From Thermanaerosceptrum fracticalcis (lineage in GTDB: Bacteria > Bacillota > Peptococcia > DRI-13): a stretch of DNA of 64,000 nucleotides. Both the position numbers and the translations under genes were made by a program. The notes under the pieces are model-generated. The model had not been told where the DNA came from and made no database searches. It saw only the letters and a program-made list of their open reading frames with translations. This document shows positions 1 through 64,000 of this stretch, in pieces; the first letter of the stretch is position 1, and each line of letters starts with the position of its first letter. The stretch covers positions 1,722,501 through 1,786,500 of the forward strand of contig NZ_CP045798.1 of NCBI RefSeq assembly GCF_000746025.2, given 5' to 3'.

Positions 1-562
1 ATTCTTCAGGATTCATGCCTGCTGCCGGTTCATCAAGCAAAAGCAGGGTCGGCTCCAGGGCCAGGGCCCGGGAAATCTCCAGTTTGCGCTGCAAACCATA
101 GGGCAGGCTGTCTGCCCGCTGATAAGCCTTGTCCTCTAAGCCAACGATCCCCAGATAATCCAGGGCCAGCTTGCGCAATTTCTCTTCAGAACGGGACACA
201 GCAGGGGTCCTGAGCAATGCTCTGGGTAAGGAATATTCCACATGCTTTTGATCTAAAGCAATGATGACGTTTTCCAGCACGGAAAGGTTCTTAAACAGAC
301 GAATATTTTGGAAAGTCCGGGCTATCCCCGTCTCTACAATGGTGTCGGGCCTTTTCCCACCAATTTCTTGACCCCGAAAAATAATCTGGCCGCTGGTAGG
401 CCCATAAACCCCGGTGATTAAGTTGAAAACCGTGGTTTTACCTGCCCCGTTGGGTCCAATCACCCCCATGATCTCTCCCTGGACTACCTGAAAGGAGAGG
501 TCGCTGCAGGCCACAATACCGCCAAAACGTTTAGTTAGATTGCGGATTTCCAAAACAGTCAT
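1..562 (-). CDS. livG: Branched-chain amino acid ABC transporter ATP-binding protein (partial)
   Basis: Cytoplasmic ATPase of the LIV-type importer. The C-terminus lies beyond the left edge of the window; about 187 residues are visible. Translation of the minus strand shows Walker A (GPNGAGKTT, residues about 36-44), the LivG-typical LPYGLQRKLEI signature region and Walker B LLLLDEPAAGMNPEE. The start ATG overlaps the stop of the permease gene livM (TGATG), so the two are translationally coupled. It is the last visible gene of a livK-H-M-G operon; livF would be expected next, outside the window. Substrate (leucine-type amino acids or a related small molecule such as an amide) cannot be told from sequence. 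Confidence 0.93.
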   Translation of the reverse strand, partial: MTVLEIRNLTKRFGGIVACSDLSFQVVQGEIMGVIGPNGAGKTTVFNLITGVYGPTSGQIIFRGQEIGGKRPDTIVETGIARTFQNIRLFKNLSVLENVIIALDQKHVEYSLPRALLRTPAVSRSEEKLRKLALDYLGIVGLEDKAYQRADSLPYGLQRKLEISRALALEPTLLLLDEPAAGMNPEE

Positions 563-1440
563 CAGGCCGCACCTCCTTTGGCCCTTGATGTTTTACGCAC
601 CAATCCCGAAAATGTCTTCCAGCTTAGCTCTTTATAACCGAAAATACCCTGGGGCCGTAAAACCATGATGGCTACCAGAATAAAGCCATAGGCCACCAGG
701 CGCCACATGTTGGCCACCCGCAAGACTTCGGGTATAGCGGCAAAGATAAGGGCTGCGGCAATGGGCCCGGTGATGCTGCCCATTCCTCCTGCTACCACGG
801 CAGCAGTGAGCATGGTAGACTGTACTCCTGTGAACATGCTAGGCTGGATAAAGGAAATGTAGTGAGCAAAGAGACCACCCCCCACTCCGGCACAGACAGC
901 ACTGAAGAAAAGGGAACGGAGGCGCACTTTAAAGAGGTTTATCCCCATCATTTCTGCAGCCGTAAAGTCTTCCCGCACAGCGATGGCCATCCTGCCATAC
1001 CTGGAGAAAACAAAATTACGGGCTACATAGATGACAATAAGGGTTACTATCAGGACCACAGGAAAAGTAGAATACACTTTGATTCCCGGCAGACCCCGGG
1101 CTCCCTGGGTTATATCCAGGTTTTCCAGGATAACGCGCACCGCTTCACCAAAGCCTAAGGTAGCAATGGCAAAATAGTCACTTCTCAATTTGGCCTTCAG
1201 GGTAGGATATCCGATGATCAAACTTACCAGTCCGGCCATTAAACCGCCCAAAAGCAGGGCTACATAAAAGTTGACTTCATAAAAATAGGTGCTAATGGCT
1301 GCCGTATAAGCCCCAATGGCGATAAAAGCCGCATGACCCAGGGAAAAGAGGCCGGTAAAACCGGTGAAAACCGCAAGCCCTACCACGGAAATCACATTGA
1401 TCATGGCCAAAGCCAGGACTCCTTGTACATAATACCACAT
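562..1440 (-). CDS. livM: Branched-chain amino acid ABC transporter permease LivM
   Basis: Inner-membrane permease, multi-spanning, with the LivM-type core (GLFSLGHAAFIAIGAYTAA near the N-terminus, EDFTAAEMMGIN loop, AGGMGSITGPIAAALI toward the C-terminus). I chose the ATG at 1440 (MWYYVQG) because GGGGGTGG lies just upstream; a longer frame runs 14 codons further with no ribosome site. It starts 13 bp after livH ends and overlaps livG, as in a typical liv operon. Length about 292 aa is normal for the family. Confidence 0.93.
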   Translation of the reverse strand: MWYYVQGVLALAMINVISVVGLAVFTGFTGLFSLGHAAFIAIGAYTAAISTYFYEVNFYVALLLGGLMAGLVSLIIGYPTLKAKLRSDYFAIATLGFGEAVRVILENLDITQGARGLPGIKVYSTFPVVLIVTLIVIYVARNFVFSRYGRMAIAVREDFTAAEMMGINLFKVRLRSLFFSAVCAGVGGGLFAHYISFIQPSMFTGVQSTMLTAAVVAGGMGSITGPIAAALIFAAIPEVLRVANMWRLVAYGFILVAIMVLRPQGIFGYKELSWKTFSGLVRKTSRAKGGAA

Positions 1441-1453
1441 AACCTGCCACCCC

Positions 1454-2326
1454 CTAGACTTTCTCTTCCAAATACTTGCCAAAAAGACCGGCAGGCATGA
1501 AAAGAAGGAGAATGATTAAAAGGGAGAAACTGAAAACATCCCTAAAAGTGGAAGCGATATAAACGGACACCAAAGATTCCAAAATTCCCAGGATAATACC
1601 GCCTACAACGGCTCCGGGCAAACTGCCCAGACCACCGATAACAGCAGCGATATAGGCCTTATTGGTAATCCACCCCATGGTTGGATAGGCCATATATTTC
1701 ATACCTAAAAAAATTCCGGAAATACCGGCCAGAGCTCCCGCCAGTACAAAAACCAGGCCAATGAGCCGGCTTAAGTTAACTCCGTTAATCTGGGTAATCA
1801 TGGAATCATAAGAAGCTGCCCGTATGGCAATCCCTGTCCGGGAATTGTTAATAAAGTAATGAAGAACATAGATGGAAACAAAGGAAAAGATAATGGCAAA
1901 AAGATCTAATAGACCGATAGAGGACCCCAGAATTCTTATGCTTTGCTGTTTGAATATTTCCGGATAGGCCATAAAACTGGAACCGATGGTGGCATAAACC
2001 ATGTTTTCCAGGAAAATGGAGGTACCCATGGCACTAATCATAAAATACAGGGAAGGCGCCCTTCTTTTCCGTAGGGAACTGTAGGCAATGCGTTCATTAA
2101 AAAAACTTAAAAGGCTTGCCCCGGCCATGGTTAAAACAAGGGCTACCGGAAAAGGAACCCCAAACTTGACCAGGCTGAAATAACCGATATAAGAACCCAG
2201 CATGATAATAGCACCATAAGCAAAATTACTAAAATTGAGAATACTGAAAACCAGGGAGTATCCTACTGCCATCAGGGCATAGATACCACCGATGGCCAGG
2301 CCTGTGACAAGAGTTTGTAAGAGCAT
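1454..2326 (-). CDS. livH: Branched-chain amino acid ABC transporter permease LivH
   Basis: Second inner-membrane permease of the importer. The start MLLQTLVTGLAIGGIYALMA is typical of LivH and follows GAGGTG at a normal distance; the longer frame to 2371 would add 15 residues of no family character. Hydrophobic segments alternate throughout and the conserved GGLGSLPGAVVGGIILGILE stretch sits near residue 225. About 290 aa, full length. Lies between the binding-protein gene and livM in the same operon. Confidence 0.93.
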   Translation of the reverse strand: MLLQTLVTGLAIGGIYALMAVGYSLVFSILNFSNFAYGAIIMLGSYIGYFSLVKFGVPFPVALVLTMAGASLLSFFNERIAYSSLRKRRAPSLYFMISAMGTSIFLENMVYATIGSSFMAYPEIFKQQSIRILGSSIGLLDLFAIIFSFVSIYVLHYFINNSRTGIAIRAASYDSMITQINGVNLSRLIGLVFVLAGALAGISGIFLGMKYMAYPTMGWITNKAYIAAVIGGLGSLPGAVVGGIILGILESLVSVYIASTFRDVFSFSLLIILLLFMPAGLFGKYLEEKV

Positions 2327-2350
2327 GCTGCACACCTCATTTTTTGCATT

Positions 2351-2386
2351 AAAGGTGGTGAGTAGAACCAACTACCCACCACCTTT
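2351..2386 (-). other. Intercistronic hairpin between livK and livH
   Basis: An inverted repeat with arms AAAGGTGGTG(A)GTAG and CTAC(C)CACCACCTTT and a six-base loop lies directly after the livK stop. No T-run follows on the minus strand, so it is more likely a 3' mRNA stabiliser or partial attenuator that keeps binding protein in excess over the permeases than a full terminator. The differential-expression role is inferred. Confidence 0.6.
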
Positions 2387-2394
2387 AACAGAAA

Positions 2395-3555
2395 TTAGTC
2401 AGTCGTTACAAACCGGGCGTGGAAGACAAACTTGCCATCTTTAATTTTTTCAATAACTGCGGGCTTATTCAAGGGGTTATGGGTATTGGGATCAATGGTT
2501 AATTTACCGGTCAGTACAGGTACGTCCTTCATCTTTTCCAATTCGGCAATAATCTTGGCAGGTTCGGTGCTATTAGCCCTTTTAATGGCTTCCACCACTG
2601 CCAGGAGACCGTCAACAGCCATAACAGGATTAGGCATTACAGGATCCATCTTGTATTTTTCTTTATAGGCCTTAATCCACTCCTGAATACCCGGATCTTC
2701 CAGACTGGCAAGGTTAACGTAGTAAGCACCCTCCGTAGCTGATCCTCCTAAAGTGATAAGATCAGGACTGGCCCAACCGTCGCCACCTAAGAATTTAACA
2801 TCGGTCATACCTAAGTCACGAGCCTGTTTCATAGCCATGGCCGCTTCTTTCTGCATGGTAGGAATGAAAAGTACATCAGGCTGCTTTTCTTTAATTTTTC
2901 CTAAGATAGCTCTGTAATCAAGTTCCTCGGAACGGAAAGCTTCTTCAGCGACGATCTCTCCGCCGCCCTTTTTAAATGCCTCTACAAAGAACTGTTTCAA
3001 ACCTTGAGAATAATCAGAACCGATATCAAAGAGCACAGCTGCTTTCTTAGCCTGAAGTTCTTTCAGAGCAAACTGGGCAGCTACTTTACCCTGGAAGGGG
3101 TCGATAAAGCAGGTTCTGAAAGCAGTTTTTCTAACTTTGCCTGATTTCTCATCTACGGTTACTTTGGGGTTAGTAGCAGTGGTTGCCAGGAACGGTATAC
3201 CGGCAGGTTCAGTGACAGAGGTCATAGCGATAGCTACACCACTCTGACCAGGTCCAATGATAGCTACAACTTTGTCACCAATCATACGCTTGGTCACGTT
3301 CACCGCTTCAGTCTGATCTGCTTTTGTATCATAGGCAACAAGTTCAATCTTCTTGCCAAGGACACCGCCTTTTTCATTAATTTTAGCAATTTCCATGTCC
3401 AGAGCGTTCTTTTCCGCTTGCCCCCACATGGAGGAACCACCCGTTAAGGCCACGGCATGGCCGATTTTAATGGTTTGGGGGGCCTTCTGGCCACAGCCTA
3501 CCACAGCAAGTGCAAAAATCAGAATTAGACTAAGAACCAATAGTTTTTTCTTCAA
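2395..3555 (-). CDS. livK: ABC transporter substrate-binding lipoprotein, LivK type
   Basis: Extracytoplasmic lipid-anchored binding protein (periplasmic-binding fold type I) feeding LivHMGF. N-terminus is a lipoprotein signal: basic MKKK, hydrophobic core, lipobox AVVGC with Cys about residue 21. Typical Leu/Ile/Val-binding features follow (IKIGHAVALTGGSSMWG, VVAIIGPGQSGVAIAM, IPFLATTATNP). I prefer the TTG at 3555 because AGGAGG ends 9 bases upstream; the frame itself runs six codons further (TTG at 3573), which would swallow the ribosome site. About 386 aa. First gene of the liv operon; only about 100 bp separates it from the next gene remnant upstream. Confidence 0.92.
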   Translation of the reverse strand: MKKKLLVLSLILIFALAVVGCGQKAPQTIKIGHAVALTGGSSMWGQAEKNALDMEIAKINEKGGVLGKKIELVAYDTKADQTEAVNVTKRMIGDKVVAIIGPGQSGVAIAMTSVTEPAGIPFLATTATNPKVTVDEKSGKVRKTAFRTCFIDPFQGKVAAQFALKELQAKKAAVLFDIGSDYSQGLKQFFVEAFKKGGGEIVAEEAFRSEELDYRAILGKIKEKQPDVLFIPTMQKEAAMAMKQARDLGMTDVKFLGGDGWASPDLITLGGSATEGAYYVNLASLEDPGIQEWIKAYKEKYKMDPVMPNPVMAVDGLLAVVEAIKRANSTEPAKIIAELEKMKDVPVLTGKLTIDPNTHNPLNKPAVIEKIKDGKFVFHARFVTTD

Positions 3556-3658
3556 CTCACTCGACCTCCTCAATTTTTTAATTGATCAGTTGTGTTAGCT
3601 TAGGCTATACTTCTTTAAACAACCTCCTTTCGGGGATTGGTTTCGGCTGCCTTTGGTA

Positions 3659-4261
3659 TTAGACCATATGGGTAACCACCTCTTCTAAAGGCATAATTAA
3701 ATAATCCACAATGGGCACCTCTAGCATGGTATAACAGCCCGGCTTTTGTTTCACTACAGCCCGGGCCGCAGAAACCATGACCTGGCTGGTAATGGCAGGG
3801 TTATTGATCCGGTGTTCATATCTAAGCAATTGATTATGGGTGATGCCTGCTTTACCTTTATGTTCTATGCGCACACCGTGTCCCATATCCTTAACATGCT
3901 CTAAATCATTGACGGCATAAACGTGGGTTTCGTTATTATTAAAGTAGCTGTCTTGTTTAATCGCAGCTTCTACCTTTGAGAAATCGGCTCCCGGTTTAAG
4001 TTTTACATAAACCAGCCTGCGGTGTAGACCAGTACCCATGGGAATGGTAAGGCTTACGGCATCCTTCACCCCTTCTACCGCTTTCGCTACCACAGAATGT
4101 CCCATGCTCATACCGGGTCCGAAGTTGGTATAAGTGATGACCCTGGGAACCATGAGTGTCATTATCCCTCTGATCATTGAATCGGAGCCGGGATCCCAGC
4201 CGGCAGGGATAATAGCACGTGAACCATGTTTCTTCGCTACGGTATCTAAGTGTTTTTTTTA
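3659..4261 (-). pseudogene. ddh: Truncated meso-diaminopimelate dehydrogenase (C-terminal part)
   Basis: Reads as the C-terminal half of meso-2,6-diaminopimelate D-dehydrogenase (Ddh), which makes meso-DAP in one step from tetrahydrodipicolinate: AIIPAGWDPGSDSMIRG, TYTNFGPGMSMGHSV, TIPMGTGLHRRLVYVKL, HNQLLRYEHRINNPA. The NAD(P)-binding N-terminal half is missing; reading upstream, homology stops at a run of eight Ts (about 4253-4260) and abuts a regulator remnant. An internal ATG at 4177 gives a 172-aa frame but it lacks the nucleotide-binding domain, so I call it non-functional. asd and dapG of the same pathway lie 4 kb away, suggesting a once larger lysine/DAP cluster. Confidence 0.82.
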
Positions 4262-5224
4262 TTCCCAAATGTGAGGACCGTGAATATCAAAACTGTCTAA
4301 TGGCTTCCATCAGCGCAGGCGAACTGCCTATTATCTTTTCAAAGGCTGGATATTTAAAACCCTTATTTTGCACCTGCATTTCCAACTGTTTCAATTCACT
4401 AATATCTCTGAAAACAAGAGCGCCGCCCACAACCTGGTTATCCTGGTCATAAATAGGGTATGCTGAACAGCGAACCCAAATGCCGTTGATGGGGTATTCC
4501 TTGCGTTCAATTCCTTTAGAGCGGCCGCTTAAAACCAGGTCCAGATAACGTACTCTGATTATCAGGGTGAATCTTAGCAATGTTTTCCCCAATAATAGGG
4601 GGGGATAGGGCTATTGGGGCCTTTGGCCAAAAAATCCTTCCCCTTTAAGATATGCCTCGCGTCTTCTCCCCTGGCTGTATAACCACGGGTTTGATAAAAC
4701 TTAAGCTGACCTGTTTTGCCGTCTAAAATAACCAGATGCCCAATGGCGATCTGATAGCTCATCTCATAAGATTTATCATTTATACGAATTGTAATAAACT
4801 TCAAAAAATTTTCGATGGATACATGGACATTGTCTCCCTTATTGATACAGCAGCTTAGCGTTAAGGGTGTGTTCAGGTTACTGCCGGCCACCACCTTATA
4901 ATAAGGCGTTTCATAGGGGGCATTATACCTGCCTACCGCAACAATGGCATCCCCCGCATTGGCTGCACGGGAAGGTATACCGATAATGTTTAAATCCTGG
5001 GCCGCGAGCCCGCCATCATCGGCCCCCAGGCAATTGTCTGCCAAAATGACGATATCACCGTCGGCAATGCGACCAGGAGGATGGCTCTCACCAGTGTGTG
5101 GATCAATGCCAAAAATCTCCCGGACCCTTTTATTATAAACCTGAATTGTCTTATCCTTATCGACAACAATAATGCCGTCTTCGATCAAATCAAGACAGTA
5201 CTTAAAGTACATGCTGCTAAACAT
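4262..5224 (-). pseudogene. Broken PAS / sigma-54-type transcriptional regulator, N-terminal part
   Basis: Starts well: GGAGG, then MFSSMYFKYCLDLIEDGIIV with a PAS-like fold (IQVYNKRVREIFGID). The middle resembles the sensory region of RocR/BkdR-type activators. The frame breaks near 4590-4605, at a GGGGGG/CCCCCC run, and resumes in another frame with a second PAS (KEYPINGIWVRCSAYPIYDQ, ALVFRDISELKQLE) leading into FEKIIGSSPALMEAIRQ, the usual entry to a sigma-54 AAA+ domain. The AAA+ and Fis-type DNA-binding domains are absent: the remnant runs straight into the ddh fragment. One deletion joining two genes plus a frameshift explains this. Confidence 0.75.
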
Positions 5225-5300
5225 GGTTCCTCCACAATACTGGGAATTATATACATGGATATATTCGCCATTTATTTTAAAATACCTTTAGAAAAAAAAA

Positions 5301-5334
5301 GCGCCAAAGGAAAACTTGCGTTTTCCTTTGGCGT
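5301..5334 (-). terminator. Rho-independent terminator of the EamA gene
   Basis: Stem CGCCAAAGGAAAA / TTTTCCTTTGGCG (5302-5314 with 5321-5333) with a six-base loop, followed on the minus strand by nine Ts. It sits immediately after the stop codon at 5334. Confidence 0.9.
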
Positions 5335-6218
5335 CAAAAAGCAGTGCCACCTTCTTCGATTTTACCCTTTGCTTTCATCTTTTCCTCATCATTGCGCAGC
5401 TTAAGATTTACTGTCACAGCCACAAGAATAACTATACCGCCGATGAGACCATAAATCGAGGGTCTTTCTCCCAGGAATAAAAAAACCCAAAGAGGATTAT
5501 AGACAGCCTCTGTTAAAGAAAGGATAGAAGCATTTAAAGCAGAAACAAACTTGAGACCCTTGGTAAACAGCACATTAGCCAGTCCAATCTGGACAGCACC
5601 CAGGTATAGCAAAGATAACCATCCCGTCCAATGGAGGGTTAAGCCCTCTTTTAAGGATGGAATAAAGGGGAGAGCCAGTAATGCCGTTGAAAGATTACTT
5701 AAGGATACTACCATGATACCCGATGAGAACCTAAGCTGGTGGAGAAAAAAAGTAGCTGCCGCCATAGCTATCCCGCTGCTCAAAGCAAGCAAATTGCCAA
5801 GAGAACTGCTGCCCTGATTGGGTTCCATGAGAAAAAATCCTATACCAAAAACGATAAAAAGCATAGGAACAGCATTACGCCACCCGAGTTTTTCTTTTCC
5901 CGTTAGAATAGTATAAATGAACAGATATAAGGGGGATGTATACTGCAAAGCAATGACATTAGCCGCCGATGTTAACTTATTGGCCGTTACAAAAGAACTG
6001 ACCATCCAGGCAAAAGCTAGGATATAACCCAATAAAGGTTTACTAAATTCAATTTTTTGTGTTCTTAAGAAAGGCAAAAGAATCATACCGGCAATTGCAG
6101 ACCTGGCAGCGGTAATAAAAAGAGGATCAACAGGCACTTTTTTGATAAATAACCCACTGGTACTCCAGAGAAAAGCTGCCGCGCAGATATAAATGGCCCC
6201 TGCAAATGAATGCTTCAT
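5334..6218 (-). CDS. EamA/RhaT (DMT superfamily) transporter
   Basis: Ten-TM drug/metabolite transporter family protein, probably a small-metabolite exporter. Both EamA repeats are visible: the first from the N-terminus (FLWSTSGLFIKKVPVDPLFIT), the second around residue 145 on (GNLLALSSGIAMAAATFF) with the family's late ASILSLTEAVYNPLWVFLFLGERP and a Lys/Glu-rich cytoplasmic tail. 294 aa, normal length. GGAG lies about 10 bases before the ATG. It is transcribed alone, with its own terminator. Confidence 0.88.
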   Translation of the reverse strand: MKHSFAGAIYICAAAFLWSTSGLFIKKVPVDPLFITAARSAIAGMILLPFLRTQKIEFSKPLLGYILAFAWMVSSFVTANKLTSAANVIALQYTSPLYLFIYTILTGKEKLGWRNAVPMLFIVFGIGFFLMEPNQGSSSLGNLLALSSGIAMAAATFFLHQLRFSSGIMVVSLSNLSTALLALPFIPSLKEGLTLHWTGWLSLLYLGAVQIGLANVLFTKGLKFVSALNASILSLTEAVYNPLWVFLFLGERPSIYGLIGGIVILVAVTVNLKLRNDEEKMKAKGKIEEGGTAF

Positions 6219-6389
6219 GCTCTTTTACTCCAATCTTGTCACCAGTTTATCATTGGATAGACACAGTTATTATCTTACCACTATCGTCTTAACAGATCAT
6301 CCCTCTAAGTCACCTAATTTAATGGTTGTGACGTTAAAATAGCCGATGGCGGTATGCCACCGGCTTTGACTTTAATAAATGGCTATCTC

Positions 6390-6700
6390 CTAACGTGGTA
6401 AACGTTTCTTGGATTTAACTCTTTCAAAGAACCCCTTCGGATAAATTGCTGTCACCAAGGGTGTGTGGTTATACTGCTTGGGATCGACCACCCGCAGGAC
6501 TTTGCCCTGGCATACCGTCTCACCCATTTCATCTACCAGGGTTACTTCCTGCCCTTTTTCGGGTAAAGGCCAGTGCCAGTATTCATAAGGAAAAGTGATG
6601 GTAGCCTCGGTTACACTGTAGGTATAATCCTTTACATAGATAGCCAGACCCCGGCAGTCTTCTTACCTCCGCTCTTTATACCCATGTCGGCTACTGGCAT
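6390..6700 (-). pseudogene. Orphan C-terminal gene remnant, family not recognised
   Basis: An open frame of about 90 codons ends with TAG at 6390 and reads DCRGLAIYVKDYTYSVTEAT ... GKVLRVVDPKQYNHTPLVTA, then a basic tail. It has no start: the frame opens just after a TAA, while a neighbouring frame upstream reads MPVADMGIKSGGKK and appears to be its continuation across a frameshift near 6665. It looks like the end of a larger metabolic or redox enzyme subunit, but I do not recognise the family. It lies directly downstream of dapG. Confidence 0.5.
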
Positions 6701-6710
6701 CATGTTTGGG

Positions 6711-7874
6711 TTATCCCGCCAGAGCAGCGCCTTTATTAAAAGCGCTGAACAAAGTCTGTACTGCTTTCTGGGTTTGGGCCGCAGGCACTGCCCATGTCCC
6801 GCCAGAGGGCAAAGAGAAGAATCCTTCCCAGGTAAACCCTGCCCCCGATAGGATAGCACTAATTTTTTCCGCACTTATTCCAGAGTTTTGATCCCACACC
6901 AAAGTAATGAGGTCACACTCAGAGGAAACAGAAAGTTGTGAACCCTGGGTAATTAAGGAAGAAACGTCTCCCTGGACAGCAAAGCAGCATCCTTCTCTAT
7001 TCACCAGCTCATAAAACAGTTCATCAAGGGCATAACGTTGCCAAAAACCTGTCATTTCATTGTCACGGATTTTAACAATATGAACTCCTTTGGTCAAAGC
7101 TATGCCATATATACCTCCAAAATTCTCCCCGACTTTTCCGATAATAGTGCCAGGGTCATCACTGAAAGTAGACCGGACAGCAAAAGGCATATTATAGGTG
7201 ATAGCCGTCTTGACTGCGCGGGGATGTATGACTTTAGCCCCGGCCCGGGCTAACAAATACATAGGCTCAAATTCAATGCTTCTGATGAAGGGGGCTTCAG
7301 GCACAAGGCGGGGATCTGTAAGGGCCACACCGGGAACATCGGTATAAATTTCTACCAAATCCGCCTTGAGGGCTCCACCCACAGCTATGGCTGTGGTATC
7401 GCTTCCTCCCCTGCCCAGTGTGGTAATCTCCCAGTCCTCAGTGAACCCCTGAAAACCTGCTATTACCGCAATTTTGCCGTTTTTCAGGGCCTTAAAGATT
7501 CTGTCAGGTGTAATATTGATAATCTCGGAATTTGTGAAATTGCCATCTGTATATATCCCCGCTTGAAAACCAGTCATGGCTTCTGCCGGATAACCTTTTT
7601 GGTCTAAAGCATGGGCCACCAGACATGCGGAAATAATCTCACCGCAAGAGGCCAGGAGATCTTTTTTCTTGGGATCAGGATTAGGTCCCACTTCCTTTAA
7701 CATATCCAGGAAGGTGTCGGTGGCATAGGGATCCCCCCGTCTCCCCATGGCAGAGACAATCACCACCACATCATTGCCGCTGTTTTTGGCAGCAACTATT
7801 TTTTGCAATACCATTTCCCGCCTTTCCGGCGTGCTTACCGAAGTACCACCATACTTTTGTACAAGTAATGGCAT
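6711..7874 (-). CDS. dapG: Aspartate kinase, DapG type
   Basis: Phosphorylates L-aspartate, the first step to lysine, DAP, threonine and methionine. Kinase start VQKYGGTSVSTPERREMV and IVSAMGRRGDPYATDTFLD are hallmarks of the Bacillus DapG branch; GRGGSDTTAIAVGGAL (residues about 150-165) is the ATP/aspartate region. The last roughly 130 residues form tandem ACT domains, the likely feedback site. 387 aa, slightly short for DapG. The ATG follows GGGGGAG and the stop of asd by a few bases, so the two are coupled. A DapG-type enzyme beside asd points to diaminopimelate supply for wall and spore cortex (inference). Confidence 0.9.
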   Translation of the reverse strand: MPLLVQKYGGTSVSTPERREMVLQKIVAAKNSGNDVVVIVSAMGRRGDPYATDTFLDMLKEVGPNPDPKKKDLLASCGEIISACLVAHALDQKGYPAEAMTGFQAGIYTDGNFTNSEIINITPDRIFKALKNGKIAVIAGFQGFTEDWEITTLGRGGSDTTAIAVGGALKADLVEIYTDVPGVALTDPRLVPEAPFIRSIEFEPMYLLARAGAKVIHPRAVKTAITYNMPFAVRSTFSDDPGTIIGKVGENFGGIYGIALTKGVHIVKIRDNEMTGFWQRYALDELFYELVNREGCCFAVQGDVSSLITQGSQLSVSSECDLITLVWDQNSGISAEKISAILSGAGFTWEGFFSLPSGGTWAVPAAQTQKAVQTLFSAFNKGAALAG

Positions 7875-7878
7875 TCAT

Positions 7879-8904
7879 TTACTCCCCCTTAAGCCAATTT
7901 TTCTCCACTAACAGTTCTGCTATCTGCACAGCATTTAAAGCGGCACCTTTACGCAGGTTATCGGCAACTACCCAAAGGTTGAGACCATGGGGTACAGTAA
8001 AGTCTTTACGGATACGGCCTACATATACCTTATCAGTACCTTTTAAGTAGACAGGCATGGGATACTCTCTGTTTTGCACATCATCAATTACTTTTACCCC
8101 AGGTGCGTTATCTAATATTTGCACAATTTCTGCAATTTCTGGCAAGGGTTTTTCCGTTTCGATATTGATAGCTTCCGAATGGCAGCGGAAGACCGGTATC
8201 CTTACAGCAGTAGGAGAAACCATGATTTCCGGATCATCAAGAATTTTTCTTGTTTCATTAAACATCTTCATTTCTTCTTTGGTATAGCCGTTCTCCAGGA
8301 AACTATCAATATGAGGAAGGGCATTAAAGGCAATTTGATGAGGATAAACACTGCGCGGCAATTCTTTGCCTAAGATATATGCTTCTACCTGTTTGTTTAA
8401 TTCCTCAATAGCCAATAAGCCTGTGCCGGAAACAGCCTGATAAGTGGCGACTACTATACGTTTAATTTTATATCTATCATGGAGAGGTTTCAATGCTACC
8501 AGCATTTGGATAGTAGAACAATTGGGGTTGGCAATCAGTCCTTTATGGGCTTTTGCAGCTTCAGGATTAACTTCAGGTACCACCAGGGGAACCCACGGCT
8601 CCATACGGAAAGCATTACTGTTATCAATAACTACAGCCCCTTCTTCCCTGGCTATAGGCGAAAGGTGTAAACTCGCTGTTTCTCCAGCGGAAAAGAGGGC
8701 AATATCGATTCCTTTAAAAGCGCCTTTTTCAGCAGTTTTGATTTTCAGGGGCTGACCACGGAAACTCACGGTTTTACCTTCATTTTCTTTGACGTCCAGG
8801 GGAATAACTTCGGCAATGGGCAACGTTGACTTTTCCAAAGTAGCTAACATCTCCGTACCCACGGCGCCCATAGCACCCACCACACCAATTCTGTACTTAT
8901 ACAT
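7879..8904 (-). CDS. asd: Aspartate-semialdehyde dehydrogenase
   Basis: NADPH-dependent reduction of aspartyl phosphate, second step of the aspartate pathway. Rossmann start YRIGVVGAMGAVGTEML; catalytic cysteine in LIANPNCSTIQMLVAL (about residue 130); PVFRCHSEAINIE carries the conserved His near residue 250. About 341 aa, full length. I set the start at MYKYRIGV (AGG seven bases upstream); a frame ten codons longer lacks family similarity. Its upstream region has been invaded by the TnpB element, so its native promoter may be short or replaced. Confidence 0.92.
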   Translation of the reverse strand: MYKYRIGVVGAMGAVGTEMLATLEKSTLPIAEVIPLDVKENEGKTVSFRGQPLKIKTAEKGAFKGIDIALFSAGETASLHLSPIAREEGAVVIDNSNAFRMEPWVPLVVPEVNPEAAKAHKGLIANPNCSTIQMLVALKPLHDRYKIKRIVVATYQAVSGTGLLAIEELNKQVEAYILGKELPRSVYPHQIAFNALPHIDSFLENGYTKEEMKMFNETRKILDDPEIMVSPTAVRIPVFRCHSEAINIETEKPLPEIAEIVQILDNAPGVKVIDDVQNREYPMPVYLKGTDKVYVGRIRKDFTVPHGLNLWVVADNLRKGAALNAVQIAELLVEKNWLKGE

Positions 8905-8974
8905 CTTATAACCTGGTTTCTGAAAGCTAAACATATCTGATTTATACAGGATAATCCAGATTCATTTAGTTTTC

Positions 8975-9277
8975 TCTTCCGTCGACTAACGAGAGGCAGT
9001 GTCACAGGATTCAACTGCCAGGCCATAAGCTCTCGCTTATGTTCCGGGTGGTTTGCCTTGCGGTTCACCGCCGTCCCGGTACTCAATTTTATCAGCATAT
9101 TTCTAAAAGCAGTTGGGACTTTTAAGATCCCCTTCTGCGAAGAATACTCTTGTTCCATTGAGTGCCGGGTCCGTCCTGCCCAGAAAGGGTGTTACCCTTG
9201 CCTCGGTAGTTAACTTATGACAGCAGCCTTTCACAGCGTGTACTGCTGCCATAACGCAAACTTATGAGAATAGGGTT
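8975..9277 (-). ncRNA. Candidate TnpB guide RNA (omega/reRNA) scaffold
   Basis: About 300 bases after the tnpB stop code for nothing convincing but fold well on the minus strand: GGCAGCAG with CTGCTGTC, a CCGGG...CCCGG arm enclosing GGCGGTGAACCGC, a perfect ATAAGC-GAGA-GCTTAT hairpin, and GGCAGT...ACTGCC close to the likely element end. TnpB proteins work with an RNA made from the element's 3' end, so this is the expected place. The exact 3' boundary and guide are not determined; about 8940-8990 is where the structure gives way to ordinary sequence before asd. Confidence 0.5.
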
Positions 9278-10723
9278 TTACCCTACACCTAACAGTTCTT
9301 TCCGGTGAACATGCCAGGAAACCAGGCTGTTCACCCCTTTCTTCTTTAGATGTTTTAATATTGCTTTCTTGACAGCAGACCACTGCTGCCAGTTATTTAG
9401 CTTTCTAAAGCCTTCTTTTGCTTTGATAAACCTGTCTGCCAGTAATTTGGGAACTCTTTCTGAAACATGACCCAGACCCCTCCGGGCTATCACCAAGGCT
9501 GCTGCCTGGTGGTTTGATAACCCGTACTGGTGCTGGTATTTCAGAATTCCTATTACCGAGGTAAAGGCCGGTTTTACTTTGAACACCGGCACTCCTTCCC
9601 TCAAAGCCCTCCGTTCTGCATCTGCCAAAAATTTTGACCAGACAAAACCGTGACTCATACGGTTAAATTTGGCCGTTACGGACTTGTCGTGTTTAAGCTT
9701 TAAGTCCTCTGTCACCAGGGCGCTGCCTGTTTCCTTTGCCAGAGCCACTACTTTCTTTACCGTTTCTCCAATAAGGTTATCCCTCCGGTTGCTTCCGGCA
9801 TAAGTCCATTCTCCCTGTCTTAACCACTGACTGCCACGGTACTGCCCCAGGTAGTCTGTCAGAGCCACCCCTAAGCCGTCAGGGTTGGTATCTACCCCAA
9901 CAACACTGTGGGCATGATAGGGAACCGGAATATCTTCTTCGATGGTGACATGAATATAGTACCTGCCGTCCTTACGGATTATTTCTATTTGATAGGCAGC
10001 GCCTGTTTTTAGATAATCCACTACCATCTGCCGGTAGTTCCGTCCGTTAATTTTACCCGTCTTTTTTGAGGGTTTATGGGCCAGGTAGACCGGCGCTGTA
10101 ATCCGGTTATATCTGACAGTTTTCTCCGTCTGCACCTGTTCCGCTGCTATATCAAGATAGATTTGACCATCAACTTCGTATAAGCGAGTGTTCAAGTTGC
10201 CGCCCTTGGTCTTGTCTCCCCGGGACAGGTAACGGTTGCTTCTTGCTTCCTGCCATTCTTTCCGGGTGATATTGCCTTTACATCTTTCCAGAAACAGTTT
10301 TTTGCCGCCGAAAACAACTGCCGGAAAGGTCTTGGCTTCCAGATGTTTTTGCCAGTATGACAGCTTTCTTTGTTCTTTCGCCAGCCGTTTTTGCAGGTTG
10401 GCTTTTTTCCTGGACGATTTGGCTTTGGCTATTCGCTTTTGGGTAAATTCTACTTTGGCCAGAGTATTGGCGTAGTGTAATTTTACCAATTGATGTTGGC
10501 TTTTGATGGTGCTTTGGGCATCATACACCGCATCGTTAGCCTGCCGGGAGTTGAGGTTATACTTGACTTGCACGCCTTGGCGGATGTCCTGGATTCCTTT
10601 GCCTTCCAGTAATCTTTTAAAGCTCCACCTGACTGCTGCACAGTAACGGGCCATGAGGTTATCGAGGTAGGCTTGCTGGGTTTCGGTGAGTTCAAGGATT
10701 ACTCCCATCGCTGTCGTTTTCAC
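9278..10723 (-). CDS. tnpB: TnpB-like RNA-guided nuclease, divergent
   Basis: About 481 aa in a TnpB/Cas12-like layout: basic N-terminal half with coiled coil (residues about 95-135), then a split RuvC domain. RuvC-I Asp is in VVGVDTNPDGLGVAL (Asp about residue 278 from the chosen start) and RuvC-II Glu in SALVTEDLKL (about 339). At the RuvC-III place the sequence is GLSNHQAAALVIARRGLG with no obvious Asp, and there is no CxxC zinc ribbon. I chose the GTG at 10723 (AGGTGG six bases before); a longer TTG frame begins at 10744. It overlaps the HTH gene upstream by 32 bp, as tnpA/tnpB do in IS607 elements. Confidence 0.85.
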   Translation of the reverse strand: MKTTAMGVILELTETQQAYLDNLMARYCAAVRWSFKRLLEGKGIQDIRQGVQVKYNLNSRQANDAVYDAQSTIKSQHQLVKLHYANTLAKVEFTQKRIAKAKSSRKKANLQKRLAKEQRKLSYWQKHLEAKTFPAVVFGGKKLFLERCKGNITRKEWQEARSNRYLSRGDKTKGGNLNTRLYEVDGQIYLDIAAEQVQTEKTVRYNRITAPVYLAHKPSKKTGKINGRNYRQMVVDYLKTGAAYQIEIIRKDGRYYIHVTIEEDIPVPYHAHSVVGVDTNPDGLGVALTDYLGQYRGSQWLRQGEWTYAGSNRRDNLIGETVKKVVALAKETGSALVTEDLKLKHDKSVTAKFNRMSHGFVWSKFLADAERRALREGVPVFKVKPAFTSVIGILKYQHQYGLSNHQAAALVIARRGLGHVSERVPKLLADRFIKAKEGFRKLNNWQQWSAVKKAILKHLKKKGVNSLVSWHVHRKELLGVG

Positions 10724-10916
10724 CGGCAGCCACCTCGCTTTCAATGACAGTTATCTCTTCACCAATCAAAGCCATTATCTGCGATTCTTTATAACGCCTG
10801 TGACCGCCGGGTGTGCGCAATGGTTTTAATTTCCCTTCTCTTTCCCGGCGGCGCAACGTGTGAGGCCATACGTTTAGTAGCTTTGCTGCCTGATGAGATG
10901 TTAGCATCTTTTCCAT
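10692..10916 (-). CDS. MerR-type HTH protein, N-terminal part of an IS607 TnpA
   Basis: About 74 aa. MLTSHQAAKLLNVWPHTLRR followed by REGKLKPLRTPGGHRRY is the winged MerR-like helix-turn-helix that begins IS607 TnpA and many excisionase-like proteins. A full IS607 TnpA continues into a serine resolvase catalytic domain of about 140 residues; here the frame stops after an acidic tail (GEEITVIESEVAAGENDSD). AAGGGG lies eight bases before the chosen ATG. It could be a decayed recombinase, or a retained DNA-binding protein that regulates tnpB. Confidence 0.7.
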   Translation of the reverse strand: MEKMLTSHQAAKLLNVWPHTLRRREREGKLKPLRTPGGHRRYKESQIMALIGEEITVIESEVAAGENDSDGSNP

Positions 10917-10930
10917 TGACACCACCCCTT

Positions 10931-11231
10931 GCCATTATTCTAATTAGAACACTTGTTCGATGTCAATGGATTATTGTTTTTTATTTACTTTTGTTCAATT
11001 AATCTGTAACTGTTACTTACCTCCTTTTTGCTCATCACAAGGTGAGCAACTGGCGTTTGAAATAAAACCCGCCAGCTTCTTATGTAAAGCAGCTCCCGGG
11101 TCCTTCGTCCTCCGAATAAGGATATTAATCTTCCAGGGAGAGACATTATTAAATAGAATTATACATCTTTCCAGGCATTAGTCAATAAATATTATTATAT
11201 AAATATTATTATCTAAGAAAGGGGGCTAATT
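10931..11231. other. Intergenic region with a 14-bp tandem repeat before the symporter gene
   Basis: No convincing gene. It holds a small hairpin (GCTCA...TGAGC, about 11031-11048) and, just before the symporter's ribosome site, two perfect head-to-tail copies of ATAAATATTATTAT (11185-11198 and 11199-11212). The repeat could be a regulator site or simply an AT-rich promoter element. Confidence 0.6.
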
Positions 11232-12677
11232 ATGTCACTGGGTACTATTTTATGGATCATTACTATTATCATGTGTGGCATTTTCCTGTGGATTTCCTGG
11301 AGAGTTAAAGACGATGCTAACGCATCCTTCACCAACTACGCCATCGCTGGCGGAACCTTGCCGCTCTTCTTGGTATTTTTTACGGATTTTGCTACGATTA
11401 TGGGTGTGGGTAACTTTATCGGCCACGCCGGTAAAGGTTACACCACCGGTCTTCCCTGGCTTTCCTTCGTCCTGGGGGAGCAGGGTTCCAAGATCCTCTT
11501 CGGTATTATTTTTGCCGGAATTGCCGGAAGGTTTACTTACATATCCCTGGCGGAAATGGCTGACGACCTCTTTTTCCGCGATAAGTGGACCCGGGCACTG
11601 GCCGCTCTCCTGGCTACAGCTGTGATGATCGCCTGGACCGGCGGGCAGGGCAAGGCCTTCGGTAATATCTTTAACGTTATCACCGGCGCAGATCCGACCC
11701 TCATTATCATCATGTTCTCCGCTGCCTTTATTGTCTATACTGCCCTGGGCGGTATTTACTCCGTGGCCTGGACCGACCTGCTGCAAGGCGCCATGGTGCT
11801 GGTCTTCGGCGTCACTTTCTACATCACCGCTTTTGCCCCTGTGAACTGGAGCTTCGCCGAGCTGTCCGGCAAGCTGGCCGCTATGGGCAAGGCCAACCTC
11901 TGGAGTTTCAGCGGCGTTAACACCATGACCATGGTCACCAATTTCGTTACCGCTACCGTCGGCGTCATGTCGGCCCAGATCTACTGGCAGCGCTGCTTCG
12001 CCGCTAAGGACTATAAGACGGCGCGCCGGGGTATCATCACCAGCGGTACCCTCTCCCTTATCTTTGTAACATTTACCGTGCTGGTCGGGATGGTCGTCCT
12101 CACCATGAAGCAAGACCTAAAGCCTGACGATGTCATGCCTTGGTTCATGCATAACTACATGCCGGTATGGCTCTCCGCTATGGTATTTGCCCTTATCCTG
12201 GCTGCCGGGATGTCCTCCGCCGACTCCTGCCTGAACTCCGCCGTAGTCCTCATTGTCAACGACCTGATTAAACCCTTCCGTCCTGACCTCAACGACAAGC
12301 AACTGGTAAAAGCGGCCACCTGGCTGACCTACATTGTAGGTGCCTTTGCCTGTTACGTGGCTATTAAGGCTGCCACCATTATAAGCCTTTTCTCCAGGGC
12401 TTATGCCATGACTGGCTCCGGCCTGGTACCCCTCATCATCATCGGGCTCCTCTGGAAAGAGCGTAACGAGCCCCATCAAATGGGCAAGAAAAACAGTAAG
12501 ATTACTCCGTGGGGTGCCAGAATTGGTATCATCTCCGGCGCCGTACTCAGCCAAGTTACTGCTCTCGGTCCCAACCGTGTACTAATTGCCCTTGCTGCAT
12601 CAAGTGCGCTTATCATCGTTGTTTCCATGCTAACCCGGAACACTACTACCTCTACACCAGCCAGTGTCGGCAAATAG
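11232..12677 (+). CDS. Sodium:solute symporter (SSS family)
   Basis: Sodium-coupled importer with about 13 predicted membrane segments; 481 aa. Family marks are ADDLFFRDKWTRALAALLAT, the VYTALGGIYSVAWTDLLQG stretch (about residues 170-188) and LAAGMSSADSCLNSAVVLI (about 318-336). RBS GAAAGGGGG precedes ATG. Substrate unknown (organic acid, amino acid or urea-type solutes are all possible); the FCD-type regulator just downstream suggests an organic acid. Codon use shifts strongly to C/G-ending codons between about 11550 and 12400, unlike its neighbours, which produces a long shadow frame on the other strand. Confidence 0.88.
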   Translation: MSLGTILWIITIIMCGIFLWISWRVKDDANASFTNYAIAGGTLPLFLVFFTDFATIMGVGNFIGHAGKGYTTGLPWLSFVLGEQGSKILFGIIFAGIAGRFTYISLAEMADDLFFRDKWTRALAALLATAVMIAWTGGQGKAFGNIFNVITGADPTLIIIMFSAAFIVYTALGGIYSVAWTDLLQGAMVLVFGVTFYITAFAPVNWSFAELSGKLAAMGKANLWSFSGVNTMTMVTNFVTATVGVMSAQIYWQRCFAAKDYKTARRGIITSGTLSLIFVTFTVLVGMVVLTMKQDLKPDDVMPWFMHNYMPVWLSAMVFALILAAGMSSADSCLNSAVVLIVNDLIKPFRPDLNDKQLVKAATWLTYIVGAFACYVAIKAATIISLFSRAYAMTGSGLVPLIIIGLLWKERNEPHQMGKKNSKITPWGARIGIISGAVLSQVTALGPNRVLIALAASSALIIVVSMLTRNTTTSTPASVGK

Positions 12678-12760
12678 CTAAACAGCGTACTCTCGGGTGG
12701 GACGAGAACAGTTTTAGAAAATTGTCTCTTTTCAACCAGGATAAAATATGATAGTTTCTT

Positions 12761-12787
12761 TGAGGGGGAAGGTTCCTTTCCCCTCAT
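12761..12787 (+). terminator. Possible weak terminator after the symporter gene
   Basis: Hairpin TGAGGGG...CCCCTCA with a paired AAGG/CCTT centre. The following bases are T-poor (TTGGCATTC), so termination would be partial and the downstream regulator may be co-transcribed. Confidence 0.4.
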
Positions 12788-12850
12788 TGGCATTCAGTTT
12801 AATAGTCATATGGTAGCTTGCTTTTTTGATTCACTGCCCGGGAGGTAAAG

Positions 12851-13600
12851 ATGACTTTCGCCGACTTAGGTGAAAAAGAAATTATGATCCTTAAAATGAT
12901 TAAGGATGCTCAGGAGCCCATGGGGTCCTGGAATATTTTAAACCGGTTTACGGACGACGGCATAGAAACCAGCTCCGCCACCATTGGCCGCATCCTTAAC
13001 AAACTGGAGAATTTAGGCTATCTGAAAAAAGAGAAATTCCGCGGCCGGACCATTACGGAAAAAGGACTTCACGCTATCCAGGTAAGCAAACAGTTAAAGG
13101 ACATGGCCTTACAGCAAAGCAAGCTAACACAATTCATTGATCCCCAATGCTTAGGTGATTTTCTTACTGTACTGGAAGCCCGCCGGGCCATAGAACGAGA
13201 GACAGCGAAGAAAGCCGCCCTCTATGCCTCAAAACAAGATATTCAACACATGGAAGAGGTCCTTCAGCGACAAGAGGCCAAGTATCAAGAACACCAGTGG
13301 ATCACCGAAGATGACATCAGCTTCCATAAAGCCATTGCCCGCGCCTCCAGGAACAGTATTCTGGAAAGCATGTACTCCCTCCTGGCTATTTTCGGCCAGC
13401 AGTCCAGAGCCTTTGAGTTATTACGGGAGAAAATTCATGCCGAATATATGGTATCTCACCGCCGTATTTTGAATGCCATTAAAAACGGTGACCCGAATGA
13501 GGCCGAAGAGGCCATGCTGGCCCATATCGATAATCTGGTGGCCGATGTAAAAAAATACTGGGAAGTAACCTTTCGCAAAAAAAGAAGGGAAGAGGCGTAA
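12851..13600 (+). CDS. Winged-helix / FCD-domain transcriptional regulator
   Basis: 249 aa. Residues about 1-75 form a winged helix (EIMILKMIKDAQEPMGSWNI, SSATIGRILNKLENLGYLKK) closer to the RNase R / NrpR-type HTH than to the usual GntR HTH. Residues about 95-235 are an FCD ligand-binding helical domain: VLEARRAIERETAKKAA, DISFHKAIARASRNS, HRRILNAIKNGDPNEAEEAM, with the metal/ligand residues D..H..H in place. FCD proteins sense carboxylic acids. Located downstream of the symporter, it probably controls that gene in response to its substrate (inference). GGAGG precedes ATG. Confidence 0.82.
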   Translation: MTFADLGEKEIMILKMIKDAQEPMGSWNILNRFTDDGIETSSATIGRILNKLENLGYLKKEKFRGRTITEKGLHAIQVSKQLKDMALQQSKLTQFIDPQCLGDFLTVLEARRAIERETAKKAALYASKQDIQHMEEVLQRQEAKYQEHQWITEDDISFHKAIARASRNSILESMYSLLAIFGQQSRAFELLREKIHAEYMVSHRRILNAIKNGDPNEAEEAMLAHIDNLVADVKKYWEVTFRKKRREEA

Positions 13601-13618
13601 CCTTTTCCCTTCTTTTTT
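13583..13618 (+). terminator. Rho-independent terminator overlapping the FCD regulator stop
   Basis: Arms AGAAGGGAAGAGG (13583-13595) and CCTTTTCCCTTCT (13601-13613) with loop CGTAA, then TTTTT. The stop codon lies in the loop. Confidence 0.8.
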
Positions 13619-13769
13619 CGCTTTTCACCGCTGTCTAACCAGGCGGAATTAGGGATATAGTACAAATACTCGATGAAAGTGAAATTAATTAAATTTAGGT
13701 GTTTACCCGATTAAAATAATTTAATAGAATAGGTATGGTTCACCAGTACAATCCTTAAGGAGGCCCATG

Positions 13770-15734
13770 ATGAATAATAAATCCATAGCCGTAATATTGC
13801 TTTTGTTTAGTCTCCTTATTATAGTAGGAAACCAACCGGTACTCGCCGCCCAGGAACCGGATTCTTTACCTACCGGCCCTCAACCCCTTACGAAAACCGT
13901 AATTGAGCTTAAGGAACAGGAAATTTCCCTGGACTGGCAAGAAGAGACTACCCTGGTTAAAGGGTTATACCGTTTCACCAACCCTACCAATAAAAAGATC
14001 AAAGTAACACTGGGTATGCCAGGTAAAAACATCGTTATTGATGGGGAAAATACGCCTAAACTGGTTATCTCTTCCGGGGAAAACAATATAAAAACTAAAT
14101 ACGATAAGAAATACGGCATGTACACCTGGGATCTTACCTTTAACCCCGAGGAGAGCCTTGATCTCCATGTAGAATATGAAGTGGCGAACACTCTCTCTGA
14201 ACAAAAATATACCTGGACGGGCTACGATTTTAGCAACGCTACGAAGTGGACGGATAAGCCGGTAACCACATCGGTAACACTCAACTTTAGGGAAGTACAT
14301 CCAGGCCAGATTAAAGCTATATCACCCCGCAGTTATAGTATCACTGGCGATTCCCTTGTCTGGAAATGGGTAGACCAGACCCCGGATACTAACGTCCACC
14401 TAACAGCCGATGTGGTCGGCGAAAAAAACACCTGGCTTTCCAGGCTCAGTGACCAGCAAAAACGTGAACTTAATAGTCTTTTGGAAAATAAATCTTATCT
14501 GGAAGCCGCCAACTTATTGGGTCAGTGTAAGCAAAAAGCCAGTAAGGAAGATAAGGAATTTTTAGCCCTTGGACAGGCTTATTACTTGGAAAGGTCCGGC
14601 AAATGGGAGGAAGCCAACAAAATCTGGGAATATCTTTATGATAATGAAGCTAAATCAGCCCGGGTCTACTGGTCACTGGCCAAAGCTCACGGAAAATCCA
14701 TCGCTAAACTGACTGAAATTTACCAGGGAGTACGGGAACTGCAAATTCATCCTTTCCTCCAGCACTGGTTGGTTGCCCAGCTTCCTCCCGGTAAAGTAAA
14801 ATTGTCCCCGCCGGAAAAAAATCCTGCTACAGCAAGTTTTGTGGAAGAAGGACGCAGCGGGTTACTCGTGAAAAGCAATTTTGCTGACAAGGATGGAGAT
14901 ATAGAAAAAATTATACTGCGGTATCACTGGGAAGACGGTAAAGTGGAGGAAAAAGAGATGCCTCTGGAGCCCTTCCGCTATGAACACAACATCAGCACCT
15001 TTTTACCCGCCCCCGGTCCATTGCAGCGTTTGTCCTACGAATTTATTGGCGTAGATTCTTCAGGCAATAAAGAGTCTACCAGTCAAAAAGAAGCCTTTTA
15101 TTTAAATAGTGATATTACCAGTGAAACTTACATCATGCATGGTGCTAAGCTGGTCCTGGGTGACTATACCCCTGAAGAGCAGGATAAAGTCTATAAATGG
15201 TTTAAAAGTTATTTGAAAATGGCTAAAGAGGCGGGCTTTGTACCAATTGAAGCCAGGAGTCCCTATTTTATCTTCCTGGGAGAACCCCATGACCTTACGC
15301 GCAACTACAAAGGTTCCCTCTTTATGATGTATACCCCTGCTCCCTTTTCCCCTGAACAGACCAAACTGGCTGTACACCGTTACTTTCTGTCGTACTGGTA
15401 CGGACCAGGCTGGCATACCCTTCCCGCCAAGGAAGCAGAAGAACTGGGAGACGCCCTTTTGCTTGGTAAAGGTTACTATGTAGAAAGTCTTAAATACCTG
15501 AATCACAAGGACCCCAAAAAATTCGCCATGTTACTTGCCAAAATAGGAGAAGGCAAGAACTGGCTTACCAGTTTAAAGGAAGTCTTTAATTTGACCCCCG
15601 GCAGTTTATTTGTCCGGGTAGTATGGCACGTCTACGGCAACATGGTCCTGGCCTTCTTCATCATTATCGCCTTTGCCTGGCTGGGTAAGACAGGTTATCT
15701 GGTCAGGTTTGTGCATATGTTAAAAGGGAAATAA
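13770..15734 (+). CDS. Membrane-anchored extracellular protein, function unknown
   Basis: About 654 aa. N-terminal signal peptide (IAVILLLFSLLIIVGNQPVLA, cut after Ala) and one C-terminal TM segment (NMVLAFFIIIAFAWLGKTGY) with a short basic cytoplasmic tail, so most of the protein is outside the cell. Residues about 25-210 look like beta-sandwich domains, about 220-320 a helical, TPR-like stretch (EAANLLGQCKQKASKEDKEF, GKWEEANKIWEYLYD), then another beta-rich part (about 355-450). The region about 455-620 has a peptidase-like feel (LAVHRYFLSYWYGPGWH) but no HExxH. I do not recognise the family. Of two adjacent ATGs I take the second, six bases from AAGGAGG. Its end overlaps the convergent M20 gene by 15 bp. 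Confidence 0.75.
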   Translation: MNNKSIAVILLLFSLLIIVGNQPVLAAQEPDSLPTGPQPLTKTVIELKEQEISLDWQEETTLVKGLYRFTNPTNKKIKVTLGMPGKNIVIDGENTPKLVISSGENNIKTKYDKKYGMYTWDLTFNPEESLDLHVEYEVANTLSEQKYTWTGYDFSNATKWTDKPVTTSVTLNFREVHPGQIKAISPRSYSITGDSLVWKWVDQTPDTNVHLTADVVGEKNTWLSRLSDQQKRELNSLLENKSYLEAANLLGQCKQKASKEDKEFLALGQAYYLERSGKWEEANKIWEYLYDNEAKSARVYWSLAKAHGKSIAKLTEIYQGVRELQIHPFLQHWLVAQLPPGKVKLSPPEKNPATASFVEEGRSGLLVKSNFADKDGDIEKIILRYHWEDGKVEEKEMPLEPFRYEHNISTFLPAPGPLQRLSYEFIGVDSSGNKESTSQKEAFYLNSDITSETYIMHGAKLVLGDYTPEEQDKVYKWFKSYLKMAKEAGFVPIEARSPYFIFLGEPHDLTRNYKGSLFMMYTPAPFSPEQTKLAVHRYFLSYWYGPGWHTLPAKEAEELGDALLLGKGYYVESLKYLNHKDPKKFAMLLAKIGEGKNWLTSLKEVFNLTPGSLFVRVVWHVYGNMVLAFFIIIAFAWLGKTGYLVRFVHMLKGK

Positions 15735-16922
15735 TACTCCTTTCTCGTTATACTCCCAGGCAATATTAACTAAGAGTTCCGTCCCTGGTTTTAAAACATC
15801 CTCATCTATATCAAAACGTGGATGGTGATGGGGATAAATAATACCTTTGGCTGCATTGCCGGCCCCCAGGAAAAAGAAGGCGCCAGGCACCTTTTCCAGG
15901 TAATAGGCGAAATCCTCCCCGGCCAACCATGGACGTCCAATTCCTACATTACTGGGACCCAAGACTTTCTCGCCTACTTCCAGTACTAGCTGTCCCTCTT
16001 TCTCATGATTATTCACCGGTGGATAACCTTCCTCATAGCTAAAACGATAGTCTGCACCATACATGCTGCAGGCTGCGGCTACTTTCCTGTTTAACTCTTC
16101 CTTAATCTTCTGCCTTACCTCCGGAACAAAACTTCGCACTGTTCCTTCCAGATAAGCTTTATCCGGAATCACATTAAATGCGCTCCCAGATTGGATAATC
16201 CCAAAGCTAATAACACCCGCATCCAGGGGATCCAGGCTCCTGCTGACGATACTCTGGCAGTTCATCACTATATTGGAAGCAACAAGGATAGGATCGATAC
16301 ATTCCTGGGGCTGGGAGCCATGGCCCCCCTTTCCCTGAAGATGAACCGTGAATCTATCAGCCGCCGCCATAATGGGTTTATCCAGTACAATCTCCAGCTT
16401 CCCCGCTTCCAGCGTTGACCGGAGATGGAGACCGAAGATGGCATCCACATCATCAAGAAAACCCTCTTCCATAAACGCCAAGGCCCCGCCAGGCGCCGTC
16501 TCCTCGGCATGCTGGAAAATAAACTTTACTTTCCCGGGAAATTTTTCTCGCAATTTAGTAAGTACATGGGCCGCACCCAGGAGCATGGCCGTATGCCCGT
16601 CATGACCACAGGCATGCATCACACCAGGTACCGTAGAGGCGTATTCACTTTCTGATTCTCCGGCAAGTTTCAAGGCATCCATGTCCGCTCGTAAAGCCAC
16701 TATCGGTCCGGGCAGGCCTCCCTCCAGTACTGCCGCAACGCCTGTCTTCCCTATTCCTTCGTATACCTCAAGGCCAAGAGCTTTCAAAGAACGTGCTACC
16801 AGGTTGGCCGTCCGTTCTTCACAAAAGGAAGGCTCCGGGTGCCGATGAAAGTCCCTCCGCCAGGCAATTATCTGTTTTTCATACTCTGCAACACAAGCTC
16901 TGATTTTCTCTTGTCTGTTCAT
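15720..16922 (-). CDS. M20 family amidohydrolase (N-acyl amino acid hydrolase type)
   Basis: Zinc/cobalt-dependent amidohydrolase of the HipO/AbgB/IAA-amino-acid hydrolase group; releases an amino acid from an N-acyl conjugate. Metal-binding motifs visible: MHACGHDGHTAM (about residues 106-117), FQHAEETAPGGA (about 140), GKGGHGSQPQ in the lid domain, and PHHHPRFDIDE near the C-terminus. 400 aa, full length. I chose the second ATG (16922), six bases after GAGGG. Monocistronic and convergent with the surface protein gene. Confidence 0.88.
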   Translation of the reverse strand: MNRQEKIRACVAEYEKQIIAWRRDFHRHPEPSFCEERTANLVARSLKALGLEVYEGIGKTGVAAVLEGGLPGPIVALRADMDALKLAGESESEYASTVPGVMHACGHDGHTAMLLGAAHVLTKLREKFPGKVKFIFQHAEETAPGGALAFMEEGFLDDVDAIFGLHLRSTLEAGKLEIVLDKPIMAAADRFTVHLQGKGGHGSQPQECIDPILVASNIVMNCQSIVSRSLDPLDAGVISFGIIQSGSAFNVIPDKAYLEGTVRSFVPEVRQKIKEELNRKVAAACSMYGADYRFSYEEGYPPVNNHEKEGQLVLEVGEKVLGPSNVGIGRPWLAGEDFAYYLEKVPGAFFFLGAGNAAKGIIYPHHHPRFDIDEDVLKPGTELLVNIAWEYNEKGVLFPF

Positions 16923-16990
16923 CTTCATCCCTCGTCTTTGGTGTTGTCTTACAGTACATATTATCTATTTTAATATTCCATATAGAAAAA

Positions 16991-17020
16991 GAAAAACCTC
17001 TGCCGAAAAAGAGGTTTTTC
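16991..17020 (-). terminator. Terminator downstream of the flavoprotein remnant
   Basis: Perfect 10-bp stem GAAAAACCTC / GAGGTTTTTC with loop TGCCGAAAAA; TTTTTC follows on the minus strand. It would have ended transcription of the now broken flavoprotein gene, and it protects the M20 promoter. Confidence 0.75.
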
Positions 17021-17029
17021 TTTGTGTTC

Positions 17030-17385
17030 CTATCTATGATATGGCTCCTGCACATCCAGTTCCATTCCCTGGCTACCTTTACGAACGACGATATACTTCT
17101 GCCATTCGGGGTCTTTTCTGCCCATAGGCGTGCTATCCTCGTAGTCGGCAAAGAAGAGATGGGGACCGCGGCATTCCTGGCGTAAGAGGGCAGCCCGCAG
17201 GACCATTTGGCGTTAATAAACAGTTCTTGGTCTCCAGTAGGAAGGGAAGCCTGGTGCATGATATCCTGAAGTTCGGCACGCACCTTGTAGGCGGGGAGTC
17301 CTTCCTTGTTTTCCAGGAGAGAAATCAACTGGGCTTGTAATCTGGTATCTAAGGCAAAGACTCCCGCTATTTTGTCCTACTTGAT
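17030..17385 (-). pseudogene. Remnant of a fumarate reductase / succinate dehydrogenase-like flavoprotein C-terminus
   Basis: Two overlapping frames read as one broken protein. Upstream part: LDTRLQAQLISLLENKEGLP ... VRAELQDIMHQ; downstream part, in another frame: RAALLRQECRGPHLFFADY, GRKDPEWQKYIVV, ending at TAG 17030. This is the helical C-terminal domain seen in FrdA/SdhA/AprA-type and NadB-like flavoproteins, where R-x-E-x-RG-x-H-F is conserved. The frame changes near 17200. The FAD domain is absent, so it is non-functional. The intact glcD upstream is unrelated. Confidence 0.7.
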
Positions 17386-17450
17386 GATAAGTTCAGATCT
17401 TGTTTTAGTTGGTAGTTGTTAGTGTTATGTCCTAATTAAGGTTGTATTGA

Positions 17451-17595
17451 TTACCGCAAGGGAGCTGTGACCGTATCTCTTTCCACCACTGAGACATCCA
17501 TCAACTTAACAAGATTGGGGGGGTTTAACATTGTTAATCAGGTCAATGACACGCTGAGCCGCCTTCCTCCCCCATAAATCTTCGTTTTATTGCAT
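17451..17595 (-). pseudogene. Possible C-terminal remnant of a regulator or binding protein
   Basis: Minus-strand reading LWGRKAAQRVIDLINNVKPP, then across a run of seven Cs in another frame NLVKLMDVSVVERDTVTAPL and TAA. The pattern resembles the C-terminus of LacI-type regulators (GRKAA...LI, VVERDTVAP). It is short and I am unsure of the family. The rest of 17386-17650 shows no gene; it must contain the glcD promoter. Confidence 0.35.
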
Positions 17596-17659
17596 TGCCA
17601 GATTAGTTTCAGGCGTTTACAATATATAAAACAGTAGTTGTACGGAAGGAGTATTGTTC

Positions 17660-19054
17660 ATGGATTCTGTTAACGCTATCCGGGAACTAAAAGCAACGCT
17701 GGGGGAACACAAGGTTCTCACTGCAAAAGAAGACCTGATCTGCTATTCTTATGATTCTTCCCCCTATATCTGTCAACCCCTGGCTGTGGCTGTTCCAGAA
17801 AATAGGGAAGACGTGCAGGCAATTTTAAAGGCCGCATCCAAATATCAAACACCCGTCATCCCCCGGGGAGGAGGTACCAGTCTCGCCGGAGGCAGCGTAC
17901 CTAGCGAGGGATCTATCGTCATAGATATGAGCAGGATGAACAGGATCCTGGAGATTGATACCAAGAACTTAGTCGCCGTGGTCCAACCCGGCGTGATTAC
18001 TGCTGACCTGCACAGGGCTGTGGAAGCCCAGGGCCTCTTTTATCCCCCTGACCCCCAAAGCATGAACATGTGTACCATTGGTGGTAATATCGCTACCAAC
18101 GCCGGTGGACCAAAGTGTTTTAAATACGGTGTTACTAAAGATTATGTCCTGGGATTGGAATTTGTCCTGGCTGACGGGCGTGTCCTCAGAACAGGGGGCA
18201 AAACCATCAAAAATGTCTCCGGCTACGATTTGACCCGTCTTTTCGTGGGTTCCGAAGGTACCCTGGGCATTATCACAGAAATTATCCTCCGTCTTATTCC
18301 GTTGCCCCAGGCCAAGCGCACCGCCCTGGCTCTTTTCAACACCCTGGAAGAAGGGGCAGCGGCTGTTTCGGGCATTATTGAAAGACGCATTGTACCTACC
18401 ACCCTGGAACTGATGGACCAGGACAATATGACCTTGATCGAAAAAGCCAAGCACGTGGGCTTCCCCACCGATGCTGAGGCAGGTATCCTCATTGAAGTCG
18501 ATGGTAAAACCCGGGAGGTTGATGAGGATATTGTCCGGGTAGCCGAAATCTGCAAAGAATTCGGGGCCAGGGAAGTGAGGATTGCCCAGACACCTGAAGA
18601 AGCGGCAGCCCTCTGGGCCGGTCGCAAAGCATCTTTCGGCTGTCTCACCCATAGTACCCGTTCCATCTTTACGGAGGATGCCACCGTTCCCCGCAGCGAG
18701 CTGGTCAACGCCGTCCGGGAATTTAAAGCACTGGGCAAAAAATACAACCTGCGGATACCCATCCTGGGCCATACTGGGGATGGCAACCTCCACCCATCCA
18801 TTCTTTTTGATGAACGGGACAGCGAGGAAGTAGCCCGAGTAGAAAAATGTGTCGACGAAATGTTTGCCCTTGCCCTCAAACTGGGCGGTACTTTAAGCGG
18901 CGAACACGGCATTGGTATCGCCAAGAGAAAATATATTCCCTGGGAGTTTGGGGAAACGGGACTGGAAGTACTGCGAAACATAAAAAAAGCCTTTGACCCC
19001 CTTAATATCTTAAATCCCGGTAAAGTCGTCCTTTTAGGTGAAGCCCATGAATGA
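17660..19054 (+). CDS. glcD: FAD-binding oxidase subunit, GlcD/D-lactate dehydrogenase type
   Basis: Flavoprotein oxidising a D-2-hydroxyacid such as glycolate or D-lactate; FAD_binding_4 (PCMH) domain in residues about 35-215 with VIPRGGGTSLAGGSVP and the NMCTIGGNIATNAGGPKCFK loop, then the FAD-linked oxidase C-terminal domain ending in GTLSGEHGIGIAKRKY and FDPLNILNPGKV. About 464 aa, full length. I chose the ATG eight bases after AAGGAG rather than the TTG two codons earlier. It overlaps the glcF-like gene by eight bases, so electrons likely pass from this subunit to that Fe-S partner. Confidence 0.92.
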   Translation: MDSVNAIRELKATLGEHKVLTAKEDLICYSYDSSPYICQPLAVAVPENREDVQAILKAASKYQTPVIPRGGGTSLAGGSVPSEGSIVIDMSRMNRILEIDTKNLVAVVQPGVITADLHRAVEAQGLFYPPDPQSMNMCTIGGNIATNAGGPKCFKYGVTKDYVLGLEFVLADGRVLRTGGKTIKNVSGYDLTRLFVGSEGTLGIITEIILRLIPLPQAKRTALALFNTLEEGAAAVSGIIERRIVPTTLELMDQDNMTLIEKAKHVGFPTDAEAGILIEVDGKTREVDEDIVRVAEICKEFGAREVRIAQTPEEAAALWAGRKASFGCLTHSTRSIFTEDATVPRSELVNAVREFKALGKKYNLRIPILGHTGDGNLHPSILFDERDSEEVARVEKCVDEMFALALKLGGTLSGEHGIGIAKRKYIPWEFGETGLEVLRNIKKAFDPLNILNPGKVVLLGEAHE

Positions 19055-20273
19055 TGAGTACATTAAACCATACCAAGATGAAACTGAACGCTGCCTGCGC
19101 TGCGGCATCTGCCTGGGTTTCTGCCCTGTTTATCATGCAGAAAGGCATGAAGGCACCGCAGCCCGGGGGAAAATCCGGATGACCCGTGAACTGCTGACAG
19201 GAAATCTCCAGTTAACCCCCCGCCTCAGGAAGTTTATCGACCTCTGCTTAGGCTGCCAGGCCTGTGCGGAAAGCTGCCCCAATAAAATTCCCACCGATAA
19301 AATAGTAGCGGCAGCCCGGGCCCAGTTCGTAAAAGACCAGGGCTTACCCATGGTTTACTACCTGGCCCTGCGCTGGGGCTTAAAGAATCCGGCTGTCATG
19401 GAAACTGTTTTTGCCTCCCTTGGTCTGGCCAGGAATCTCTCTTTAACGAAGCTCTTGCCCCACTCCCTCAAAGAAAAAGAAGAAATTCTCCCGCCCCTGC
19501 CGTCTAAGACTTTCTGGGAACAGTATAAAGCTAAACCAGGTAGCGGAAAAAAAGTGGCCTACTTTGTGGGCTGTATGACCAATCTGGTCTTTCCCCAGGT
19601 CGGGTTAACGGCTGTACGGATGCTGGAAGCCCACGGCTATGAGGTCATTGTTCCCAAGGTATACTGCTGCGGGTTGCCCCATTATTCTTCCGGCGACATG
19701 GATACCGCCCGGGAACTGGCGTTAAAAAACGTGGATATCTTCTCTACCCATGGGGTGGAAGACATCATTACCGATTGTGGTTCCTGCGGCAGCGCCCTTA
19801 GGGAATACCCTCACTGGCTAAAAGACCAAGACCAGTCCAAGGCCCAGGAATTCGCCGGCAAAGTACGGGATATCACGGAATTCCTGGTCAACGATGCCGG
19901 AATCAAACCTGGCTCCTTGGTCCTTAACAGGACCGTCACCTACCATGATTCCTGCCATCTTAACCGGACCATGGGAGTTACCAGAGAACCCCGTCTACTC
20001 TTAAAATCCCTGCCGGGGGTAGAATACCGGGAAATGATTGATGCCAATCGCTGCTGCGGGGGCGCCGGCACCTTCAACATTAAAAACCCGGAAGTATCTA
20101 TGAAAATCCTTGAACGGAAAATGGCCACGACTAAGGAGACAGGCGCCAATACCTTGGCTGTGGGCTGTCCCAGTTGCCGCATGCAGCTGGCCCTGGGTGC
20201 CAGGAAGTTTAATGTGCCCGTAGAAATACTCCATCCGGTGGAACTGTTAGCCATGAGTTATGGGCAAAAATAA
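19047..20273 (+). CDS. glcF: Iron-sulfur subunit of glycolate/lactate oxidase (GlcF type)
   Basis: Two 4Fe-4S ferredoxin motifs in the N-terminal quarter (CLRCGICLGFCPVYH; CLGCQACAESCPNKIP) and two CCG (cysteine-rich, HdrB-like) domains in the C-terminal half (YFVGCMTNLVFPQ ... VYCCGLPHYSSG; TYHDSCHLNRTMGV ... CCGGAGTFNI ... VGCPSCRMQL). About 408 aa. Passes electrons from GlcD to a quinone or other acceptor. Start set at MNDEYIKPYQ, with AGGTG six bases upstream. Confidence 0.92.
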   Translation: MNDEYIKPYQDETERCLRCGICLGFCPVYHAERHEGTAARGKIRMTRELLTGNLQLTPRLRKFIDLCLGCQACAESCPNKIPTDKIVAAARAQFVKDQGLPMVYYLALRWGLKNPAVMETVFASLGLARNLSLTKLLPHSLKEKEEILPPLPSKTFWEQYKAKPGSGKKVAYFVGCMTNLVFPQVGLTAVRMLEAHGYEVIVPKVYCCGLPHYSSGDMDTARELALKNVDIFSTHGVEDIITDCGSCGSALREYPHWLKDQDQSKAQEFAGKVRDITEFLVNDAGIKPGSLVLNRTVTYHDSCHLNRTMGVTREPRLLLKSLPGVEYREMIDANRCCGGAGTFNIKNPEVSMKILERKMATTKETGANTLAVGCPSCRMQLALGARKFNVPVEILHPVELLAMSYGQK

Positions 20274-20303
20274 GAAATGAAACCTTTAACTATTAATGTT
20301 ATA

Positions 20304-20345
20304 AAAAGGGAATGGATGCCTAAGGTGGAGCATCCATTCCCTTTT
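20304..20345. terminator. Bidirectional terminator between glcF and the EamA gene
   Basis: Perfect 16-bp stem AAAAGGGAATGGATGC / GCATCCATTCCCTTTT with a 10-base loop, flanked by A-tract and T-tract so it can serve both converging genes. The EamA stop codon lies at its right edge. Confidence 0.92.
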
Positions 20346-21264
20346 AGTATTTCACTGTAATTTTATCTGCCTGTGCTTTCCCCATCTGCGAAGTTAAATA
20401 CACCCCGGTAATGATGAGAACACCGCCCAGGAGATGAGCATAAATAAGTTTTTCCTGCAAAAATATAATACCGAACAGGGAAGCGAAAACCACGACCAGG
20501 TTCTGGTAGATATTTGCCCGGTTAGGACCCAGTTCCAACATGGCTTTATTAAAGAACAGAAAGGATACTATAGTGGGAAATATCCCGAAATAGAGGAGAC
20601 TCAGGTAATGATAAGGCGCCAGATTTCTTATCCACTCTATACCGCCCTGATAGTTTTCATAAATAATTAAAGGCGTGGTAAAAATAAGTCCACCCAAAAT
20701 AGATGCGGCAAAAACGGCTTTAGACGGAGCCAGCCTTCCTTTTAACTTTAATACCATGGAATAGACAGCCCAGAGCAGTACAGCAACCAGCATGATGAGG
20801 TCACCTTTATTAAAGGTTAAGCCTATAAGATTTTCCCACTTCCCCCGGGCAATAATCAAAACTACACCCGCAAAAGAAAAGATAATACCTCCCAGTTGTC
20901 TTAAGGTAATCCTTTCCTTGAGGAAAATAAAACTAAACAGGATAACGGTGACCGGAGAAAAAGAATTAATCAGAGCGGTATTGGTAGCAGTGGTATACTG
21001 AACCGCAAGGTATACACACATATTAAAACCTAAAATTCCTGTTAAACCCAGGGCGGCAAAAGCAGGCCAGTTGGCGAGGAGGATATCTTTATGTTCCTTT
21101 AGCTCACGCCAAGCAAGGGGTAAAAAAATGAGGAAAGCCTCCGTCCAGCGCAGATATGACAGGGTCAGCGGCGGTATACTGCCGGTAACAGCTCTCCCTA
21201 AAGCAATGTTGCCACCCCAAAAAAGGGTAGCCAGGACCAGCAGCAAGTGTGGAGATTTAATCAT
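20344..21264 (-). CDS. EamA/RhaT (DMT superfamily) transporter
   Basis: 306 aa, ten hydrophobic segments, two EamA repeats: LVLATLFWGGNIALGRAVTG at the start with SYLRWTEAFLIFLPLAW, then around residue 155 GDLIMLVAVLLWAVYSMVLK and the late IYQNLVVVFASLFGIIFLQEKL. Most similar in style to the YdcZ/RhaT-like exporters rather than to the paralogue at 5.3 kb. Likely effluxes amino acids or related metabolites; substrate unknown. Confidence 0.88.
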   Translation of the reverse strand: MIKSPHLLLVLATLFWGGNIALGRAVTGSIPPLTLSYLRWTEAFLIFLPLAWRELKEHKDILLANWPAFAALGLTGILGFNMCVYLAVQYTTATNTALINSFSPVTVILFSFIFLKERITLRQLGGIIFSFAGVVLIIARGKWENLIGLTFNKGDLIMLVAVLLWAVYSMVLKLKGRLAPSKAVFAASILGGLIFTTPLIIYENYQGGIEWIRNLAPYHYLSLLYFGIFPTIVSFLFFNKAMLELGPNRANIYQNLVVVFASLFGIIFLQEKLIYAHLLGGVLIITGVYLTSQMGKAQADKITVKY

Positions 21265-21369
21265 TTCATCCTTCTCCTTTTCTATTGCTTATACTGATAT
21301 AATAAAACATTTCCGTATACTTGTTAATTCTTATTAAAACAACACATGATAATGGTATATAAGGAAAGG

Positions 21370-21594
21370 GGACACACCTGCTGAAGCATAGGTATTTCTC
21401 TGGGGACAGGAATGTCCCCATCGGTATTGGACACACCTGCTGAAGCATAGGTATTTCTCTGGGGACAGGAATGTCCCCATCGGTATTGGACACACCTGCT
21501 GAAGCATAGGTATTTCTCTGGGGACAGGAATGTCCCCATCGGTATTGGACACACCTGCTGAAGCATAGGTATTTCTCAAAAGAGAGGAATGTCC
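21370..21594. repeat. 59-bp tandem repeat array with REP-like palindrome (3.8 copies)
   Basis: Copies begin at 21370, 21429, 21488 and 21547, exactly 59 bp apart. Three are identical; the fourth diverges in its second half. Each begins GGACACACCTGCTGAAGCAT and carries the palindrome GGGGACAGGAATGTCCCC. The 26-base head (GAAAGGGGACACACC...) recurs at 63.2 kb with one mismatch, so this is a dispersed genomic element that has expanded here. Minus-strand shadow frames through it (80-126 codons) are repetitive and not genes. Confidence 0.93.
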
Positions 21595-21616
21595 CCAATA
21601 TAATAGGTGATAAGCG

Positions 21617-21955
21617 GTGAAGTTACACATCTTGTGCGGCATTCCCGGCAGCGGCAAATCAACTTTAGGTACCCGTCTTCCCGGATATATTGTCTCCACT
21701 GATAGCCTGCGCAAATTTCTCTGGAACTATGAAGCCATTGTGCAGCATGATACACTGGTCTTTACATTAGCCGAAAAGATTATCGCTTACCTGCTCTCCA
21801 AAGGGAACGGAAAGTGCCCACTTATGTAATCAAATCCCTTTATAAATCCTTTCAAATTCCCTAGATAAAAGAAGGTATCAATGTGATAAAAATTTATAAT
21901 GAAGAACTAAGGATAGTCAAAATCATGCCTGCCCGGAGGAATCTCAAAAGATAAT
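21617..21955 (+). pseudogene. Broken P-loop kinase/ATPase
   Basis: Opens with a GTG and MKLHILCGIPGSGKSTLGTR, a Walker A of the polynucleotide-kinase/AAA type, and VSTDSLRKFLW typical of small nucleotide or nucleic-acid kinases. After about 62 codons the frame shifts: RKVPTYVIKSLYKSFQIP then TAG then IKEGINVI, matching the far C-terminal part of such proteins. The middle (about 60 residues) is missing, so a deletion, a shift and a stop have inactivated it. Confidence 0.65.
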
Positions 21956-21995
21956 TTCCAGACGTCGCTTCTCCCTTGATTGCTATAAAATGAAA

Positions 21996-22034
21996 GCGTG
22001 GTCTTGTTCATCCCAAGACCACGCTTTCATTTTT
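21996..22034. terminator. Bidirectional terminator
   Basis: Stem AATGAAAGCGTGGTCTTG / CAAGACCACGCTTTCATT with loop TTCATCC, flanked by A and T tracts, between the converging kinase and glycosylase remnants. Confidence 0.88.
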
Positions 22035-22038
22035 CATA

Positions 22039-22275
22039 TTAAGGTTTATCCATATAACCGCCGTTTCGGATAGTTTCCTCCAGAGTCCCGGGAATAGCGG
22101 AATACAGGCGGGAAACTTCCTCCCGGTCCAGTTCATTAGCTTTTCGGTCAGGCCTGATCCCTGCCGCAAAGAGTATCTCGTCGGAATAACAATTACCGAT
22201 TCCTGCAATAAACTCCTGATCAGTGAGGAGTGGTTTGAGTGCACCCTTCCAGGGAAACCATTTGAAGCAGCCTAA
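22039..22275 (-). pseudogene. Fragment of formamidopyrimidine-DNA glycosylase (MutM/Fpg-like)
   Basis: Reads GALKPLLTDQEFIAGIGNCY then SDEILFAAGIRPDRKANEL and IRNGGYMDKP, the helix-two-turn-helix region of Fpg/Nei DNA glycosylases. The N-terminal catalytic Pro-Glu domain and the C-terminal zinc finger are both missing, so it is inactive. Upstream it joins the end of the membrane-protein gene at 22272, where a deletion evidently removed the rest. Confidence 0.72.
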
Positions 22276-22781
22276 AGATACGTTTTTACTCTTACGATAA
22301 CAGCAGCCAAGACCGGCGCCCAGATGGCGCTGTAGAGTAGGGTTAAACATAGGGTGACGGGTATCAGCAAAGCCCTCTTCACTCCTGTGAGCCAGGGTAA
22401 CACAGGTATACCAAGGAGGAAACCGAGTATAAACATCCCAACGGAAAGCAAAAGGGCAGCAATCCCTACCACCGCCGGGAAAGGTGCCTGGCGTTTCATC
22501 AGGATCCCCAGGGAGAGTCCCAGAAGTCCCGAGGAAAGAAAAAAGATTAGGGCCTGGGGCACACTGAGGGTAAGCATGATAAACCCGGCCACCAGGTAAG
22601 CCAAAAAACCCGTGATTCCATGGATATAGCCTGCCAGAGCAATGGGCAGGGTACTCAAAGAACTAAAAGAAATTCCAATAAAAGGGAGATAAAGGGGTGA
22701 AGCCTGAAATCCTACGGCTACGCTCGCTAAAAGTGCCCCTATCGTTAGATTACGGGGGTTTTTCCATTCCTTATTGTTCAT
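22272..22781 (-). CDS. Small multi-spanning membrane protein, possibly an ECF substrate-binding (S) component
   Basis: About 169 aa with five or six hydrophobic segments (LTIGALLASVAVG, LPIALAGYIHGITGFLAYLV, ALIFFLSSGLLGLSLGI, and two more). The pattern of a glycine-rich second helix and short loops recalls S components of energy-coupling-factor transporters, but I cannot name a substrate. Start at MNNKEWKNP, AGGTG six bases upstream; a longer frame to 22865 has no ribosome site. Its last codons abut the Fpg fragment, so the native C-terminus may have been altered. Confidence 0.6.
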   Translation of the reverse strand: MNNKEWKNPRNLTIGALLASVAVGFQASPLYLPFIGISFSSLSTLPIALAGYIHGITGFLAYLVAGFIMLTLSVPQALIFFLSSGLLGLSLGILMKRQAPFPAVVGIAALLLSVGMFILGFLLGIPVLPWLTGVKRALLIPVTLCLTLLYSAIWAPVLAAVIVRVKTYL

Positions 22782-22948
22782 TTTCAGCACCTGCCATCTG
22801 TTCATTCTTTGTGTAATTATATTCGTAACCCCGAGAAAAGTACGTATTGCTGTAAAATATTGCAATTACACAAAATGAGTTTTTAGGCAGGATTCTCCTC
22901 GTTTATGTCGAAAAAACTTAAGTGGCATAAAAGAGAGGAGCAGCAATA

Positions 22949-24092
22949 ATGAGAAAATACACGGGGTTGTTAAAAGGAACAGCTTTGGTTTTGTCTTTCT
23001 TTTTAGGAACAAGCCTTTTTGTGACGGCAGGAGCAGCAGAACTGGACTTAAAAAAACGCCAGGAACTGATTGAGCAAAAAATAAGGGAACAACAAGAACT
23101 TCTCCAGCAAAAGAAAAAAGAAGAACACAAAAACCTGCTGGAACTTAAATACATAAACAATGTACTTTCCTCAACGGAAAAAGAATTACGCACCACGGAA
23201 AGCAAACTGTCGAAAACGGAAAAAGAATTAAAATACCTGGAGAGTGAATTAAATAAATCCCAGAATAATCTTCAAAAAAACACAAAGATTCTTGAGGCGT
23301 GTAAGGGCTCTTTATGAACAGAGCGAGGTACATGTTCTGGAGGTTTTGCTCAATTCTACCAGTATTACGGATTTTTTGACCCGCTGGGATTTATTAAGCC
23401 GTATCGCGGAAAAGGATATGGAACTTATCGATAGCGTTAAAGAGGAAATTGCATTTTACCAGGACAAACAAAAACAATTTCTGGTGAAAAAAGAAACCCT
23501 GGTTAACCTGCAGGCAGACCAGAATGAAAAAAAACATAAACTGGAAATCGCCAGTTCCCGTCAAAAAGAAATTCTGAAAGACATTCAATCAGACAAGGCC
23601 GCTATTGAACAGGCTCTGGACGAACTGGAGGCCGAATCAAAGAAAATTGAGGCCGAACTGCGTCGCCTGGCGGGAAATAATAGTGGAAAATATCTGGGAA
23701 GCGGTAAGCTAGCCTGGCCTACTCCCGATTATAGTAGAATCACCTCCCCTTTCGGCTGGCGCAGGCATCCTATCTTGAGAACCAACCGTTTCCACACAGG
23801 GGTTGACATTGGTGCCCCCCACGGTGCTACCATCGTAGCTGCCGAAAACGGCAAGGTTATTGATGTAGGCTGGCGAGGAGGATACGGCAGAGTCGTCATG
23901 ATCAGTCACGGCGGCAATATCGTCACCCTCTATGCCCATACCTCCGCCGCCTTAGTGGAACCGGGAGAAGAAGTGAAAAAGGGTCAAGCTATCGCCCGGG
24001 TAGGAAGTACAGGCTGGAGCACCGGTCCCCACCTGCATTTTGAAGTAAGGTTTAACGGGGAACCACAGAATCCAATGTCGTATCTAAAATAA
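22949..24092 (+). pseudogene. M23 peptidase with coiled coil (EnvC-like), frameshifted
   Basis: Murein hydrolase or hydrolase activator. First frame 22949-23317: signal peptide (TALVLSFFLGTSLFVTAGAA) and a long coiled coil. Second frame from about 23292 to 24092: further coiled coil, then the LytM domain SPFGWRRHPILRTNRFHTGV, HGGNIVTLYAHTS, GWSTGPHLHFEV with the HxxxD, HLH zinc ligands intact. Joining them needs two extra bases near 23297 (ILE-KRVRALYEQ). Either a recent mutation or a sequencing error; with that repaired the protein would be about 381 aa and look complete. Confidence 0.85.
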
Positions 24093-24141
24093 GGAATAGC
24101 AAAAAATGAGAATGCCGAGCATTCTCATTTTTTGCTATTCC
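24093..24141. terminator. Bidirectional terminator between the M23 and ZIP genes
   Basis: 22-bp perfect stem (24093-24114 with 24120-24141) with loop CCGAG, containing internal A6 and T6 tracts. Serves both converging genes. Confidence 0.92.
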
Positions 24142-24164
24142 TTATCAATTTTTTCTATTAATTA

Positions 24165-24983
24165 TTAGGCAAAAAGCAAAAGACTCACAGCCATAACAGC
24201 CATTCCGGCGACCAGCCCGTAAAGCGAAAGGTGGTGCCCACCATATTCCCGTGAAGCGGGCAAGAGCTCATCGAAAGAGATAAAAATCATAATACCGGCC
24301 ACAGCCGCAAACAATAAGCCAAAAATCAGCTCACTCATGACATATTTAAGAGCAATGATGCCGAGCAAAGCTCCCAGTGGCTCTGATAGGCCGGAAAGAA
24401 AAGAATATAGAAAAGCTTTTTTTCTGCTGCCTGTAGCGTAATAAACAGGTATGGAAACAGCTACACCTTCCGGTATATTGTGAATAGCCACGGCAATAGC
24501 CACACCGATACCTAAAGTGGGATCATTTAAGGCAGCCGTAAAAGTGGCCAGCCCTTCAGGGAAATTGTGAATAGCAATGGCTAAAGCAGAAAAAAGCCCC
24601 ATCCGCAACAGCCGTTCTTTGTCCGGTTTCTTTTTCCTGTTTTCTATTTCTTCCACTTTCCTTATTTCATGGGGATTTTCAAATTCCGGCACCAGGCTGT
24701 CAATGATGGCTATTAATAACATCCCTGCAAAAAAAGCCAAAACTGCACACCACGGTCCCATCTTGATACCTAGCTGAGCAGTGAGGATTTCCCTGGATTT
24801 AGTTAATATCTCGACAAAGGAAATATAAACCATAACCCCGCCAGAAAAACCCAGAGATACCGAGAGAAAAGCAGTGTTGGTTTTTTTAGCCAGCAAGGCT
24901 ATTAAACTTCCGATCCCCGTGGATAAACCGGCAAATAAAGTAAGACCGAAAGCTAAGAGCACAGCGTCATCGTACACACGCAT
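24165..24983 (-). CDS. zupT: ZIP family metal transporter (ZupT-like)
   Basis: Imports divalent metal (zinc, possibly iron or manganese). Eight TM segments; metal-site helices AIAIHNFPEGLATFTAAL (HNxPEG) and AVAIHNIPEGVAVSIPVYY (second HNxPEG) are both intact; the loop after TM3 is charged (VEEIENRKKKPDKE). 272 aa, normal. AAGGAG lies close to the ATG; a GTG two codons later has better spacing, so the exact start is open. Divergent from the DUF2325 gene across a region with two Fur-like boxes, implying metal control. Confidence 0.9.
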   Translation of the reverse strand: MRVYDDAVLLAFGLTLFAGLSTGIGSLIALLAKKTNTAFLSVSLGFSGGVMVYISFVEILTKSREILTAQLGIKMGPWCAVLAFFAGMLLIAIIDSLVPEFENPHEIRKVEEIENRKKKPDKERLLRMGLFSALAIAIHNFPEGLATFTAALNDPTLGIGVAIAVAIHNIPEGVAVSIPVYYATGSRKKAFLYSFLSGLSEPLGALLGIIALKYVMSELIFGLLFAAVAGIMIFISFDELLPASREYGGHHLSLYGLVAGMAVMAVSLLLFA

Positions 24984-25126
24984 ATCTCCTTTTTAAAATT
25001 ACATTAGACTATTTATTAGACAATCCTCCTTCTTTCTCCTTTTCAAATTTACTTAAAATATTGCCTTATCAACGGTAAAGAGGAAATCTTGACAACCCCG
25101 CATACTCAAAATATAATTTAACTAAT

Positions 25127-25141
25127 TGATAATGTTTCTCA
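25127..25141. promoter_or_regulatory. Fur/Zur-like box 1
   Basis: TGATAATGTTTCTCA matches the 7-1-7 inverted repeat TGATAAT-N-ATTATCA at 13 of 15 counted positions, in the zupT/DUF2325 divergent promoter region. Confidence 0.5.
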
Positions 25142-25199
25142 TTTAATTCATTCAGGAATAGATTTTTAACTAGAATTTAAGCTTATTAAATTTAACAAT

Positions 25200-25214
25200 T
25201 GATAATTATTGTCA
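25200..25214. promoter_or_regulatory. Fur/Zur-like box 2
   Basis: TGATAATTATTGTCA differs at a single position from the 7-1-7 Fur consensus. It lies about 35 bp before the DUF2325 start codon, where binding would block transcription. The rest of 24984-25249 is AT-rich promoter sequence with no gene. Confidence 0.65.
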
Positions 25215-25249
25215 TTTTTAGTAAATAATTATAAAGGAGGAGCATAAGA

Positions 25250-25531
25250 ATGAGTGTTTTGGTTATTGGCGGGGACAGACTCGGTAATATTTATGATAAT
25301 CTCCAAAAGAAAGGTTTTACGAGGATCCAACATCTTTGTGGCCGTAAAAAAGGTCATTTAAAATCAGATATTACTGGCAATTTTGACGTTATACTGGTAC
25401 TTACTGATCACGTTAATCATTCTTTAGCCCGGTTAGTAAAAAAGCGAGCCAGGCAAACCAACACTACGGTTATTTACGCCAGACGTTCCTGGTCTGACAT
25501 TGAAGCAAGAAAGTTTCGGGAATGTGACTGA
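25250..25531 (+). CDS. DUF2325 domain protein
   Basis: 93 aa. MSVLVIGGDRLGNIYDNLQK, RIQHLCGRKKGH and DVILVLTDHVNHSLARLVKK are the usual marks of DUF2325, a small Rossmann-like domain with no established biochemistry that often lies beside metal or dinucleotide-signalling genes. AAGGAGG precedes ATG. First gene of a likely three-gene operon with HD-GYP and DUF2023, behind Fur-like boxes, so probably part of a metal-limitation response (inference). Confidence 0.8.
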   Translation: MSVLVIGGDRLGNIYDNLQKKGFTRIQHLCGRKKGHLKSDITGNFDVILVLTDHVNHSLARLVKKRARQTNTTVIYARRSWSDIEARKFRECD

Positions 25532-25533
25532 CC

Positions 25534-26157
25534 ATGTTAAGACTGATGAAAGCAAGAAAAGAAGAAGAAAACATATTCCACGACATTATCGAATGCCTGG
25601 TAGCAGCTCTGGAAGCTAAAGACCCATATACGAAAGGACATTCTACAAGAGTGGCTGACATGGCTTATGATTTAGCCCAAAAAATAGGCCTTAAAGGCAA
25701 AACACTCAACGATGTACATATAGCTGCCCATCTTCATGATATCGGCAAAATCGGCATCCCCGATAATATCTTGAATAAAAAAGAAAGATTAACCCCCAAA
25801 GAATGGAGACATATCCAACGCCATGCAGAAATTGGCTATGAAATCCTGAATAAGTCGGGCAGGTTACGGGATATTGCTATTATAGTTCTCCATCACCATG
25901 AACGCTGGGATGGTAAGGGCTATCCTTTAGGAAAAAAAGGTAAAGAGATACCTTTAGGTTCAAGATTAATAGCCATCTGTGATTCCATTGATGCCATTAC
26001 TTCAGAGCGACCTTATCGCAGAGCCTTATCCTGGGATGAATGCCGTCAGGAAATAATGGTTAATAAGGGTACACAGTTTGATCCTTTTTTAATAGAGGCC
26101 GTTCACAAAATGTGGCCAGAATGGCAGGACCATTACTCCACAATGTCCCGTAGTTAA
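25534..26157 (+). CDS. HD-GYP domain phosphodiesterase
   Basis: 207 aa, almost only a HD-GYP domain: HSTRVADMAYDLAQKIGL, HLHDIGKIGIPDNIL, HHHERWDGKGYPLGKKG, AICDSIDAITSERPYR. All metal and GYP residues are present, so hydrolysis of cyclic di-GMP (or a related cyclic dinucleotide) is likely. There is no sensor domain; the short basic N-terminus may bind a partner. Begins two bases after DUF2325 ends, so the two are probably coupled. Confidence 0.88.
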   Translation: MLRLMKARKEEENIFHDIIECLVAALEAKDPYTKGHSTRVADMAYDLAQKIGLKGKTLNDVHIAAHLHDIGKIGIPDNILNKKERLTPKEWRHIQRHAEIGYEILNKSGRLRDIAIIVLHHHERWDGKGYPLGKKGKEIPLGSRLIAICDSIDAITSERPYRRALSWDECRQEIMVNKGTQFDPFLIEAVHKMWPEWQDHYSTMSRS

Positions 26158-26188
26158 CAAAGCATAAAAACGAAAGGAAAGAACTTTT

Positions 26189-26539
26189 ATGGAAGTGTTC
26201 GCCCATCATATTTACGAATTTAAAAAGGGCTTACGAAATCTGATCCTGCATACCACCCATAAAGCTATGAAGGAAAAAATAATTATCCGCTTAGAAAAAG
26301 AAAAAATCCCCTATCTTATTTATCCGGTAGGGGAAAAAAATATCAATGTATTTTTTGGTGAGGCCAAATGCATAGATGTAATTAAATCCTTCAAGAAACA
26401 AGGTTTAAACGACTATACTGATGAAGAAGACTACATTTTAGGCATTATGCTGGGATATGACTGTATAAAACAATGTGAAAGATATCTGAAAAGAAAACTC
26501 AAAGAAAAATCATTTGCCGAAAAATTACTTACCGGCTAG
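26189..26539 (+). CDS. DUF2023 family protein
   Basis: 116 aa. MEVFAHHIYEFKKGLRNLIL and KEKIPYLIYPVGEKNINVFF are typical of DUF2023, a small protein of unknown function, often next to flavodoxin-like or metal-related genes. GAAAGGA lies upstream of the ATG. Last gene of the DUF2325/HD-GYP operon; its 3' end overlaps that of cbiN by 15 bp in convergent orientation. Confidence 0.75.
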   Translation: MEVFAHHIYEFKKGLRNLILHTTHKAMKEKIIIRLEKEKIPYLIYPVGEKNINVFFGEAKCIDVIKSFKKQGLNDYTDEEDYILGIMLGYDCIKQCERYLKRKLKEKSFAEKLLTG

Positions 26540-26803
26540 CCCTTTCTTTATACCAAAATAATAACCCAGAAAAGCTCCACCTATTGCAGCCTGCAGAGCA
26601 AAAAGCAGACTTTCCGTTTCTCCACCGGGTGGCTGCCACAAAACAGGGAACCATGGTTCGTAGTCTGGCTTAATCTGTAGGATGACCTCTTCAGCAGCAC
26701 CGTCGGCCCCTCCAAATTCAGAGTCAGTTATCATAATTAAAGGCATGATCGTTAAGACAACAACAGCAAAAATAAGTAAAAGATTTTTACGCGCCAGGGT
26801 CAT
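26525..26803 (-). CDS. cbiN: Cobalt transport protein CbiN
   Basis: About 92 aa, two TM segments flanking an extracytoplasmic loop ([16 protein letters not shown]...), the standard CbiN layout. Works with CbiM as the substrate-specific part of the cobalt ECF transporter. Start MTLARKNLL has GAGGAG nine bases upstream and overlaps the end of cbiM. No cbiQ or cbiO follows: the next gene is on the other strand. The pair is under the cobalamin riboswitch upstream. Confidence 0.9.
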
Positions 26804-27536
26804 GCTGCACATCTCCTCTCAACAGGGCTAATTCTTGGAGTTCGCTTTGACTGTAGACGGTAAGATAATTGTAAACAAGAACCGTCAATAAGCCTTCCAC
26901 GATTGCCAGGGGAACCTGGGTAAGAGCAAAAATGCTGCCAAATTTGATTAAGGAAGCCATCACACCTCCTGTAGGATCAGGGAAAGCCAAGGCTAATTGC
27001 AAGGAAGTAGTAACATAGGTTGCTAAATCACCTAAAGCAGCCGCTAAGAAAATGGAAATACCCTGAGCCCCAACTTTTTTTGCAGCCTTATAGACCCCGT
27101 ATGCAACCAGGGGCCCCACCACAGCCATGGAAAAGGTATTAGCTCCCAATGTGCTTATACCCCCGTGGGCTAAAAGAAGGGCCTGGAAAATAAGCACAAT
27201 ACAACCAATAACACTCATAGCCATAGGGCCAAACAGCATAGTACCAAGACCAACCCCGGTAGGATGGGAACTGCTCCCTGTAACGGAAGGCAATTTTAAC
27301 GCAGATAAGACAAAGGTAAAAGCAGCAGCAACGCCTAAAAGCATCTTTAACTGAGGATTCTCACTGGTTACTTTGCCTATGGAGCGGAGACCCAAATATA
27401 AAAACGGTAAACTGGCCAGGCTCCATACTACAGCCCAGTTTAGAGGCAGGAATCCCTCCATGATGTGCATGGCATAAGTTTCCCGTGGTAATAAGAAGAC
27501 AAGTAATGCGGTAAGAATAAACCACCTTCTTTTCAT
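26787..27536 (-). CDS. cbiM: Cobalt ECF transporter substrate-capture protein CbiM
   Basis: 249 aa. Cleaved leader then [17 protein letters not shown]: the new N-terminal Met-His-Ile-Met coordinates cobalt in this family. [21 protein letters not shown] carries the second His-containing metal motif, and seven TM segments follow. GGGAGGG lies six bases before ATG. First gene of cbiMN, preceded by a cobalamin riboswitch, so repressed when vitamin B12 is plentiful. Confidence 0.93.
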
Positions 27537-27611
27537 TTTCGTCCCTCCCTATATTTTTAACGTAGTAACCATGAGTCCAATAAGCAACCTGTAAATCACC
27601 TCCAAACAAAA

Positions 27612-27632
27612 GAAAAATCCCTTAGCTGCGCT
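27612..27632 (-). terminator. Terminator of the cobalamin riboswitch expression platform
   Basis: Stem TCCCTTAG.../...CTAAGGGA followed on the minus strand by TTTTTCTTTT, between the riboswitch core and the cbiM ribosome site. Ligand binding would favour this hairpin. Confidence 0.8.
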
Positions 27633-27639
27633 AAGGGAC

Positions 27640-27920
27640 TGTAACCCGCCTCAAAGACTTAGTCCGCTTAAGCCTGTTCTGTTCCCCAGATAGCAGGCTT
27701 CCCGTTAGGCAGGTCTTCTGGCTCTCGTGTCATCCTCCTCCCCGTCTTCCCACCCGGCACTTAACTTAATGGTAGTAACTATATTACTAACCATTAAGTT
27801 AAGTGCTGGACAGTGACATTTTGGGGATTCGTCTCCGATTACAGCGGCGGGTCCGCACCGGATTTTAACCGGTTTCCCTATTCTCCCTCCTGAAAGGGCA
27901 CCTAACAGATAATGTATAAA
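27640..27920 (-). ncRNA. Cobalamin (B12) riboswitch
   Basis: The minus strand carries a good B12 box, AGCCAGAAGACCTGCC (27708-27723), preceded by the conserved core (GGTGCCCTTTCAGGAGGG..., AATAGGGAAACCGGTTAAAAT near 27860-27890, and a long peripheral hairpin ACTTAACTTAATGGTTAGTAA...). It sits directly upstream of cbiMN with a terminator in between, so B12 should switch the operon off. Confidence 0.93.
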
Positions 27921-28039
27921 GTTTTGTCCAAGTTTATGTTACATAACTATGCAGGATTTTGCAAGTTATTCTTTTCTCACCAACAACAATTAAAAAAAAA
28001 TAAGAATATTACTACTTCCAGTTATTAACACTTAAGCCC

Positions 28040-28069
28040 TTGCTTTTAAGGATGCCATGGGTTTATAAT
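28040..28069 (+). promoter_or_regulatory. Sigma-A promoter of znuA
   Basis: TTGCTT (28040-28045), 18-base spacer, TATAAT (28064-28069). The operator palindrome begins at the next base. Confidence 0.75.
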
Positions 28070-28096
28070 AAATGCAAATGCTAATGATTTGCATTT
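28070..28096 (+). promoter_or_regulatory. Palindromic operator of the znu operon (candidate Zur box)
   Basis: Perfect 10-bp inverted repeat AAATGCAAAT-N7-ATTTGCATTT. It starts directly after the -10 box and ends at the znuA ribosome site, so a bound repressor would cover the transcription start. The zur-like gene at the end of the same operon is the obvious candidate for the bound protein (inference). Confidence 0.75.
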
Positions 28097-28107
28097 GGAG
28101 GTAATTT

Positions 28108-29133
28108 ATGAAAGCTCGCTCTATTCTGTCACTTTTTTTGTCCCTCATTTTTGTTTTCACTTCAACGGCCTGCAGCCAAAAACCGGCTGCCACTGTAAAC
28201 AGAGACCCTGATCCCCCAGCTAAGTTGACAGTATATACCAGCTTTTATCCCATGTATGATTTCACCAAAAGAATCGGCGGTGATAAAGTTAAGGTCATAA
28301 ATATAGTTCCGGCGGGAGCCCAACCCCATTCCTTTGAACCCTCTACCAAATTACTGGCGGAATTAACTAAAGCCAAACTTTTTATTTACAACGGCGCCGG
28401 CATGGAACACTACATAGAAAAACTCAAAGAAGCCGTCAAAGGGACTCCTTTAATCCTGGTAGAAACCAGCGCCGGCCTGGACTTAATCAAGAGTAACCTT
28501 GAACATAAATATGAACATGAAGAGGAACATAAGAAAGAACATCATGATGAAAAAGATAAAAAAGATGAAAAAAAAGACGCCTATGAAGACCATGAACATG
28601 ACGGTATTGACCCTCATACCTGGTTAAGCCCCGGTAATGCCCTTAAACAGGGGGAAAAAATTTTACAGGCTCTGAACCAAGTAGACGCGGCAAATAAGGA
28701 TTACTACGAAAAGAATTACCAGGCTTTTAAAGAGGAGTTAAGCAAACTGGACCGAGAATATCAAGAGACATTATCAAAGTGTAAGAGAAAAGAGATTGTG
28801 GTATCTCATGAGTCCTTCGGTTACTTGGCGCGAGATTATGGTCTAAAACAAATCCCGGTCATGGGTTTAAATGCTGATGCTGAACCTACACCGGGAAAAA
28901 TGAAAGAGATTATTAATACGTTGAAGGAACACGGTATCAAATATATCTTTTTTGAAACCCTGGTGAGCCCTAAAATCTCTGAAACCATCGCCCGGGAAAC
29001 CAAAGCACAAACCCTGGTCTTAAATCCTATCGGTGGACTCACGGAGAAAGACCTTCAGGCAGGTAAAGATTACTTCAGCATCATGCGGGAGAATCTGGAA
29101 AACCTCAAAATCGCTCTGGAGTACCAGCCATGA
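28108..29133 (+). CDS. znuA: Zinc ABC transporter substrate-binding lipoprotein (ZnuA/AdcA type)
   Basis: Captures zinc outside the cell. Lipoprotein signal with lipobox STAC (Cys about residue 22). Metal ligands: GAQPHSFEP (His about 71), DPHTWLSPGN after the loop, SHESFGYLARDYGL, and Glu/Asp late. A charged His/Glu/Lys/Asp-rich loop (about residues 130-170) is the zinc-chaperoning insertion of zinc-specific rather than manganese-specific members. 341 aa. GGAGG precedes ATG. Operon znuA-C-B-zur; its stop overlaps the znuC start. Confidence 0.92.
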   Translation: MKARSILSLFLSLIFVFTSTACSQKPAATVNRDPDPPAKLTVYTSFYPMYDFTKRIGGDKVKVINIVPAGAQPHSFEPSTKLLAELTKAKLFIYNGAGMEHYIEKLKEAVKGTPLILVETSAGLDLIKSNLEHKYEHEEEHKKEHHDEKDKKDEKKDAYEDHEHDGIDPHTWLSPGNALKQGEKILQALNQVDAANKDYYEKNYQAFKEELSKLDREYQETLSKCKRKEIVVSHESFGYLARDYGLKQIPVMGLNADAEPTPGKMKEIINTLKEHGIKYIFFETLVSPKISETIARETKAQTLVLNPIGGLTEKDLQAGKDYFSIMRENLENLKIALEYQP

Positions 29134-29783
29134 AACCGGTTATTTCCTTAAGTCACGTCTCCTTTGCCTATCCAGGAGGACCTTATGTCCTGGAAAATAT
29201 CAACCTTACGGTTTATCGGGGAGAATTTCTAGTAATTTTAGGTCCCAACGGGGCCGCTAAAACTACGCTCCTAAAGCTCATGCTGGGCTTATTAAAACCA
29301 CTGAAAGGTTCTGTGGAAATTAACACCGAAACTAAGGCAGTTGTAAATTATATTCCTCAAAAATCTTCGGCCCTCAATCCCGGTTTTCCCGCAACAGTAG
29401 AGGAAGTAGTGAAACTGCAGGTTGCTGTCAAAGGAAAAACAGCGAGTAGCTTAGTCCATTCTGTTTTAGAAAAAGTTGGTTTGCTGGAAAAAAGGGATAC
29501 CCTGGTGAGTTCCCTTTCCGGCGGCCAGTTTCAAAGGATGCTCATTGCCCGTTCCTTGATCAATCACCCACAAATCCTCTTCCTTGATGAACCTACTACG
29601 GGATTGGATGCGGAAGCCCAAGAGGACTTCTTATCTTTACTCGTTAAGCTTAACAAAGAAGGCCTCACCATCGTCATGGTCACCCATGACGTTTCCCCGG
29701 TTTTGGACCATGCCTCCCGTTTCCTCTACATTTCCAAAGGCAAGGGAAAAGAAGTTGCTAAAGAAGATTTGAAAGTGGTGTAG
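29130..29783 (+). CDS. znuC: Zinc ABC transporter ATP-binding protein
   Basis: 217 aa ABC ATPase. Signature LSGGQFQRM and Walker B ILFLDEPTTGLD are normal, as is the switch His (VTHD). The Walker A reads GPNGAAKTT: the glycine just before the lysine is replaced by alanine (codon GCT, one change from GGT). This position is nearly invariant in P-loops, so activity may be impaired. Overlaps znuA by four bases. Confidence 0.9.
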   Translation: MKPVISLSHVSFAYPGGPYVLENINLTVYRGEFLVILGPNGAAKTTLLKLMLGLLKPLKGSVEINTETKAVVNYIPQKSSALNPGFPATVEEVVKLQVAVKGKTASSLVHSVLEKVGLLEKRDTLVSSLSGGQFQRMLIARSLINHPQILFLDEPTTGLDAEAQEDFLSLLVKLNKEGLTIVMVTHDVSPVLDHASRFLYISKGKGKEVAKEDLKVV

Positions 29784-29785
29784 CC

Positions 29786-30610
29786 GTGCTGGAAATTTTA
29801 CAATATGTCTTTATGCAGAAAGCCTTAATTGTCGGTCTTATAGTGGGCATCCTATGTCCTACCATGGGCCTTTTTCTGGTTCTCCGCCGTCTTTCCATGG
29901 TAGGGGAAACCCTGTCCCACGTCTCTTTATCCGGAGTATTATTCGGCATACTCTGGGGTATTAGTCCTATCCCTTTTGCCTTGGTTATGTCTATCCTGAT
30001 ATCTATACTCCTGGAGAAACTGCGGCGCTATTTTAAATATTATGGAGAAGTCTCTCTCGCTATCATTACGGCGGGAGGTTTAGGGACTGCCGTTATCCTG
30101 ATGGGAATAGTACGCGCTTCCGATTCAACCCTGGCCAGCCTTCTTTTCGGCAGTATTGTGTCCGTAACAAATGAAGAAGTTATTTTTATAGGTATCCTGG
30201 CCCTTATCGCTCTAGGCTTAGTTACACGGTATTACCGGGAATTATTCTATCTGACCTTTGACGAAGAAGGAGCCCGCCTGGCCGGAATCCCGGTTAACTT
30301 CTTCAACTATCTTATTATCATCCTGGCAGCGGCCATTATTGCTCTGGGTTTAAGAATCGTGGGAGCCCTGCTTATCTCTTCACTCATGGTTGTTCCTACG
30401 GCTACCAGTATCCTGCTTGGCAAAGGTTTTAAGGTTACCTTGATATGGGCCAATCTTTTTGGTATTACCTCTGTATTAGTTGGCTTAATCGCCTCTTTTT
30501 ATCTTGATTTGGCTCCCGGCGGTACCATTGTGGTCACTTCGGTCATAATTCTTCTTCTTGTCCTTTTAGGCAAGAAGTGCAAAGAAAACTTGGCTTGTAT
30601 CAAGCTGTAG
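29786..30610 (+). CDS. znuB: Zinc ABC transporter permease
   Basis: 274 aa, eight or nine TM segments, ABC-3 family: GLIVGILCPTMGLFLVLRRL at the start, SHVSLSGVLFGI, and DEEGARLAGIPVNFFNYLI in the middle (ATPase contact). Begins two bases after znuC. Forms the membrane channel for zinc supplied by ZnuA. Confidence 0.92.
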   Translation: MLEILQYVFMQKALIVGLIVGILCPTMGLFLVLRRLSMVGETLSHVSLSGVLFGILWGISPIPFALVMSILISILLEKLRRYFKYYGEVSLAIITAGGLGTAVILMGIVRASDSTLASLLFGSIVSVTNEEVIFIGILALIALGLVTRYYRELFYLTFDEEGARLAGIPVNFFNYLIIILAAAIIALGLRIVGALLISSLMVVPTATSILLGKGFKVTLIWANLFGITSVLVGLIASFYLDLAPGGTIVVTSVIILLLVLLGKKCKENLACIKL

Positions 30611-30732
30611 GCGAAGGTAGAAGCCAAGTTGCACTTGTGCCGCGGTACAAAGTGCACTAGTTCATACCGGATTTTAATTTTGGTCAGTATTTGTTAGAAT
30701 AAGAGCATCACATCAAGATCAGGAGTTAAAAG

Positions 30733-31185
30733 ATGCCTGCGAAAATAGAATTTATTTACGATACAATTAAAGATAAAGGCTTCAAACTCACACCTGCCCG
30801 TAAAATCATCATTTCTGTTTTTTGCAGTTCTGAAGATAAATTTCTCAATGCTGCCGAAATCTATGATCAGGTACGAAGCCGAAACCCAAAGATAAATTTC
30901 TCTACGGTCTACAGAAATCTGGAAATTTTAGTAGAGAGCCGGCTCATCGAAAAGCTGAATTTCGCCGACGGGGCAAAATTTAAGCTGCGGGGACCGGAAT
31001 CTCACCTTCATCATATGATCTGTAAGTCATGCCATAAGACAGAACGCTTACCTTACTGCCCCCTGGGAGAGTTAGAAAAGACACTGCGGGAATCTACAGA
31101 TTTTTTACCCACGGAACACCGCATCGAAATATACGGTTACTGTAAGGAATGCAGAAAAAATTCCGGAGTTGAGCAGGATAATTAG
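30733..31185 (+). CDS. zur: Fur family regulator, probably Zur
   Basis: 150 aa metal-responsive repressor. N-terminal winged helix (KLTPARKIIISVFCS, INFSTVYRNLEILVESRL), metal-binding core with HLHHMICKSCHKTERLPYC, and a C-terminal CxxC (CKECRKN) completing the structural zinc site. Placed directly after znuB, 120 bp downstream, so zinc is the probable effector, acting at the palindrome before znuA and perhaps the boxes at 25.1-25.2 kb. Fur or PerR identity is not excluded by sequence alone. Confidence 0.88.
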   Translation: MPAKIEFIYDTIKDKGFKLTPARKIIISVFCSSEDKFLNAAEIYDQVRSRNPKINFSTVYRNLEILVESRLIEKLNFADGAKFKLRGPESHLHHMICKSCHKTERLPYCPLGELEKTLRESTDFLPTEHRIEIYGYCKECRKNSGVEQDN

Positions 31186-31214
31186 TAAAGAAAGCGAATA
31201 TAATTTAAACGAAA

Positions 31215-31332
31215 TGATAAGCCACGAAGGCTTATGTACAGGAAAAGTCGACAATTTACCCTGGAGAAAATACCCATGAAGGTTTAGGCGTGAAGCCTAG
31301 CTCTTTTATGGGTATTTATATTTTTACGAAAG
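31215..31332 (+). promoter_or_regulatory. Structured leader with terminator-like hairpin before an ECF gene
   Basis: ATAAGCC-N-GGCTTAT hairpin, a CAGG...CCTG pairing, then a long stem AATACCCAT...ATGGGTATT enclosing TAGGC-GTGAA-GCCTA and followed by TATATTTTT. This is the layout of a riboswitch or other transcription-attenuation leader. I could not match it to a known class. Confidence 0.5.
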
Positions 31333-31346
31333 AGAGGTTATCAACT

Positions 31347-31904
31347 GTGAACAACAACCATGCCAAACAAACGATCACCGCAGGTCTTTTAATTGCTCTG
31401 GGTCTTGTCCTGCCCATGGCCTTTCATACTTTCGGTATGGGAGGCCCGGTCTTCCTGCCCATGCACATACCCGTTCTTTTAGGCGGCTTTGTCCTCTCTC
31501 CCCTCTATGCTCTTTTAGTGGGAATGGTAACCCCTATCGCCAGCAGCGTTTTAACCTCCATGCCTCCCCTCTTTCCCGGGGCTGTGCAGATGATGTTTGA
31601 GTTAGGCACTTATGGTCTTGTCATTTCTTACCTGTACCACAAACGAAACATATCCCTGTTCCCTACTCTTTTAACGGGTATGCTCGCAGGAAGATTTGTG
31701 GCAGGAGCTGTGAACTATCTCCTCTTAACACAATTCCTAGCCAAGGCTTTCAAACTTAAAGTTTTCCTGACGGCTGCCTTTGTCACAGCAGTCCCCGGTA
31801 TTATCATTCAGTTAGTCATCATCCCCATTATGGTAAGACTATTGGAAAAGGCTAATTTCATTATGGGCAAGGAGAATATTAATGACAGTAGAACTCAATC
31901 GTAG
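31347..31904 (+). CDS. ECF transporter substrate-binding (S) component
   Basis: About 185 aa with five or six TM segments: AGLLIALGLVLPMAFHTFG, MHIPVLLGGFVLSPLYALLV, MTPIASSVL..., FELGTYGLVISYLY. The histidine-containing MHIPVLL region and S-component fold suggest a vitamin or metal-complex importer that borrows a shared ECF module. I chose the GTG at 31347 after GAGAGG; an upstream GTG at 31290 lies inside the leader hairpin. Overlaps the methyltransferase gene by 23 bp. Substrate unknown. Confidence 0.78.
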   Translation: MNNNHAKQTITAGLLIALGLVLPMAFHTFGMGGPVFLPMHIPVLLGGFVLSPLYALLVGMVTPIASSVLTSMPPLFPGAVQMMFELGTYGLVISYLYHKRNISLFPTLLTGMLAGRFVAGAVNYLLLTQFLAKAFKLKVFLTAAFVTAVPGIIIQLVIIPIMVRLLEKANFIMGKENINDSRTQS

Positions 31905-32478
31905 TTTCTTCAATAATAAAGCAGACCAATGGGACAATATTGTGAACCATAACCCTGAAAGAATCCAATACCTCTTAGGCAAACTTTGTTTAATCCCCGG
32001 CGCTTCCGTACTGGATGTGGGAACAGGCACGGGAATCTTACTGCCTTTTCTCCTGAAGTTGGTTGGCGAAACAGGACGGATAACCGCTATTGATGTGGCC
32101 GAAAAAATGATAGAAAAAGCCAAAGCCAAATTTCCACACCCCAACATCCAATTTATTGCAGGCGACGTTACCGATGCCTCTTTTCCTCCCCAAAGTTTTG
32201 ACGCAATTGTGTGTTACTCGGTTTTCCCTCATTTTATCAATCCCTGGGAAACCCTTCAGTCTATGAATAGGTATTTAAAAGATGGCGGTCTCCTTTTAAT
32301 CTGCCACTCGGAAAGCCGGGAGACAATCAATCAGAGGCACAAGGAACTTGGCCGGAGCTTGATTTCCCATGGCTTACCTCCTGCCGAAGACCTGGAGGCT
32401 CTTCTCACAGAAGTAGGCTTCAAAGTAATAGATAAAAAGGATAATGAATATCTGTATTTTGTTTTAGGTAAAAAATGA
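31882..32478 (+). CDS. Class I SAM-dependent methyltransferase
   Basis: 198 aa. SAM-binding motif I VLDVGTGTGILLPFLL, acidic loop ITAIDVAEKMIEKA, motif SFDAIVCYSVFPHFINPWE typical of UbiE/Methyltransf_11. GGAG seven bases before ATG. Coupled to the ECF gene, so it may modify the imported compound (inference). Confidence 0.85.
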   Translation: MTVELNRSFFNNKADQWDNIVNHNPERIQYLLGKLCLIPGASVLDVGTGTGILLPFLLKLVGETGRITAIDVAEKMIEKAKAKFPHPNIQFIAGDVTDASFPPQSFDAIVCYSVFPHFINPWETLQSMNRYLKDGGLLLICHSESRETINQRHKELGRSLISHGLPPAEDLEALLTEVGFKVIDKKDNEYLYFVLGKK

Positions 32479-32503
32479 GTGGTCGGTATTTCACCGGCCA
32501 CTT

Positions 32504-32760
32504 TTATTTGCCCTGAAACCTGGGCTTGCGTTTTTCTAAGAAAGCCCTGTAGCCTTCCTGGTAATCTTGACTGTCAAAACACCTGGCCATTTCTAGTTCT
32601 ACCTTGTGTAAATCCCTTAACTCCGGCTCTTTTAGGTATTCCTCCACAGCCATCTTAACGGAACGGATGCTTCTATGACCAGGCAGATAGTTTTTTTAAT
32701 GCCCACACTGGCTTTTAAAATTTCCCCGGAAAAGGTCTTGGTTAAAAATGTTAAATGATG
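32504..32760 (-). pseudogene. C-terminal remnant of an enoyl-CoA hydratase/isomerase
   Basis: Ends at TAA 32504 and reads VKMAVEEYLKEPELRDLHKV, CFDSQDYQEGYRAFLEKRKP, FQGK: the conserved FxSxDxxEGxxAFxEKRxPxFxG tail of crotonase-family enzymes. Only about 62 codons are intact; further upstream, in another frame, KTFSGEILKASVGIKK may be an earlier piece. The catalytic part is gone. Confidence 0.8.
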
Positions 32761-32837
32761 ACAAAAAATAATAATTGAGTGAGATAATACAACGTAATTT
32801 AAGTAGATTTGAGAAAATAACCCTTCTGGTTGTATCC

Positions 32838-32854
32838 TGACCTAATCTGACCTT
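32838..32854. promoter_or_regulatory. Upstream heat-shock operator (GGTCA pair, reverse orientation)
   Basis: TGACCTAATCTGACCTT: two TGACC units ten bases apart, overlapping the -35 box. It is the inverted counterpart of the site at 32889-32905. Confidence 0.65.
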
Positions 32855-32882
32855 TGCTCAAAAATATCAAAAATACGATAAT
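32854..32882 (+). promoter_or_regulatory. Sigma-A promoter of the dnaK operon
   Basis: TTGCTC (32854-32859), 17-base spacer, GATAAT (32877-32882). It is exactly bracketed by the two GGTCA operator pairs. No CIRCE element is present. Confidence 0.7.
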
Positions 32883-32888
32883 AAAATT

Positions 32889-32905
32889 AAGGTCAAGTTT
32901 GGTCA
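32889..32905. promoter_or_regulatory. Downstream heat-shock operator (GGTCA pair, CtsR-like)
   Basis: AAGGTCAAGTTTGGTCA: two GGTCA units with a 10-base period, as in CtsR boxes (GGTCAAA-NAN-GGTCAAA). It would cover the transcription start. The centre lies 51 bp, about five helical turns, from the upstream pair. Confidence 0.65.
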
Positions 32906-32949
32906 ATTTAGTAATAATTATTAATATATGTTATGAGGGAGGTTTATTT

Positions 32950-34827
32950 ATGGGAAAAGCAGTTGGTATCGACTTGGGTACGACGAACTCAGTTGTTGCT
33001 GTTTTAGAAGGTGGGAAACCTACAGTAATTGTGAATGCGGAGGGTAATAGGACAACACCCTCGGTAGTAGCTTTTAAAGATAACGGAGAAAGACTGGTCG
33101 GTCAGGTGGCTAAAAGACAGGCCGCGTTAAATCCCGACAAAACCCTTTACTCTGTGAAGAGGTTCATTGGACGCCGCTATTCGGAGGTTGCCGAAGAAAG
33201 GAACCTTGTCCCTTACAAGGTAGTGCCCGGTCCCAATGATACCGTACGTTTCGATATCGGCGGTAAACTCTATGCCCCTGAAGAAATTTCCGCCATGGTT
33301 TTAAAGAAGCTGGTTGATGATGCTTCCAAATACCTGGGAGAAAAAATCACCGATGCCGTCATTACCGTACCGGCATATTTTAATGACGCCCAGCGGCAGG
33401 CGACCAAGGACGCGGGCAAAATTGCCGGCCTCAATGTCCTGCGTATTATTAACGAACCTACGGCTGCCGCCCTGGCATACGGGCTAGACAAGAAAAAGAA
33501 TGAAACAATCCTAGTTTATGACCTGGGCGGCGGTACTTTTGACGTATCCATCCTGGAAGTAGGCGATGGCGTCTTTGAGGTAAAAGCCACCAATGGTGAC
33601 ACCCACCTGGGCGGTGACAACTTTGACAAAGTCATCGTGGATTGGCTGGCCGAAGAATTCAAGAAAGACTACGGCATCGACCTGAGAAAAGACAGGCAGG
33701 CCCTGCAGCGCCTGACGGAAGCGGCGGAAAAGGCAAAAATAGAGCTTTCCAGCATCACGGAAACTCAAATCAGCCTGCCCTTTATTACAGCCGACGCCAC
33801 TGGTCCCAAACACCTGGATATGAAACTTACCCGGGCGAAATTCGACGACCTTACCCATCACCTGGTGGAACGTACCCGCGGCCCCGTACTGGCTGCCCTG
33901 GCTGACGCCAAACTGACAGCTAAAGATATTGACCAGGTTATCCTGGTAGGAGGTTCTACACGGATTCCTGCAGTACAGCGGCTGGTACGGGAACTGACGG
34001 GAGGACGGGAACCCCATCAGGGAGTAAACCCCGATGAAGTCGTGGCCGTTGGTGCCGCCATCCAGTCAGGTGTGTTAACCGGTGAAGTGAAAGACGTCCT
34101 CCTCCTGGATGTTACCCCCCTCTCCCTGGGTGTGGAAACCCTGGGTGGTGTGATGGCAAAACTCATTGAACGGAATACCACGATCCCTGTGCGCCGCAGC
34201 CAGATTTTCACCACCGCCGAAGACAATCAACCTGCCGTAGATATCCATGTCCTGCAAGGTGAACGGGAAATGGCCAAAGACAACCGTACTTTAGGCCAGT
34301 TTAAGCTGGAAGGAATCGCCCCGGCGCCTCGCGGCGTACCTCAGATTGAAGTGACCTTTGACATCGACGCCAACGGGATTTTGAAAGTAAGCGCTAAAGA
34401 TAAAGGCACAGGAAAAGAACAAACCGTTACCATCACCGGTTCATCTACCCTGGATAAGGCAGAAATTGAGCGAATGGTCAGAGAAGCTGAAGCCAATGCG
34501 GCTGAAGATAAAAGACGCCGCCAAGAAGTAGAAATTCGCAATGAAGCTGACAGTATCATCTATCAGGTAGAACGGAAACTAAAAGAACAAGGCACTCAGT
34601 TACCCGTCCATGAAAAGGCCCGCCTTGAGCAGCTTGTCAATGACTTGAAAACAGCCTTAAAAGATAATGCTAATATTGAGCGTATCCGCTCCCTGACCAG
34701 CGACCTCCAGCAGGCTGCCGCAGCCTTCGCTCATGCAGGCAATAATCCGCAGTCAGGAAATTACTCCAGTAATACTAAAGGTTCCGGACCAGACGATGTA
34801 ATCGATGCCGAGTATCACGAGAAATAA
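32950..34827 (+). CDS. dnaK: Molecular chaperone DnaK (Hsp70)
   Basis: 625 aa. Nucleotide-binding domain from [20 protein letters not shown] with phosphate loops ([45 protein letters not shown]); substrate-binding domain with [13 protein letters not shown]; helical lid with disordered tail [26 protein letters not shown] precedes the ATG; the frame extends 32 codons upstream into the operator region and that part is not family-like. First gene of dnaK-dnaJ-cbpM-clpB with no grpE or hrcA, so this may be a second, accessory DnaK whose exchange factor is elsewhere. Confidence 0.95.
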
Positions 34828-34845
34828 CCCTTCCCCATTAACTCA

Positions 34846-34881
34846 ACTTAAGGTTGCCGGTCTATCCGGCAGCCTTAAGTC
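34846..34881 (+). other. Intercistronic hairpin between dnaK and dnaJ
   Basis: Arms ACTTAAGGTTGCCGG and CCGGCAGCCTTAAGT (one G-T pair) with a five-base loop and no T-run after it. Probably an RNA-processing or stability stem that sets the dnaK:dnaJ ratio. Confidence 0.65.
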
Positions 34882-34902
34882 ATAAGGTGGTGAGAACAAT
34901 AA

Positions 34903-35898
34903 ATGACGACATATAAAGACTATTATAAAATCCTGGGCGTGGAACGTACGGCCACGGAACAGGAGATTAAAAGCGCCTACCGTAAATTAGCCCGCCAGTA
35001 TCACCCCGACCTGAAAACAGGGAGCGAGAAAGAAGCCGCCGAAGAAAAATTCAAAGAAATTAACGAAGCTTATGAGGTTCTCAGTGATCCCGAAAAACGG
35101 GCCAAGTATGACCGTCTGGGCGCCAACTGGCAACATGGCCAGGAATGGCAACCGCCGCCTGATATGGATGGTTTCCACTTTTACACCTGGAACGATGGGG
35201 ATCTGGGTGCAACAGGTTTCAGCGACTTCTTTGAGACCCTCTTTGGCAGAGCTAGGGCTAACCGCACCGGAGGCGGCTTTCGCTGGGAGCCCCAGATGCG
35301 CGGCCAGGATATAGAAAGCGAACTTCAGCTTACCCTGGAAGAATCTTACCGGGGCGGTGAAAAAACCATTCAACTGACCTCCAGGGAAATTTGTGCCGTC
35401 TGTCAGGGCAGCGGGCACCTGGACAGGGGTATTTGTGCCTATTGCGGCGGCACAGGAAACACAACGGTGAGAAAGACCCTGGAAGTAAAGATCCCCCCAG
35501 GTATCCAGAACGGAAGCAAGATCCGCCTCAGGAATCAGGGAGGCGAAGGTTTAGGAGGTGGCCAGCGGGGTGACCTTTATCTCAAAGTCAATATCCAGCC
35601 CCATCCCCTCTTTACCCTGAAAGGAAACGACATCGAGTCTAAAGTCATCATTACCCCCGAGCAGGCTGCCCTGGGTGACAAAGTAACCACTGCCACCCTG
35701 GACGGGGATATCATCCTCACCATTCCTCCCCAGACCCACAGCGGAAAAAAGCTGCGCCTGCGCGGTAAAGGCTGGCCATTAAAGGGCGGGGGACGAGGGG
35801 ACCATTATGTGGAAGTAGTCATTGATCTCCCGGCTTTTTTGAGTGAGGCAGAACTTGATTTATACAAAAAACTAGCGGAATTAAGGAAAGGGGTGTGA
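34903..35898 (+). CDS. dnaJ: DnaJ/CbpA-type co-chaperone with half zinc centre
   Basis: 331 aa. J-domain (residues 5-70) with HPD motif in [11 protein letters not shown], then a Gly/Phe-poor linker ([20 protein letters not shown]), a central domain with only two CxxCxGxG repeats ([16 protein letters not shown]; canonical DnaJ has four) and the usual C-terminal beta domains ([20 protein letters not shown]). So it is between DnaJ and zinc-less CbpA in type, and could bind just one zinc. AAGGTGGTGAG precedes ATG. Confidence 0.92.
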
Positions 35899-35902
35899 AA
35901 CT

Positions 35903-36202
35903 ATGGTGCGTAAATATTACGTACAATTGTATCACCACACCCTTTACCCCCAGGAAGAAGCTTTTTGGATAGATATGGAAAGTTCCGGGTACCACCCTGG
36001 CTTCTTAGAACGTTTAGCAGAATTTGGGATTATCGAGATCCAGGACAACCGGCTGCGGGCAGACCAGCTCCCCAGGATTCAGAAGATTATACGTCTCCGC
36101 CAGTCCCTGGGCATCAATTTGCCTGGTGCCTCCGTCATCCTTGATCTCTTAGAACGTATCGAAGAACTTGAGCAAGAATTAGACCTGTTACGAAGGAGGT
36201 GA
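35903..36202 (+). CDS. MerR-like chaperone modulator / HspR-like protein
   Basis: 99 aa. Residues about 25-75 have a MerR-like winged HTH (SSGYHPGFLERLAEFGIIEI, DQLPRIQKIIRLRQSLGINL) and the C-terminus a coiled coil (ERIEELEQELDLLRRR). This layout fits CbpM, which inhibits the CbpA J-protein, and also HspR, the repressor that sits between dnaJ and clpB in actinobacterial dnaK operons. Position here is exactly that of hspR. It could regulate DnaJ, the promoter, or both. Begins five bases after dnaJ. Confidence 0.8.
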   Translation: MVRKYYVQLYHHTLYPQEEAFWIDMESSGYHPGFLERLAEFGIIEIQDNRLRADQLPRIQKIIRLRQSLGINLPGASVILDLLERIEELEQELDLLRRR

Positions 36203-36229
36203 ATACCCCGCTTTAAGGGGGTAAGCGCT

Positions 36230-38827
36230 ATGGATTTAAACCGTTATACCCAAAAATCAAGGGAAGCCATTTCTTCTGCCCAGGATCTGGCTGCCGCACG
36301 GCATCACCAGGAGGTTACCGGTAAACATTTGCTGGCGGCCCTGTTGGCCCAAGAGGGAGGCCTGGTCCCCCGTTTCCTGGAGTATGCCGGCGTTAATGTG
36401 GCTACCCTGCAGAGACTCCTGGAAGATTTATTAGCCCGTACCCCTGCTGTCCATGGCTACGAGGGGTCTTTACGGCTGGGCAGCGGTTTGGCCAGGGTAT
36501 TCCCCAGGGCTGAAAAAGAAGCCCGGGACATGAAAGATCAGTATGTCAGTGTGGAACACCTGCTCCTGGCCCTCCTGGAAGAAGGAGAAAGCGAAGTCCG
36601 GAATCTTTTCCGCCAGACAGGTTTGAGAAGGGAAACTTTACTGGCTTCTTTACAGGCTATCAGAGGTAACCAGCAGGTAACCAGCGAAAACCCCGAAGAA
36701 ACCTATGAAGCCCTGGAAAAATACGGCCGTGATTTGACCAAATTGGCCCGGGAAGGTAAACTGGACCCCGTTATCGGCCGTGATGACGAGATCCGCCGGG
36801 TCATTGAAATTCTCTCACGCCGCACCAAAAACAATCCTGTCCTCATTGGTGAACCGGGCGTGGGTAAAACTGCCATCGTGGAAGGATTAGCCCGGAGAAT
36901 CGTGGCCGGTGACGTCCCCGAAGGGCTGAAAAATAAATTAGTTATTGCCCTGGATATGGGGGCTCTTATAGCCGGCGCCAAATACCGCGGTGAATTTGAG
37001 GAAAGACTGAAAGCAGTCTTAAAAGAAGTGCAAAAGTCTGAAGGACGGATCATTCTTTTTATCGACGAACTCCACACTGTAGTAGGGGCAGGAGCGGCCG
37101 AGGGGGCCATGGATGCCGGCAACCTGTTGAAACCCATGCTGGCCAGGGGTGAACTGCGGGCCATTGGTGCCACGACTCTGGACGAATACCGTAAGCATGT
37201 GGAGAAAGATGCCGCCCTGGAACGGCGCTTCCAGCCCGTTATGGTTAATCCCCCCTCCGTGGAAGACACCATTTCCATCCTGCGGGGCTTAAAAGAACGG
37301 TACGAGGTCCATCACGGGGTACGTATCCAGGACAGCGCCCTGGTGGCAGCAGCCACACTCTCTGACCGGTATATTACTGACCGCTTCCTGCCCGATAAAG
37401 CCATCGACCTCATGGATGAAGCGGCCGCCCGTCTGCGGACAGAGATTGACAGCATGCCTACGGCTTTAGATGAAATCACCCGCCGTATTATGCAGCTGGA
37501 AATTGAAGAAGCTGCTTTGAAAAAAGAAAAAGATGCAGTTTCCCAGGAGCGGCTGCAGAAAATCCAGGAACAACTGGCTGAATTAAAAGCAGAAGCCGAT
37601 GTGATGCGTACCCAGTGGCAGGTGGAAAAACAGGCCATTGCCCGGTTACGCCAGCTGAAAAAAGAAATAGAAGAAACCCGCCTGGAAATCGAGAAAGCTG
37701 AACGGGAATATGACTTAAACCGCATGGCCGAACTAAGATACGGCAGGATGAATGACCTGGAAAGAAGACTAAAAGCGGAAGAAGAACTGCTGGCCAACAA
37801 GCAAAAGAACAACATGCTCCTAAAAGAAGAAGTGGATGAAGAGGATATTGCCCGCGTTGTCAGCCGTTGGACAGGAATCCCCCTAAATAAACTCATGGAA
37901 GGTGAAAAAGAAAAGCTTATCCACTTAGATGAGTTTCTCCACCAGCGGGTGATCGGCCAGGATCAGGCCGTACGTGCCGTGGCTGATGCGGTCTTAAGGG
38001 CCCGGGCCGGCATTAAGGACCCAAATAAGCCTATCGGCAGTTTTATCTTCCTGGGGCCCACAGGGGTAGGTAAAACAGAATTAGCCCGGGCCCTGGCTCA
38101 AGCCCTCTTTGATGATGAAAGGAACATGATCCGCATCGACATGTCCGAATACATGGAGAAACACACGGTAGCCCGTCTCATTGGTGCCCCTCCCGGTTAT
38201 GTGGGCTACGATGAAGGTGGCCAGTTAACAGAAGCCGTCCGACGCCGTCCTTATTCCGTCATTCTTTTCGATGAAATTGAAAAAGCCCACAACGACGTCT
38301 TTAATGTCATGCTGCAGATCCTGGACGACGGACGTCTTACCGATGGTAAAGGCCGTACCGTAAACTTCAAAAACACTGTCATCATCATGACCTCCAACAT
38401 CGGCAGCCAGGAAATCCTGGAATTCCAGCGCCAGGGCATTCATGATTATGACAGGATGAAGAATGCCGTCATGAATTTAATGCAACGCTACTTCCGTCCA
38501 GAATTCCTCAACAGGGTAGATGAGACGGTGGTCTTCCACGCCCTGGAACCCAAACACATGCAGGAAATTACTACCTTAATGCTGGAGCGTTTGGCCAAAC
38601 GCCTGAAAGAAACGGCCCGTCTTACCCTGACCTGGTCCCAGGAAGCCCTGGTATACCTGGCCAACAAGGGTTATGACCCCAGCTTCGGGGCCCGTCCCTT
38701 AAAAAGGCTGATCCAGCAGGAGGTGGAAACGCCCCTGAGCCGGTTGCTGGTAAAAGGGGAAGCTTCACCAGGCTCTACTATCAGCCTTGAGGCAAAAAAC
38801 GGTGAACTGCAGTTGACAGTAAAGTAA
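36230..38827 (+). CDS. clpB: ATP-dependent disaggregase ClpB
   Basis: 865 aa, full length. Clp-N repeats (residues about 1-145), NBD1 with [15 protein letters not shown] (about 205) and [19 protein letters not shown], the long coiled-coil M domain (about 410-520) that distinguishes ClpB from ClpA/C, NBD2 with [20 protein letters not shown] (about 605) and [16 protein letters not shown], and a C-terminal D2-small domain. Resolves protein aggregates together with DnaK/DnaJ encoded just upstream. GGGGG eight bases before ATG. Confidence 0.96.
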
Positions 38828-38906
38828 AAATGACGCTATGCGGCTCGACTCCCGCTTTGCGGCCTTACAAACATTTCTTTCCTGAAATCATGATAGACAC
38901 AAGAAC

Positions 38907-38940
38907 AGAGAAAGCCTGTCACGAGGCTTTCTCTATTTTT
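38907..38940 (+). terminator. Terminator of the dnaK-clpB operon
   Basis: Stem AGAGAAAGCCT / AGGCTTTCTCT (38907-38917, 38924-38934) then ATTTTTTG. The remaining intergenic sequence to 39053 holds only the next gene's promoter region. Confidence 0.88.
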
Positions 38941-39053
38941 TGTGTGCAAAAAGAGCAATAGCTTTCTGCAATTCCTTCGAAATAAAAAGGTATTATCCCA
39001 AAAATGAAGAAACTTATTTACGTAGAGATCTATTGTTAGGGAGATGAAAAACA

Positions 39054-39674
39054 GTGTTTACCTGTGCAGAATGTGAAAAACTCAGCTGCCGGGAAGGGCG
39101 AACAGACCAGTTACCCAAAAACTGTCCCGGTCGTCTGACAACTTTGCAAGAAGAAATACGAAAAGAATATCGTGATGAAATATTACTTTTCGCCCGTCAG
39201 GCCGCCCTCACGGAAAGCAAGGGCTATTGCCAGTGGACGCGGGTACAGGAAATCATCTATTTCTGTAAAGAAATGGGGTATCACAAGCTGGGTATTGCCT
39301 TTTGCATTGGTTTAAAGCAGGAAGCCCGTATGCTGGCAAAAATCTTGCGTTCCCACGGTTTTGATGTTGTCTCCGTAGTGTGCAAGAACGGCGGGACGCC
39401 AAAGTCCTTCCTGGGCATTCCCGAACAAGATAAAGTACGCCCCGGCCAGTTTGAAGCCATGTGTAATCCCATCAGCCAGGCTAAACTCCTCAATCAGGCC
39501 GGAGTAGATTTCAATATTGTAGTAGGACTCTGTGTGGGCCATGACAGCCTTTTCTTTAAATACGCAGAAGCCCCCACCACGGTGTTAGTGGCCAAAGACC
39601 GGGTTTTAGCCCATAACCCCGCAGGAGCCCTCTACTGTGCTGACGGCTATTTTAAGAATAAGCTGTTTCTTTGA
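39054..39674 (+). CDS. DUF1847 family metal-binding protein
   Basis: 206 aa. N-terminal cysteine cluster (FTCAECEKLSCREGRTDQLP, NCPGR) followed by a globular domain with conserved Cys (AFCIGLKQEAR, GLCVGHDSLFFKY) and a final LYCADGYFKN. This is the DUF1847 pattern, presumed metal or Fe-S binding, found in strict anaerobes; no function established. Start is a GTG behind AGGGAG. Transcribed alone; a REP palindrome lies directly downstream. Confidence 0.85.
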   Translation: MFTCAECEKLSCREGRTDQLPKNCPGRLTTLQEEIRKEYRDEILLFARQAALTESKGYCQWTRVQEIIYFCKEMGYHKLGIAFCIGLKQEARMLAKILRSHGFDVVSVVCKNGGTPKSFLGIPEQDKVRPGQFEAMCNPISQAKLLNQAGVDFNIVVGLCVGHDSLFFKYAEAPTTVLVAKDRVLAHNPAGALYCADGYFKNKLFL

Positions 39675-39684
39675 AGTAGACCAA

Positions 39685-39737
39685 GGTGTCAAGGGAGGTG
39701 TCAAGGGGAGGTGTCAAGGGGACGGTTCTCTTGACAC
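39685..39737. repeat. REP palindrome with three tandem GGTGTCAAGGG(G)A heads
   Basis: Three tandem copies of GGTGTCAAGGGGA (39685-39722, first copy one G short) run into a palindrome of 27 bases (39711-39737) with outer arms GTGTCAAG/CTTGACAC around GGGACGGTTC. It overlaps the 3' end of the transposase gene and encodes its last residues. An inverted relative flanks the other side of the gene (40568-40593). Confidence 0.88.
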
Positions 39738-40508
39738 TGAAGCCCTTCTTACCATTTCCCTGTTTAATTCCAATATTGCTGCAATTCCTCTTCTGGAGAG
39801 GTTCGACTTTGCTAGCAGCAATTGTATTAATTCTTCTCTTATCTTTCTGTTTGTTACTTGACTTAATCCTTTTAACTCCACACCCTTTTCCTTTAAGAAC
39901 TTGTTAATATATTCATTAACATTGGTCTCATCTATTTCTTTTTCTTCCCCTATATCAATAAAAACTTCCACTGCAGTGTCATGGCTAAACCTTGCAAATT
40001 CTTTTATGGCTTTTTCCTTATCTTCTGAAAACATTTCTAATATCCCATCAGTTTCGACCATGCCACTTTTTCTATTTACATATTCTTTATAACTACTCCA
40101 TTTGTATTTTTCAATGGAGCCTATTCCTGCTTTTAAAGGGTTTTGGTGTACATATCTTATTACTGCCAATAAGTATCTGTCATCTTCTATATTCTCGCTT
40201 CTGTATCTATCCTGAAATACATGCCCGATACGCCTGTATTTCTTGTTAAAATAATAGGCGTAGCTTGCTGCAATTCTTTTTATACTACGTGGTAAGCTAT
40301 CTGTGCCTTCCTTTATGACAAGGTGAATATGATTATCCATTACACAATATGCAAACAGGTAATATTCCCCTTCTGCTTTTTTATCACGGAGCGTATCTAT
40401 AATTCTATTCTTGTCAGCATCATCAATAAATATGTTCTCTCTGTTATTTCCCCTCAGCATTACATGGTAAATCCGACTGTCGCTCCACATTCTTGCATAT
40501 CTTGGCAT
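39714..40508 (-). CDS. REP-associated tyrosine transposase (RAYT, Y1_Tnp family)
   Basis: About 264 aa. Y1 transposase domain (residues about 5-120): MPRYARMWSDSRIYHVMLRG, the HUH motif DNHIHLVIKEG, and catalytic Tyr region SIKRIAASYAYYFNKKYRR (YHxFQDRYRSE follows). The C-terminal part has a helix-turn-helix (LSRRGIAAILELNREMVRRA). Start set at MPRYAR, GGAGG seven bases before. Flanked by inverted REP palindromes it probably recognises and mobilises. The last residues (VSREPSP) are encoded inside the REP. Confidence 0.9.
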   Translation of the reverse strand: MPRYARMWSDSRIYHVMLRGNNRENIFIDDADKNRIIDTLRDKKAEGEYYLFAYCVMDNHIHLVIKEGTDSLPRSIKRIAASYAYYFNKKYRRIGHVFQDRYRSENIEDDRYLLAVIRYVHQNPLKAGIGSIEKYKWSSYKEYVNRKSGMVETDGILEMFSEDKEKAIKEFARFSHDTAVEVFIDIGEEKEIDETNVNEYINKFLKEKGVELKGLSQVTNRKIREELIQLLLAKSNLSRRGIAAILELNREMVRRASVSREPSP

Positions 40509-40567
40509 TTTAACACCTCCCATGCAAAGTTTACCAGTTTATTACCCAAATGTCACAAATGTCCAAA

Positions 40568-40593
40568 TGTCAATGGAACCGTCCCTTCGACAC
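40568..40593. repeat. Inverted REP copy upstream of the RAYT gene
   Basis: TGTCAATGGAACCGTCCCTTC continuing GACAC; aligns with the reverse complement of the palindrome at 39711-39737 (GTCAA...GGAACCGTCCC...GACAC), with about five differences. It overlaps the region just before the MBL gene's stop codon. Confidence 0.8.
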
Positions 40594-40596
40594 TCT

Positions 40597-41577
40597 CTAC
40601 CTCGCTAAAGAATATACTATTATCCCATCCTTTTCCGCCTGGATAACCTGCCCCTTTTCCACCAGGTACTTAATGTGGGCAATGGCCTCACCTGTGGCAA
40701 ACCACTTCTGGGGTGTGGGGAACTCCTCCCAGGTTTTGTAGGTCAGATCCCAGGTCATGCGGGCCGCTACCTGGTAAGCGTTCATGGTCCCGGCTTTCAG
40801 GATTTCCAGTACTTCATCCAGCCTTTTCTGATGGTGGGATTTTAGTTCGGCAATACGCTCCCGGGGGCTGGTAATCAGGCTGCGGTGGCCGGGCAAGGTG
40901 AGGTTTATCTCCAGCTTATCTATTTTATCCAGGCTCATGAAATACTCTTCCAGGGGGTTCTCCTCATCTGACCAGAGGGCGATGTTAGGGGTAATGTCAT
41001 AGAGGATATGGTCACCGGAAAAAAGTATCTTCTTTTCCGGTTCATAGAGGCAGAGGTGACCCTCTGTATGTCCGGACGTTTCCACAATCTCAAGATTGTA
41101 GTCCCCTACCCGAAGCCGGTCTCCCTCAGCCATATAGGTGATCTCATGATTTCCTTCCGTACCGAATCTATAGCCGGGGTGTTTCTCAATGGCCCCCTTC
41201 AGTTCCATGGGGACAAAACCACTCTTTCCCGCATAGACCCGCATCTCCTCCCAGTGGCTGCTTTCACGACCCGCATTGATTATAACAGCATCGGCTTTGC
41301 TGGCATAGATGCGGGTATCGGGTGTAACCAGGTAAGAGATATTACCCGAGTGGTCAGCATGCATATGGGTGATAAACAAATCGGTTTTATGTAGATCTAT
41401 ACCTAACTCCTTTAAGCCTTCATCCAGGGCAGTTCTACATTCTTCCCTGGCGAAACCGGTATCAATGATGAGGTTGCGTTCGGGTCCCTTGAAGATATAG
41501 CAGTTGAGAGCTTTTAAAGGATTGTTAGGCAAGGGTATATCCAGCTTATAAAGTTGGCGAGAAATCTCTTGAATCAT
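40597..41577 (-). CDS. MBL-fold metallo-hydrolase
   Basis: 326 aa. Metallo-beta-lactamase fold with THMHADHSGNISYL (HxHxDH, about residues 70-82), ETSGHTEGHLCLY (His about 168), and FSGDHILYDITPNIA (Asp-His). The C-terminal 80 residues are a winged-helix-like tail (LKSHHQKRLDEVLEILKAGT) as in LACTB2/RNase-like or glyoxalase-like hydrolases. Substrate unknown. GGAG nine bases before the ATG. C-terminal end abuts a REP sequence. Confidence 0.87.
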   Translation of the reverse strand: MIQEISRQLYKLDIPLPNNPLKALNCYIFKGPERNLIIDTGFAREECRTALDEGLKELGIDLHKTDLFITHMHADHSGNISYLVTPDTRIYASKADAVIINAGRESSHWEEMRVYAGKSGFVPMELKGAIEKHPGYRFGTEGNHEITYMAEGDRLRVGDYNLEIVETSGHTEGHLCLYEPEKKILFSGDHILYDITPNIALWSDEENPLEEYFMSLDKIDKLEINLTLPGHRSLITSPRERIAELKSHHQKRLDEVLEILKAGTMNAYQVAARMTWDLTYKTWEEFPTPQKWFATGEAIAHIKYLVEKGQVIQAEKDGIIVYSLAR

Positions 41578-41664
41578 CTACAGGCACTCCTTACATCATT
41601 TAATAAGACATTTTTAGTTATTCAACATCTAAGGCGTTGTTTCCTTTAAAGAGACCAAAGAAAA

Positions 41665-41689
41665 GCCCGTATCCTCTTCAGGTACGGGC
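41665..41689 (-). other. Hairpin in the MBL gene leader, terminator-like on the minus strand
   Basis: GCCCGTA / TACGGGC with an 11-base loop; TTTTCTTT follows on the minus strand. It lies 90 bp upstream of the MBL start codon, so it could attenuate that gene or end an older transcript. The rest of 41578-41882 shows no convincing gene. Confidence 0.45.
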
Positions 41690-41882
41690 CGTGTCATTGT
41701 TCCTTGGTGCCAAGGTTATTATGATAAAGCCCAGGGCAGGCACTTCATTCATCGGGTTGGGAATTTTTATCCTTTTTTTTCGACAAATTCGCATATTGTC
41801 GCAGGTTTATTACCCCCTGACAGCGAATAAGGAAAAAAGACAAGCAGTAGTTAGAAAGAAAGGTGGTGCAGTAGTGGAGTAA

Positions 41883-43097
41883 ATGTTAAACATAGTACTT
41901 TTTATCATAGCCTTAATTAGCGGCTCAATTATCTCCAGTTTTTATCTGACCAGAAAGTCCCTTTTGCTCGATCTAAAAAAGATTCAGAAAAAAGGCTATC
42001 TTACTTATAGCGAAACCGGCAAACTTCCCATCGAACTCCGCCAGTCTCTGAGCGCAGAACTCAACAGCCTTAAGTCAACCTTAATGGATTTACAAAATAT
42101 GCTGAATGCTCATCCCAACATCAGTACGCTGCAAAACAGTCTTGCTGAGTACTCACAGCAAATTGAAACTATTCGTAACAAAATCAAAGAAACAGAAAAG
42201 GTCTGGGAACAGTACACTACTTTCAAGAACGATATCAATTACTGTGAAATGAATATCACCAGCAGGATTTATAAGATAAAAGAAAAGAGCCAGGTGTTAA
42301 TCAACCTGGAACCTAAATACGAAGAAATAATCAATGAAAAGGTCCAGCAGATACTTCCCCTCCTGGAGGAACTTCTGGAAAAGTATAAAGTATGGGAAAC
42401 GGTTACCTTTTTAGAATTTGACTATTTGCTGGCCGTAGATTTGGGAAAGGAATACGAGAAGATAATAAATTCGGCCGATATGCTAATTAAAGATTTAGAA
42501 CTATTCCGCCAGCCCATTCAGGTGTATATCACGATTTTGCGCAGGAAAACGGTCTATTACATAACTTTAAGGGAAGTAATTGAAGGCTCCCTTGTGGGGA
42601 AAACCTCAGTCGGCAAGAATCCTTCCATTAAAAGCAAAAGACTGGGAGAGGTGACCGTCTCCTACAACACCTTTAAAAATGCCTATATCGGCAAGAAATA
42701 CAAAGGGGATGTTTTCGTCTCCGGCAAACGCAGTTTTAGTACCCAGTCTATTGAACTTAAAATCATTAGCGGTAAAGATACCTATAGCGTCATACGCCTG
42801 TTAAATGATGACCAGTTTGTCCACATCTTTAAGGCCCTGCCTATTAAAAGACAATTTGAGGAAGTGGACGACAATGGAATTCCCCTTGAATTAAATTTAA
42901 CTGATTTAAATATTGCCGTCTGTGAGAAAAAAACCAAAGACTTTGAAGTCTTTTATCACCTGGACATTTTTAAGAAAGTGAGCATTTATGATTTCCTTAA
43001 CTCTGCCACTACGGAGTTGAATCAGTTAGACGATAATTCAGACGCGGAAGAAATTCCCTCAATACTTGCTAACGCCGAAGAAATAGTGAATAGTTGA
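41883..43097 (+). CDS. Membrane-anchored coiled-coil protein, function unknown
   Basis: 404 aa. One N-terminal TM helix (LNIVLFIIALISGSIISSFYLT), a long coiled coil (residues about 45-150: LQNMLNAHPNISTLQNSLAE, IRNKIKETEKVWEQYTTFK), a helical middle and a beta-rich C-terminal domain (about 230-370). No signal cleavage site; topology suggests a cytoplasmic coiled-coil body. I do not recognise the family; cytoskeletal or envelope roles are possible. TGGAG lies just before the ATG. Confidence 0.7.
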   Translation: MLNIVLFIIALISGSIISSFYLTRKSLLLDLKKIQKKGYLTYSETGKLPIELRQSLSAELNSLKSTLMDLQNMLNAHPNISTLQNSLAEYSQQIETIRNKIKETEKVWEQYTTFKNDINYCEMNITSRIYKIKEKSQVLINLEPKYEEIINEKVQQILPLLEELLEKYKVWETVTFLEFDYLLAVDLGKEYEKIINSADMLIKDLELFRQPIQVYITILRRKTVYYITLREVIEGSLVGKTSVGKNPSIKSKRLGEVTVSYNTFKNAYIGKKYKGDVFVSGKRSFSTQSIELKIISGKDTYSVIRLLNDDQFVHIFKALPIKRQFEEVDDNGIPLELNLTDLNIAVCEKKTKDFEVFYHLDIFKKVSIYDFLNSATTELNQLDDNSDAEEIPSILANAEEIVNS

Positions 43098-43291
43098 CCC
43101 CTCTTCAAAACAAGGAGAGTTATTTTTGCATGATTCTTCTTAATTATTGATTTTTCAACATTTCTAAAAAAGGATAATTATCCTCATTTCGAATAGTAAT
43201 TCCTGGCACTGTTCTTCTCAGCATGCTAAAACTTTTGCAGGATGCTTATTAGACACTGGGAAGCATAATCTTTGTTGGCAGGGGGATTCTT

Positions 43292-44590
43292 ATGGAAACC
43301 TATACATCTCTATACAGCAAGAAGGAGGAACTTGTCCATACACTGGAAATTAACCTGGCCAGTTCCCTGGTACACCTTTCCCGCAGTCTTGATTTTTCCT
43401 CGCAAGGATTGCTGCAACACCACGAACGTGTAGCCCTACTATCATTATACCTTGGTAAAGCTGCAGGTCTTAAAGAACAGGATCTTTTCAATTTGTTCAC
43501 AGCCGCAATTATCCATGATGTAGGTGCTGTCACCTGGAACGAAAAGAGACGCCTGCATCATTTTGAGGTCAAAAACCCCTGGGAACATTGTCAAAAAGGT
43601 TACGAATTCCTTTCCGGTATTCCTTTTCTGGATAAAGCTGCTGATATTGTTCTCTCCCATCATGACACCTGGGCCGGAAATAATCCCTCCGGGCGTTCCG
43701 GGACCCAGATCCCTCTGCCCAGCCGTATCATCTATGTCGCCGACCGTGTTGATGTTTTGATTAATGACAAGATTTTTATTTTACAGCAGTCCAATGATAT
43801 TATTAAACAACTGCAAAAATACGCGGGTTCCCTTTTCGATCCCGACCTGGTGGCTGTTGTAGCTGATCTGACAAAGGTAGAAAGCCTCTGGATGGACCTA
43901 ACTTCTTCCTGGGTCTCCCAGCGTCTCCTTGATGAATTGCCTGAAAACCGCCGGAGTATCAAACTGGAAGACCTTTCCCACATGGCCAGGCTTTATGCGA
44001 GAGTCGTTGACGCCAAGAGTCCCTTTACGCTCAAGCATTCCCAGGGTGTAGCCCTCATCGCCCGTTCCCTGGCAGAACAGGCAGGGCTCCCCCAAGATGA
44101 AGTTTTTTTGCTTAACCTGGCAGGCTTACTCCATGATATCGGGAAATTGTCAGTTCCCGAAGAAATCATCCAAAAACCCGGTCGTTTAACTCAGGCAGAA
44201 TTTAGCATTATGAAACAACATACATACTATACATACTGGTGGTTAAAGCCTCTTTTCCCCTCATTTCCTGTAGCCGAGTGGGCAGCCTATCACCATGAGC
44301 GACTTGACGGGCAAGGATATCCCTTCCACAAAGGGGCACACGAACTGGATACAAAAGCCAGGATCGTGGCCGTGGCGGATATATTCACAGCGTTACGGGA
44401 AGAACGCCCGTATCGCAGCTCTCTCACCTGGGCAGAGATAGAGAGGATCATTTATAACCAAGTAAGGGGCGGTGCCTTAGATGGGGAAATAGCCGACATC
44501 CTTTTTGAAAACCGGGGCCTGATTGACGACCGATGGTCCTCTTTATCAAGTCAATTACAAAGAAATAGTTATATTCTAAGCAATAGATAA
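43292..44590 (+). CDS. Tandem HD domain protein (degenerate HD + HD-GYP)
   Basis: 432 aa with two HD-type domains. The first (about 30-190) keeps IIHDVGAVTW and LSHHDTWAG but has no GYP (NNPSGRSGTQIP). The second (about 235-410) is a full HD-GYP: HSQGVALIARSLAEQAGL, LLHDIGKLSVPEEI, YHHERLDGQGYPFHKG, VAVADIFTALREERPYRSSL. Probably a cyclic di-GMP phosphodiesterase with a regulatory first domain. Preceded by a GGGGG ribosome site. Converges on the channel gene, with nine bases between the two stops. Confidence 0.87.
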   Translation: METYTSLYSKKEELVHTLEINLASSLVHLSRSLDFSSQGLLQHHERVALLSLYLGKAAGLKEQDLFNLFTAAIIHDVGAVTWNEKRRLHHFEVKNPWEHCQKGYEFLSGIPFLDKAADIVLSHHDTWAGNNPSGRSGTQIPLPSRIIYVADRVDVLINDKIFILQQSNDIIKQLQKYAGSLFDPDLVAVVADLTKVESLWMDLTSSWVSQRLLDELPENRRSIKLEDLSHMARLYARVVDAKSPFTLKHSQGVALIARSLAEQAGLPQDEVFLLNLAGLLHDIGKLSVPEEIIQKPGRLTQAEFSIMKQHTYYTYWWLKPLFPSFPVAEWAAYHHERLDGQGYPFHKGAHELDTKARIVAVADIFTALREERPYRSSLTWAEIERIIYNQVRGGALDGEIADILFENRGLIDDRWSSLSSQLQRNSYILSNR

Positions 44591-44599
44591 AACCGAAAA

Positions 44600-45604
44600 C
44601 TAAGACGAGACACCGCATAGAGAGAGCAGCTTATTTACCTGTTCATCGGTACCAAAAACAAGCAGCCTGTCACCTGCCCGGAAAACCAAATCACCCGGAG
44701 GATTAAGATATTCCTTATCACCGGAGAAAACACCCAGCAGAGTAAGCCCTGTCCTGCTTCTGATATCTGCCTCCCGCAAAGTTTGCCCAATGAGGCAGGA
44801 ACCTGCAGCCACCTCTACTTCCTGTATCGTTACAGTCAAGTCTTCACCACCACGGTTTACAATCTCTAAAAAGCTTATAATTGCCGGTTTAAGCACGAGG
44901 GCAGCCATACGCTGTCCTCCAATTTCATTGGGAGAGACGGTAACATCCGCTCCCGCTTTCATCAGTTTGGCCTCACTGCTGGCTTCAATAGATCGCGAGA
45001 CAATATAGAGACGGGGATTAAGCTGTCGGCAGCTGAGAACAGTAAAAACATTATCCGCATCATTGTTTAAAGTTGAGACCACACCTTTAGCCCGTCTAAT
45101 CTGAGCCCTTTCCAGGTCTGCATCATGGGTGGCATCTCCGTGAATGACGGGAATATTTTGTGCAAATAATTCCTCTACTGTTTCAGGATTCTTCTCAATA
45201 ACCACAAAAGGTACTTTCGCTTTTTGCAATTCTTTAATCACATTCCGGCCCGTTTGCCCTGCACCACAGACAATATAATGCTGATTTAATTCCGAAATCT
45301 ATTTTTCCATACGCTTCTCCTTTAATAAAATTCTAAATCGTCCTTCCAGGACAAAAATAATTAGACTGCCAAAACTATAAGCCACTGTACCCACACTGGA
45401 AAAAATTAAAAAGACGGTAAAAAGACGCCCTGCCCGGGAAAGTTCGCCTACCTCTTTAAACCCCACTGTAGAGATAGTAATCACCGTCATGTAGAAGGCA
45501 TCAAGCGTGTTCCATCCTTCCAGAAAAATATAACCCAGAGTACCCAGGAGAAGCAACAAACCAATTATGATAATACTGAGGATTAATTTCCTATAAACTG
45601 ACAT
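44600..45604 (-). pseudogene. Potassium channel with TrkA-N/TrkA-C domains, interrupted by in-frame TAG
   Basis: Starts at MSVYRKLILS (AAGGAG upstream): one TM, pore loop with filter TISTVGFKEV, second TM (LFTVFLIFSSVGTVAYSFGS), then RMEK-TAG-ISELNQHYIVCGAGQTG and a complete RCK (NAD-binding, about 130 aa) plus TrkA-C domain ending at 44600. The reading frame is the same on both sides of the TAG at 45299-45301, so it is one MthK-like gene of about 334 codons split by a single stop (AAG to TAG would do it). Either a nonsense mutation, two separately translated pieces, or read-through. Confidence 0.85.
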
Positions 45605-45885
45605 ACCTTTCTCCTTAAAGACATAGATTATGAAATAACTGCGGAAATAATGGAAAAACCAGGCATTCTTTTCTATTCTATTATATAAAGAAAACCTGGT
45701 TTTCAACAAGCCAACCAAGTTGTAAGTCCTCTGGCACTTATACCTCCCAAATAACAAATTTTATAACTTGTATATCTGCCGACCATTAAAAACCATACTC
45801 CGCCCTTCCGTTAAACCTGCCAAACAGCCACCCAAAACAGGTATAATAGAAACAGAAATTTTATATGTAGAAAGGCTGATACAAT

Positions 45886-46689
45886 TTGTCATCTCAACCC
45901 GTCATCATCCGCGGGGGAGGCGATTTGGCCACAGGCATCGCCCACCGCCTTTTCCAGAGCGGTTTTCCCGTTGTCATCCTGGAAATACCGCAACCTACCG
46001 TCATCCGCCGCACAGTGGCATTTGCCCAGTCCGTCTATGATGGGCAAACAACCATTGAAGGCGTAACAGCCGTTCTTGTTTCCACTCCCGGTGAAGCCCT
46101 TGAAAAAATGACAGAAGGATTTATTCCTGTTTTAATTGACCCTTTCGGGCAACATATCCCACAGCTTCATCCCCTGGCCCTGGTGGATGCCATTATCGCC
46201 AAGCGTAATTTAGGTACCTACAGAGGACAGGCCCCCATTGTCATCGGTGTGGGACCGGGTTTCGCTGCAGGTAAGGATGTGGATGCCGTCATCGAAACAA
46301 GCCGGGGCCATGATCTGGGAAGAGTTATCTACCAGGGTGAAGCTTTACCGGATACCGGCATTCCCGGAGATATCGGAGGCTTCACAGTAGAACGTATTAT
46401 CAGGGCTCCTGGGACAGGAGTATTTCAGGGGCTGGTAGAGATCGGCTCCTCCGTAGAAAAGGACCAGATCATAGGGGAAGTCCACGGCAGCCCAGTACTG
46501 GCACCTATTACGGGTATCGTACGCGGCATTATTGCCCAGGGGGCCCACGTAAAACAGGGCATGAAAATCGGTGATGTAGACCCCCGGGGCAAAAAGGAAT
46601 ACTGCTACACTATTTCCGATAAAGCCCGGGCCATCGGTGGAGGGGTTTTGGAAGCCATTCTCCATCTCAGGCAGAGCAAAAAACTATAA
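45886..46689 (+). CDS. yqeB: EF2563 / YqeB-type protein of the selenium-dependent molybdenum hydroxylase system
   Basis: 267 aa. N-terminal Rossmann-like IIRGGGDLATGIAHRLFQSG, then a conserved ETSRGHDLGRVIYQGEA and a C-terminal lipoyl/biotinyl-like hairpin (APITGIVRGIIAQGAHVKQG). Family members accompany XdhC-type maturation and selenium-dependent molybdenum hydroxylases; exact biochemistry is not established. TTG start behind AAAGG. Apart from the AOR cluster at 54-57 kb, no molybdenum hydroxylase gene is in the window. Confidence 0.85.
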   Translation: MSSQPVIIRGGGDLATGIAHRLFQSGFPVVILEIPQPTVIRRTVAFAQSVYDGQTTIEGVTAVLVSTPGEALEKMTEGFIPVLIDPFGQHIPQLHPLALVDAIIAKRNLGTYRGQAPIVIGVGPGFAAGKDVDAVIETSRGHDLGRVIYQGEALPDTGIPGDIGGFTVERIIRAPGTGVFQGLVEIGSSVEKDQIIGEVHGSPVLAPITGIVRGIIAQGAHVKQGMKIGDVDPRGKKEYCYTISDKARAIGGGVLEAILHLRQSKKL

Positions 46690-46693
46690 TCAA

Positions 46694-46730
46694 AACAATA
46701 CACCCGGCATCTTGAACCGGGTGTATTGTT
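46694..46730. terminator. Bidirectional terminator after yqeB
   Basis: Stem AACAATACACCCGG / CCGGGTGTATTGTT then TTTTATTTTA on the plus strand. It also faces the cupin remnant on the minus strand. Confidence 0.9.
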
Positions 46731-46737
46731 TTTTATT

Positions 46738-46845
46738 TTATGGCAGATAATCTTCCCTAACGGGAGAGAAAACTTCTACAACTACTGAATCTTCTATAAT
46801 TTCAGCCTGGTGTTCAATATCTCCGGGAATCACCCAGCTGTCACA
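46738..46845 (-). pseudogene. Cupin C-terminal remnant
   Basis: 35 codons between two stops: [20 protein letters not shown] then [12 protein letters not shown], the second half of a cupin barrel (IPGxIEHxA...ED...VEVFSPxRxDYL). No start and no first half. Confidence 0.7.
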
Positions 46846-46853
46846 CTATTAGG

Positions 46854-47215
46854 TTAAAGATCTTTTTCCCCAATAACGCGTATTACACGACTTGTTAACT
46901 CAATTCCTTTCAAGTACGTTTCAATGGCCAAATGTTCATTGGGCGCATGATTCCCCGAGTCCGCATCCCCCCAGCGTACTTGTATGGCGGGTAAGCCCAA
47001 AACATTGGTCCATAAGTAATCCGGAGCTGTAGAGGGGCGACTGGGATAGAGAATGTATTCCCCATATGTTTCCCGGGTGGCTTCTTCTATAAGGGGGAGG
47101 TAAGGCGTATCGACTGGAGTTTTAGATGGTTCTACACATCCTTTAAGCTCTATATCAACATTGTCATATCCTAACTTTCGGACAAAACTTACTAACTTTT
47201 CAAAGATCTCAGCAG
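46854..47215 (-). pseudogene. C-terminal remnant of an M20 peptidase, copy 2
   Basis: About 118 codons ending at TAA 46854: LVSFVRKLGYDNVDIELKGC, PSKTPVDTPYLPLIEEAT, NVLGLPAIQVRWGDADSGNH, APNEHLAIETYLKGIELTSR. It corresponds to the last third of an ArgE/DapE-type M20 enzyme and is clearly a paralogue of the copy next to it. The start of the homology meets the end of copy 1, so a deletion between tandem genes is likely. Confidence 0.8.
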
Positions 47216-48050
47216 GAGTTTGGTTTGCTACCTTTCAAGGCTTGCCGGTAGTCTTCCAGGACAATATTCTCATCAGGTGCGTGATTAAGAGAACCTGCAT
47301 ATCCTGGGCCTATAGAGGCAATAGGCATATCGGTCCAGCTACTGAAAACATAGCGGGGACCGGTCCCGGCGGAACTTGGTTCAATGACAAAAGGTTTGTC
47401 ATAGACTAAAGCTCCTGCCTCCAAGACAACCTTAACAAACGGTGAAGTAATAGGAGTCTTGGCCGGTTTGGCAGTACTCAAGGTATGTATTTCTACATCC
47501 TGGAACCCGTGCTTATCCAGATGTTTTCTTAGCAATTGAAGAATTTCCTCAGGATCCTGGTCCACGGTCAGGCGAAAATCAATCTTAGCCATGGCTGTAG
47601 AGGGAAGTACTATCTTTTGGCCTTCTTTGGTATATCCCGATTCTATCCCGCAAATGGTACAGGTAGGCGCATTAAAAAGTTGATTGGCAAAGTCTATTCC
47701 TGTTACCCCGTTTAATAATTCCTTTATCTGGGCCCGCTTTCTTATTTTGTCTTCCTGGGCTGCCAGGTCTTTTAAAGCACCATATTCTTCTTCAGGAATA
47801 GACCTAACCTTATCATAAAATCCTTCAATGAGTATTTTTTCATTTGCACCTTTGAGTGTGGAAATGGCCCAAACAAGTCTCCACACCGCATTGGGAATAA
47901 CGGGAGCAAAACGGGAATGGTAGTCTGTAGCGGCGGCTTTTACCCTCATTTCCACATAGAGCATACCCTTATTACCCAGGCGAATAACGGGATGACCGTT
48001 CTCATCTTTAAAAGAGTTTTCCCAGATACACGACTCCCAGGTTGCGTAGC
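47209..48050 (-). pseudogene. M20 family peptidase, truncated, copy 1
   Basis: About 280 codons from ESCIWENSFKDENGHPVIRL to EDYRQALKGSKPNSC. It contains the lid domain and second half of the catalytic domain of an M20 (ArgE/DapE) peptidase: MLYVEMRVKAAATDYHSRFA, FRLTVDQDPEEILQLLRKHL, PIASIGPGYAGSLNHAPDEN. The N-terminal metal-binding half is missing; homology stops near the transposase remnant at 48.06 kb. A 251-codon ATG frame exists but the active-site metal ligands would be incomplete. Confidence 0.8.
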
Positions 48051-48079
48051 AAAGAAGGGTCTCTCATAAGTTGCCGCAA

Positions 48080-48715
48080 TAACAGCTATGGGTAAAAAGC
48101 TACTTCTTTTAGCAAATGTTTCGGGTTAAGCTTGATGTATTGTCCTTTACGTGACACAGGGTCATAGATTTTCCGATACAGAATCGTATTGCTTTTGGCC
48201 TTGGTAACCCAGTCAAAGCCCTGAGCTATAAGCCAGAATAGGAACTTTTTACACAGAAACCAGCGATCCATGGCGCCCCAGAGTCTGGCATTGTTCAGTC
48301 GACGTATCTCCGAGAGCATCTCTCTGGCCAGGTCAAGCTTAGTCTGTTTTTCATTTTCCCGGTCGGTTTTAACCCAAAAGCGCCATAACATGGGATATTC
48401 CAGACCATTTTTTAAAACAGCAAGGGTCGATACAAGGTTCATGCACCAGACATGGCGTTTTTCAGAACTGTCAAAGAGCCAGCAGAGAAAGGGGATTTTT
48501 TTCCGTGAGGATGCTTAAGATCAAACAAATCCCAGATTGTCTTGAGTACCGGAATTCCGGCACCTCGCCCGTGATCTTTTTTCTCGAAAGTAGCTTTACA
48601 AAGCTTGCTCATCAATATCACCCATATCGCCAGAGTGATGGTAAAAAGTACTATCCTCTGCGATTATGGGGGCTTTCCAAAAATGTCAAGGCCTTTTTTG
48701 TCGAAAATTAGGATC
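48080..48715 (-). mobile_element. Decayed transposase (IS4/IS701-type DDE) remnant
   Basis: Two or three frames give parts of one DDE transposase: KATFEKKDHGRGAGIPVLKT, WDLFDLKHPHGKKSPF, then after a frameshift MNLVSTLAVLKNGLEYPMLW and LNNARLWGAMDRWFLCKKFL, FWLIAQGFDWVTKAKSNTIL. The N-terminal part and terminal repeats are gone. It probably arrived in and helped break up the M20 genes. Confidence 0.7.
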
Positions 48716-48748
48716 TTTTTAAATATTTTTGGAGTTATCATTTTCTAT

Positions 48749-50671
48749 TTATTTCCACCAACTGCATAACTCCTGTTTTGAAGTTTTTTTTTTCAGATTT
48801 AAGTAGCAAAGAATACAAAACAGTATAAACCCTGGAATAGATATTGTTATTTGCGGAGTCATTAACAAAAGGGCCGCTATTATAAAAAGGCTGCGTTCTA
48901 GTGCACTGATTTTATTAGCCAAGAACCCGCTCACTCCAGCGGACAGTGCTATAATTCCAATAATTGCACTGGTTATGTCAATAATAATGGTCGCCACATC
49001 ACCATGTAGTAATAAAGTACTGTCAATCATAAACATAAAAGGAATAATAAACGACGTGCTTCCAAGTTTTAATGCCTGCCAACCTACTTCCATAGGATCA
49101 GCTTTCGCAATTGCGGCTCCAGCAAATGCAGATAAACATACCGGCGGTGTAATAGTAGACATACAGGCAAAGTAAAAAATAAAGAGATGGGTGGCTAGTA
49201 ACGGTACTCCTAGGTCTACTAGCGCTGGTGCGACTGTACTTGCCGCTAGTGCGTATGCGGCAACAGTAGGTAGTCCCATGCCTAATAAAAGACAAAGCAT
49301 CATAACTAGAAATAACGCTACCGCCACATTACCCCCAGATATAACGATTACAAAAGATGCAATTTTTGCTCCTAATCCTGTCAAAGAAAAAACACCGACT
49401 ATAATACCAGCACAGGCAGTAGTAGCGGCAATTGATGCCATTCCTTTCATAGCATTACTAACTGCCTCAAAGAATTGTTTCAGGAATATTTTTTCGCTTT
49501 TTGTAAACCAACTTAATATAATCAGGGATCCAATTGATAATATAGCAGCACGAACTGGTGAATTTTGTAAGACAAGTAATGATAAAAGCATTACTATTAA
49601 AGGTATAAGCAAATAACCACGCTCTTTAAGAACTTTCAGTGTATCAGGCAGCTCGCTTTTTGGTAATCCTACCAGACCAAGCTTTCCAGCTTCAAAATCA
49701 ACCATAAATATAACAGCTAGGAAATATAGTAATGCTGGTACCATTGCAGCAATAATTATGGTTGAATAGCTAATACCTGTAATATCTGCCATTATGAACG
49801 CACCGGCCCCCATCACCGGAGGCAGTATTTGTCCTCCAGTTGAAGCTACAGCTTCAACGGCACCGGCAAATTGTGCCTTATACCCCACTCTTTTCATCAA
49901 AGGTATTGTAAAGGCTCCGGTACTTGCAACATTCGCAACAGCACTCCCGTTTATTGAACCCATCATTGCGCTAGAAATAACAGCCACTTTTGCCGGTCCT
50001 CCACGGAAACGACCTGCAATTGAATAAGATAAGTCAATGAAAAATTTCCCACTTCCTGTTACTTCAAGAAATGCACCAAACAATATAAATATAAATACAT
50101 AGTTAGCTGAGACACCCAAAGGTATATTATAAATTCCGTCCATACTGAACATATAGCTTATAATCCTCTCAAGACTATATCCACGATGCCAAAGTTCTCC
50201 GGGAAAGATTTTCCCGAAATAAGTATAACCTAAAAAAAATACTGCTAATATCGGTAGTGCCCATCCTGTCGTCCTTCTAGTTATTTCAAGCAAACACAAT
50301 ATTGCTACAGCTCCAAAAAACAAGTCCCATGAGGTAGGAGCAACGCCAACCCTGTCAAGCATTTCAACATAGTTAACCGTTATATAGATACTTGAGGCTA
50401 GTAGTAATGAAGCCATTACAAAGTCAATAATTGTAGGTCTTGACGTTGATTTGCCCTTAATTGCAGAATATGTTAAAAAGCCAATAGCCCCAGCCCCTGC
50501 AAAGTGAAGGGCTCTAAAAACCCAAGGATCTATTGGATATACAGAAAGTACAATTATTTGAAAAATTCCAAAAGTAAGTCCTATCAAAAACACTACCTTT
50601 GCATTAAAACCACTAAGCTGTCTTTGTTGTCTTTCAAAGTCATCTAAATTCATATCCTTATTAGTATCCAT
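48749..50671 (-). CDS. TRAP transporter fused permease (TAXI type, 4TM/12TM)
   Basis: 640 aa, about 18 membrane segments: the small DctQ-like part (about residues 25-160) fused to the large DctM-like part. Family marks GGPAKVAVISSAMMGSINGS, GAVEAVASTGGQILPPVMGA, LGMGLPTVAAYALAASTVAP. This fusion is the partner of TAXI-type solute-binding proteins and moves dicarboxylates, amino acids or other organic anions with sodium. GAGAGGTG precedes ATG. Last gene of the AOR operon. Confidence 0.93.
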   Translation of the reverse strand: MDTNKDMNLDDFERQQRQLSGFNAKVVFLIGLTFGIFQIIVLSVYPIDPWVFRALHFAGAGAIGFLTYSAIKGKSTSRPTIIDFVMASLLLASSIYITVNYVEMLDRVGVAPTSWDLFFGAVAILCLLEITRRTTGWALPILAVFFLGYTYFGKIFPGELWHRGYSLERIISYMFSMDGIYNIPLGVSANYVFIFILFGAFLEVTGSGKFFIDLSYSIAGRFRGGPAKVAVISSAMMGSINGSAVANVASTGAFTIPLMKRVGYKAQFAGAVEAVASTGGQILPPVMGAGAFIMADITGISYSTIIIAAMVPALLYFLAVIFMVDFEAGKLGLVGLPKSELPDTLKVLKERGYLLIPLIVMLLSLLVLQNSPVRAAILSIGSLIILSWFTKSEKIFLKQFFEAVSNAMKGMASIAATTACAGIIVGVFSLTGLGAKIASFVIVISGGNVAVALFLVMMLCLLLGMGLPTVAAYALAASTVAPALVDLGVPLLATHLFIFYFACMSTITPPVCLSAFAGAAIAKADPMEVGWQALKLGSTSFIIPFMFMIDSTLLLHGDVATIIIDITSAIIGIIALSAGVSGFLANKISALERSLFIIAALLLMTPQITISIPGFILFCILCYLNLKKKTSKQELCSWWK

Positions 50672-50706
50672 TTTTTCACCTCTCTTGTGCTAATCAATCC
50701 AATTAA

Positions 50707-50783
50707 GTTATAAAGAACTCTTTGTTTATTATGGCTTTATTTACAAATGTTGCACTTAAACATAAACAAAGAGCTCTTATAAC
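50707..50783 (-). other. Intercistronic hairpin between the TAXI and TRAP permease genes
   Basis: Arms of about 22 bp (50707-50729 and 50762-50783; core TAAACAAAGAG / CTCTTTGTTTA) with a one-base bulge and a 32-base loop. No T-run follows. It should shield the upstream binding-protein message from 3' decay and so raise its level over the permease (inference from similar intercistronic stems). Confidence 0.75.
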
Positions 50784-50841
50784 AAATCTTTAAATCACAA
50801 GTAGTGGAACGGTTAATATGGATTTATACTATAGTCTTTCC

Positions 50842-51873
50842 TTACTTCGAATATTCTGGGGGATATGCGGATTTTGGAAGCTTAACACCTTTTTCATCAT
50901 AGTATTTTATTGCTCCCGGATGTAAAGGGACAGCAGTTATCGAATCCGGTACTATATCTAAATTTAGTTCAGCGGCCTGTATTACTGCTTTTTGCAATTC
51001 GTTTTTTTGTTCAAAAGTAGTTTTTACTAATTCGTAAACTAAGCTGTCAGGAAGGTTTTTATTCACAGCGAAAGCGCTGTAAATAGTTAGAGTTTCTATA
51101 TCCTCGGTCTGTCCTTCGTAACTTTTGGCTTTCATAATTCCACTTGTAATCCCGTATTTTTTAGCAAGTTCCTTCGACTTTTCTCCTAAGCCCATCACTT
51201 TAGCGTTTTGAGTTCTTATAACTTCTGCCCCAGTTGGATGACCTGTGGGGGCAAAGACACCGAAAGCATGTATAGTTTTATCTGCCATTAAATTGGCATA
51301 CTCACTAAAGGAGCTATTAATAATACGGGAGGCTTTTATACCTAAATCATCTAATATTTTTACTGTATAATAATCAGGCGTTCCTCCCCTGGCTCCAGTA
51401 CCTACAACCTTACCTTCAAAGTCAGCGACCGTTTTTATATTTGTATTAGGTGCTACAAACCAGTGTAAATAACTAACATACATTGGGAAAATAGTTCTTA
51501 TATTTTGATGCTTTTTATCTGTCCAGCCAATTCCATTGTATGCTTCATATGCTGGACCCATTGTAACTAAACCAACATCTGACTGACCATTATCGACTAG
51601 TTGAAGATTAGCAATTGGACCAGCGGTTGCTTCTACATTAGTCGCAATACCCAGATTCTTGTTAATTATACTAGCCCAGGCTGTAGCATACACGTGAAAG
51701 GTTCCTCCCAGCGGCGCTGATGAAACGGCAATACCCTTAGGCCAATCCTTTTTGTTTGAAATATCAGTTTTACTATCAGATGTTTTACTTTCAGACTGCC
51801 CGCATCCAGAAATAAGCAAAAACAAGGATACACATAACAGAATCAAAACCATTGATTTAAAATACTTTTTCAA
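50842..51873 (-). CDS. TAXI family TRAP transporter solute-binding lipoprotein
   Basis: 343 aa. Lipoprotein signal with lipobox LISGC (Cys about residue 24). TAXI hallmarks: SSAPLGGTFHVYATAWASII, NVEATAGPIANLQLVDNGQS, GARGGTPDYYTVKILDDLGI. Captures an organic anion outside the cell and passes it to the fused permease encoded next. AGGAGG before the ATG. The 100-bp gap to the DASS gene shows no other gene. Confidence 0.93.
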   Translation of the reverse strand: MKKYFKSMVLILLCVSLFLLISGCGQSESKTSDSKTDISNKKDWPKGIAVSSAPLGGTFHVYATAWASIINKNLGIATNVEATAGPIANLQLVDNGQSDVGLVTMGPAYEAYNGIGWTDKKHQNIRTIFPMYVSYLHWFVAPNTNIKTVADFEGKVVGTGARGGTPDYYTVKILDDLGIKASRIINSSFSEYANLMADKTIHAFGVFAPTGHPTGAEVIRTQNAKVMGLGEKSKELAKKYGITSGIMKAKSYEGQTEDIETLTIYSAFAVNKNLPDSLVYELVKTTFEQKNELQKAVIQAAELNLDIVPDSITAVPLHPGAIKYYDEKGVKLPKSAYPPEYSK

Positions 51874-51972
51874 TGTTGACTCCTCCTTAATAAATTATTT
51901 TCATGTATTACAATTGGGATTACTTTTTTCCACCTCCCCTCTTTCAAAATCGAATTATAAGGCCTTCTCTCT

Positions 51973-53382
51973 TTACCAGATACTAAGACCTACTAAAGGC
52001 CACCATAAGAAAACCACAACCAGGATCACGGGTACAGCCAGTAGTGACAATAACGTGCCAGCTTTAAGTAAATCCTTTCCTTCAATACCACCTGAGGAAA
52101 AAACCACAATATTGGGCAAAGTTTCTACTACTAGAATAAAACCAAACAATGAAGCGATTCCTGCAACTAAACCAAACACCACAGGATTTGCACCGATTTT
52201 TACAGCAGCAGAAATTATAAGAGGCACAAGCGTTACATGACAGGAGGTAACACCTGCAAACCCTAGATGATAAATCTGAGTAAAAAGAGTTATTACTGCT
52301 ACCGCTAATAGTGGACTATTTAGTATACTTTTCACTATTTCTAATGATAAAAACATTCCCGCTAAATATTCTGCGGTACCTGTGGAAGTCAGTGCTCCTC
52401 CAAAACTCAAACTTGCGCCATATAAAAGAATTGAACCCCAATTTATATCAACCACTTTCTTCCACTCGGTAATACCTGTAACAGGTGCCACCATTAAGGC
52501 AACGGCCAGTAAAGCGGGGGCTGATACAGGTAAGTGATGTATTTTCTGAGTAACCCAGAGTAAAAAAGTGATCAGGAGAATAGTAATACATCTTTTTTCT
52601 TCAGGACTAAGTTTTCCTAATTTTGTTAATTCGCTGTAAATTTTAGTTGTGCCACCGGGAAGCTTGTTGATTTCCGGTTTAAATACCCTGACTAGGACCA
52701 ACCATGCTGCAACGGTCATTAGAATGGAGATGGGATAAGTTAAAATCATCCAGTCAAGATAATACATCTGATATGATGTACTCTGCCGGATAAACTCAAT
52801 TGTCAAGGGGTTCACCACGGCTCCCGTGATAAGACCAACTCCACTAATCATAGCGCCAAAAGCAAGGCCTATTAGTAATAATTTCTTAATGTTTTCCGCC
52901 GGGCTTTCTTTTTTAAATATATCAATAATCATTAGCACAATAGGCAATAGAAGGGTGGCACGTACTGCTGAGGCAGGAATTATAAATGCTAATACCTGGA
53001 GGGATACCATAATACCTAAAAGGATTCTTTGGGCAGTACTTCCAAACAACATTATTATGCATAGTCCTATTCTATGCCCCAATTTTGTAGAATTTACTCC
53101 GTTAGCAATCATCATGCCAGTCATAAGAATAAAAAGGGCGTCATTGGAAAATCCTTGATAAACATCATTAAAAGGAATTATTCGTAAAAAGAATAACGCT
53201 ACTAGTACAATGATTGAAGATGCTGCCAGAGGTATTGGCTGGAAAATCCATAATCCTATGGCAACAATTAATAATATGGTTGTTGCTTTTACAGGCCAGG
53301 CTACACTAAGCGGCATTAGAAATAGCACCAATAAAACTGCTAATATTGTGATGCTACAATACATTAACAAAGATTTGCTCAT
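51973..53382 (-). CDS. DASS/SLC13-type anion transporter
   Basis: 469 aa, 11-12 TM segments, two repeats as in divalent anion:sodium symporters (CitT/SdcS): LFILMTGMMIANGVNSTKLG, GVGLITGAVVNPLTIEF (the SNT/NPx anion loop), and LGFAGVTSCHVTLVPLII in the second half. Imports or exchanges a dicarboxylate, tricarboxylate or sulfate-like anion. AAGGAAGG overlaps the stop of the mini-ORF upstream, so the two are translationally coupled. A second uptake system in one operon beside TRAP-TAXI is unusual. Confidence 0.9.
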   Translation of the reverse strand: MSKSLLMYCSITILAVLLVLFLMPLSVAWPVKATTILLIVAIGLWIFQPIPLAASSIIVLVALFFLRIIPFNDVYQGFSNDALFILMTGMMIANGVNSTKLGHRIGLCIIMLFGSTAQRILLGIMVSLQVLAFIIPASAVRATLLLPIVLMIIDIFKKESPAENIKKLLLIGLAFGAMISGVGLITGAVVNPLTIEFIRQSTSYQMYYLDWMILTYPISILMTVAAWLVLVRVFKPEINKLPGGTTKIYSELTKLGKLSPEEKRCITILLITFLLWVTQKIHHLPVSAPALLAVALMVAPVTGITEWKKVVDINWGSILLYGASLSFGGALTSTGTAEYLAGMFLSLEIVKSILNSPLLAVAVITLFTQIYHLGFAGVTSCHVTLVPLIISAAVKIGANPVVFGLVAGIASLFGFILVVETLPNIVVFSSGGIEGKDLLKAGTLLSLLAVPVILVVVFLWWPLVGLSIW

Positions 53383-53393
53383 TTTTACCTTCC

Positions 53394-53471
53394 TTAAAGA
53401 AAAACTACAACCAAGATCACGGGTACAACCATTAGTGACAAAAACGTACCGCTAATTTTCTTTTTAAACAT
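53394..53471 (-). CDS. 25-codon mini-ORF copying the DASS C-terminus
   Basis: ATG behind GGGGG and ending at TAA within the DASS ribosome site. Its product, a basic start then SGTFLSLMVVPVILVVVFL, matches the DASS transporter's own late segment AGTLLSLLAVPVILVVVFL in 15 of 19 residues and at the DNA level (53397-53449 against 52009-52061). It may be the relic of a deleted tandem DASS gene or a small membrane protein kept for coupling. Confidence 0.6.
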   Translation of the reverse strand: MFKKKISGTFLSLMVVPVILVVVFL

Positions 53472-53504
53472 ATATCAACCCCCTGACTAATTCTAAAATT
53501 AAAA

Positions 53505-54485
53505 CTATTTCCTCAACATCGGAATATTCACATAATGCAAGACAGGCTCACCTTTGAGGGCCCTTACGATATCTTCAAACGTATATTCAGCCATTCGCTG
53601 AGTTGATTCGATACTACCTCCGGCATGATGGGGAGTGACAATTACATTATCAAGTTGCAAAAGAGGATCATCAGGATTGATGGGTTCCTTATGGAATACA
53701 TCCAGGGCTGCACCTGCGATCCATTTTTCTGATAATGCTTTATATAAGGCTTCGTGTTGAATCAATGGTGCGCGGGCCACGTTGACGATATAAGCAGTGT
53801 TTTTCATTAACTTTAGTTCTGCTTCCCCAATCATGCCTGTAGTTTCGGCTGTTTGGGGGGCATGTAAAATGACAACGTCTGATTGAGCCAATAATTCCTG
53901 TAAATTAGTCATCTCGCAGCCAACTTCCAAGGCCCTGTTTTTCCCTACATAAGGGTCGTATCCCAAAATCTTCACACCAAAGCCCTGCAGTCTCCGGGCA
54001 GTTTGATAGCCTATTGCCCCTAAGCCAACAATACCCACTGTCTTCCCGTAAAGTTCAGTGGTTTTTCCAAAAAACTTAAAACGCTGCCATTCTCCTGTGG
54101 TCTTCAAAGGAACATGAGAGAAGACAATCTGCCTTAATAATGACAAGGTAAGACCTACCGCAAACTCAGCTACAGTTACAGCGTTAGCACCCATAGGCAT
54201 CGTTATAGGAATACCTTTTGCTGTAGCAGTGTCCACATCAACGTTTTCCAGACCTATACCATCCCTGGCAATTAGTTTTAAACCAGGCGCCGCTTCAATC
54301 ACATCTTTGGTGATTTGAGTTAAAGTTTTGGCAACGATAATAGTGGCGTCCTTAACTTTTCCGATAAGTTCTTCCTGTCTTTGCCATAATGTTTCATCAA
54401 TAAACATTTCACATAATTTTGTTTCTTCTAACTTTTTTAGTAAGGGTGGATTGATTTTCTCAGCAATAAAAATTAAATCTTTCAT
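53505..54485 (-). CDS. D-isomer-specific 2-hydroxyacid dehydrogenase
   Basis: About 326 aa NAD(P)-dependent reductase/dehydrogenase. N-terminal substrate domain (LKLIARDGIGLENVDVDTA), NAD-binding GKTVGIVGLGAIGYQTARRL (GxGxxG, about residue 150), catalytic Arg in IVNVARAPLI, Glu in DVFHKEPINPDD and His in VIVTPHHAGGS. Looks like a phosphoglycerate or hydroxypyruvate-type enzyme. AAGGAGG before MKDLIF; the frame extends seven codons upstream, overlapping the AOR gene. Probably interconverts a 2-oxo and a 2-hydroxy acid in the operon's pathway. Confidence 0.92.
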   Translation of the reverse strand: MKDLIFIAEKINPPLLKKLEETKLCEMFIDETLWQRQEELIGKVKDATIIVAKTLTQITKDVIEAAPGLKLIARDGIGLENVDVDTATAKGIPITMPMGANAVTVAEFAVGLTLSLLRQIVFSHVPLKTTGEWQRFKFFGKTTELYGKTVGIVGLGAIGYQTARRLQGFGVKILGYDPYVGKNRALEVGCEMTNLQELLAQSDVVILHAPQTAETTGMIGEAELKLMKNTAYIVNVARAPLIQHEALYKALSEKWIAGAALDVFHKEPINPDDPLLQLDNVIVTPHHAGGSIESTQRMAEYTFEDIVRALKGEPVLHYVNIPMLRK

Positions 54486-54496
54486 TTTTCTCCTCC

Positions 54497-56368
54497 TTAG
54501 TCCCATAAATCTTTTATAGTAAATTCTAATCCTAATTCCTTTAACTTCTCTTTAGTGGGAATACCAGTCTGAAGGTCCCAGCCTCTGAAAGCATAATAAT
54601 CATCTTTCATTTTTTCCAGCTGTTCTTCAGTAATATATAATCCGGCACTGGGGCCCTCCGGAATGGGCTCCGTTAGGAATCTTTTCGGCAGAGTATCATC
54701 TTCCCTTCTCTTACCTTCTCGACAATTGAAGGCCCTTTCCAGGTTCCACACCCTTTCTCCCAGCGTCCTTATTCCATCTACGCCAAAATTTAAACCGGTT
54801 ACCAGTTTAATTGCTCGAGAATGGACCTCTGTAATATCAAAAAAACCTAAAAAATTTTCAGCCATGTGGCAAATAATAAAGGAATCTGTAGCTGCCGTCA
54901 TATTATTAATAATGGCGACATATTGTCCTTTGCCTTCGGTAGTTACCCGGTCAACCTCTCCGCTGCGTTCTGCTTTGGGCCTGGGGTCGTGGTGACTGCC
55001 ACCCCGGGTAGCAACGGCATAACCCATCCCCAATCCTTTATGGGCCCGGGCTGAGTGGCCGGCAGGTTCAAGACCTTTAATATGTACAGCATAGTCTTCC
55101 GAACCCTTTCCGATAATTTGTGCGGCTCTTCTAGTCCCCTCAGCTAAGATATCTCCTAATCCCTTGCGCTCCGAAATTAGCTTTAGCATTTCCAGCATTG
55201 CTTCGGCATTAGCAAATTTAAGGTCGATCCCGCCTGTATCTTTCAGAGACAAAATACCTCTCTCATATAATTCCATGGCAAAGGCAACTGCTGCTCCTGC
55301 AGAAAGTGTATCCATCCCATAGTCATCACATAGTCTGTCGCCAAGAGCAATAGCTTTCAGGTCACTAACACCGCATAATGAACCCAAACTAAATAATGTT
55401 TCATACTCCGGCCCTTCTGTAACAGCACCCTGATAAGGTCCATCATTTACTTCCGCAATTTTGCCACACATCATGGGACAGTTGTAACAGGCCTTATTTC
55501 TTTTCACAAGTGTATTCTTAAAAGCTACGCCGTTAATTTTCTCTGCCTCAGGAAATACTTCAGTCTGCCAGTTCCTGGTGCCCAATACGCCGGCCAGGTT
55601 TCCGGCCATTACATTTGGTGTAGTACCAAATTCATAATAAGTCTTTCCTGACACTGGATTTTTCATAATTTGCTGAATAACTTTTTCACTAAGCTCAACT
55701 AATCCCTCGTGGTCATAAACAGTTATATCAGAAGATCCCCTAACTGCGATGGCTTTCAGGTTTTTCGATCCTAAAACGGCCCCAAGCCCGCCCCTTCCTG
55801 CAGCCCTCACTCCAAAGAAAACCCCGGCATAACGAACCAAATTTTCACCAGCAGGACCTATTACGGCAATCTGCACTTCTTCGTCGTTGAGCTCTTCTTT
55901 AATTAGTCGCTGTGTCTCATAAATACCTTTACCCCATAATCTTTCAGCAGAACAAAACTCTACCTTTCCATCATCGATCCATAGATAAACGGGGTTTTCA
56001 GCTTTACCTTCAATAAGAATACCGTCATAACCGGCAAACTTTAGTTCGGGCGCAAAGTAACCGCCAGCATAACTGTCAAAAAACATATCAGTTAGCGGAG
56101 ATTTACCAAAGACCCCCACACGGGAACAAAGAGGCAGTATGGTACCGGCTATGGGACCCGTCATAATGGCAATTTTATTTCTTTTGTCATAAGCGTCAAT
56201 CTTAGGAGGTATTTCCTTGTATAAATAATAGGCAGCTAGCCCATTCCCCCCTAAAAATTTTTCAGCTAATTGAGGATCTAAAGGTTCATTAATTATTTTC
56301 ATCGTTGAGAGATCAATGCGTAAAATTTGCCCTTTATACCCTCCATAGGGAAATTTTTTAGAAGCCAT
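54497..56368 (-). CDS. Aldehyde:ferredoxin oxidoreductase family tungsten/molybdenum enzyme
   Basis: 623 aa. N-terminal AOR domain (GGYKGQILRIDLSTMKII, MTGPIAGTILPLCSRVGVFG, AAGRGGLGAVLGSKNLKA for the pterin phosphates), then the 4Fe-4S site CYNCPMMCGK with the fourth Cys in NLERAFNCREGKRR, and DRLCDDYGMDTLSAGAAVAF. All cluster and pterin-binding marks are present. Oxidises an aldehyde to the acid with ferredoxin as acceptor, or the reverse. The ribosome site lies inside the codons for the terminal Gly-Gly of the upstream MoaD-like gene. Substrate unknown. Confidence 0.93.
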   Translation of the reverse strand: MASKKFPYGGYKGQILRIDLSTMKIINEPLDPQLAEKFLGGNGLAAYYLYKEIPPKIDAYDKRNKIAIMTGPIAGTILPLCSRVGVFGKSPLTDMFFDSYAGGYFAPELKFAGYDGILIEGKAENPVYLWIDDGKVEFCSAERLWGKGIYETQRLIKEELNDEEVQIAVIGPAGENLVRYAGVFFGVRAAGRGGLGAVLGSKNLKAIAVRGSSDITVYDHEGLVELSEKVIQQIMKNPVSGKTYYEFGTTPNVMAGNLAGVLGTRNWQTEVFPEAEKINGVAFKNTLVKRNKACYNCPMMCGKIAEVNDGPYQGAVTEGPEYETLFSLGSLCGVSDLKAIALGDRLCDDYGMDTLSAGAAVAFAMELYERGILSLKDTGGIDLKFANAEAMLEMLKLISERKGLGDILAEGTRRAAQIIGKGSEDYAVHIKGLEPAGHSARAHKGLGMGYAVATRGGSHHDPRPKAERSGEVDRVTTEGKGQYVAIINNMTAATDSFIICHMAENFLGFFDITEVHSRAIKLVTGLNFGVDGIRTLGERVWNLERAFNCREGKRREDDTLPKRFLTEPIPEGPSAGLYITEEQLEKMKDDYYAFRGWDLQTGIPTKEKLKELGLEFTIKDLWD

Positions 56369-56369
56369 T

Positions 56370-56666
56370 TTATCCTCCCTCCGCGTAATAGATAATAGCT
56401 ACTTCATCCTGGTCTTTTAATTTGACATCACAGAGATCTTTTTGGGCATAAACCCTACTGTTAATGACATACATAATAGGCAGATATTGACCTGTGTCAG
56501 GGTCTTTGATAAGTTCTTTTATTTCTTTACCGTAAATCTCAATCAGATACTCTAAGAATTCATAAAAACTGCTGTTCTTTTTAATATATAACTCTTTTTT
56601 ATGAGTACCGACAATAAGTTGAATGTCACCGTAAGATAGCAGGTAAATTCTATCAATATCAGTCAT
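56370..56666 (-). CDS. MoaD/ThiS-like ubiquitin-fold sulfur carrier ending in Gly-Gly
   Basis: 98 aa, predicted beta-grasp fold: ELYIKKNSSFYEFLEYLIEI, YLPIMYVINSRVYAQ, LKDQDEVAIIYYAEGG. The C-terminal Gly-Gly is the thiocarboxylation site used in molybdopterin (tungstopterin) synthesis. Its position between the ferredoxin and AOR genes suggests a dedicated sulfur carrier for that enzyme's cofactor. ATGA overlap with the ferredoxin gene, two-base gap to AOR. Confidence 0.85.
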   Translation of the reverse strand: MTDIDRIYLLSYGDIQLIVGTHKKELYIKKNSSFYEFLEYLIEIYGKEIKELIKDPDTGQYLPIMYVINSRVYAQKDLCDVKLKDQDEVAIIYYAEGG

Positions 56667-57175
56667 GGGTTTTTCTTTTCTCCCTTATATTTGACGGAGA
56701 TTTTTTGGGCAAACTTAACACGTTTTTGATTTGACGTACTATTAATAGTAGGTTTTTCTACCTTGGGCGCCTCGCAGTCACAGATTAAAAAGCCTCTAAC
56801 ACAATGTTTAACACATTCCGGTTCACCACCACACAGGTCACATTTGACTGCTATATTCTCAACGGGATGGATGAAGATAGCTCCGAAGGGACATGCTTCA
56901 ACACAGTCTCCGCATCCGGTACACAAGGATTTATCGACTATTAAAACACCTGTAGTTTCATTCCTTTCAATAGCATTGCTAACGCAAACCCTGGCACAAG
57001 GAGCAGAGTTGCATTGCTGACAGGTAACCGGAACGGGGATTTCCGGTAATCCTATTAAGGTTACCCTGATCCGGCTTTTCTTGGGATTGACAACCCCTTC
57101 TTTTTTCAAGGAACACCATATTTCACACATCCTGCAACCGGTACACTGTGCAAAATCCACATTGATTTTTCCCAT
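56663..57175 (-). CDS. Ferredoxin-like protein with four 4Fe-4S motifs (AOR partner)
   Basis: About 170 aa. Cysteine clusters in order: CTGCRMCEIWC, CQQCNSAPCARVC, CTGCGDCVEACPFG, CDLCGGEPECVKHC, sixteen ligands as in DmsB/HybA-type electron-transfer subunits. C-terminal basic tail. Accepts electrons from the AOR enzyme encoded two genes later and passes them to the cell's ferredoxin or membrane pool. Start at MGKINVDF after GGGGGG; a GTG four codons earlier is possible. Confidence 0.92.
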   Translation of the reverse strand: MGKINVDFAQCTGCRMCEIWCSLKKEGVVNPKKSRIRVTLIGLPEIPVPVTCQQCNSAPCARVCVSNAIERNETTGVLIVDKSLCTGCGDCVEACPFGAIFIHPVENIAVKCDLCGGEPECVKHCVRGFLICDCEAPKVEKPTINSTSNQKRVKFAQKISVKYKGEKKNP

Positions 57176-57190
57176 AGAACCCCCCACCCG

Positions 57191-58168
57191 TTATAGATTT
57201 TCATATTGTTTATACAGTTCTACATATTCCTGGATGCCTTTTTTAAGGTTATATTGGGGTTGATATTTTAGTTGCTCGACTGCTGCCGAAATATCCAATT
57301 TACCGCGTTTTTTGACATCGCTCTTTTCAAATTCACTTAAACCAGCGCCAATTTTAATTTGAGCTGTGGGTACGACTTCTTTCACTACTTCTGCAACTTC
57401 AGAGGCCTTAATTACCTCCCCCCCCGATATTAAGAAAACTCTTTGTTTAAGATCCTTATCATTTGCATCTAAAGCCTTAAGGATAGACTGTGCACAATCC
57501 TTTACATATGTATAGTCCCTCGGCATATCTCCACCAGTTGCAAACTCAACGGGCAGGCCTCTTAAGCTATTTTCTACCATTGGTTTGATGTACATGGGAT
57601 AACGCATCCCATAACCATAAATTGCCGAAAATCTCAGGGCAATAAAATTAACTTTATTAAATGTATAATAAGTTAAGCCAAAAATCTCACATGCCGCCTT
57701 AGATGCCCCATAAGGCCCCGTGGGATGCCCTTCGGTAGGTAAAAAGACTGGGTGTCTTTCATCCATGGGTTCGTATTGTTTGACAGGAAAAACACCAATC
57801 GTGCTTACATGCACTATTTTTTCAAGTCCTAAAATCCTAACTGATTCTAAGACATTTAATGTTCCCTCCACATTAATCTTGTAAGTTAAGTAGGGCTGCT
57901 CCAGTGAGAACTGAGGATCAAATAGGGCACCCGAGTGTACTACCTTTTCCACTTTTTCTTCCTTTAATGTCCTGATTAACGTAGGTAAATCATTGAGCTG
58001 TCCCTTTATAAACTTGACCTTTTCGATAACGGATTTTAAATAGTTAACCATAGCTCCAGACGGGTAAGAAATATCATAAACAACCACTTCGTCTCCCCTT
58101 TCCACTAAGTCCCTCACCACATAAGCTCCTAAAAACCCCGACCCGCCAGTTACCAACACCTTTGACAT
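57191..58168 (-). CDS. NAD-dependent epimerase/dehydratase (extended SDR)
   Basis: About 325 aa. Rossmann start MSKVLVTGGSGFLGAYVVRD (TGxxGxxG), DISYPSG, VVHSGALFDPQFS, and the catalytic YGASK in PTGPYGASKAACEIFG. Typical of sugar-nucleotide or cinnamoyl-CoA/3-beta-hydroxysteroid-like SDRs that reduce or epimerise a small alcohol. First gene of the operon. The frame runs 16 codons further upstream into the leader hairpin; GGAGG before MSKVLV sets the start. Confidence 0.9.
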   Translation of the reverse strand: MSKVLVTGGSGFLGAYVVRDLVERGDEVVVYDISYPSGAMVNYLKSVIEKVKFIKGQLNDLPTLIRTLKEEKVEKVVHSGALFDPQFSLEQPYLTYKINVEGTLNVLESVRILGLEKIVHVSTIGVFPVKQYEPMDERHPVFLPTEGHPTGPYGASKAACEIFGLTYYTFNKVNFIALRFSAIYGYGMRYPMYIKPMVENSLRGLPVEFATGGDMPRDYTYVKDCAQSILKALDANDKDLKQRVFLISGGEVIKASEVAEVVKEVVPTAQIKIGAGLSEFEKSDVKKRGKLDISAAVEQLKYQPQYNLKKGIQEYVELYKQYENL

Positions 58169-58205
58169 CTTAATACCTCCTTTGTTATTTCGATTTAAAT
58201 AAAAA

Positions 58206-58283
58206 CAGCCAACCACATGGAAAATTTCTTAGGATTTTTCTACAAAGAATCTATCCTAAAAATACCTTCCATATAGTTGGCTG
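58206..58283 (-). promoter_or_regulatory. Leader attenuator of the AOR operon
   Basis: On the minus strand CAGCCAAC-N5-GGAA ... TTCC-N5-GTTGGCTG followed by TTTTTATTT, i.e. a terminator-like stem, with an inner TAGGAT...ATCCTA hairpin. It lies between the presumed promoter and the first ribosome site, so transcription would stop here unless an antiterminator or ligand acts. No known riboswitch core is evident. Confidence 0.6.
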
Positions 58284-58499
58284 GATATTACCTACCTCAA
58301 AGTCATTACAATAACCTTATATTGGCAGAGAATACAACCATATTATTTAATTAAAAACTTTTAGCATATTTTACTTGTACTACTATGAAATATATTCGTT
58401 ATGTTCTATTTAATTCCTGCTATTTCGAAAATATTTTAAAGGATTTTTTTGTAAAAAATAGAAGATTATATTTAGTTTACCTTGAGGGGGGGAAATATT
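58284..58499. other. Divergent AT-rich promoter region between the AOR operon and DUF3870
   Basis: About 215 bp with no gene, strongly AT-rich. It must contain the start sites of both the operon and DUF3870. I did not find a convincing sigma-54 or a clear paired -35/-10 on either strand. Confidence 0.5.
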
Positions 58500-58838
58500 G
58501 TGTTACCATCATCAAATAAAAACTGGTATGTCGTTGGTCATGGGAAACTACCTACTGATATTCCAACTGCTAAATTTCTTGATATAGTACTTATCGGCCT
58601 TGAAATAGATCCCAACACTGATCTGATAGTTAATGCATATTGTACGTTATATACTCCTTTAGCTAGAAACATGATAAGAAAAATGATGATAGGATATAAT
58701 ATTTCTTCTCAAGCAGAAGAAATTATCAAACAAATCGAAACCCGGTTTCATGCCGCATCTCAAAGGGCCATCATTGTGGCTTTTAAAAATGCTTGCATCA
58801 ACTATTCTAAAGCAAAGCAAAAACAGCTCAATAAATAA
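58500..58838 (+). CDS. DUF3870 domain protein
   Basis: 112 aa. NWYVVGHGKLPTDIPTAKFL, GLEIDPNTDLIVNAYCTLYT, IGYNISSQAEEIIKQIETRF and HAASQRAIIVAFKNACINYS match the DUF3870 pattern (conserved Cys and a His-containing helix). Function unknown; it is commonly found beside dicarboxylate or acid-metabolism operons and may sense their ligand. GTG start seven bases after GGGGGG; frame extends six codons earlier. Divergent from the AOR operon. Confidence 0.8.
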   Translation: MLPSSNKNWYVVGHGKLPTDIPTAKFLDIVLIGLEIDPNTDLIVNAYCTLYTPLARNMIRKMMIGYNISSQAEEIIKQIETRFHAASQRAIIVAFKNACINYSKAKQKQLNK

Positions 58839-58912
58839 AATATAAGAGAGGTAACTACTCCTCTCTGTTCAGAAAAACTCTTAAGTATCTTCAAGTAATT
58901 TTTTTTTGTAAG

Positions 58913-59746
58913 TTAACTGAGATGAGCTTTTATCCACTCTACTAAAAAATTAAGCACATCCTGGTGCTCCCGTTCGTTATGAATTTCGTGATAAAGACCA
59001 TCCCAAAGTTTGAAGGTGCAGTCCCCCGGAACTTCTTTCGCAAACTGGCTGCTAGCCTGGGGAGAGGTTATGCGGTCAGCACTCCCATGCATGAGCAGCA
59101 AAGGCAGCTTAAATTCTTCCGCATGTTCCAAGGCCCATTTACCCGAGTTGAAAGCAGTAGTAAACAATCTGGCTGAGATACGGTTATGTACCAGGGGATC
59201 CTGCTTGTAAGCTTCCACTACTTCCGGATCACGACAAAGAGCCTGGATATCTAAACAGTTTGCCTGGGTAAACGATGGCCATACACTGTTCATTATGCGG
59301 CCCAGTCTTACTTTAAAGGCGGGAGGTTCAAAGGCCAGCCGTAACCAGGGAGAAGTGGCAATAATCCCAGCCAACCGAGGGAAACGGCGCAAGACATAAT
59401 TGATTACCAGATTTCCGCCCAGGCTGTGGCCATACAGGAAACACGGGGAGTCAGGGAAACGTTGGCCTGCCTCATCCAGGAGGTGAGAGATATCATCAAG
59501 GGCTACTTCATATGAAGGAATATGGCCACGTAACCCCTGGGATTTCCCGCATCCCCTCTGGTCAAAGGCCAGTACGGCACAGCCAGCCCGGGTAAGATAT
59601 GCAGCTAGGCGGAAATATCGTCCGCTGTGCTCCCCCAGACCGTGGACCAGGCATATAACAGCTTCAAGTGGAATTTCCGGCAACCACCCCTGGGCATAAA
59701 GCTCCAACCCATCGGCCGTTTTCCAGGCGAACTCAAAATTCTGCAT
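58913..59746 (-). CDS. Alpha/beta hydrolase, monoacylglycerol lipase / lysophospholipase type
   Basis: 277 aa. Oxyanion region VICLVHGLGEHSGRYF, AFDQRGCGKSQG, nucleophile FLYGHSLGGNLVIN (Ser about residue 113), acid in LMHGSADRITSPQ and His in LYHEIHNEREH. Complete triad. Likely cytoplasmic, hydrolysing an acyl ester. AGG-containing ribosome site; monocistronic or with tag. Confidence 0.9.
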   Translation of the reverse strand: MQNFEFAWKTADGLELYAQGWLPEIPLEAVICLVHGLGEHSGRYFRLAAYLTRAGCAVLAFDQRGCGKSQGLRGHIPSYEVALDDISHLLDEAGQRFPDSPCFLYGHSLGGNLVINYVLRRFPRLAGIIATSPWLRLAFEPPAFKVRLGRIMNSVWPSFTQANCLDIQALCRDPEVVEAYKQDPLVHNRISARLFTTAFNSGKWALEHAEEFKLPLLLMHGSADRITSPQASSQFAKEVPGDCTFKLWDGLYHEIHNEREHQDVLNFLVEWIKAHLS

Positions 59747-59795
59747 TTCACCTAGCCTCCCTTTTACCGGCTATTTTCAAAATTAGTCGTCTTTT

Positions 59796-60371
59796 TTAGA
59801 GCTTTCCTGTATTAATTTCTTCATATCTAAAGCAATCTACGGTATGGTCATTCACCATACCTACGGCCTGCATAAAAGCGTAACAGATGGTTGGCCCCAC
59901 AAATTTGAACCCCCTCTTCCTTAAGTCCCGGCTCATGGCCTGGGATTCGGCCGTTTGGGCAGGAATCTCCCCATGACTGGTCCAGTGGTTTACCCTGGGT
60001 TTTCCTCCCACGAATCCCCAGATATATTGGCTAAAGCTGCTGAACTCCTCCTGGACTTTAAGAAAAGCCCGGGCATTATCGATAGCCCCTTCAATCTTCC
60101 GCCGGTTTCTGATAATACCCGGGTCCCGGAGCAGCTCTTCTTTCTTTTTTTCATCGTAGTTTGCTATTTTCACGGCATCAAAGTTATCAAAGGCCCGGCG
60201 GTAGTTTTCTCTCTTTTTGAGAATAGTGATCCAGCTTAGTCCTGCCTGGGCTCCCTCCAGGATAAGAAATTCAAAGAGGGTACGGTCATCATAAACGGGG
60301 ACACCCCACTCGTAATCATGATAATCAAGATAAATCTGCTCAGGTCCCGCCCACTTGCACCTGGTTTTCAT
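59796..60371 (-). CDS. tag: DNA-3-methyladenine glycosylase I
   Basis: 191 aa. Removes 3-methyladenine from DNA. TRCKWAGPEQIYLDYHDYEW at the start supplies Cys and His of the zinc site; NDHTVDCFRY near the end supplies His and Cys. EGAQAGLSWITILKKRENYR is the conserved base-binding region. The usual second Cys in WCG is WAG here, which is common. Confidence 0.93.
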   Translation of the reverse strand: MKTRCKWAGPEQIYLDYHDYEWGVPVYDDRTLFEFLILEGAQAGLSWITILKKRENYRRAFDNFDAVKIANYDEKKKEELLRDPGIIRNRRKIEGAIDNARAFLKVQEEFSSFSQYIWGFVGGKPRVNHWTSHGEIPAQTAESQAMSRDLRKRGFKFVGPTICYAFMQAVGMVNDHTVDCFRYEEINTGKL

Positions 60372-60398
60372 ACAATCACATCTCCTAACCGCTTTAAG

Positions 60399-61370
60399 CT
60401 AAACCCTTAATTCTTCCACCAGGTTAGGCGGCACTTCCCCCTGCAAAGCCTTCACCAGGTTTTGGGCAGCCAGCATGGCCATAGCGAAACGGGTTTTCGC
60501 CGTGGCCGAGCCGATGTGAGGTACAGTTACTACATTAGGCATCTTCAGAAGAGGATTACCGGGATCAACAGGTTCCTGGGAAAAGACATCTAAGCCTGCA
60601 CCCCAAATCTGGCCTTTTTCCAGGGCCGCAATCAGAGCTTCTTCGTTAACTGTCTCACCCCGGGAAGCGTTAATAAAAATGGCGTTTTTCTTCATTAGGC
60701 TGAATTCGTGCGGGCCCATTAGGCCAGTGCTCTCAGGGGTAAGAGGCGTCATCAAAACAACATAATCGGCTTCCTGAAGCAGTTGTTCCAGGGTGCGGTA
60801 GTGGACACCCAGGCTTTCTTCCACTTCAGGTTTCCTGCGGCGGTTATAATAGAGAACTTCCATACTGAACCCGTATTTGGCCCGTTTGGCAACGGCCTCG
60901 CCGATGCGGCCCATGCCGATGATGCCCAAAGTTGCGTGATGCACGTCAATACCCCAGAAAGGTTCATCGGAGCATTTCTGCCACCTGCCTTCCTTAACAA
61001 ACCTGTCCAACTCGGGGATGCGCCGGGCTACAGCCAGCATGAGGCCAAAAATCAGGTCGGCCACGGTATCATCCAGCACCGACGGCGTATTGGTCCCCAA
61101 CACTTTTCTTTCTCCCATGGCCTCTAAATCAAAGTTGTTATAACCTACGGAAATATTGCTGACTACCTTCAATTTAGGTGCATGGTCCAGTAATTCCCTG
61201 TCAATTTTTCCACCCGTAATGAGTAGTCCTTCTATATCTTTTACTTCCTCCAGTAATTGTGCCCGGGAGATAGGTTCGTCCGAATCCCACTTGCGGTACT
61301 CACAGTAACGGGCCAGGTATTCTTCCACTTCCCGGGGAATTTTTTTGGCGATAAATACTTTGGATTTCAT
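60399..61370 (-). CDS. D-isomer-specific 2-hydroxyacid dehydrogenase (glyoxylate/2-ketogluconate reductase type)
   Basis: About 323 aa. NADPH-type Rossmann loop (HATLGIIGMGRIGEAVAKRA, then YYNRRRKPEVEE with the arginines that favour NADPH), INASRGETVNEEAL, DVFSQEPVDPGN and VTVPHIGSATAKTR supply catalytic Arg, Glu and His. Similar to but distinct from the operon enzyme at 53.5 kb. Reduces glyoxylate, hydroxypyruvate or 2-ketogluconate. Start after GGAG with eight-base spacing. Confidence 0.92.
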   Translation of the reverse strand: MKSKVFIAKKIPREVEEYLARYCEYRKWDSDEPISRAQLLEEVKDIEGLLITGGKIDRELLDHAPKLKVVSNISVGYNNFDLEAMGERKVLGTNTPSVLDDTVADLIFGLMLAVARRIPELDRFVKEGRWQKCSDEPFWGIDVHHATLGIIGMGRIGEAVAKRAKYGFSMEVLYYNRRRKPEVEESLGVHYRTLEQLLQEADYVVLMTPLTPESTGLMGPHEFSLMKKNAIFINASRGETVNEEALIAALEKGQIWGAGLDVFSQEPVDPGNPLLKMPNVVTVPHIGSATAKTRFAMAMLAAQNLVKALQGEVPPNLVEELRV

Positions 61371-61467
61371 CACAACTACTCCTTTTTCAGGTATATATAA
61401 ACCAATTATAACTCGCCCGAGTAATGAAATGATATATTATTTTAATTTTTTAAGTTGTCTAAAAGAA

Positions 61468-61503
61468 AAGGCCCTCCCAGCCTTAAAGGGCTGAGAGAGC
61501 CTT
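61468..61503 (-). terminator. Terminator of the cupin gene
   Basis: Stem AAGGCTCTCTCAGCC / GGCTGGGAGGGCCTT as read on the minus strand (a few G-T pairs), then TTCTTTT. Confidence 0.85.
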
Positions 61504-61516
61504 ACTCATTCAGGAA

Positions 61517-61864
61517 TTATACAGGTTTTTTGATAACGGTCAGCAGCATCTTAAATCTTTCCCGGGCCTCTAAACCATGGGGAACATCGGCAGGCATAAT
61601 CACCGTTTCTCCCGCCTTTACCGTAACCACCTCTCCACCAATAGTGATTTCCGCCTCTCCGTCCAGTACCTGGACCATGGCATCCCCCGAAGTGGTATGA
61701 GTACTGATACCCTCCCCTTTAGCCAGGGAAAACAAAGTGACACTGACACCAGGCAACTGGGCAATGGTTTTACTGACGATCTGTCCTTCCTGGTAATCGA
61801 TTAGATCCTCCAGACGCAAGGCTTTGGAAAACTCTATATTCTTCATGATTTGGGTATTGGTCAT
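61517..61864 (-). CDS. Small single-domain cupin
   Basis: 115 aa. ALFxLAKGEGISTHTTSGDA, EITIGGEVVTVKAGETVIMP and ADVPHGLEARERFKML give the two cupin motifs (His and Glu of the metal site). Function unknown. AAGGAGG before ATG. Confidence 0.85.
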   Translation of the reverse strand: MTNTQIMKNIEFSKALRLEDLIDYQEGQIVSKTIAQLPGVSVTLFSLAKGEGISTHTTSGDAMVQVLDGEAEITIGGEVVTVKAGETVIMPADVPHGLEARERFKMLLTVIKKPV

Positions 61865-61945
61865 AAATCTTTGACCTCCTTCATATCTCTTTGCTCATAT
61901 TATACCCAAATAATTTCCAGGCCAGCTATGATTTAAGTCACACTA

Positions 61946-63055
61946 TTAGTTAATGGAGATCAATTTTCTCAGCATGTTTTTCAGGTCCTCTTCTGTAGGA
62001 ATACGGGGATTAAACTGGATGCTTTTAGACTCCAGGGTTTTCTTCGCATATAGGGCCAATTGCTCCTCCGACAGGTTAATGGAGGTTGGGGATAAGAGGA
62101 GGGAAAGCATTTTCCCCACCTGCCAGGAGTAATCTAACCCCAGAGCTGCAAGGATGTTAGCTGTTTTAGCCGGTACGTCCTGAGCAATGAAAGCGAGAAA
62201 AGCCTCCATCAGGTAACCGTTAGCAGCCCCGTGTGGAATATCATGGTAATATGTAAGGTTATAACCCAGGGCATGTACCAGGCAGGTACCTGTTTGGGCT
62301 ATTACTAAACCTGCCAGCAAAGAACCGTAAAGGAGTTTTTCTCTTTCCTCCAGGGCGATGTTTCCTGAAAGTAAAGCGGGGAAAGTTCCCCGGAAACACT
62401 TTATGGCCTCCAGGGCCAGATGGTCTGTTAAAGGAGTGGCCCTCCGGGAAACATAACCCTCTATGGCATGGGAAAGGGCATCAATGGCCGTATGGCATGT
62501 AATGTCCAAGGGTAAGCTTTCCGTATACCGGGGATCCAGAAAAGCTACCACGGGAAAAGAAAAAGCTGTAGAAAGATTGCGTTTTGTTTCCACCGCGGGA
62601 TCGGTAAGAATAGCATAGGGAGTAACCTCACTGCCCGTACCCGCCGTGAGAGGTATGGCAATGTACGGCAACATAGCTCCGGGATTCTCTAATTGAAAAA
62701 TATCCTGATTAATTTTTTCCTGAGCAGACAGGAGGGCCACGGCTTTCCCCGCATCTAAAGGCGAGCCGCCACCACAGCCGATGATAAAATCAGCCTCCCA
62801 CTCCTTTACTTCCCTGCACCCTTGTAAAACCGTAGCCAGAGAAGGGTTTTCCTCTACCTTGTCAAAAATACGGTAGACGATACCGTCCTGCTCCAGGATA
62901 GCGATAATATCCTGTAAAGCCCCACTCTTCTTTGCCGAACTAGCTCCGGTAACGATGAGCGCTCTCTTTCCCCAGGAGGTTAACTGGGCCTTGTTTTTTT
63001 CCAGGACCCTTGTGCCAAAATAAACCTGTGTTGGTACATAAAACCGAAGATCCAT
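61946..63055 (-). CDS. Iron-containing alcohol dehydrogenase
   Basis: 369 aa, group III ADH. VPTQVYFGTRVLEKNKAQL, NAD site GCGGGSPLDAGKAVALL, metal ligands in TAIDALSHAIEGYVSRRATP and LVHALGYNLTYYHDIPHGAA. Interconverts an aldehyde and an alcohol. GGAGG upstream of ATG. Confidence 0.92.
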   Translation of the reverse strand: MDLRFYVPTQVYFGTRVLEKNKAQLTSWGKRALIVTGASSAKKSGALQDIIAILEQDGIVYRIFDKVEENPSLATVLQGCREVKEWEADFIIGCGGGSPLDAGKAVALLSAQEKINQDIFQLENPGAMLPYIAIPLTAGTGSEVTPYAILTDPAVETKRNLSTAFSFPVVAFLDPRYTESLPLDITCHTAIDALSHAIEGYVSRRATPLTDHLALEAIKCFRGTFPALLSGNIALEEREKLLYGSLLAGLVIAQTGTCLVHALGYNLTYYHDIPHGAANGYLMEAFLAFIAQDVPAKTANILAALGLDYSWQVGKMLSLLLSPTSINLSEEQLALYAKKTLESKSIQFNPRIPTEEDLKNMLRKLISIN

Positions 63056-63094
63056 AATTTTCCACCTCTACATGCTATTTACTGTAATCTTTTT

Positions 63095-63281
63095 TGGGTA
63101 CATTCCTGTCCCTTTTTCCGATTTCCGTTTTCCGACTTCCGAAGTCCGACCCAAATCACTAGTAACTAACAACTAATAACTAGTAACTTCTTCAGATAAG
63201 CAGGTGTGTCCCCTTTCACTACGTTGGGGACATTCCCGTCCCCAAATAGCGACTCATGCTTCAGCGGGTGTGTCCCCTTTC
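63095..63281. repeat. Dispersed REP-like cluster
   Basis: Contains two reverse copies of the 21.4-kb repeat head (63200-63217 and 63256-63281), the perfect-stem palindrome TTGGGGACATTCCC continuing GTCCCCAA (63224-63245), a partial copy near 63099 (TACATTCCTGTCCC), and short iterations of TTCCGA (63114-63150) and ACTAGTAACTAA (about 63157-63187). Mostly intergenic; its end overlaps the TtcA-like gene. Confidence 0.85.
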
Positions 63282-64000
63282 CGCTGATACCAGAATTCAT
63301 GGCTTTTTTGCCAGATTTCTTCTTTGGTCAGCTCCCGGGGCCATAATTGGATGTTGCGTCCCTGGCGCATGGCAGCTGCAAGGTGGGCAAAGATATTTTC
63401 GTTTTCTTTTCTAAGGCTTCGAATCATTTCTTTCACCACAGCCCGTTTTGTCTCGCCGTCACGGGGACAGGGACTGGGCATAGGGGTAATTCCCAGCTTT
63501 TTAATAGCCCCTTTTATTTCGGCTTCCCGTAAGTATACTAAAGGCCTGATAACGGTTATACCCGTTTTATCCAGGTACGTCTTGGGCAAAAAGGTAGAAA
63601 GCTGCCCCGAGTACAAAATACCCATAAGGAAGGTCTCTACTGCGTCATCATAGTGGTGGGCAAAGGCCACTTTGTTAAATCCCTTATCTTTGGCAAAATT
63701 ATGGATAATGGCCCGGCGGAAATAAGAACAGCGGGCACAGGGATTCTGTTGGGGATTGTTAAGAATGTCATCCGCCAGTTCCGCCCTGATCGTATGAAAA
63801 GGAACTTCCAGTTGGTTACACATGGTTTGCAAAGGACTTAAATCCATTTCTTCCTGCTTTTTAAATCCCAAATCGATGGTTAAAGCTTCTACTTCTATGG
63901 GGAAAGGAAGATGTTTCTTAAGGATGGTCAGAGCGTATAACAGGAGAGTACTATCCTTTCCTCCCGACAATCCCACTAAAATCTTATCATTGGTTTCCAG
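63254..64000 (-). CDS. PP-loop ATPase, TtcA/TilS family (partial)
   Basis: N-terminus lies beyond the right edge; the visible about 248 codons run from LETNDKILVGLSGGKDSTLL to PAEA. PP-loop SGGKDS, then CARCSYFRR (CxxC) and FAHHYDDAVETFLMGILYSG are as in TtcA, the tRNA 2-thiocytidine-32 thiolase, which also uses an Fe-S cluster; ITPMPSPCPRDGETKR gives a third Cys. Could also be a related thiolase. Its final codons (KGDTPAEA) and stop lie inside a dispersed repeat. Confidence 0.88.
   Translation of the reverse strand: METNDKILVGLSGGKDSTLLLYALTILKKHLPFPIEVEALTIDLGFKKQEEMDLSPLQTMCNQLEVPFHTIRAELADDILNNPQQNPCARCSYFRRAIIHNFAKDKGFNKVAFAHHYDDAVETFLMGILYSGQLSTFLPKTYLDKTGITVIRPLVYLREAEIKGAIKKLGITPMPSPCPRDGETKRAVVKEMIRSLRKENENIFAHLAAAMRQGRNIQLWPRELTKEEIWQKSHEFWYQRKGDTPAEA

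Follow-up and report, generated by a model that had tools for sequence, protein, structure and literature searches.

The heat-shock operon dnaK-dnaJ-(dafA/cbpM)-clpB of Thermanaerosceptrum fracticalcis is preceded by a candidate sigma-A promoter that is framed by two GGTCA pairs facing each other. These two pairs are very probably operators of the repressor CtsR, which, once filled, would keep RNA polymerase off the dnaK-clpB promoter until the repressor is released on heat shock. This reading builds on features of the sequence, i.e., the sites, their geometry and conservation, the presence of CtsR and McsB and the lack of CIRCE, from which binding, start site, repression and heat induction are predicted. 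The window, i.e., the whole 64-kb stretch of DNA that was analysed, covers bases 1722501–1786500 of a single-contig genome of 3,805,411 bases, and the features of the locus are collected in Table 1.

Table 1. Features of the dnaK-clpB locus, in window coordinates
Feature	Position	Strand	Basis
Left CtsR-type box, minus-strand GGTCAGATTAGGTCA (TGACC-N5-TGACC on plus); roughly −52 to −38 from the predicted start, 1 nt from its end to the −35	32838..32852	-	exact match
TTGCTC, −35 element of the predicted sigma-A promoter	32854..32859	+	sequence
−10 element GATAAT, after a 17-nt spacer	32877..32882	+	sequence
Right CtsR-type box GGTCAAGTTTGGTCA (GGTCA-N5-GGTCA), at the inferred start site	32891..32905	+	exact match
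dnaK	32950..34827	+	Pfam HSP70, 880.6 bits
dnaJ/CbpA-like J protein	34903..35898	+	Pfam DnaJ and DnaJ_C
99-aa DafA/CbpM-like co-chaperone modulator	35903..36202	+	Pfam MerR_2, 63.2 bits
clpB	36230..38827	+	TIGR03346, 1387.8 bits

The locus and its candidate promoter

The original prediction described a heat-shock promoter, TTGCTC-N17-GATAAT, bracketed by two GGTCA pairs. Both pairs are exact, the two hexamers and their spacer are present as described, and the whole stands before dnaK-dnaJ-(DafA/CbpM-like)-clpB; the right box begins 8 nt after GATAAT, which would place the transcription start of the operon at about this box. The distance between the box centres, previously given as 51 bp, was corrected to 53 bp (32845 and 32898). 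Since TTGCTC is identical to TTGACA at only 3 of 6 positions, this promoter is missing from the consensus promoter scan.

The operon consists of dnaK, a dnaJ/cbpA-like gene, a MerR_2-family gene encoding 99 residues and clpB, and grpE is absent. The J protein carries two CxxCxGxG-type zinc motifs (counted by eye), compared with four in classical DnaJ. Upstream of the promoter, a remnant of an enoyl-CoA hydratase gene (a 55-aa C-terminal part, 98% identical) occupies window positions 32507–32671 on the minus strand; in G001, a genome of the same genus, this gene is intact and divergent from dnaK, and about 0.9 kb of the G001 DNA is missing here.

In the proposed mechanism, one CtsR dimer would occupy each 15-bp tandem repeat. 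The right box, lying over the predicted start site, would take the usual place of a CtsR operator; the left box, in the opposite orientation, would abut the −35 element. With both boxes filled, RNA polymerase would be blocked from both ends of the promoter, and heat shock would release CtsR and induce the operon along with ctsR-mcsA-mcsB-clpC and hsp20. CtsR dimers are described as binding direct heptad repeats and as being released from them by heat, by way of a glycine-rich loop (PMC12634643, PMC5506225).

Box counts and chance expectation

A single box of this kind is not beyond chance, because GGTCA-N5-GGTCA with up to one mismatch occurs twice in the 64-kb window, i.e., as these two boxes, compared with 2.72 expected in shuffles. 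Exact copies number 13 in the genome, nine of them inside open reading frames; the four outside are the two at dnaK, one before an hsp20 gene (HSP20, 72.5 bits) and one immediately before the sequence encoding the CtsR domain. When either A or G is allowed as the first base, 22 sites are found versus 20 for the backwards control, which is no excess, and five of the 22 lie upstream of heat-shock genes, including a second hsp20 box. The two hsp20 boxes (C1:832235-832285, L047) are both in the minus orientation and 36 bp apart, unlike the inverted pair at dnaK.

Two boxes facing each other across a promoter are beyond chance. The inverted double pattern, defined with R/Y as the first base of each unit and a gap of 25–55, has a single occurrence in the 3.8-Mb genome. 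It was found in 3 of the 25 genomes searched in the order and in 10 of the 398 searched in the phylum, and the backwards control gave 0 matches in all genomes of both sets. In the other nine phylum genomes that contain it, it lies before ctsR (six) or hsp20 (three). An accidental meeting of two unrelated GGTCA pairs could appeal to the one box that chance would supply in a window of 64 kb, but the absence of control matches over the 25 and the 398 genomes and the recurrence of the facing pair before ctsR, hsp20, clpB and dnaK leave this explanation a practically negligible probability; chance pairing was rejected, as the facing pair is conserved across families.

Conservation in relatives

The comparison set comprised the five class genomes with the 99-aa gene (5 of 46, this genome included) together with G001 and G013. 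The original prediction was to be abandoned if close relatives lacked the second pair. Instead, the inverted pair is kept before dnaK in G001 and in G024 and G014, which belong to other families of the order, and before clpB in G013, from a further family. The centre distances are 53 bp in this genome (G000) and in G001, 54 bp in G024, 52 bp in G014 and 54 bp at clpB of G013. The left box has 0–1 mismatch in all four relatives, and its outer unit carries one mismatch in G024 and G014. The sequence between the boxes differs among the relatives, but a TTG directly following the left box and a −10 preceding the right box are kept; in G014, G024 and G013 the −10 is at the corresponding place by eye. 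G001 is weak evidence for conservation, since its intergenic DNA is 97.5–100% identical to the window, and the weight thus rests on G024, G014 and G013. Two genomes depart from the pattern: in G017, which has the dnaK-dnaJ-dafA/cbpM genes and CtsR, dnaK lacks a box, and dnaK of G403 has three boxes in the same direction rather than an inverted pair. A search before other chaperone operons, which had been proposed as a check, found the double site at clpB (G013), hsp20 and ctsR.

Assignment of the repressor

The genome encodes CtsR (121 bits) in a cluster ctsR-mcsA-mcsB-clpC-radA, in which McsB scores over its NCBIfam cut-off and mcsA, clpC and radA are named by sequence and gene order. The alignment of this protein with the solved CtsR structure 3h0d (6e-38) includes the glycine-rich stretch, and the ctsR gene is itself preceded by one GGTCA-N5-GGTCA box rather than two. 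Both boxes at dnaK are exact tandem RGTCA units with a 10-bp period. The CtsR consensus is given as full heptads, RGTCAAA-NAN-RGTCAAA (PMC1409795), of which the right box (GGTCAAG/GGTCAAT) and the left box (GGTCAGA/GGTCAGG) match the RGTCA core fully and RGTCAAA partly; the last two heptad positions vary likewise in the ctsR boxes of relatives. The earlier recognition of CtsR-type boxes and of a heat-shock promoter is supported.

HrcA is also encoded in the genome. Four perfect CIRCE copies were found, before hrcA, before two groES genes (one with groEL after it in view) and between two convergent genes, all of them elsewhere in the genome; none is in the 64-kb window, in agreement with the original prediction, and HrcA/CIRCE control of the dnaK-clpB promoter was rejected on this ground. 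The copy between convergent genes (C1:2175746-2175772, L049:5747) has no adjoining heat-shock gene. A second DnaK is encoded in an hrcA-chaperonin-grpE-dnaK-dnaJ operon, which has CIRCE and lacks an exact CtsR box. With CIRCE at hrcA-dnaK and CtsR boxes at dnaK-clpB, the two dnaK copies therefore appear to be split between two repressors, which suggests that CtsR may hold one copy without HrcA while the other stays under HrcA/CIRCE.

The chaperonin gene of this CIRCE-controlled operon, between hrcA and grpE (C1:1414000-1425500, L048:7939-9510), is of the thermosome type (TCP-1/CCT-like); its product scores about 300 bits with thermosome models, below the cut-off, and lower with GroEL models. 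Carboxydothermus is known to carry archaeal-like chaperonins in operons of this kind.

As for HspR/HAIR, a search with the HAIR consensus found no site at the promoter, and the sole match, with three mismatches, is inside dnaK and at chance level; this control was likewise rejected, no HAIR being found beyond chance.

A different binder had been proposed in the original prediction, namely the HspR/CbpM-like protein of the operon, i.e., the 99-aa MerR-like protein, which would bind the sites and repress its own operon in the manner of actinobacterial HspR. Its Pfam MerR_2 score (63.2 bits) fits such a role, and HspR operons carry a similar small gene between dnaJ and clpB. However, it reaches only 24.5 bits with the NCBIfam HspR model (cut-off 105) and 26.1 bits with the CbpM model (cut-off 138), far below both cut-offs, and among proteins of solved structure it is closest to DafA, a chaperone assembly factor: the family profile finds DafA at 2.6e-9 and CbpM (3ucs) at 1.5e-4, and the sequence alone finds Thermus DafA at 9.7e-4. 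DafA is known from Thermus to assemble DnaK and DnaJ into a complex (PMC3727329). The distribution of the gene also disagrees with that of the sites. In G001, dnaJ and clpB are about 78 bases apart with no DafA/CbpM-like gene between them (contig C67, L051:5017-5095) in an otherwise intact operon; no such gene was found anywhere in this genome (80% complete), which nevertheless keeps the double site. G013 has the double site before clpB with the gene not found there, and G017 has the gene but no boxes. The lack of a HAIR site beyond chance argues the same way. Because sites occur without the gene in G001, the gene occurs without sites in G017 and DafA is the best match, the 99-aa protein is taken not to be the binder, a role that we regard as extremely unlikely for it, and CtsR is preferred.

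The facing pair at ctsR promoters

A census was made of 129 ctsR upstream regions, comprising all 40 ctsR genes found in the class and 89 of the 185 ctsR-bearing genomes elsewhere in the phylum (the 29 best-scoring and 60 picked by hand, in most cases one for each family). The census does not include G173, a genome with the inverted pair, and the regions L259 and L265 are shortened by contig ends. With kinship ignored, at least one box with up to one mismatch is present in 126 of the 129 regions versus about 6 in shuffles, and the inverted pair in 23 versus 0.05. The other regions with a box have one box or no close pair (96) or same-direction pairs only (7), and the everted order, plus then minus, occurs in none of the 129. 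Fourteen of the inverted pairs are class cases, all outside this order; within the order, none was found among the sampled ctsR genes.

A scan of public genomes by the pattern alone gave 80 loci among at least 118 stretches, mostly clostridial metagenome-assembled genomes, and ctsR is directly downstream in 66 of the 80 among the matches listed. The earlier description of the arrangement as unusual is hence only partly right, as it is common at clostridial ctsR. Among the same listed matches, the −35 of the 66 ctsR double sites starts 0–2 nt after the left box in 55 and exactly 1 nt after it, as in the window, in 42, and 52 have a perfect TATAAT as their best −10. The 14 listed loci without ctsR include two before hsp20 (L071, L098), one before clpB (L125), one before a ClpE-like gene (L123) and two at the edge of the sequence (L077, L092); the eight with no heat-shock gene in view (L080, L083, L084, L085, L099, L100, L121, L129) are probably chance matches. 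At one ctsR promoter, that of G416 (L204), overlapping minus-strand boxes in 10-bp steps (centres −113, −103, −93 and −83) face plus-strand boxes at −34 and −24.

Among the ctsR regions with a single plus-strand box, 66 have a recognisable promoter, and in 59 of these the box starts 5–14 nt downstream of the −10 (seven more regions have no recognisable promoter). Since single boxes sit there, the right box can be regarded as the canonical CtsR operator and the left box as a lineage-specific addition.

Roles of the two boxes

The left box might belong to a promoter directed away from dnaK, giving two back-to-back CtsR promoters. A reverse match, TTGACC-N17-TATTAT (10/12), does start at the right box, and the divergent enoyl-CoA hydratase gene of G001 is about 430 bp away. 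However, neither G014 nor G024 keeps the reverse hexamers and G013 keeps them only poorly (by eye), the far-side gene differs or is absent in the 80 public loci among the matches listed, and the left box is fixed at 0–2 nt from the forward −35 in 55 of the 66; in the window, moreover, the divergent gene is the 55-aa remnant only. This very unlikely reading was rejected, as the reverse hexamers are not kept, the far-side genes vary and the left box is tied to the forward −35.

The original prediction considered a looping repressor to suit the inverted arrangement. Facing CtsR dimers would then touch, which their inverted orientation permits, and the promoter would be bent into a small loop or clamp, so that RNA polymerase is either trapped or excluded. 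The one-sided orientation at ctsR (minus then plus in 23 regions, plus then minus in none) speaks for such contact, as does the concentration of centre distances at 52–59 bp (51 of the 66 ctsR double sites among the matches listed), and CtsR of B. subtilis has been reported to bind cooperatively (PMC12634643, citing Derre 2000). A rigid loop on the scale of 50 bp is nevertheless unsupported, because it should demand phasing and none is seen. At 10.5 bp, the resultant is 0.14 for the phylum set (0.04 over distinct distances), and the 0.53 of the clostridial set (matches listed) is similar at 8 or 13 bp, i.e., it reflects one broad cluster. Distances of 49 and 54 bp, which differ by half a helical turn, are both frequent, the centre distances spread over 47–59 bp, and their concentration is explained by promoter length. 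The loop is thus improbable. It is possible, if doubtful, that the facing CtsR pair, clamping the promoter between −35 and start site, represents a distinct architecture that recurs in clostridia and their relatives and in which the dimers act jointly (bridged or cooperatively) as an all-or-none heat-sensitive lock, placed on ctsR in many lineages and on dnaK-clpB in this order.

The simplest reading is that two CtsR dimers occlude both promoter ends, with the second box most likely tightening repression additively. This is in line with B. subtilis, where more CtsR sites go with tighter control (PMC5506225, PMC12634643).

Significance and comparison with known systems

The comparative evidence assigns a regulator to the dnaK-clpB disaggregase operon of a little-studied lineage. 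Beyond this operon, the clostridial ctsR promoters provide a natural series of spacings for asking whether two dimers cooperate across a promoter.

The gene cluster of Thermus thermophilus, in the order dnaK-grpE-dnaJ-dafA-clpB, likewise lines up DnaK, DnaJ, a small protein of the DafA type and ClpB, whereas the operon here has no grpE and has CtsR boxes. HspR/HAIR and HrcA/CIRCE are also systems of negative control of dnaK operons, but neither site is present at the dnaK-clpB promoter here.

CtsR control of dnaK is already known (PMC3828012, PMC6305308), as described for Staphylococcus, Clostridium acetobutylicum and Oenococcus oeni in these sources, one of which names O. oeni as the only Firmicute then known with dnaK and groEL under CtsR alone (PMC6305308). 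In staphylococci, dnaK is under CtsR together with HrcA, and in C. acetobutylicum CtsR acts at hrcA-grpE-dnaK-dnaJ; here, the dnaK copy with the CtsR boxes is grouped with clpB and has no CIRCE, while the operon of hrcA and the other dnaK carries CIRCE but lacks an exact CtsR box. In the accessible text of the literature on CtsR sites and regulons, a search that covered sources other than the primary Derre papers found no description of a facing double operator, which may already be in print. The B. subtilis CtsR operators (ctsR-clpC, clpP, clpE) are likewise tandem RGTCA(AA) repeats with a 10-bp period at sigma-A promoters, with several sites per promoter (PMC12634643, PMC5506225). They are described in these accounts as direct heptad repeats, with no mention of two operators that face each other across a promoter, as the probable operators here do. 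The facing layout, recurrent before clostridial ctsR, is a varied form of the known CtsR switch rather than a new system.

Follow-up and report, generated by a model that had tools for sequence, protein, structure and literature searches.

Tungsten oxidoreductases that combine a polyferredoxin, an aldehyde:ferredoxin oxidoreductase (AOR), and a ThiS-like protein form Class II of this enzyme group, in which these components are designated WorS, WorL, and WorX, respectively (Putumbaka 2026; PMC13328260). WorX often accompanies the other two, and Eubacterium limosum has served as a host for producing such enzymes (PMC13328260). The linkage of MoaD to AOR was published in 2006 and was read as tungsten cofactor synthesis (Iyer et al. 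2006, PMC1779556). The 2026 tungsten oxidoreductase classification counts 38 clades that include Class II enzymes but lack a characterized member (Putumbaka 2026), and the transporters named in PMC13328260 are those for tungstate and molybdate only. The set of AOR, ferredoxin, and MoaD, which the original prediction for the present locus had singled out as special, had thus already been described (PMC1779556, PMC6365974, PMC13328260).

The window that we analyzed is a 64,000-nt stretch of Thermanaerosceptrum fracticalcis contig NZ_CP045798.1, and all coordinates are positions within it. As predicted, it holds eight genes on the minus strand and a divergent gene for a DUF3870 protein on the plus strand (58482..58838), all matching the families proposed for them; every match except that of MoaD exceeds its curated cut-off. 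The first gene encodes an extended SDR of the NAD-dependent epimerase/dehydratase type (57191..58168), with intact GGSGFLG and YGASK motifs. Its reading frame is open from a GTG at 58216, but the true start is almost certainly the ATG at 58168, since an AAAGGAGG ribosome site precedes that codon. Next comes a polyferredoxin (56663..57187), whose family match and motifs correspond to a WorS/AorA-type small subunit (PMC13328260, PMC6365974). It had been called a 16-Cys ferredoxin, which is accurate for the 16 Cys in its four [4Fe-4S] motifs and not for its total of 18. This four-cluster subunit adjoins the AOR gene, with only a MoaD/ThiS-like, WorX-type carrier gene (56370..56666) in between. 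The carrier does end in Gly-Gly; its TIGR01687 match is weak (E 1.5e-6, under the 49.5-bit cut-off). The AOR large subunit (WorL; 54497..56368) has both the AFOR_N (PF02730, 263 bits) and AFOR_C (PF01314, 435 bits) domains. Its CX2CX3C motif at 294-301 and Cys500 are intact, and the [4Fe-4S] ligands are present, since Cys294, 297, 301, and 500 have counterparts in an alignment with Pyrococcus AOR. The last enzyme gene (53505..54506) encodes a D-isomer-specific 2-hydroxyacid dehydrogenase (2-HADH) without an ACT domain, with an intact GLGAIG motif and with phosphoglycerate dehydrogenase and glyoxylate reductase as its closest solved relatives. Judged by sequence, the enzyme core is of the Class II WorS/WorL/WorX type and as such is not new. 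None of the eight genes encodes a FAD subunit (WorN) or bifurcation subunits (WorABC). The operon also lacks E1/MoeB, MoaE, MoeA, and a tungstate transporter, and the description of it as self-contained does not hold.

Two importers follow the enzyme genes. The DASS anion symporter (51973..53382) scores 224 bits against the TIGR00785 cut-off of 198.6, yet both SNT motifs that mark the ion/substrate site in the DASS/SLC13 family are replaced, by SAV and GVT; the DASS proteins of loci L137 and L149 are likewise non-SNT. The TAXI-TRAP importer comprises a TAXI solute-binding lipoprotein (50842..51873; TIGR02122, 177 bits) and a fused TRAP permease (48749..50671; TRAP_fused, TIGR02123, 688 bits), both above cut-off. 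In TAXI proteins of the glutamate type (VcGluP/TtGluBP), Gln93 binds the ligand together with Tyr45 (PMC11574862). The Gln aligns with a Thr of the window TAXI, and we did not adopt glutamate as the ligand by homology.

Upstream of the SDR gene, the minus strand can form a leader hairpin of about 30 pairs (58206..58283; -45 kcal/mol, z -8.9). Next to it, at 58197-58205, comes UUUUUAUUU, with the SDR ribosome site about 25 nt farther on, and the hairpin may act as a terminator or attenuator. Its own copy is the only one in the genome, and we rejected a dispersed repeat. A second stem-loop on the same strand (50707..50783; -27 kcal/mol, z -4.5), without a U-run, lies between the TAXI and TRAP genes and is a candidate cause of unequal expression of binding protein and permease. 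Consensus promoters and terminators were no more frequent than in shuffled sequences, and a search of 46.5-60.5 kb against Rfam found neither a Moco/W riboswitch nor any other RNA up to E 1. The strong terminator-like leader hairpin, the non-SNT DASS, and the TAXI protein without the glutamate-binding Gln are new details of this operon.

The exact gene set was found only in a sister species, where it is 98% identical. This does not bear out the exact set as a conserved pathway; the SDR, the 2-HADH, and the DASS therefore have no independent conservation with the window AOR. No orthologous SDR was found in 399 genomes of the phylum at E 1e-60, and the closest relative found, 34% identical, is at locus L191, alongside TAXI-TRAP and DUF3870. 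What recurs is the architecture. A TRAP, TTT, or DASS importer is present at 11 of the 16 loci of the window AOR clade versus 4 of 36 other AOR loci (Fisher P=6e-5, on contigs of differing length); locus L139 adds a sodium:solute symporter. The importer loci of the clade usually also carry an alcohol or hydroxyacid dehydrogenase, and the dehydrogenases beside the core at other loci include beta-HAD and Fe-ADH. The host genome is rich in importers (16 TRAP and 6 TTT permeases), which makes some AOR-importer adjacency expected, and we controlled for this: all four clade loci of the genome (4/4) have a TRAP or TTT permease gene on the same strand no more than 8.5 kb away, where 0.2 would be expected, a proximity reached in 0 of 20,000 random rotations.

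We favor, with somewhat better than even confidence, an import-and-oxidize operon built around a Class II tungsten oxidoreductase, as one instance of a recurrent modular cassette of Clostridia that keeps the Class II AOR core and exchanges importer and dehydrogenase. That the locus forms one import-plus-oxidation unit, as originally predicted, gains support because importers of the carboxylate type and dehydrogenases repeatedly accompany this AOR clade, and DUF3870 recurs by such importers. Joint transcription of all eight genes is our inference, and the spacing bears on it. The SDR-ferredoxin gap is 3 bp, ferredoxin and MoaD overlap by 4, the MoaD-AOR gap is 1, and AOR and 2-HADH overlap by 10, whereas the gaps before DASS, TAXI, and TRAP are 122, 99, and 170 bp; tight packing is thus limited to the five enzyme genes. 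The wider spacing ahead of the transporter genes (99-170 bp) counts against a single operon. The locus might instead comprise two or three neighboring units, namely, an SDR-Fd-MoaD-AOR-2HADH operon plus DASS and TAXI-TRAP systems under their own control and with unrelated substrates. The widening of the gaps from <4 bp would fit this, and two unrelated importers in a single operon would be redundant. Yet all of the genes are on the same strand, the intergenic gaps of the operon showed no strong terminator, and importers recur beside this AOR clade where the dehydrogenases are different ones; we regard separate units as unlikely.

In the import-and-oxidize model, a small organic acid is probably imported and converted to an aldehyde, whose oxidation by the tungsten enzyme would yield high-energy electrons. 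The TAXI-TRAP system, the DASS protein, or both would import a hydroxylated organic anion, a carboxylate or possibly a sulfonate. Oxidation of this anion by the SDR and/or the 2-HADH, with NAD(P)+ as the acceptor, would give an oxo or aldehyde intermediate, and WorL would oxidize the aldehyde to the acid, passing low-potential electrons via the four-cluster WorS to ferredoxin. The WorX-type protein may aid pterin cofactor synthesis, with activating enzymes encoded elsewhere. An AOR is also capable of running toward acid reduction, which counts against the oxidation model. Were the direction reversed, the AOR would use reduced ferredoxin to convert an acid to an aldehyde, the dehydrogenases would carry the reduction further, so disposing of electrons, and the transporters would exchange substrate and product. 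Acid reduction by AORs acting jointly with alcohol dehydrogenases is reported for acetogens and Thermoanaerobacter (PMC10816221), and the operon holds two NAD(P)-type dehydrogenases; acid reduction is, however, thermodynamically difficult without a strong pull (PMC6365974). Importers with a solute-binding protein are, moreover, built for uptake, and we consider the reverse direction improbable.

Sulfonate uptake by TRAP and TTT systems is known and would suit an organosulfonate substrate in place of a carboxylate, with the dehydrogenase and the AOR acting on a sulfonated aldehyde. PfASOR, a characterized Class II WOR, accepts taurine (PMC13328260), and in the sister species an AOR-Fd-ThiS-DUF3870 cluster includes a beta-HAD and an ABC importer of the sulfonate/taurine type, but the window operon lacks a sulfonate-cleaving gene and no sulfonate-specific family exceeds its cut-off, and we find this substrate doubtful.

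The window DUF3870 protein belongs to PF12986 (86 bits). Its family lies beside importers or a methylmalonyl-CoA mutase set at 38 of 50 loci and is also found next to TAXI-TRAP systems in other families, so that DUF3870 may be an accessory protein accompanying carboxylate-uptake and catabolic operons. A DUF3870 gene also lies beside a TRAP operon in a genetically tractable Moorella strain. The protein had been suggested to sense the substrate of the operon; its predicted alpha/beta fold corresponds to no known fold of sensors or DNA-binding proteins. One paper uses the same accession for a domain of Bacteroides BVU_4064 that is rich in beta structure (PMC4387736), a structure that these DUF3870 proteins do not match. 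The best Foldseek hit was IscU (E 0.006, TM 0.46). We rejected an IscU-type scaffold on the grounds that this similarity is weak, profile comparison with NifU_N is not significant, and the three IscU/NifU cluster-ligand Cys are absent, with no invariant Cys among 48 DUF3870 sequences. Kinship with triosephosphate isomerase (phmmer E 0.04) gained no support from profile search and was not adopted.

The lineage-specific eight-gene set is by itself of modest interest. More broadly, and tentatively, at slightly less than even confidence, we propose that a clade of Class II tungsten AORs in Clostridia is the constant core (WorSLX) of modular plug-in cassettes in which the importer (TAXI-TRAP, DctPQM, TctABC, DASS, or ABC) and the NAD(P) dehydrogenase (2-HADH, beta-HAD, Fe-ADH, or SDR) are swapped. 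Each copy would use a different imported hydroxy-anion to reduce ferredoxin, DUF3870 would be a new carboxylate-uptake accessory, and the window copy would be under a leader attenuator. If the clade is wired to importers in this way, the physiological substrate could be sought directly and testably through each cassette's binding protein, instead of by aldehyde screening, and the unstudied DUF3870 family gains a physiological setting in carboxylate uptake and methylmalonyl-CoA operons.

The cluster of Moorella mulderi (L010/L151) retains DUF3870-Fd-MoaD-AOR (AOR 66%, Fd 56%, and DUF3870 43% identical) and shares with the window the order of the core, a hairpin preceding the core, and a downstream importer and hydroxyacid dehydrogenase. 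It has DctPQM in place of TAXI-TRAP and DASS and a beta-HAD in place of the D-2-HADH; it lacks the SDR, includes an MBL-fold (metallo-)hydrolase, and has DUF3870 co-directional. The neighborhoods of Iyer et al. 2006 (PMC1779556) likewise place MoaD strictly adjacent to AOR with a ferredoxin close by, whereas the neighbors listed there are a disulfide oxidoreductase and genes for the cofactor, with no importer or hydroxyacid dehydrogenase. The Class III AorABCDE operon of Aromatoleum aromaticum also encodes a four-cluster small subunit, an AOR large subunit, and MoaD-like proteins. In contrast, the window operon has neither the FAD subunit AorC nor any FAD/NAD disulfide-type protein, its MoaD-like gene sits between the small- and large-subunit genes, and its AOR scores higher in sequence comparison with Pyrococcus AOR (448 bits) than with Aromatoleum AorB (371 bits). 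Operons with TRAP, TTT, or DASS importers and exchangeable dehydrogenases are not described for the characterized Class II WORs (PMC13328260), and the repeated pairing of AOR with importers and a small DUF3870 protein in this bacterial group appears to be undescribed so far. In their core, these enzymes (PfASOR and CbGOR; PMC13328260) resemble the window: they have a two-domain AOR, a neighboring four-[4Fe-4S] subunit, a ThiS/MoaD-like protein next to it, and no flavin subunit.

The operon occupies positions 48749-58216 of the window on the minus strand and is transcribed in the order SDR, polyferredoxin, MoaD/ThiS-like protein (ending in Gly-Gly), AOR, D-2-hydroxyacid dehydrogenase, DASS carrier, TAXI lipoprotein, and fused TRAP permease. 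The DUF3870 gene (58482-58838) is divergent from it. These eight one-strand genes and their divergent neighbor are all present and match the families named in the original prediction, which described a 16-Cys ferredoxin; four cluster motifs do account for 16 cysteines, and the protein has 18 in total. The SDR start should be replaced by the ATG at 58168. Neighboring enzyme genes, of which there are five, overlap or lie at most 3 bp apart, and gaps of 122, 99, and 170 bp precede the transporter genes.

Upstream of the SDR ribosome site, about 30 base pairs form a hairpin (-45 kcal/mol; z, -8.9) with UUUUUAUUU directly after it; the genome has a single copy of this hairpin. Since the upstream same-strand gene has a terminator-like site of its own (58845-58866), the probable target of the hairpin is the operon itself, for which it would serve as an attenuator or a barrier. 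A second stem-loop sits between the TAXI and TRAP genes. Directly behind the operon is a degraded copy of a DDE transposase (window 48095-48651; genome 1770595-1771151), adjoined by an M20-type dipeptidase gene (47209-47964) that lacks its N-terminal part (matching residues 181-424 of 436) and is a probable pseudogene. On the other side, a second D-2-hydroxyacid dehydrogenase gene (60399-61373) is separated from the operon by genes for a 3-methyladenine glycosylase and a serine-aminopeptidase-type hydrolase.

To what extent this gene set is conserved was examined by scanning about 85,000 species genomes for peptide patterns, which yielded two AORs more than 50% identical to that of the window; no further close relatives were found in all 46 class genomes examined or in 399 sampled from the phylum. 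The first, from a sister-species MAG (98% identity; locus L009, on the same contig as G001:C64), lies in the order DUF3870-SDR-Fd-MoaD-AOR-2HADH-DASS, after which the contig ends. The second, from Moorella mulderi (66% identity), closes a DUF3870-Fd-MoaD-AOR series, behind which come genes for an MBL-fold hydrolase, DctP-DctQ-DctM, and a beta-hydroxyacid dehydrogenase; unlike the window operon, this locus has neither SDR nor 2-HADH. Across the distance to M. mulderi, the core and DUF3870 are therefore kept, with importer and dehydrogenase swapped. A hairpin with a U-run between DUF3870 and Fd in M. mulderi could simply terminate the DUF3870 transcript.

The association of AOR with an importer recurs within the genome, a single contig of 3.8 Mb with 11 AOR genes. 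All four loci of the window AOR clade in this genome have one: TAXI-TRAP with Fe-ADH and an enolase-superfamily gene at 365 kb; TctABC with an MBL hydrolase and Fe-ADH at 2,624 kb; DctP/DctM with beta-HAD, Zn-ADH, and a glycyl-radical enzyme at 1,624-1,635 kb; and the TAXI-TRAP and DASS operon of the window. In all four, a TRAP or TTT permease gene on the same strand lies no more than 8.5 kb away, where rotated AOR positions gave an expectation of 0.2 loci and never reached four of four in 20,000 rotations. In the tree of collected AORs, TRAP, TTT, or DASS genes occur at 11 of 16 loci of this clade versus 4 of 36 elsewhere (P, 6e-5), figures that are only indicative because clade limits and counts were set post hoc, from a tree and neighborhood table already seen, and locus lengths are unequal. 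Among the five importer-negative clade loci, one has a sodium:solute symporter; the remaining four sit on short contigs or by a contig edge. We found no description of AOR paired with TRAP transporters in the open literature searched; a 2026 classification of tungsten oxidoreductases names transporters of tungstate and molybdate only (PMC13328260).

On one strand at genome positions 1617000-1632000 are the end of a glycyl-radical enzyme gene and an activase gene, together with Zn-ADH, DctP, two AORs, beta-HAD, and two ThiS/MoaD-like genes. At 2324000-2336000, AOR and a ThiS-like gene adjoin Zn-ADH, SDR, and a galactarate/altronate-dehydratase-type enzyme split into two genes, SAF domain and large part. 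A sister-species locus (G001:C33) carries, on one strand, AOR-Fd, a ThiS-like gene, DUF3870, a sulfonate/taurine-type ABC importer, a cupin, and beta-HAD, and is a further importer version of the AOR cassette. The DDE element, with about 18 near-complete copies in the genome, is also found within the 1,627-kb AOR-importer cluster and near that at 372 kb; three of four AOR-importer loci are close to a copy, a post hoc observation possibly due to chance.

We judge most likely a mechanism in which a hydroxylated anion would be imported and undergo NAD(P)-dependent oxidation; AOR would then oxidize the resulting oxo or aldehyde compound with ferredoxin, giving an acid and low-potential electrons. 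The direction of the reaction, the order of the two dehydrogenases, and the substrate are what we infer; in a rival explanation, the operon runs in reverse. According to another, the genes are independent neighboring units, and a third places the chemistry on a sulfonate rather than a carboxylate. Homology does not reveal the substrate for either DASS or TAXI-TRAP. The DASS protein no longer has either SNT motif, nor do those of another AOR locus (L137) and a DUF3870 locus (L149), and the TAXI protein lacks Gln at the position decisive for glutamate in VcGluP (PMC11574862).

DUF3870 is present in 55 of 399 phylum genomes, and its neighbors show that it generally accompanies the uptake and catabolism of organic acids. 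Methylmalonyl-CoA mutase is found at 14 of 50 readable loci, an importer gene at 32 (10 of them DASS; a raw count with no random-locus baseline), and either at 38; since ABC genes are common, it is the mutase and DASS/TRAP links that carry weight. DUF3870 also adjoins TAXI-TRAP in other families (L188, L191, and L175, where the search puts it directly after the TRAP gene), and its place beside the window operon is probably not accidental. In L191, from a Moorella-genus genome (G403), DUF3870, MmgE/PrpD, a creatinase-like M24 protein, an isochorismatase-type hydrolase, SDR (34% identical to the window SDR), TAXI, and TRAP lie on one strand, and AOR is absent. The AlphaFold model is confident (pLDDT, 90.7) and alpha/beta, with IscU as the closest structural match (E, 0.006); profile comparison with NifU_N was negative, and cluster-ligand cysteines of the IscU type are absent. 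The protein bears little resemblance to DNA-binding regulators, and a putative sensing role is possible. In a 2015 paper (PMC4387736), the accession PF12986 (DUF3870) denotes a beta-rich domain of Bacteroides BVU_4064 (PDB 3kog), which is not matched by proteins that the current PF12986 model finds.

The operon had been predicted to be self-contained, which does not hold for the cofactor: E1/MoeB, MoaE, and MoeA genes are absent from it. A MoaD gene adjoining AOR was described in 2006, with a probable role in W-cofactor synthesis (PMC1779556), and Aromatoleum has AorA-AorB-AorC with two MoaD-like genes (PMC6365974). Among solved structures, the window AOR matches those of the AOR branch, at 448 bits for Pyrococcus AOR and 371 bits for Aromatoleum AorB; the cluster ligands are present, and Glu332, a ligand of the bridging iron in Pyrococcus AOR, is not conserved. 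The enzyme core is of an already known kind, the Class II tungsten oxidoreductase, in whose published definition a large subunit is paired with a small one bearing four clusters and there is no flavin subunit (PMC13328260). It resembles that class in its four-cluster small subunit, its flavin-less makeup, and its ThiS/MoaD-like neighbor, named WorX in the same classification.
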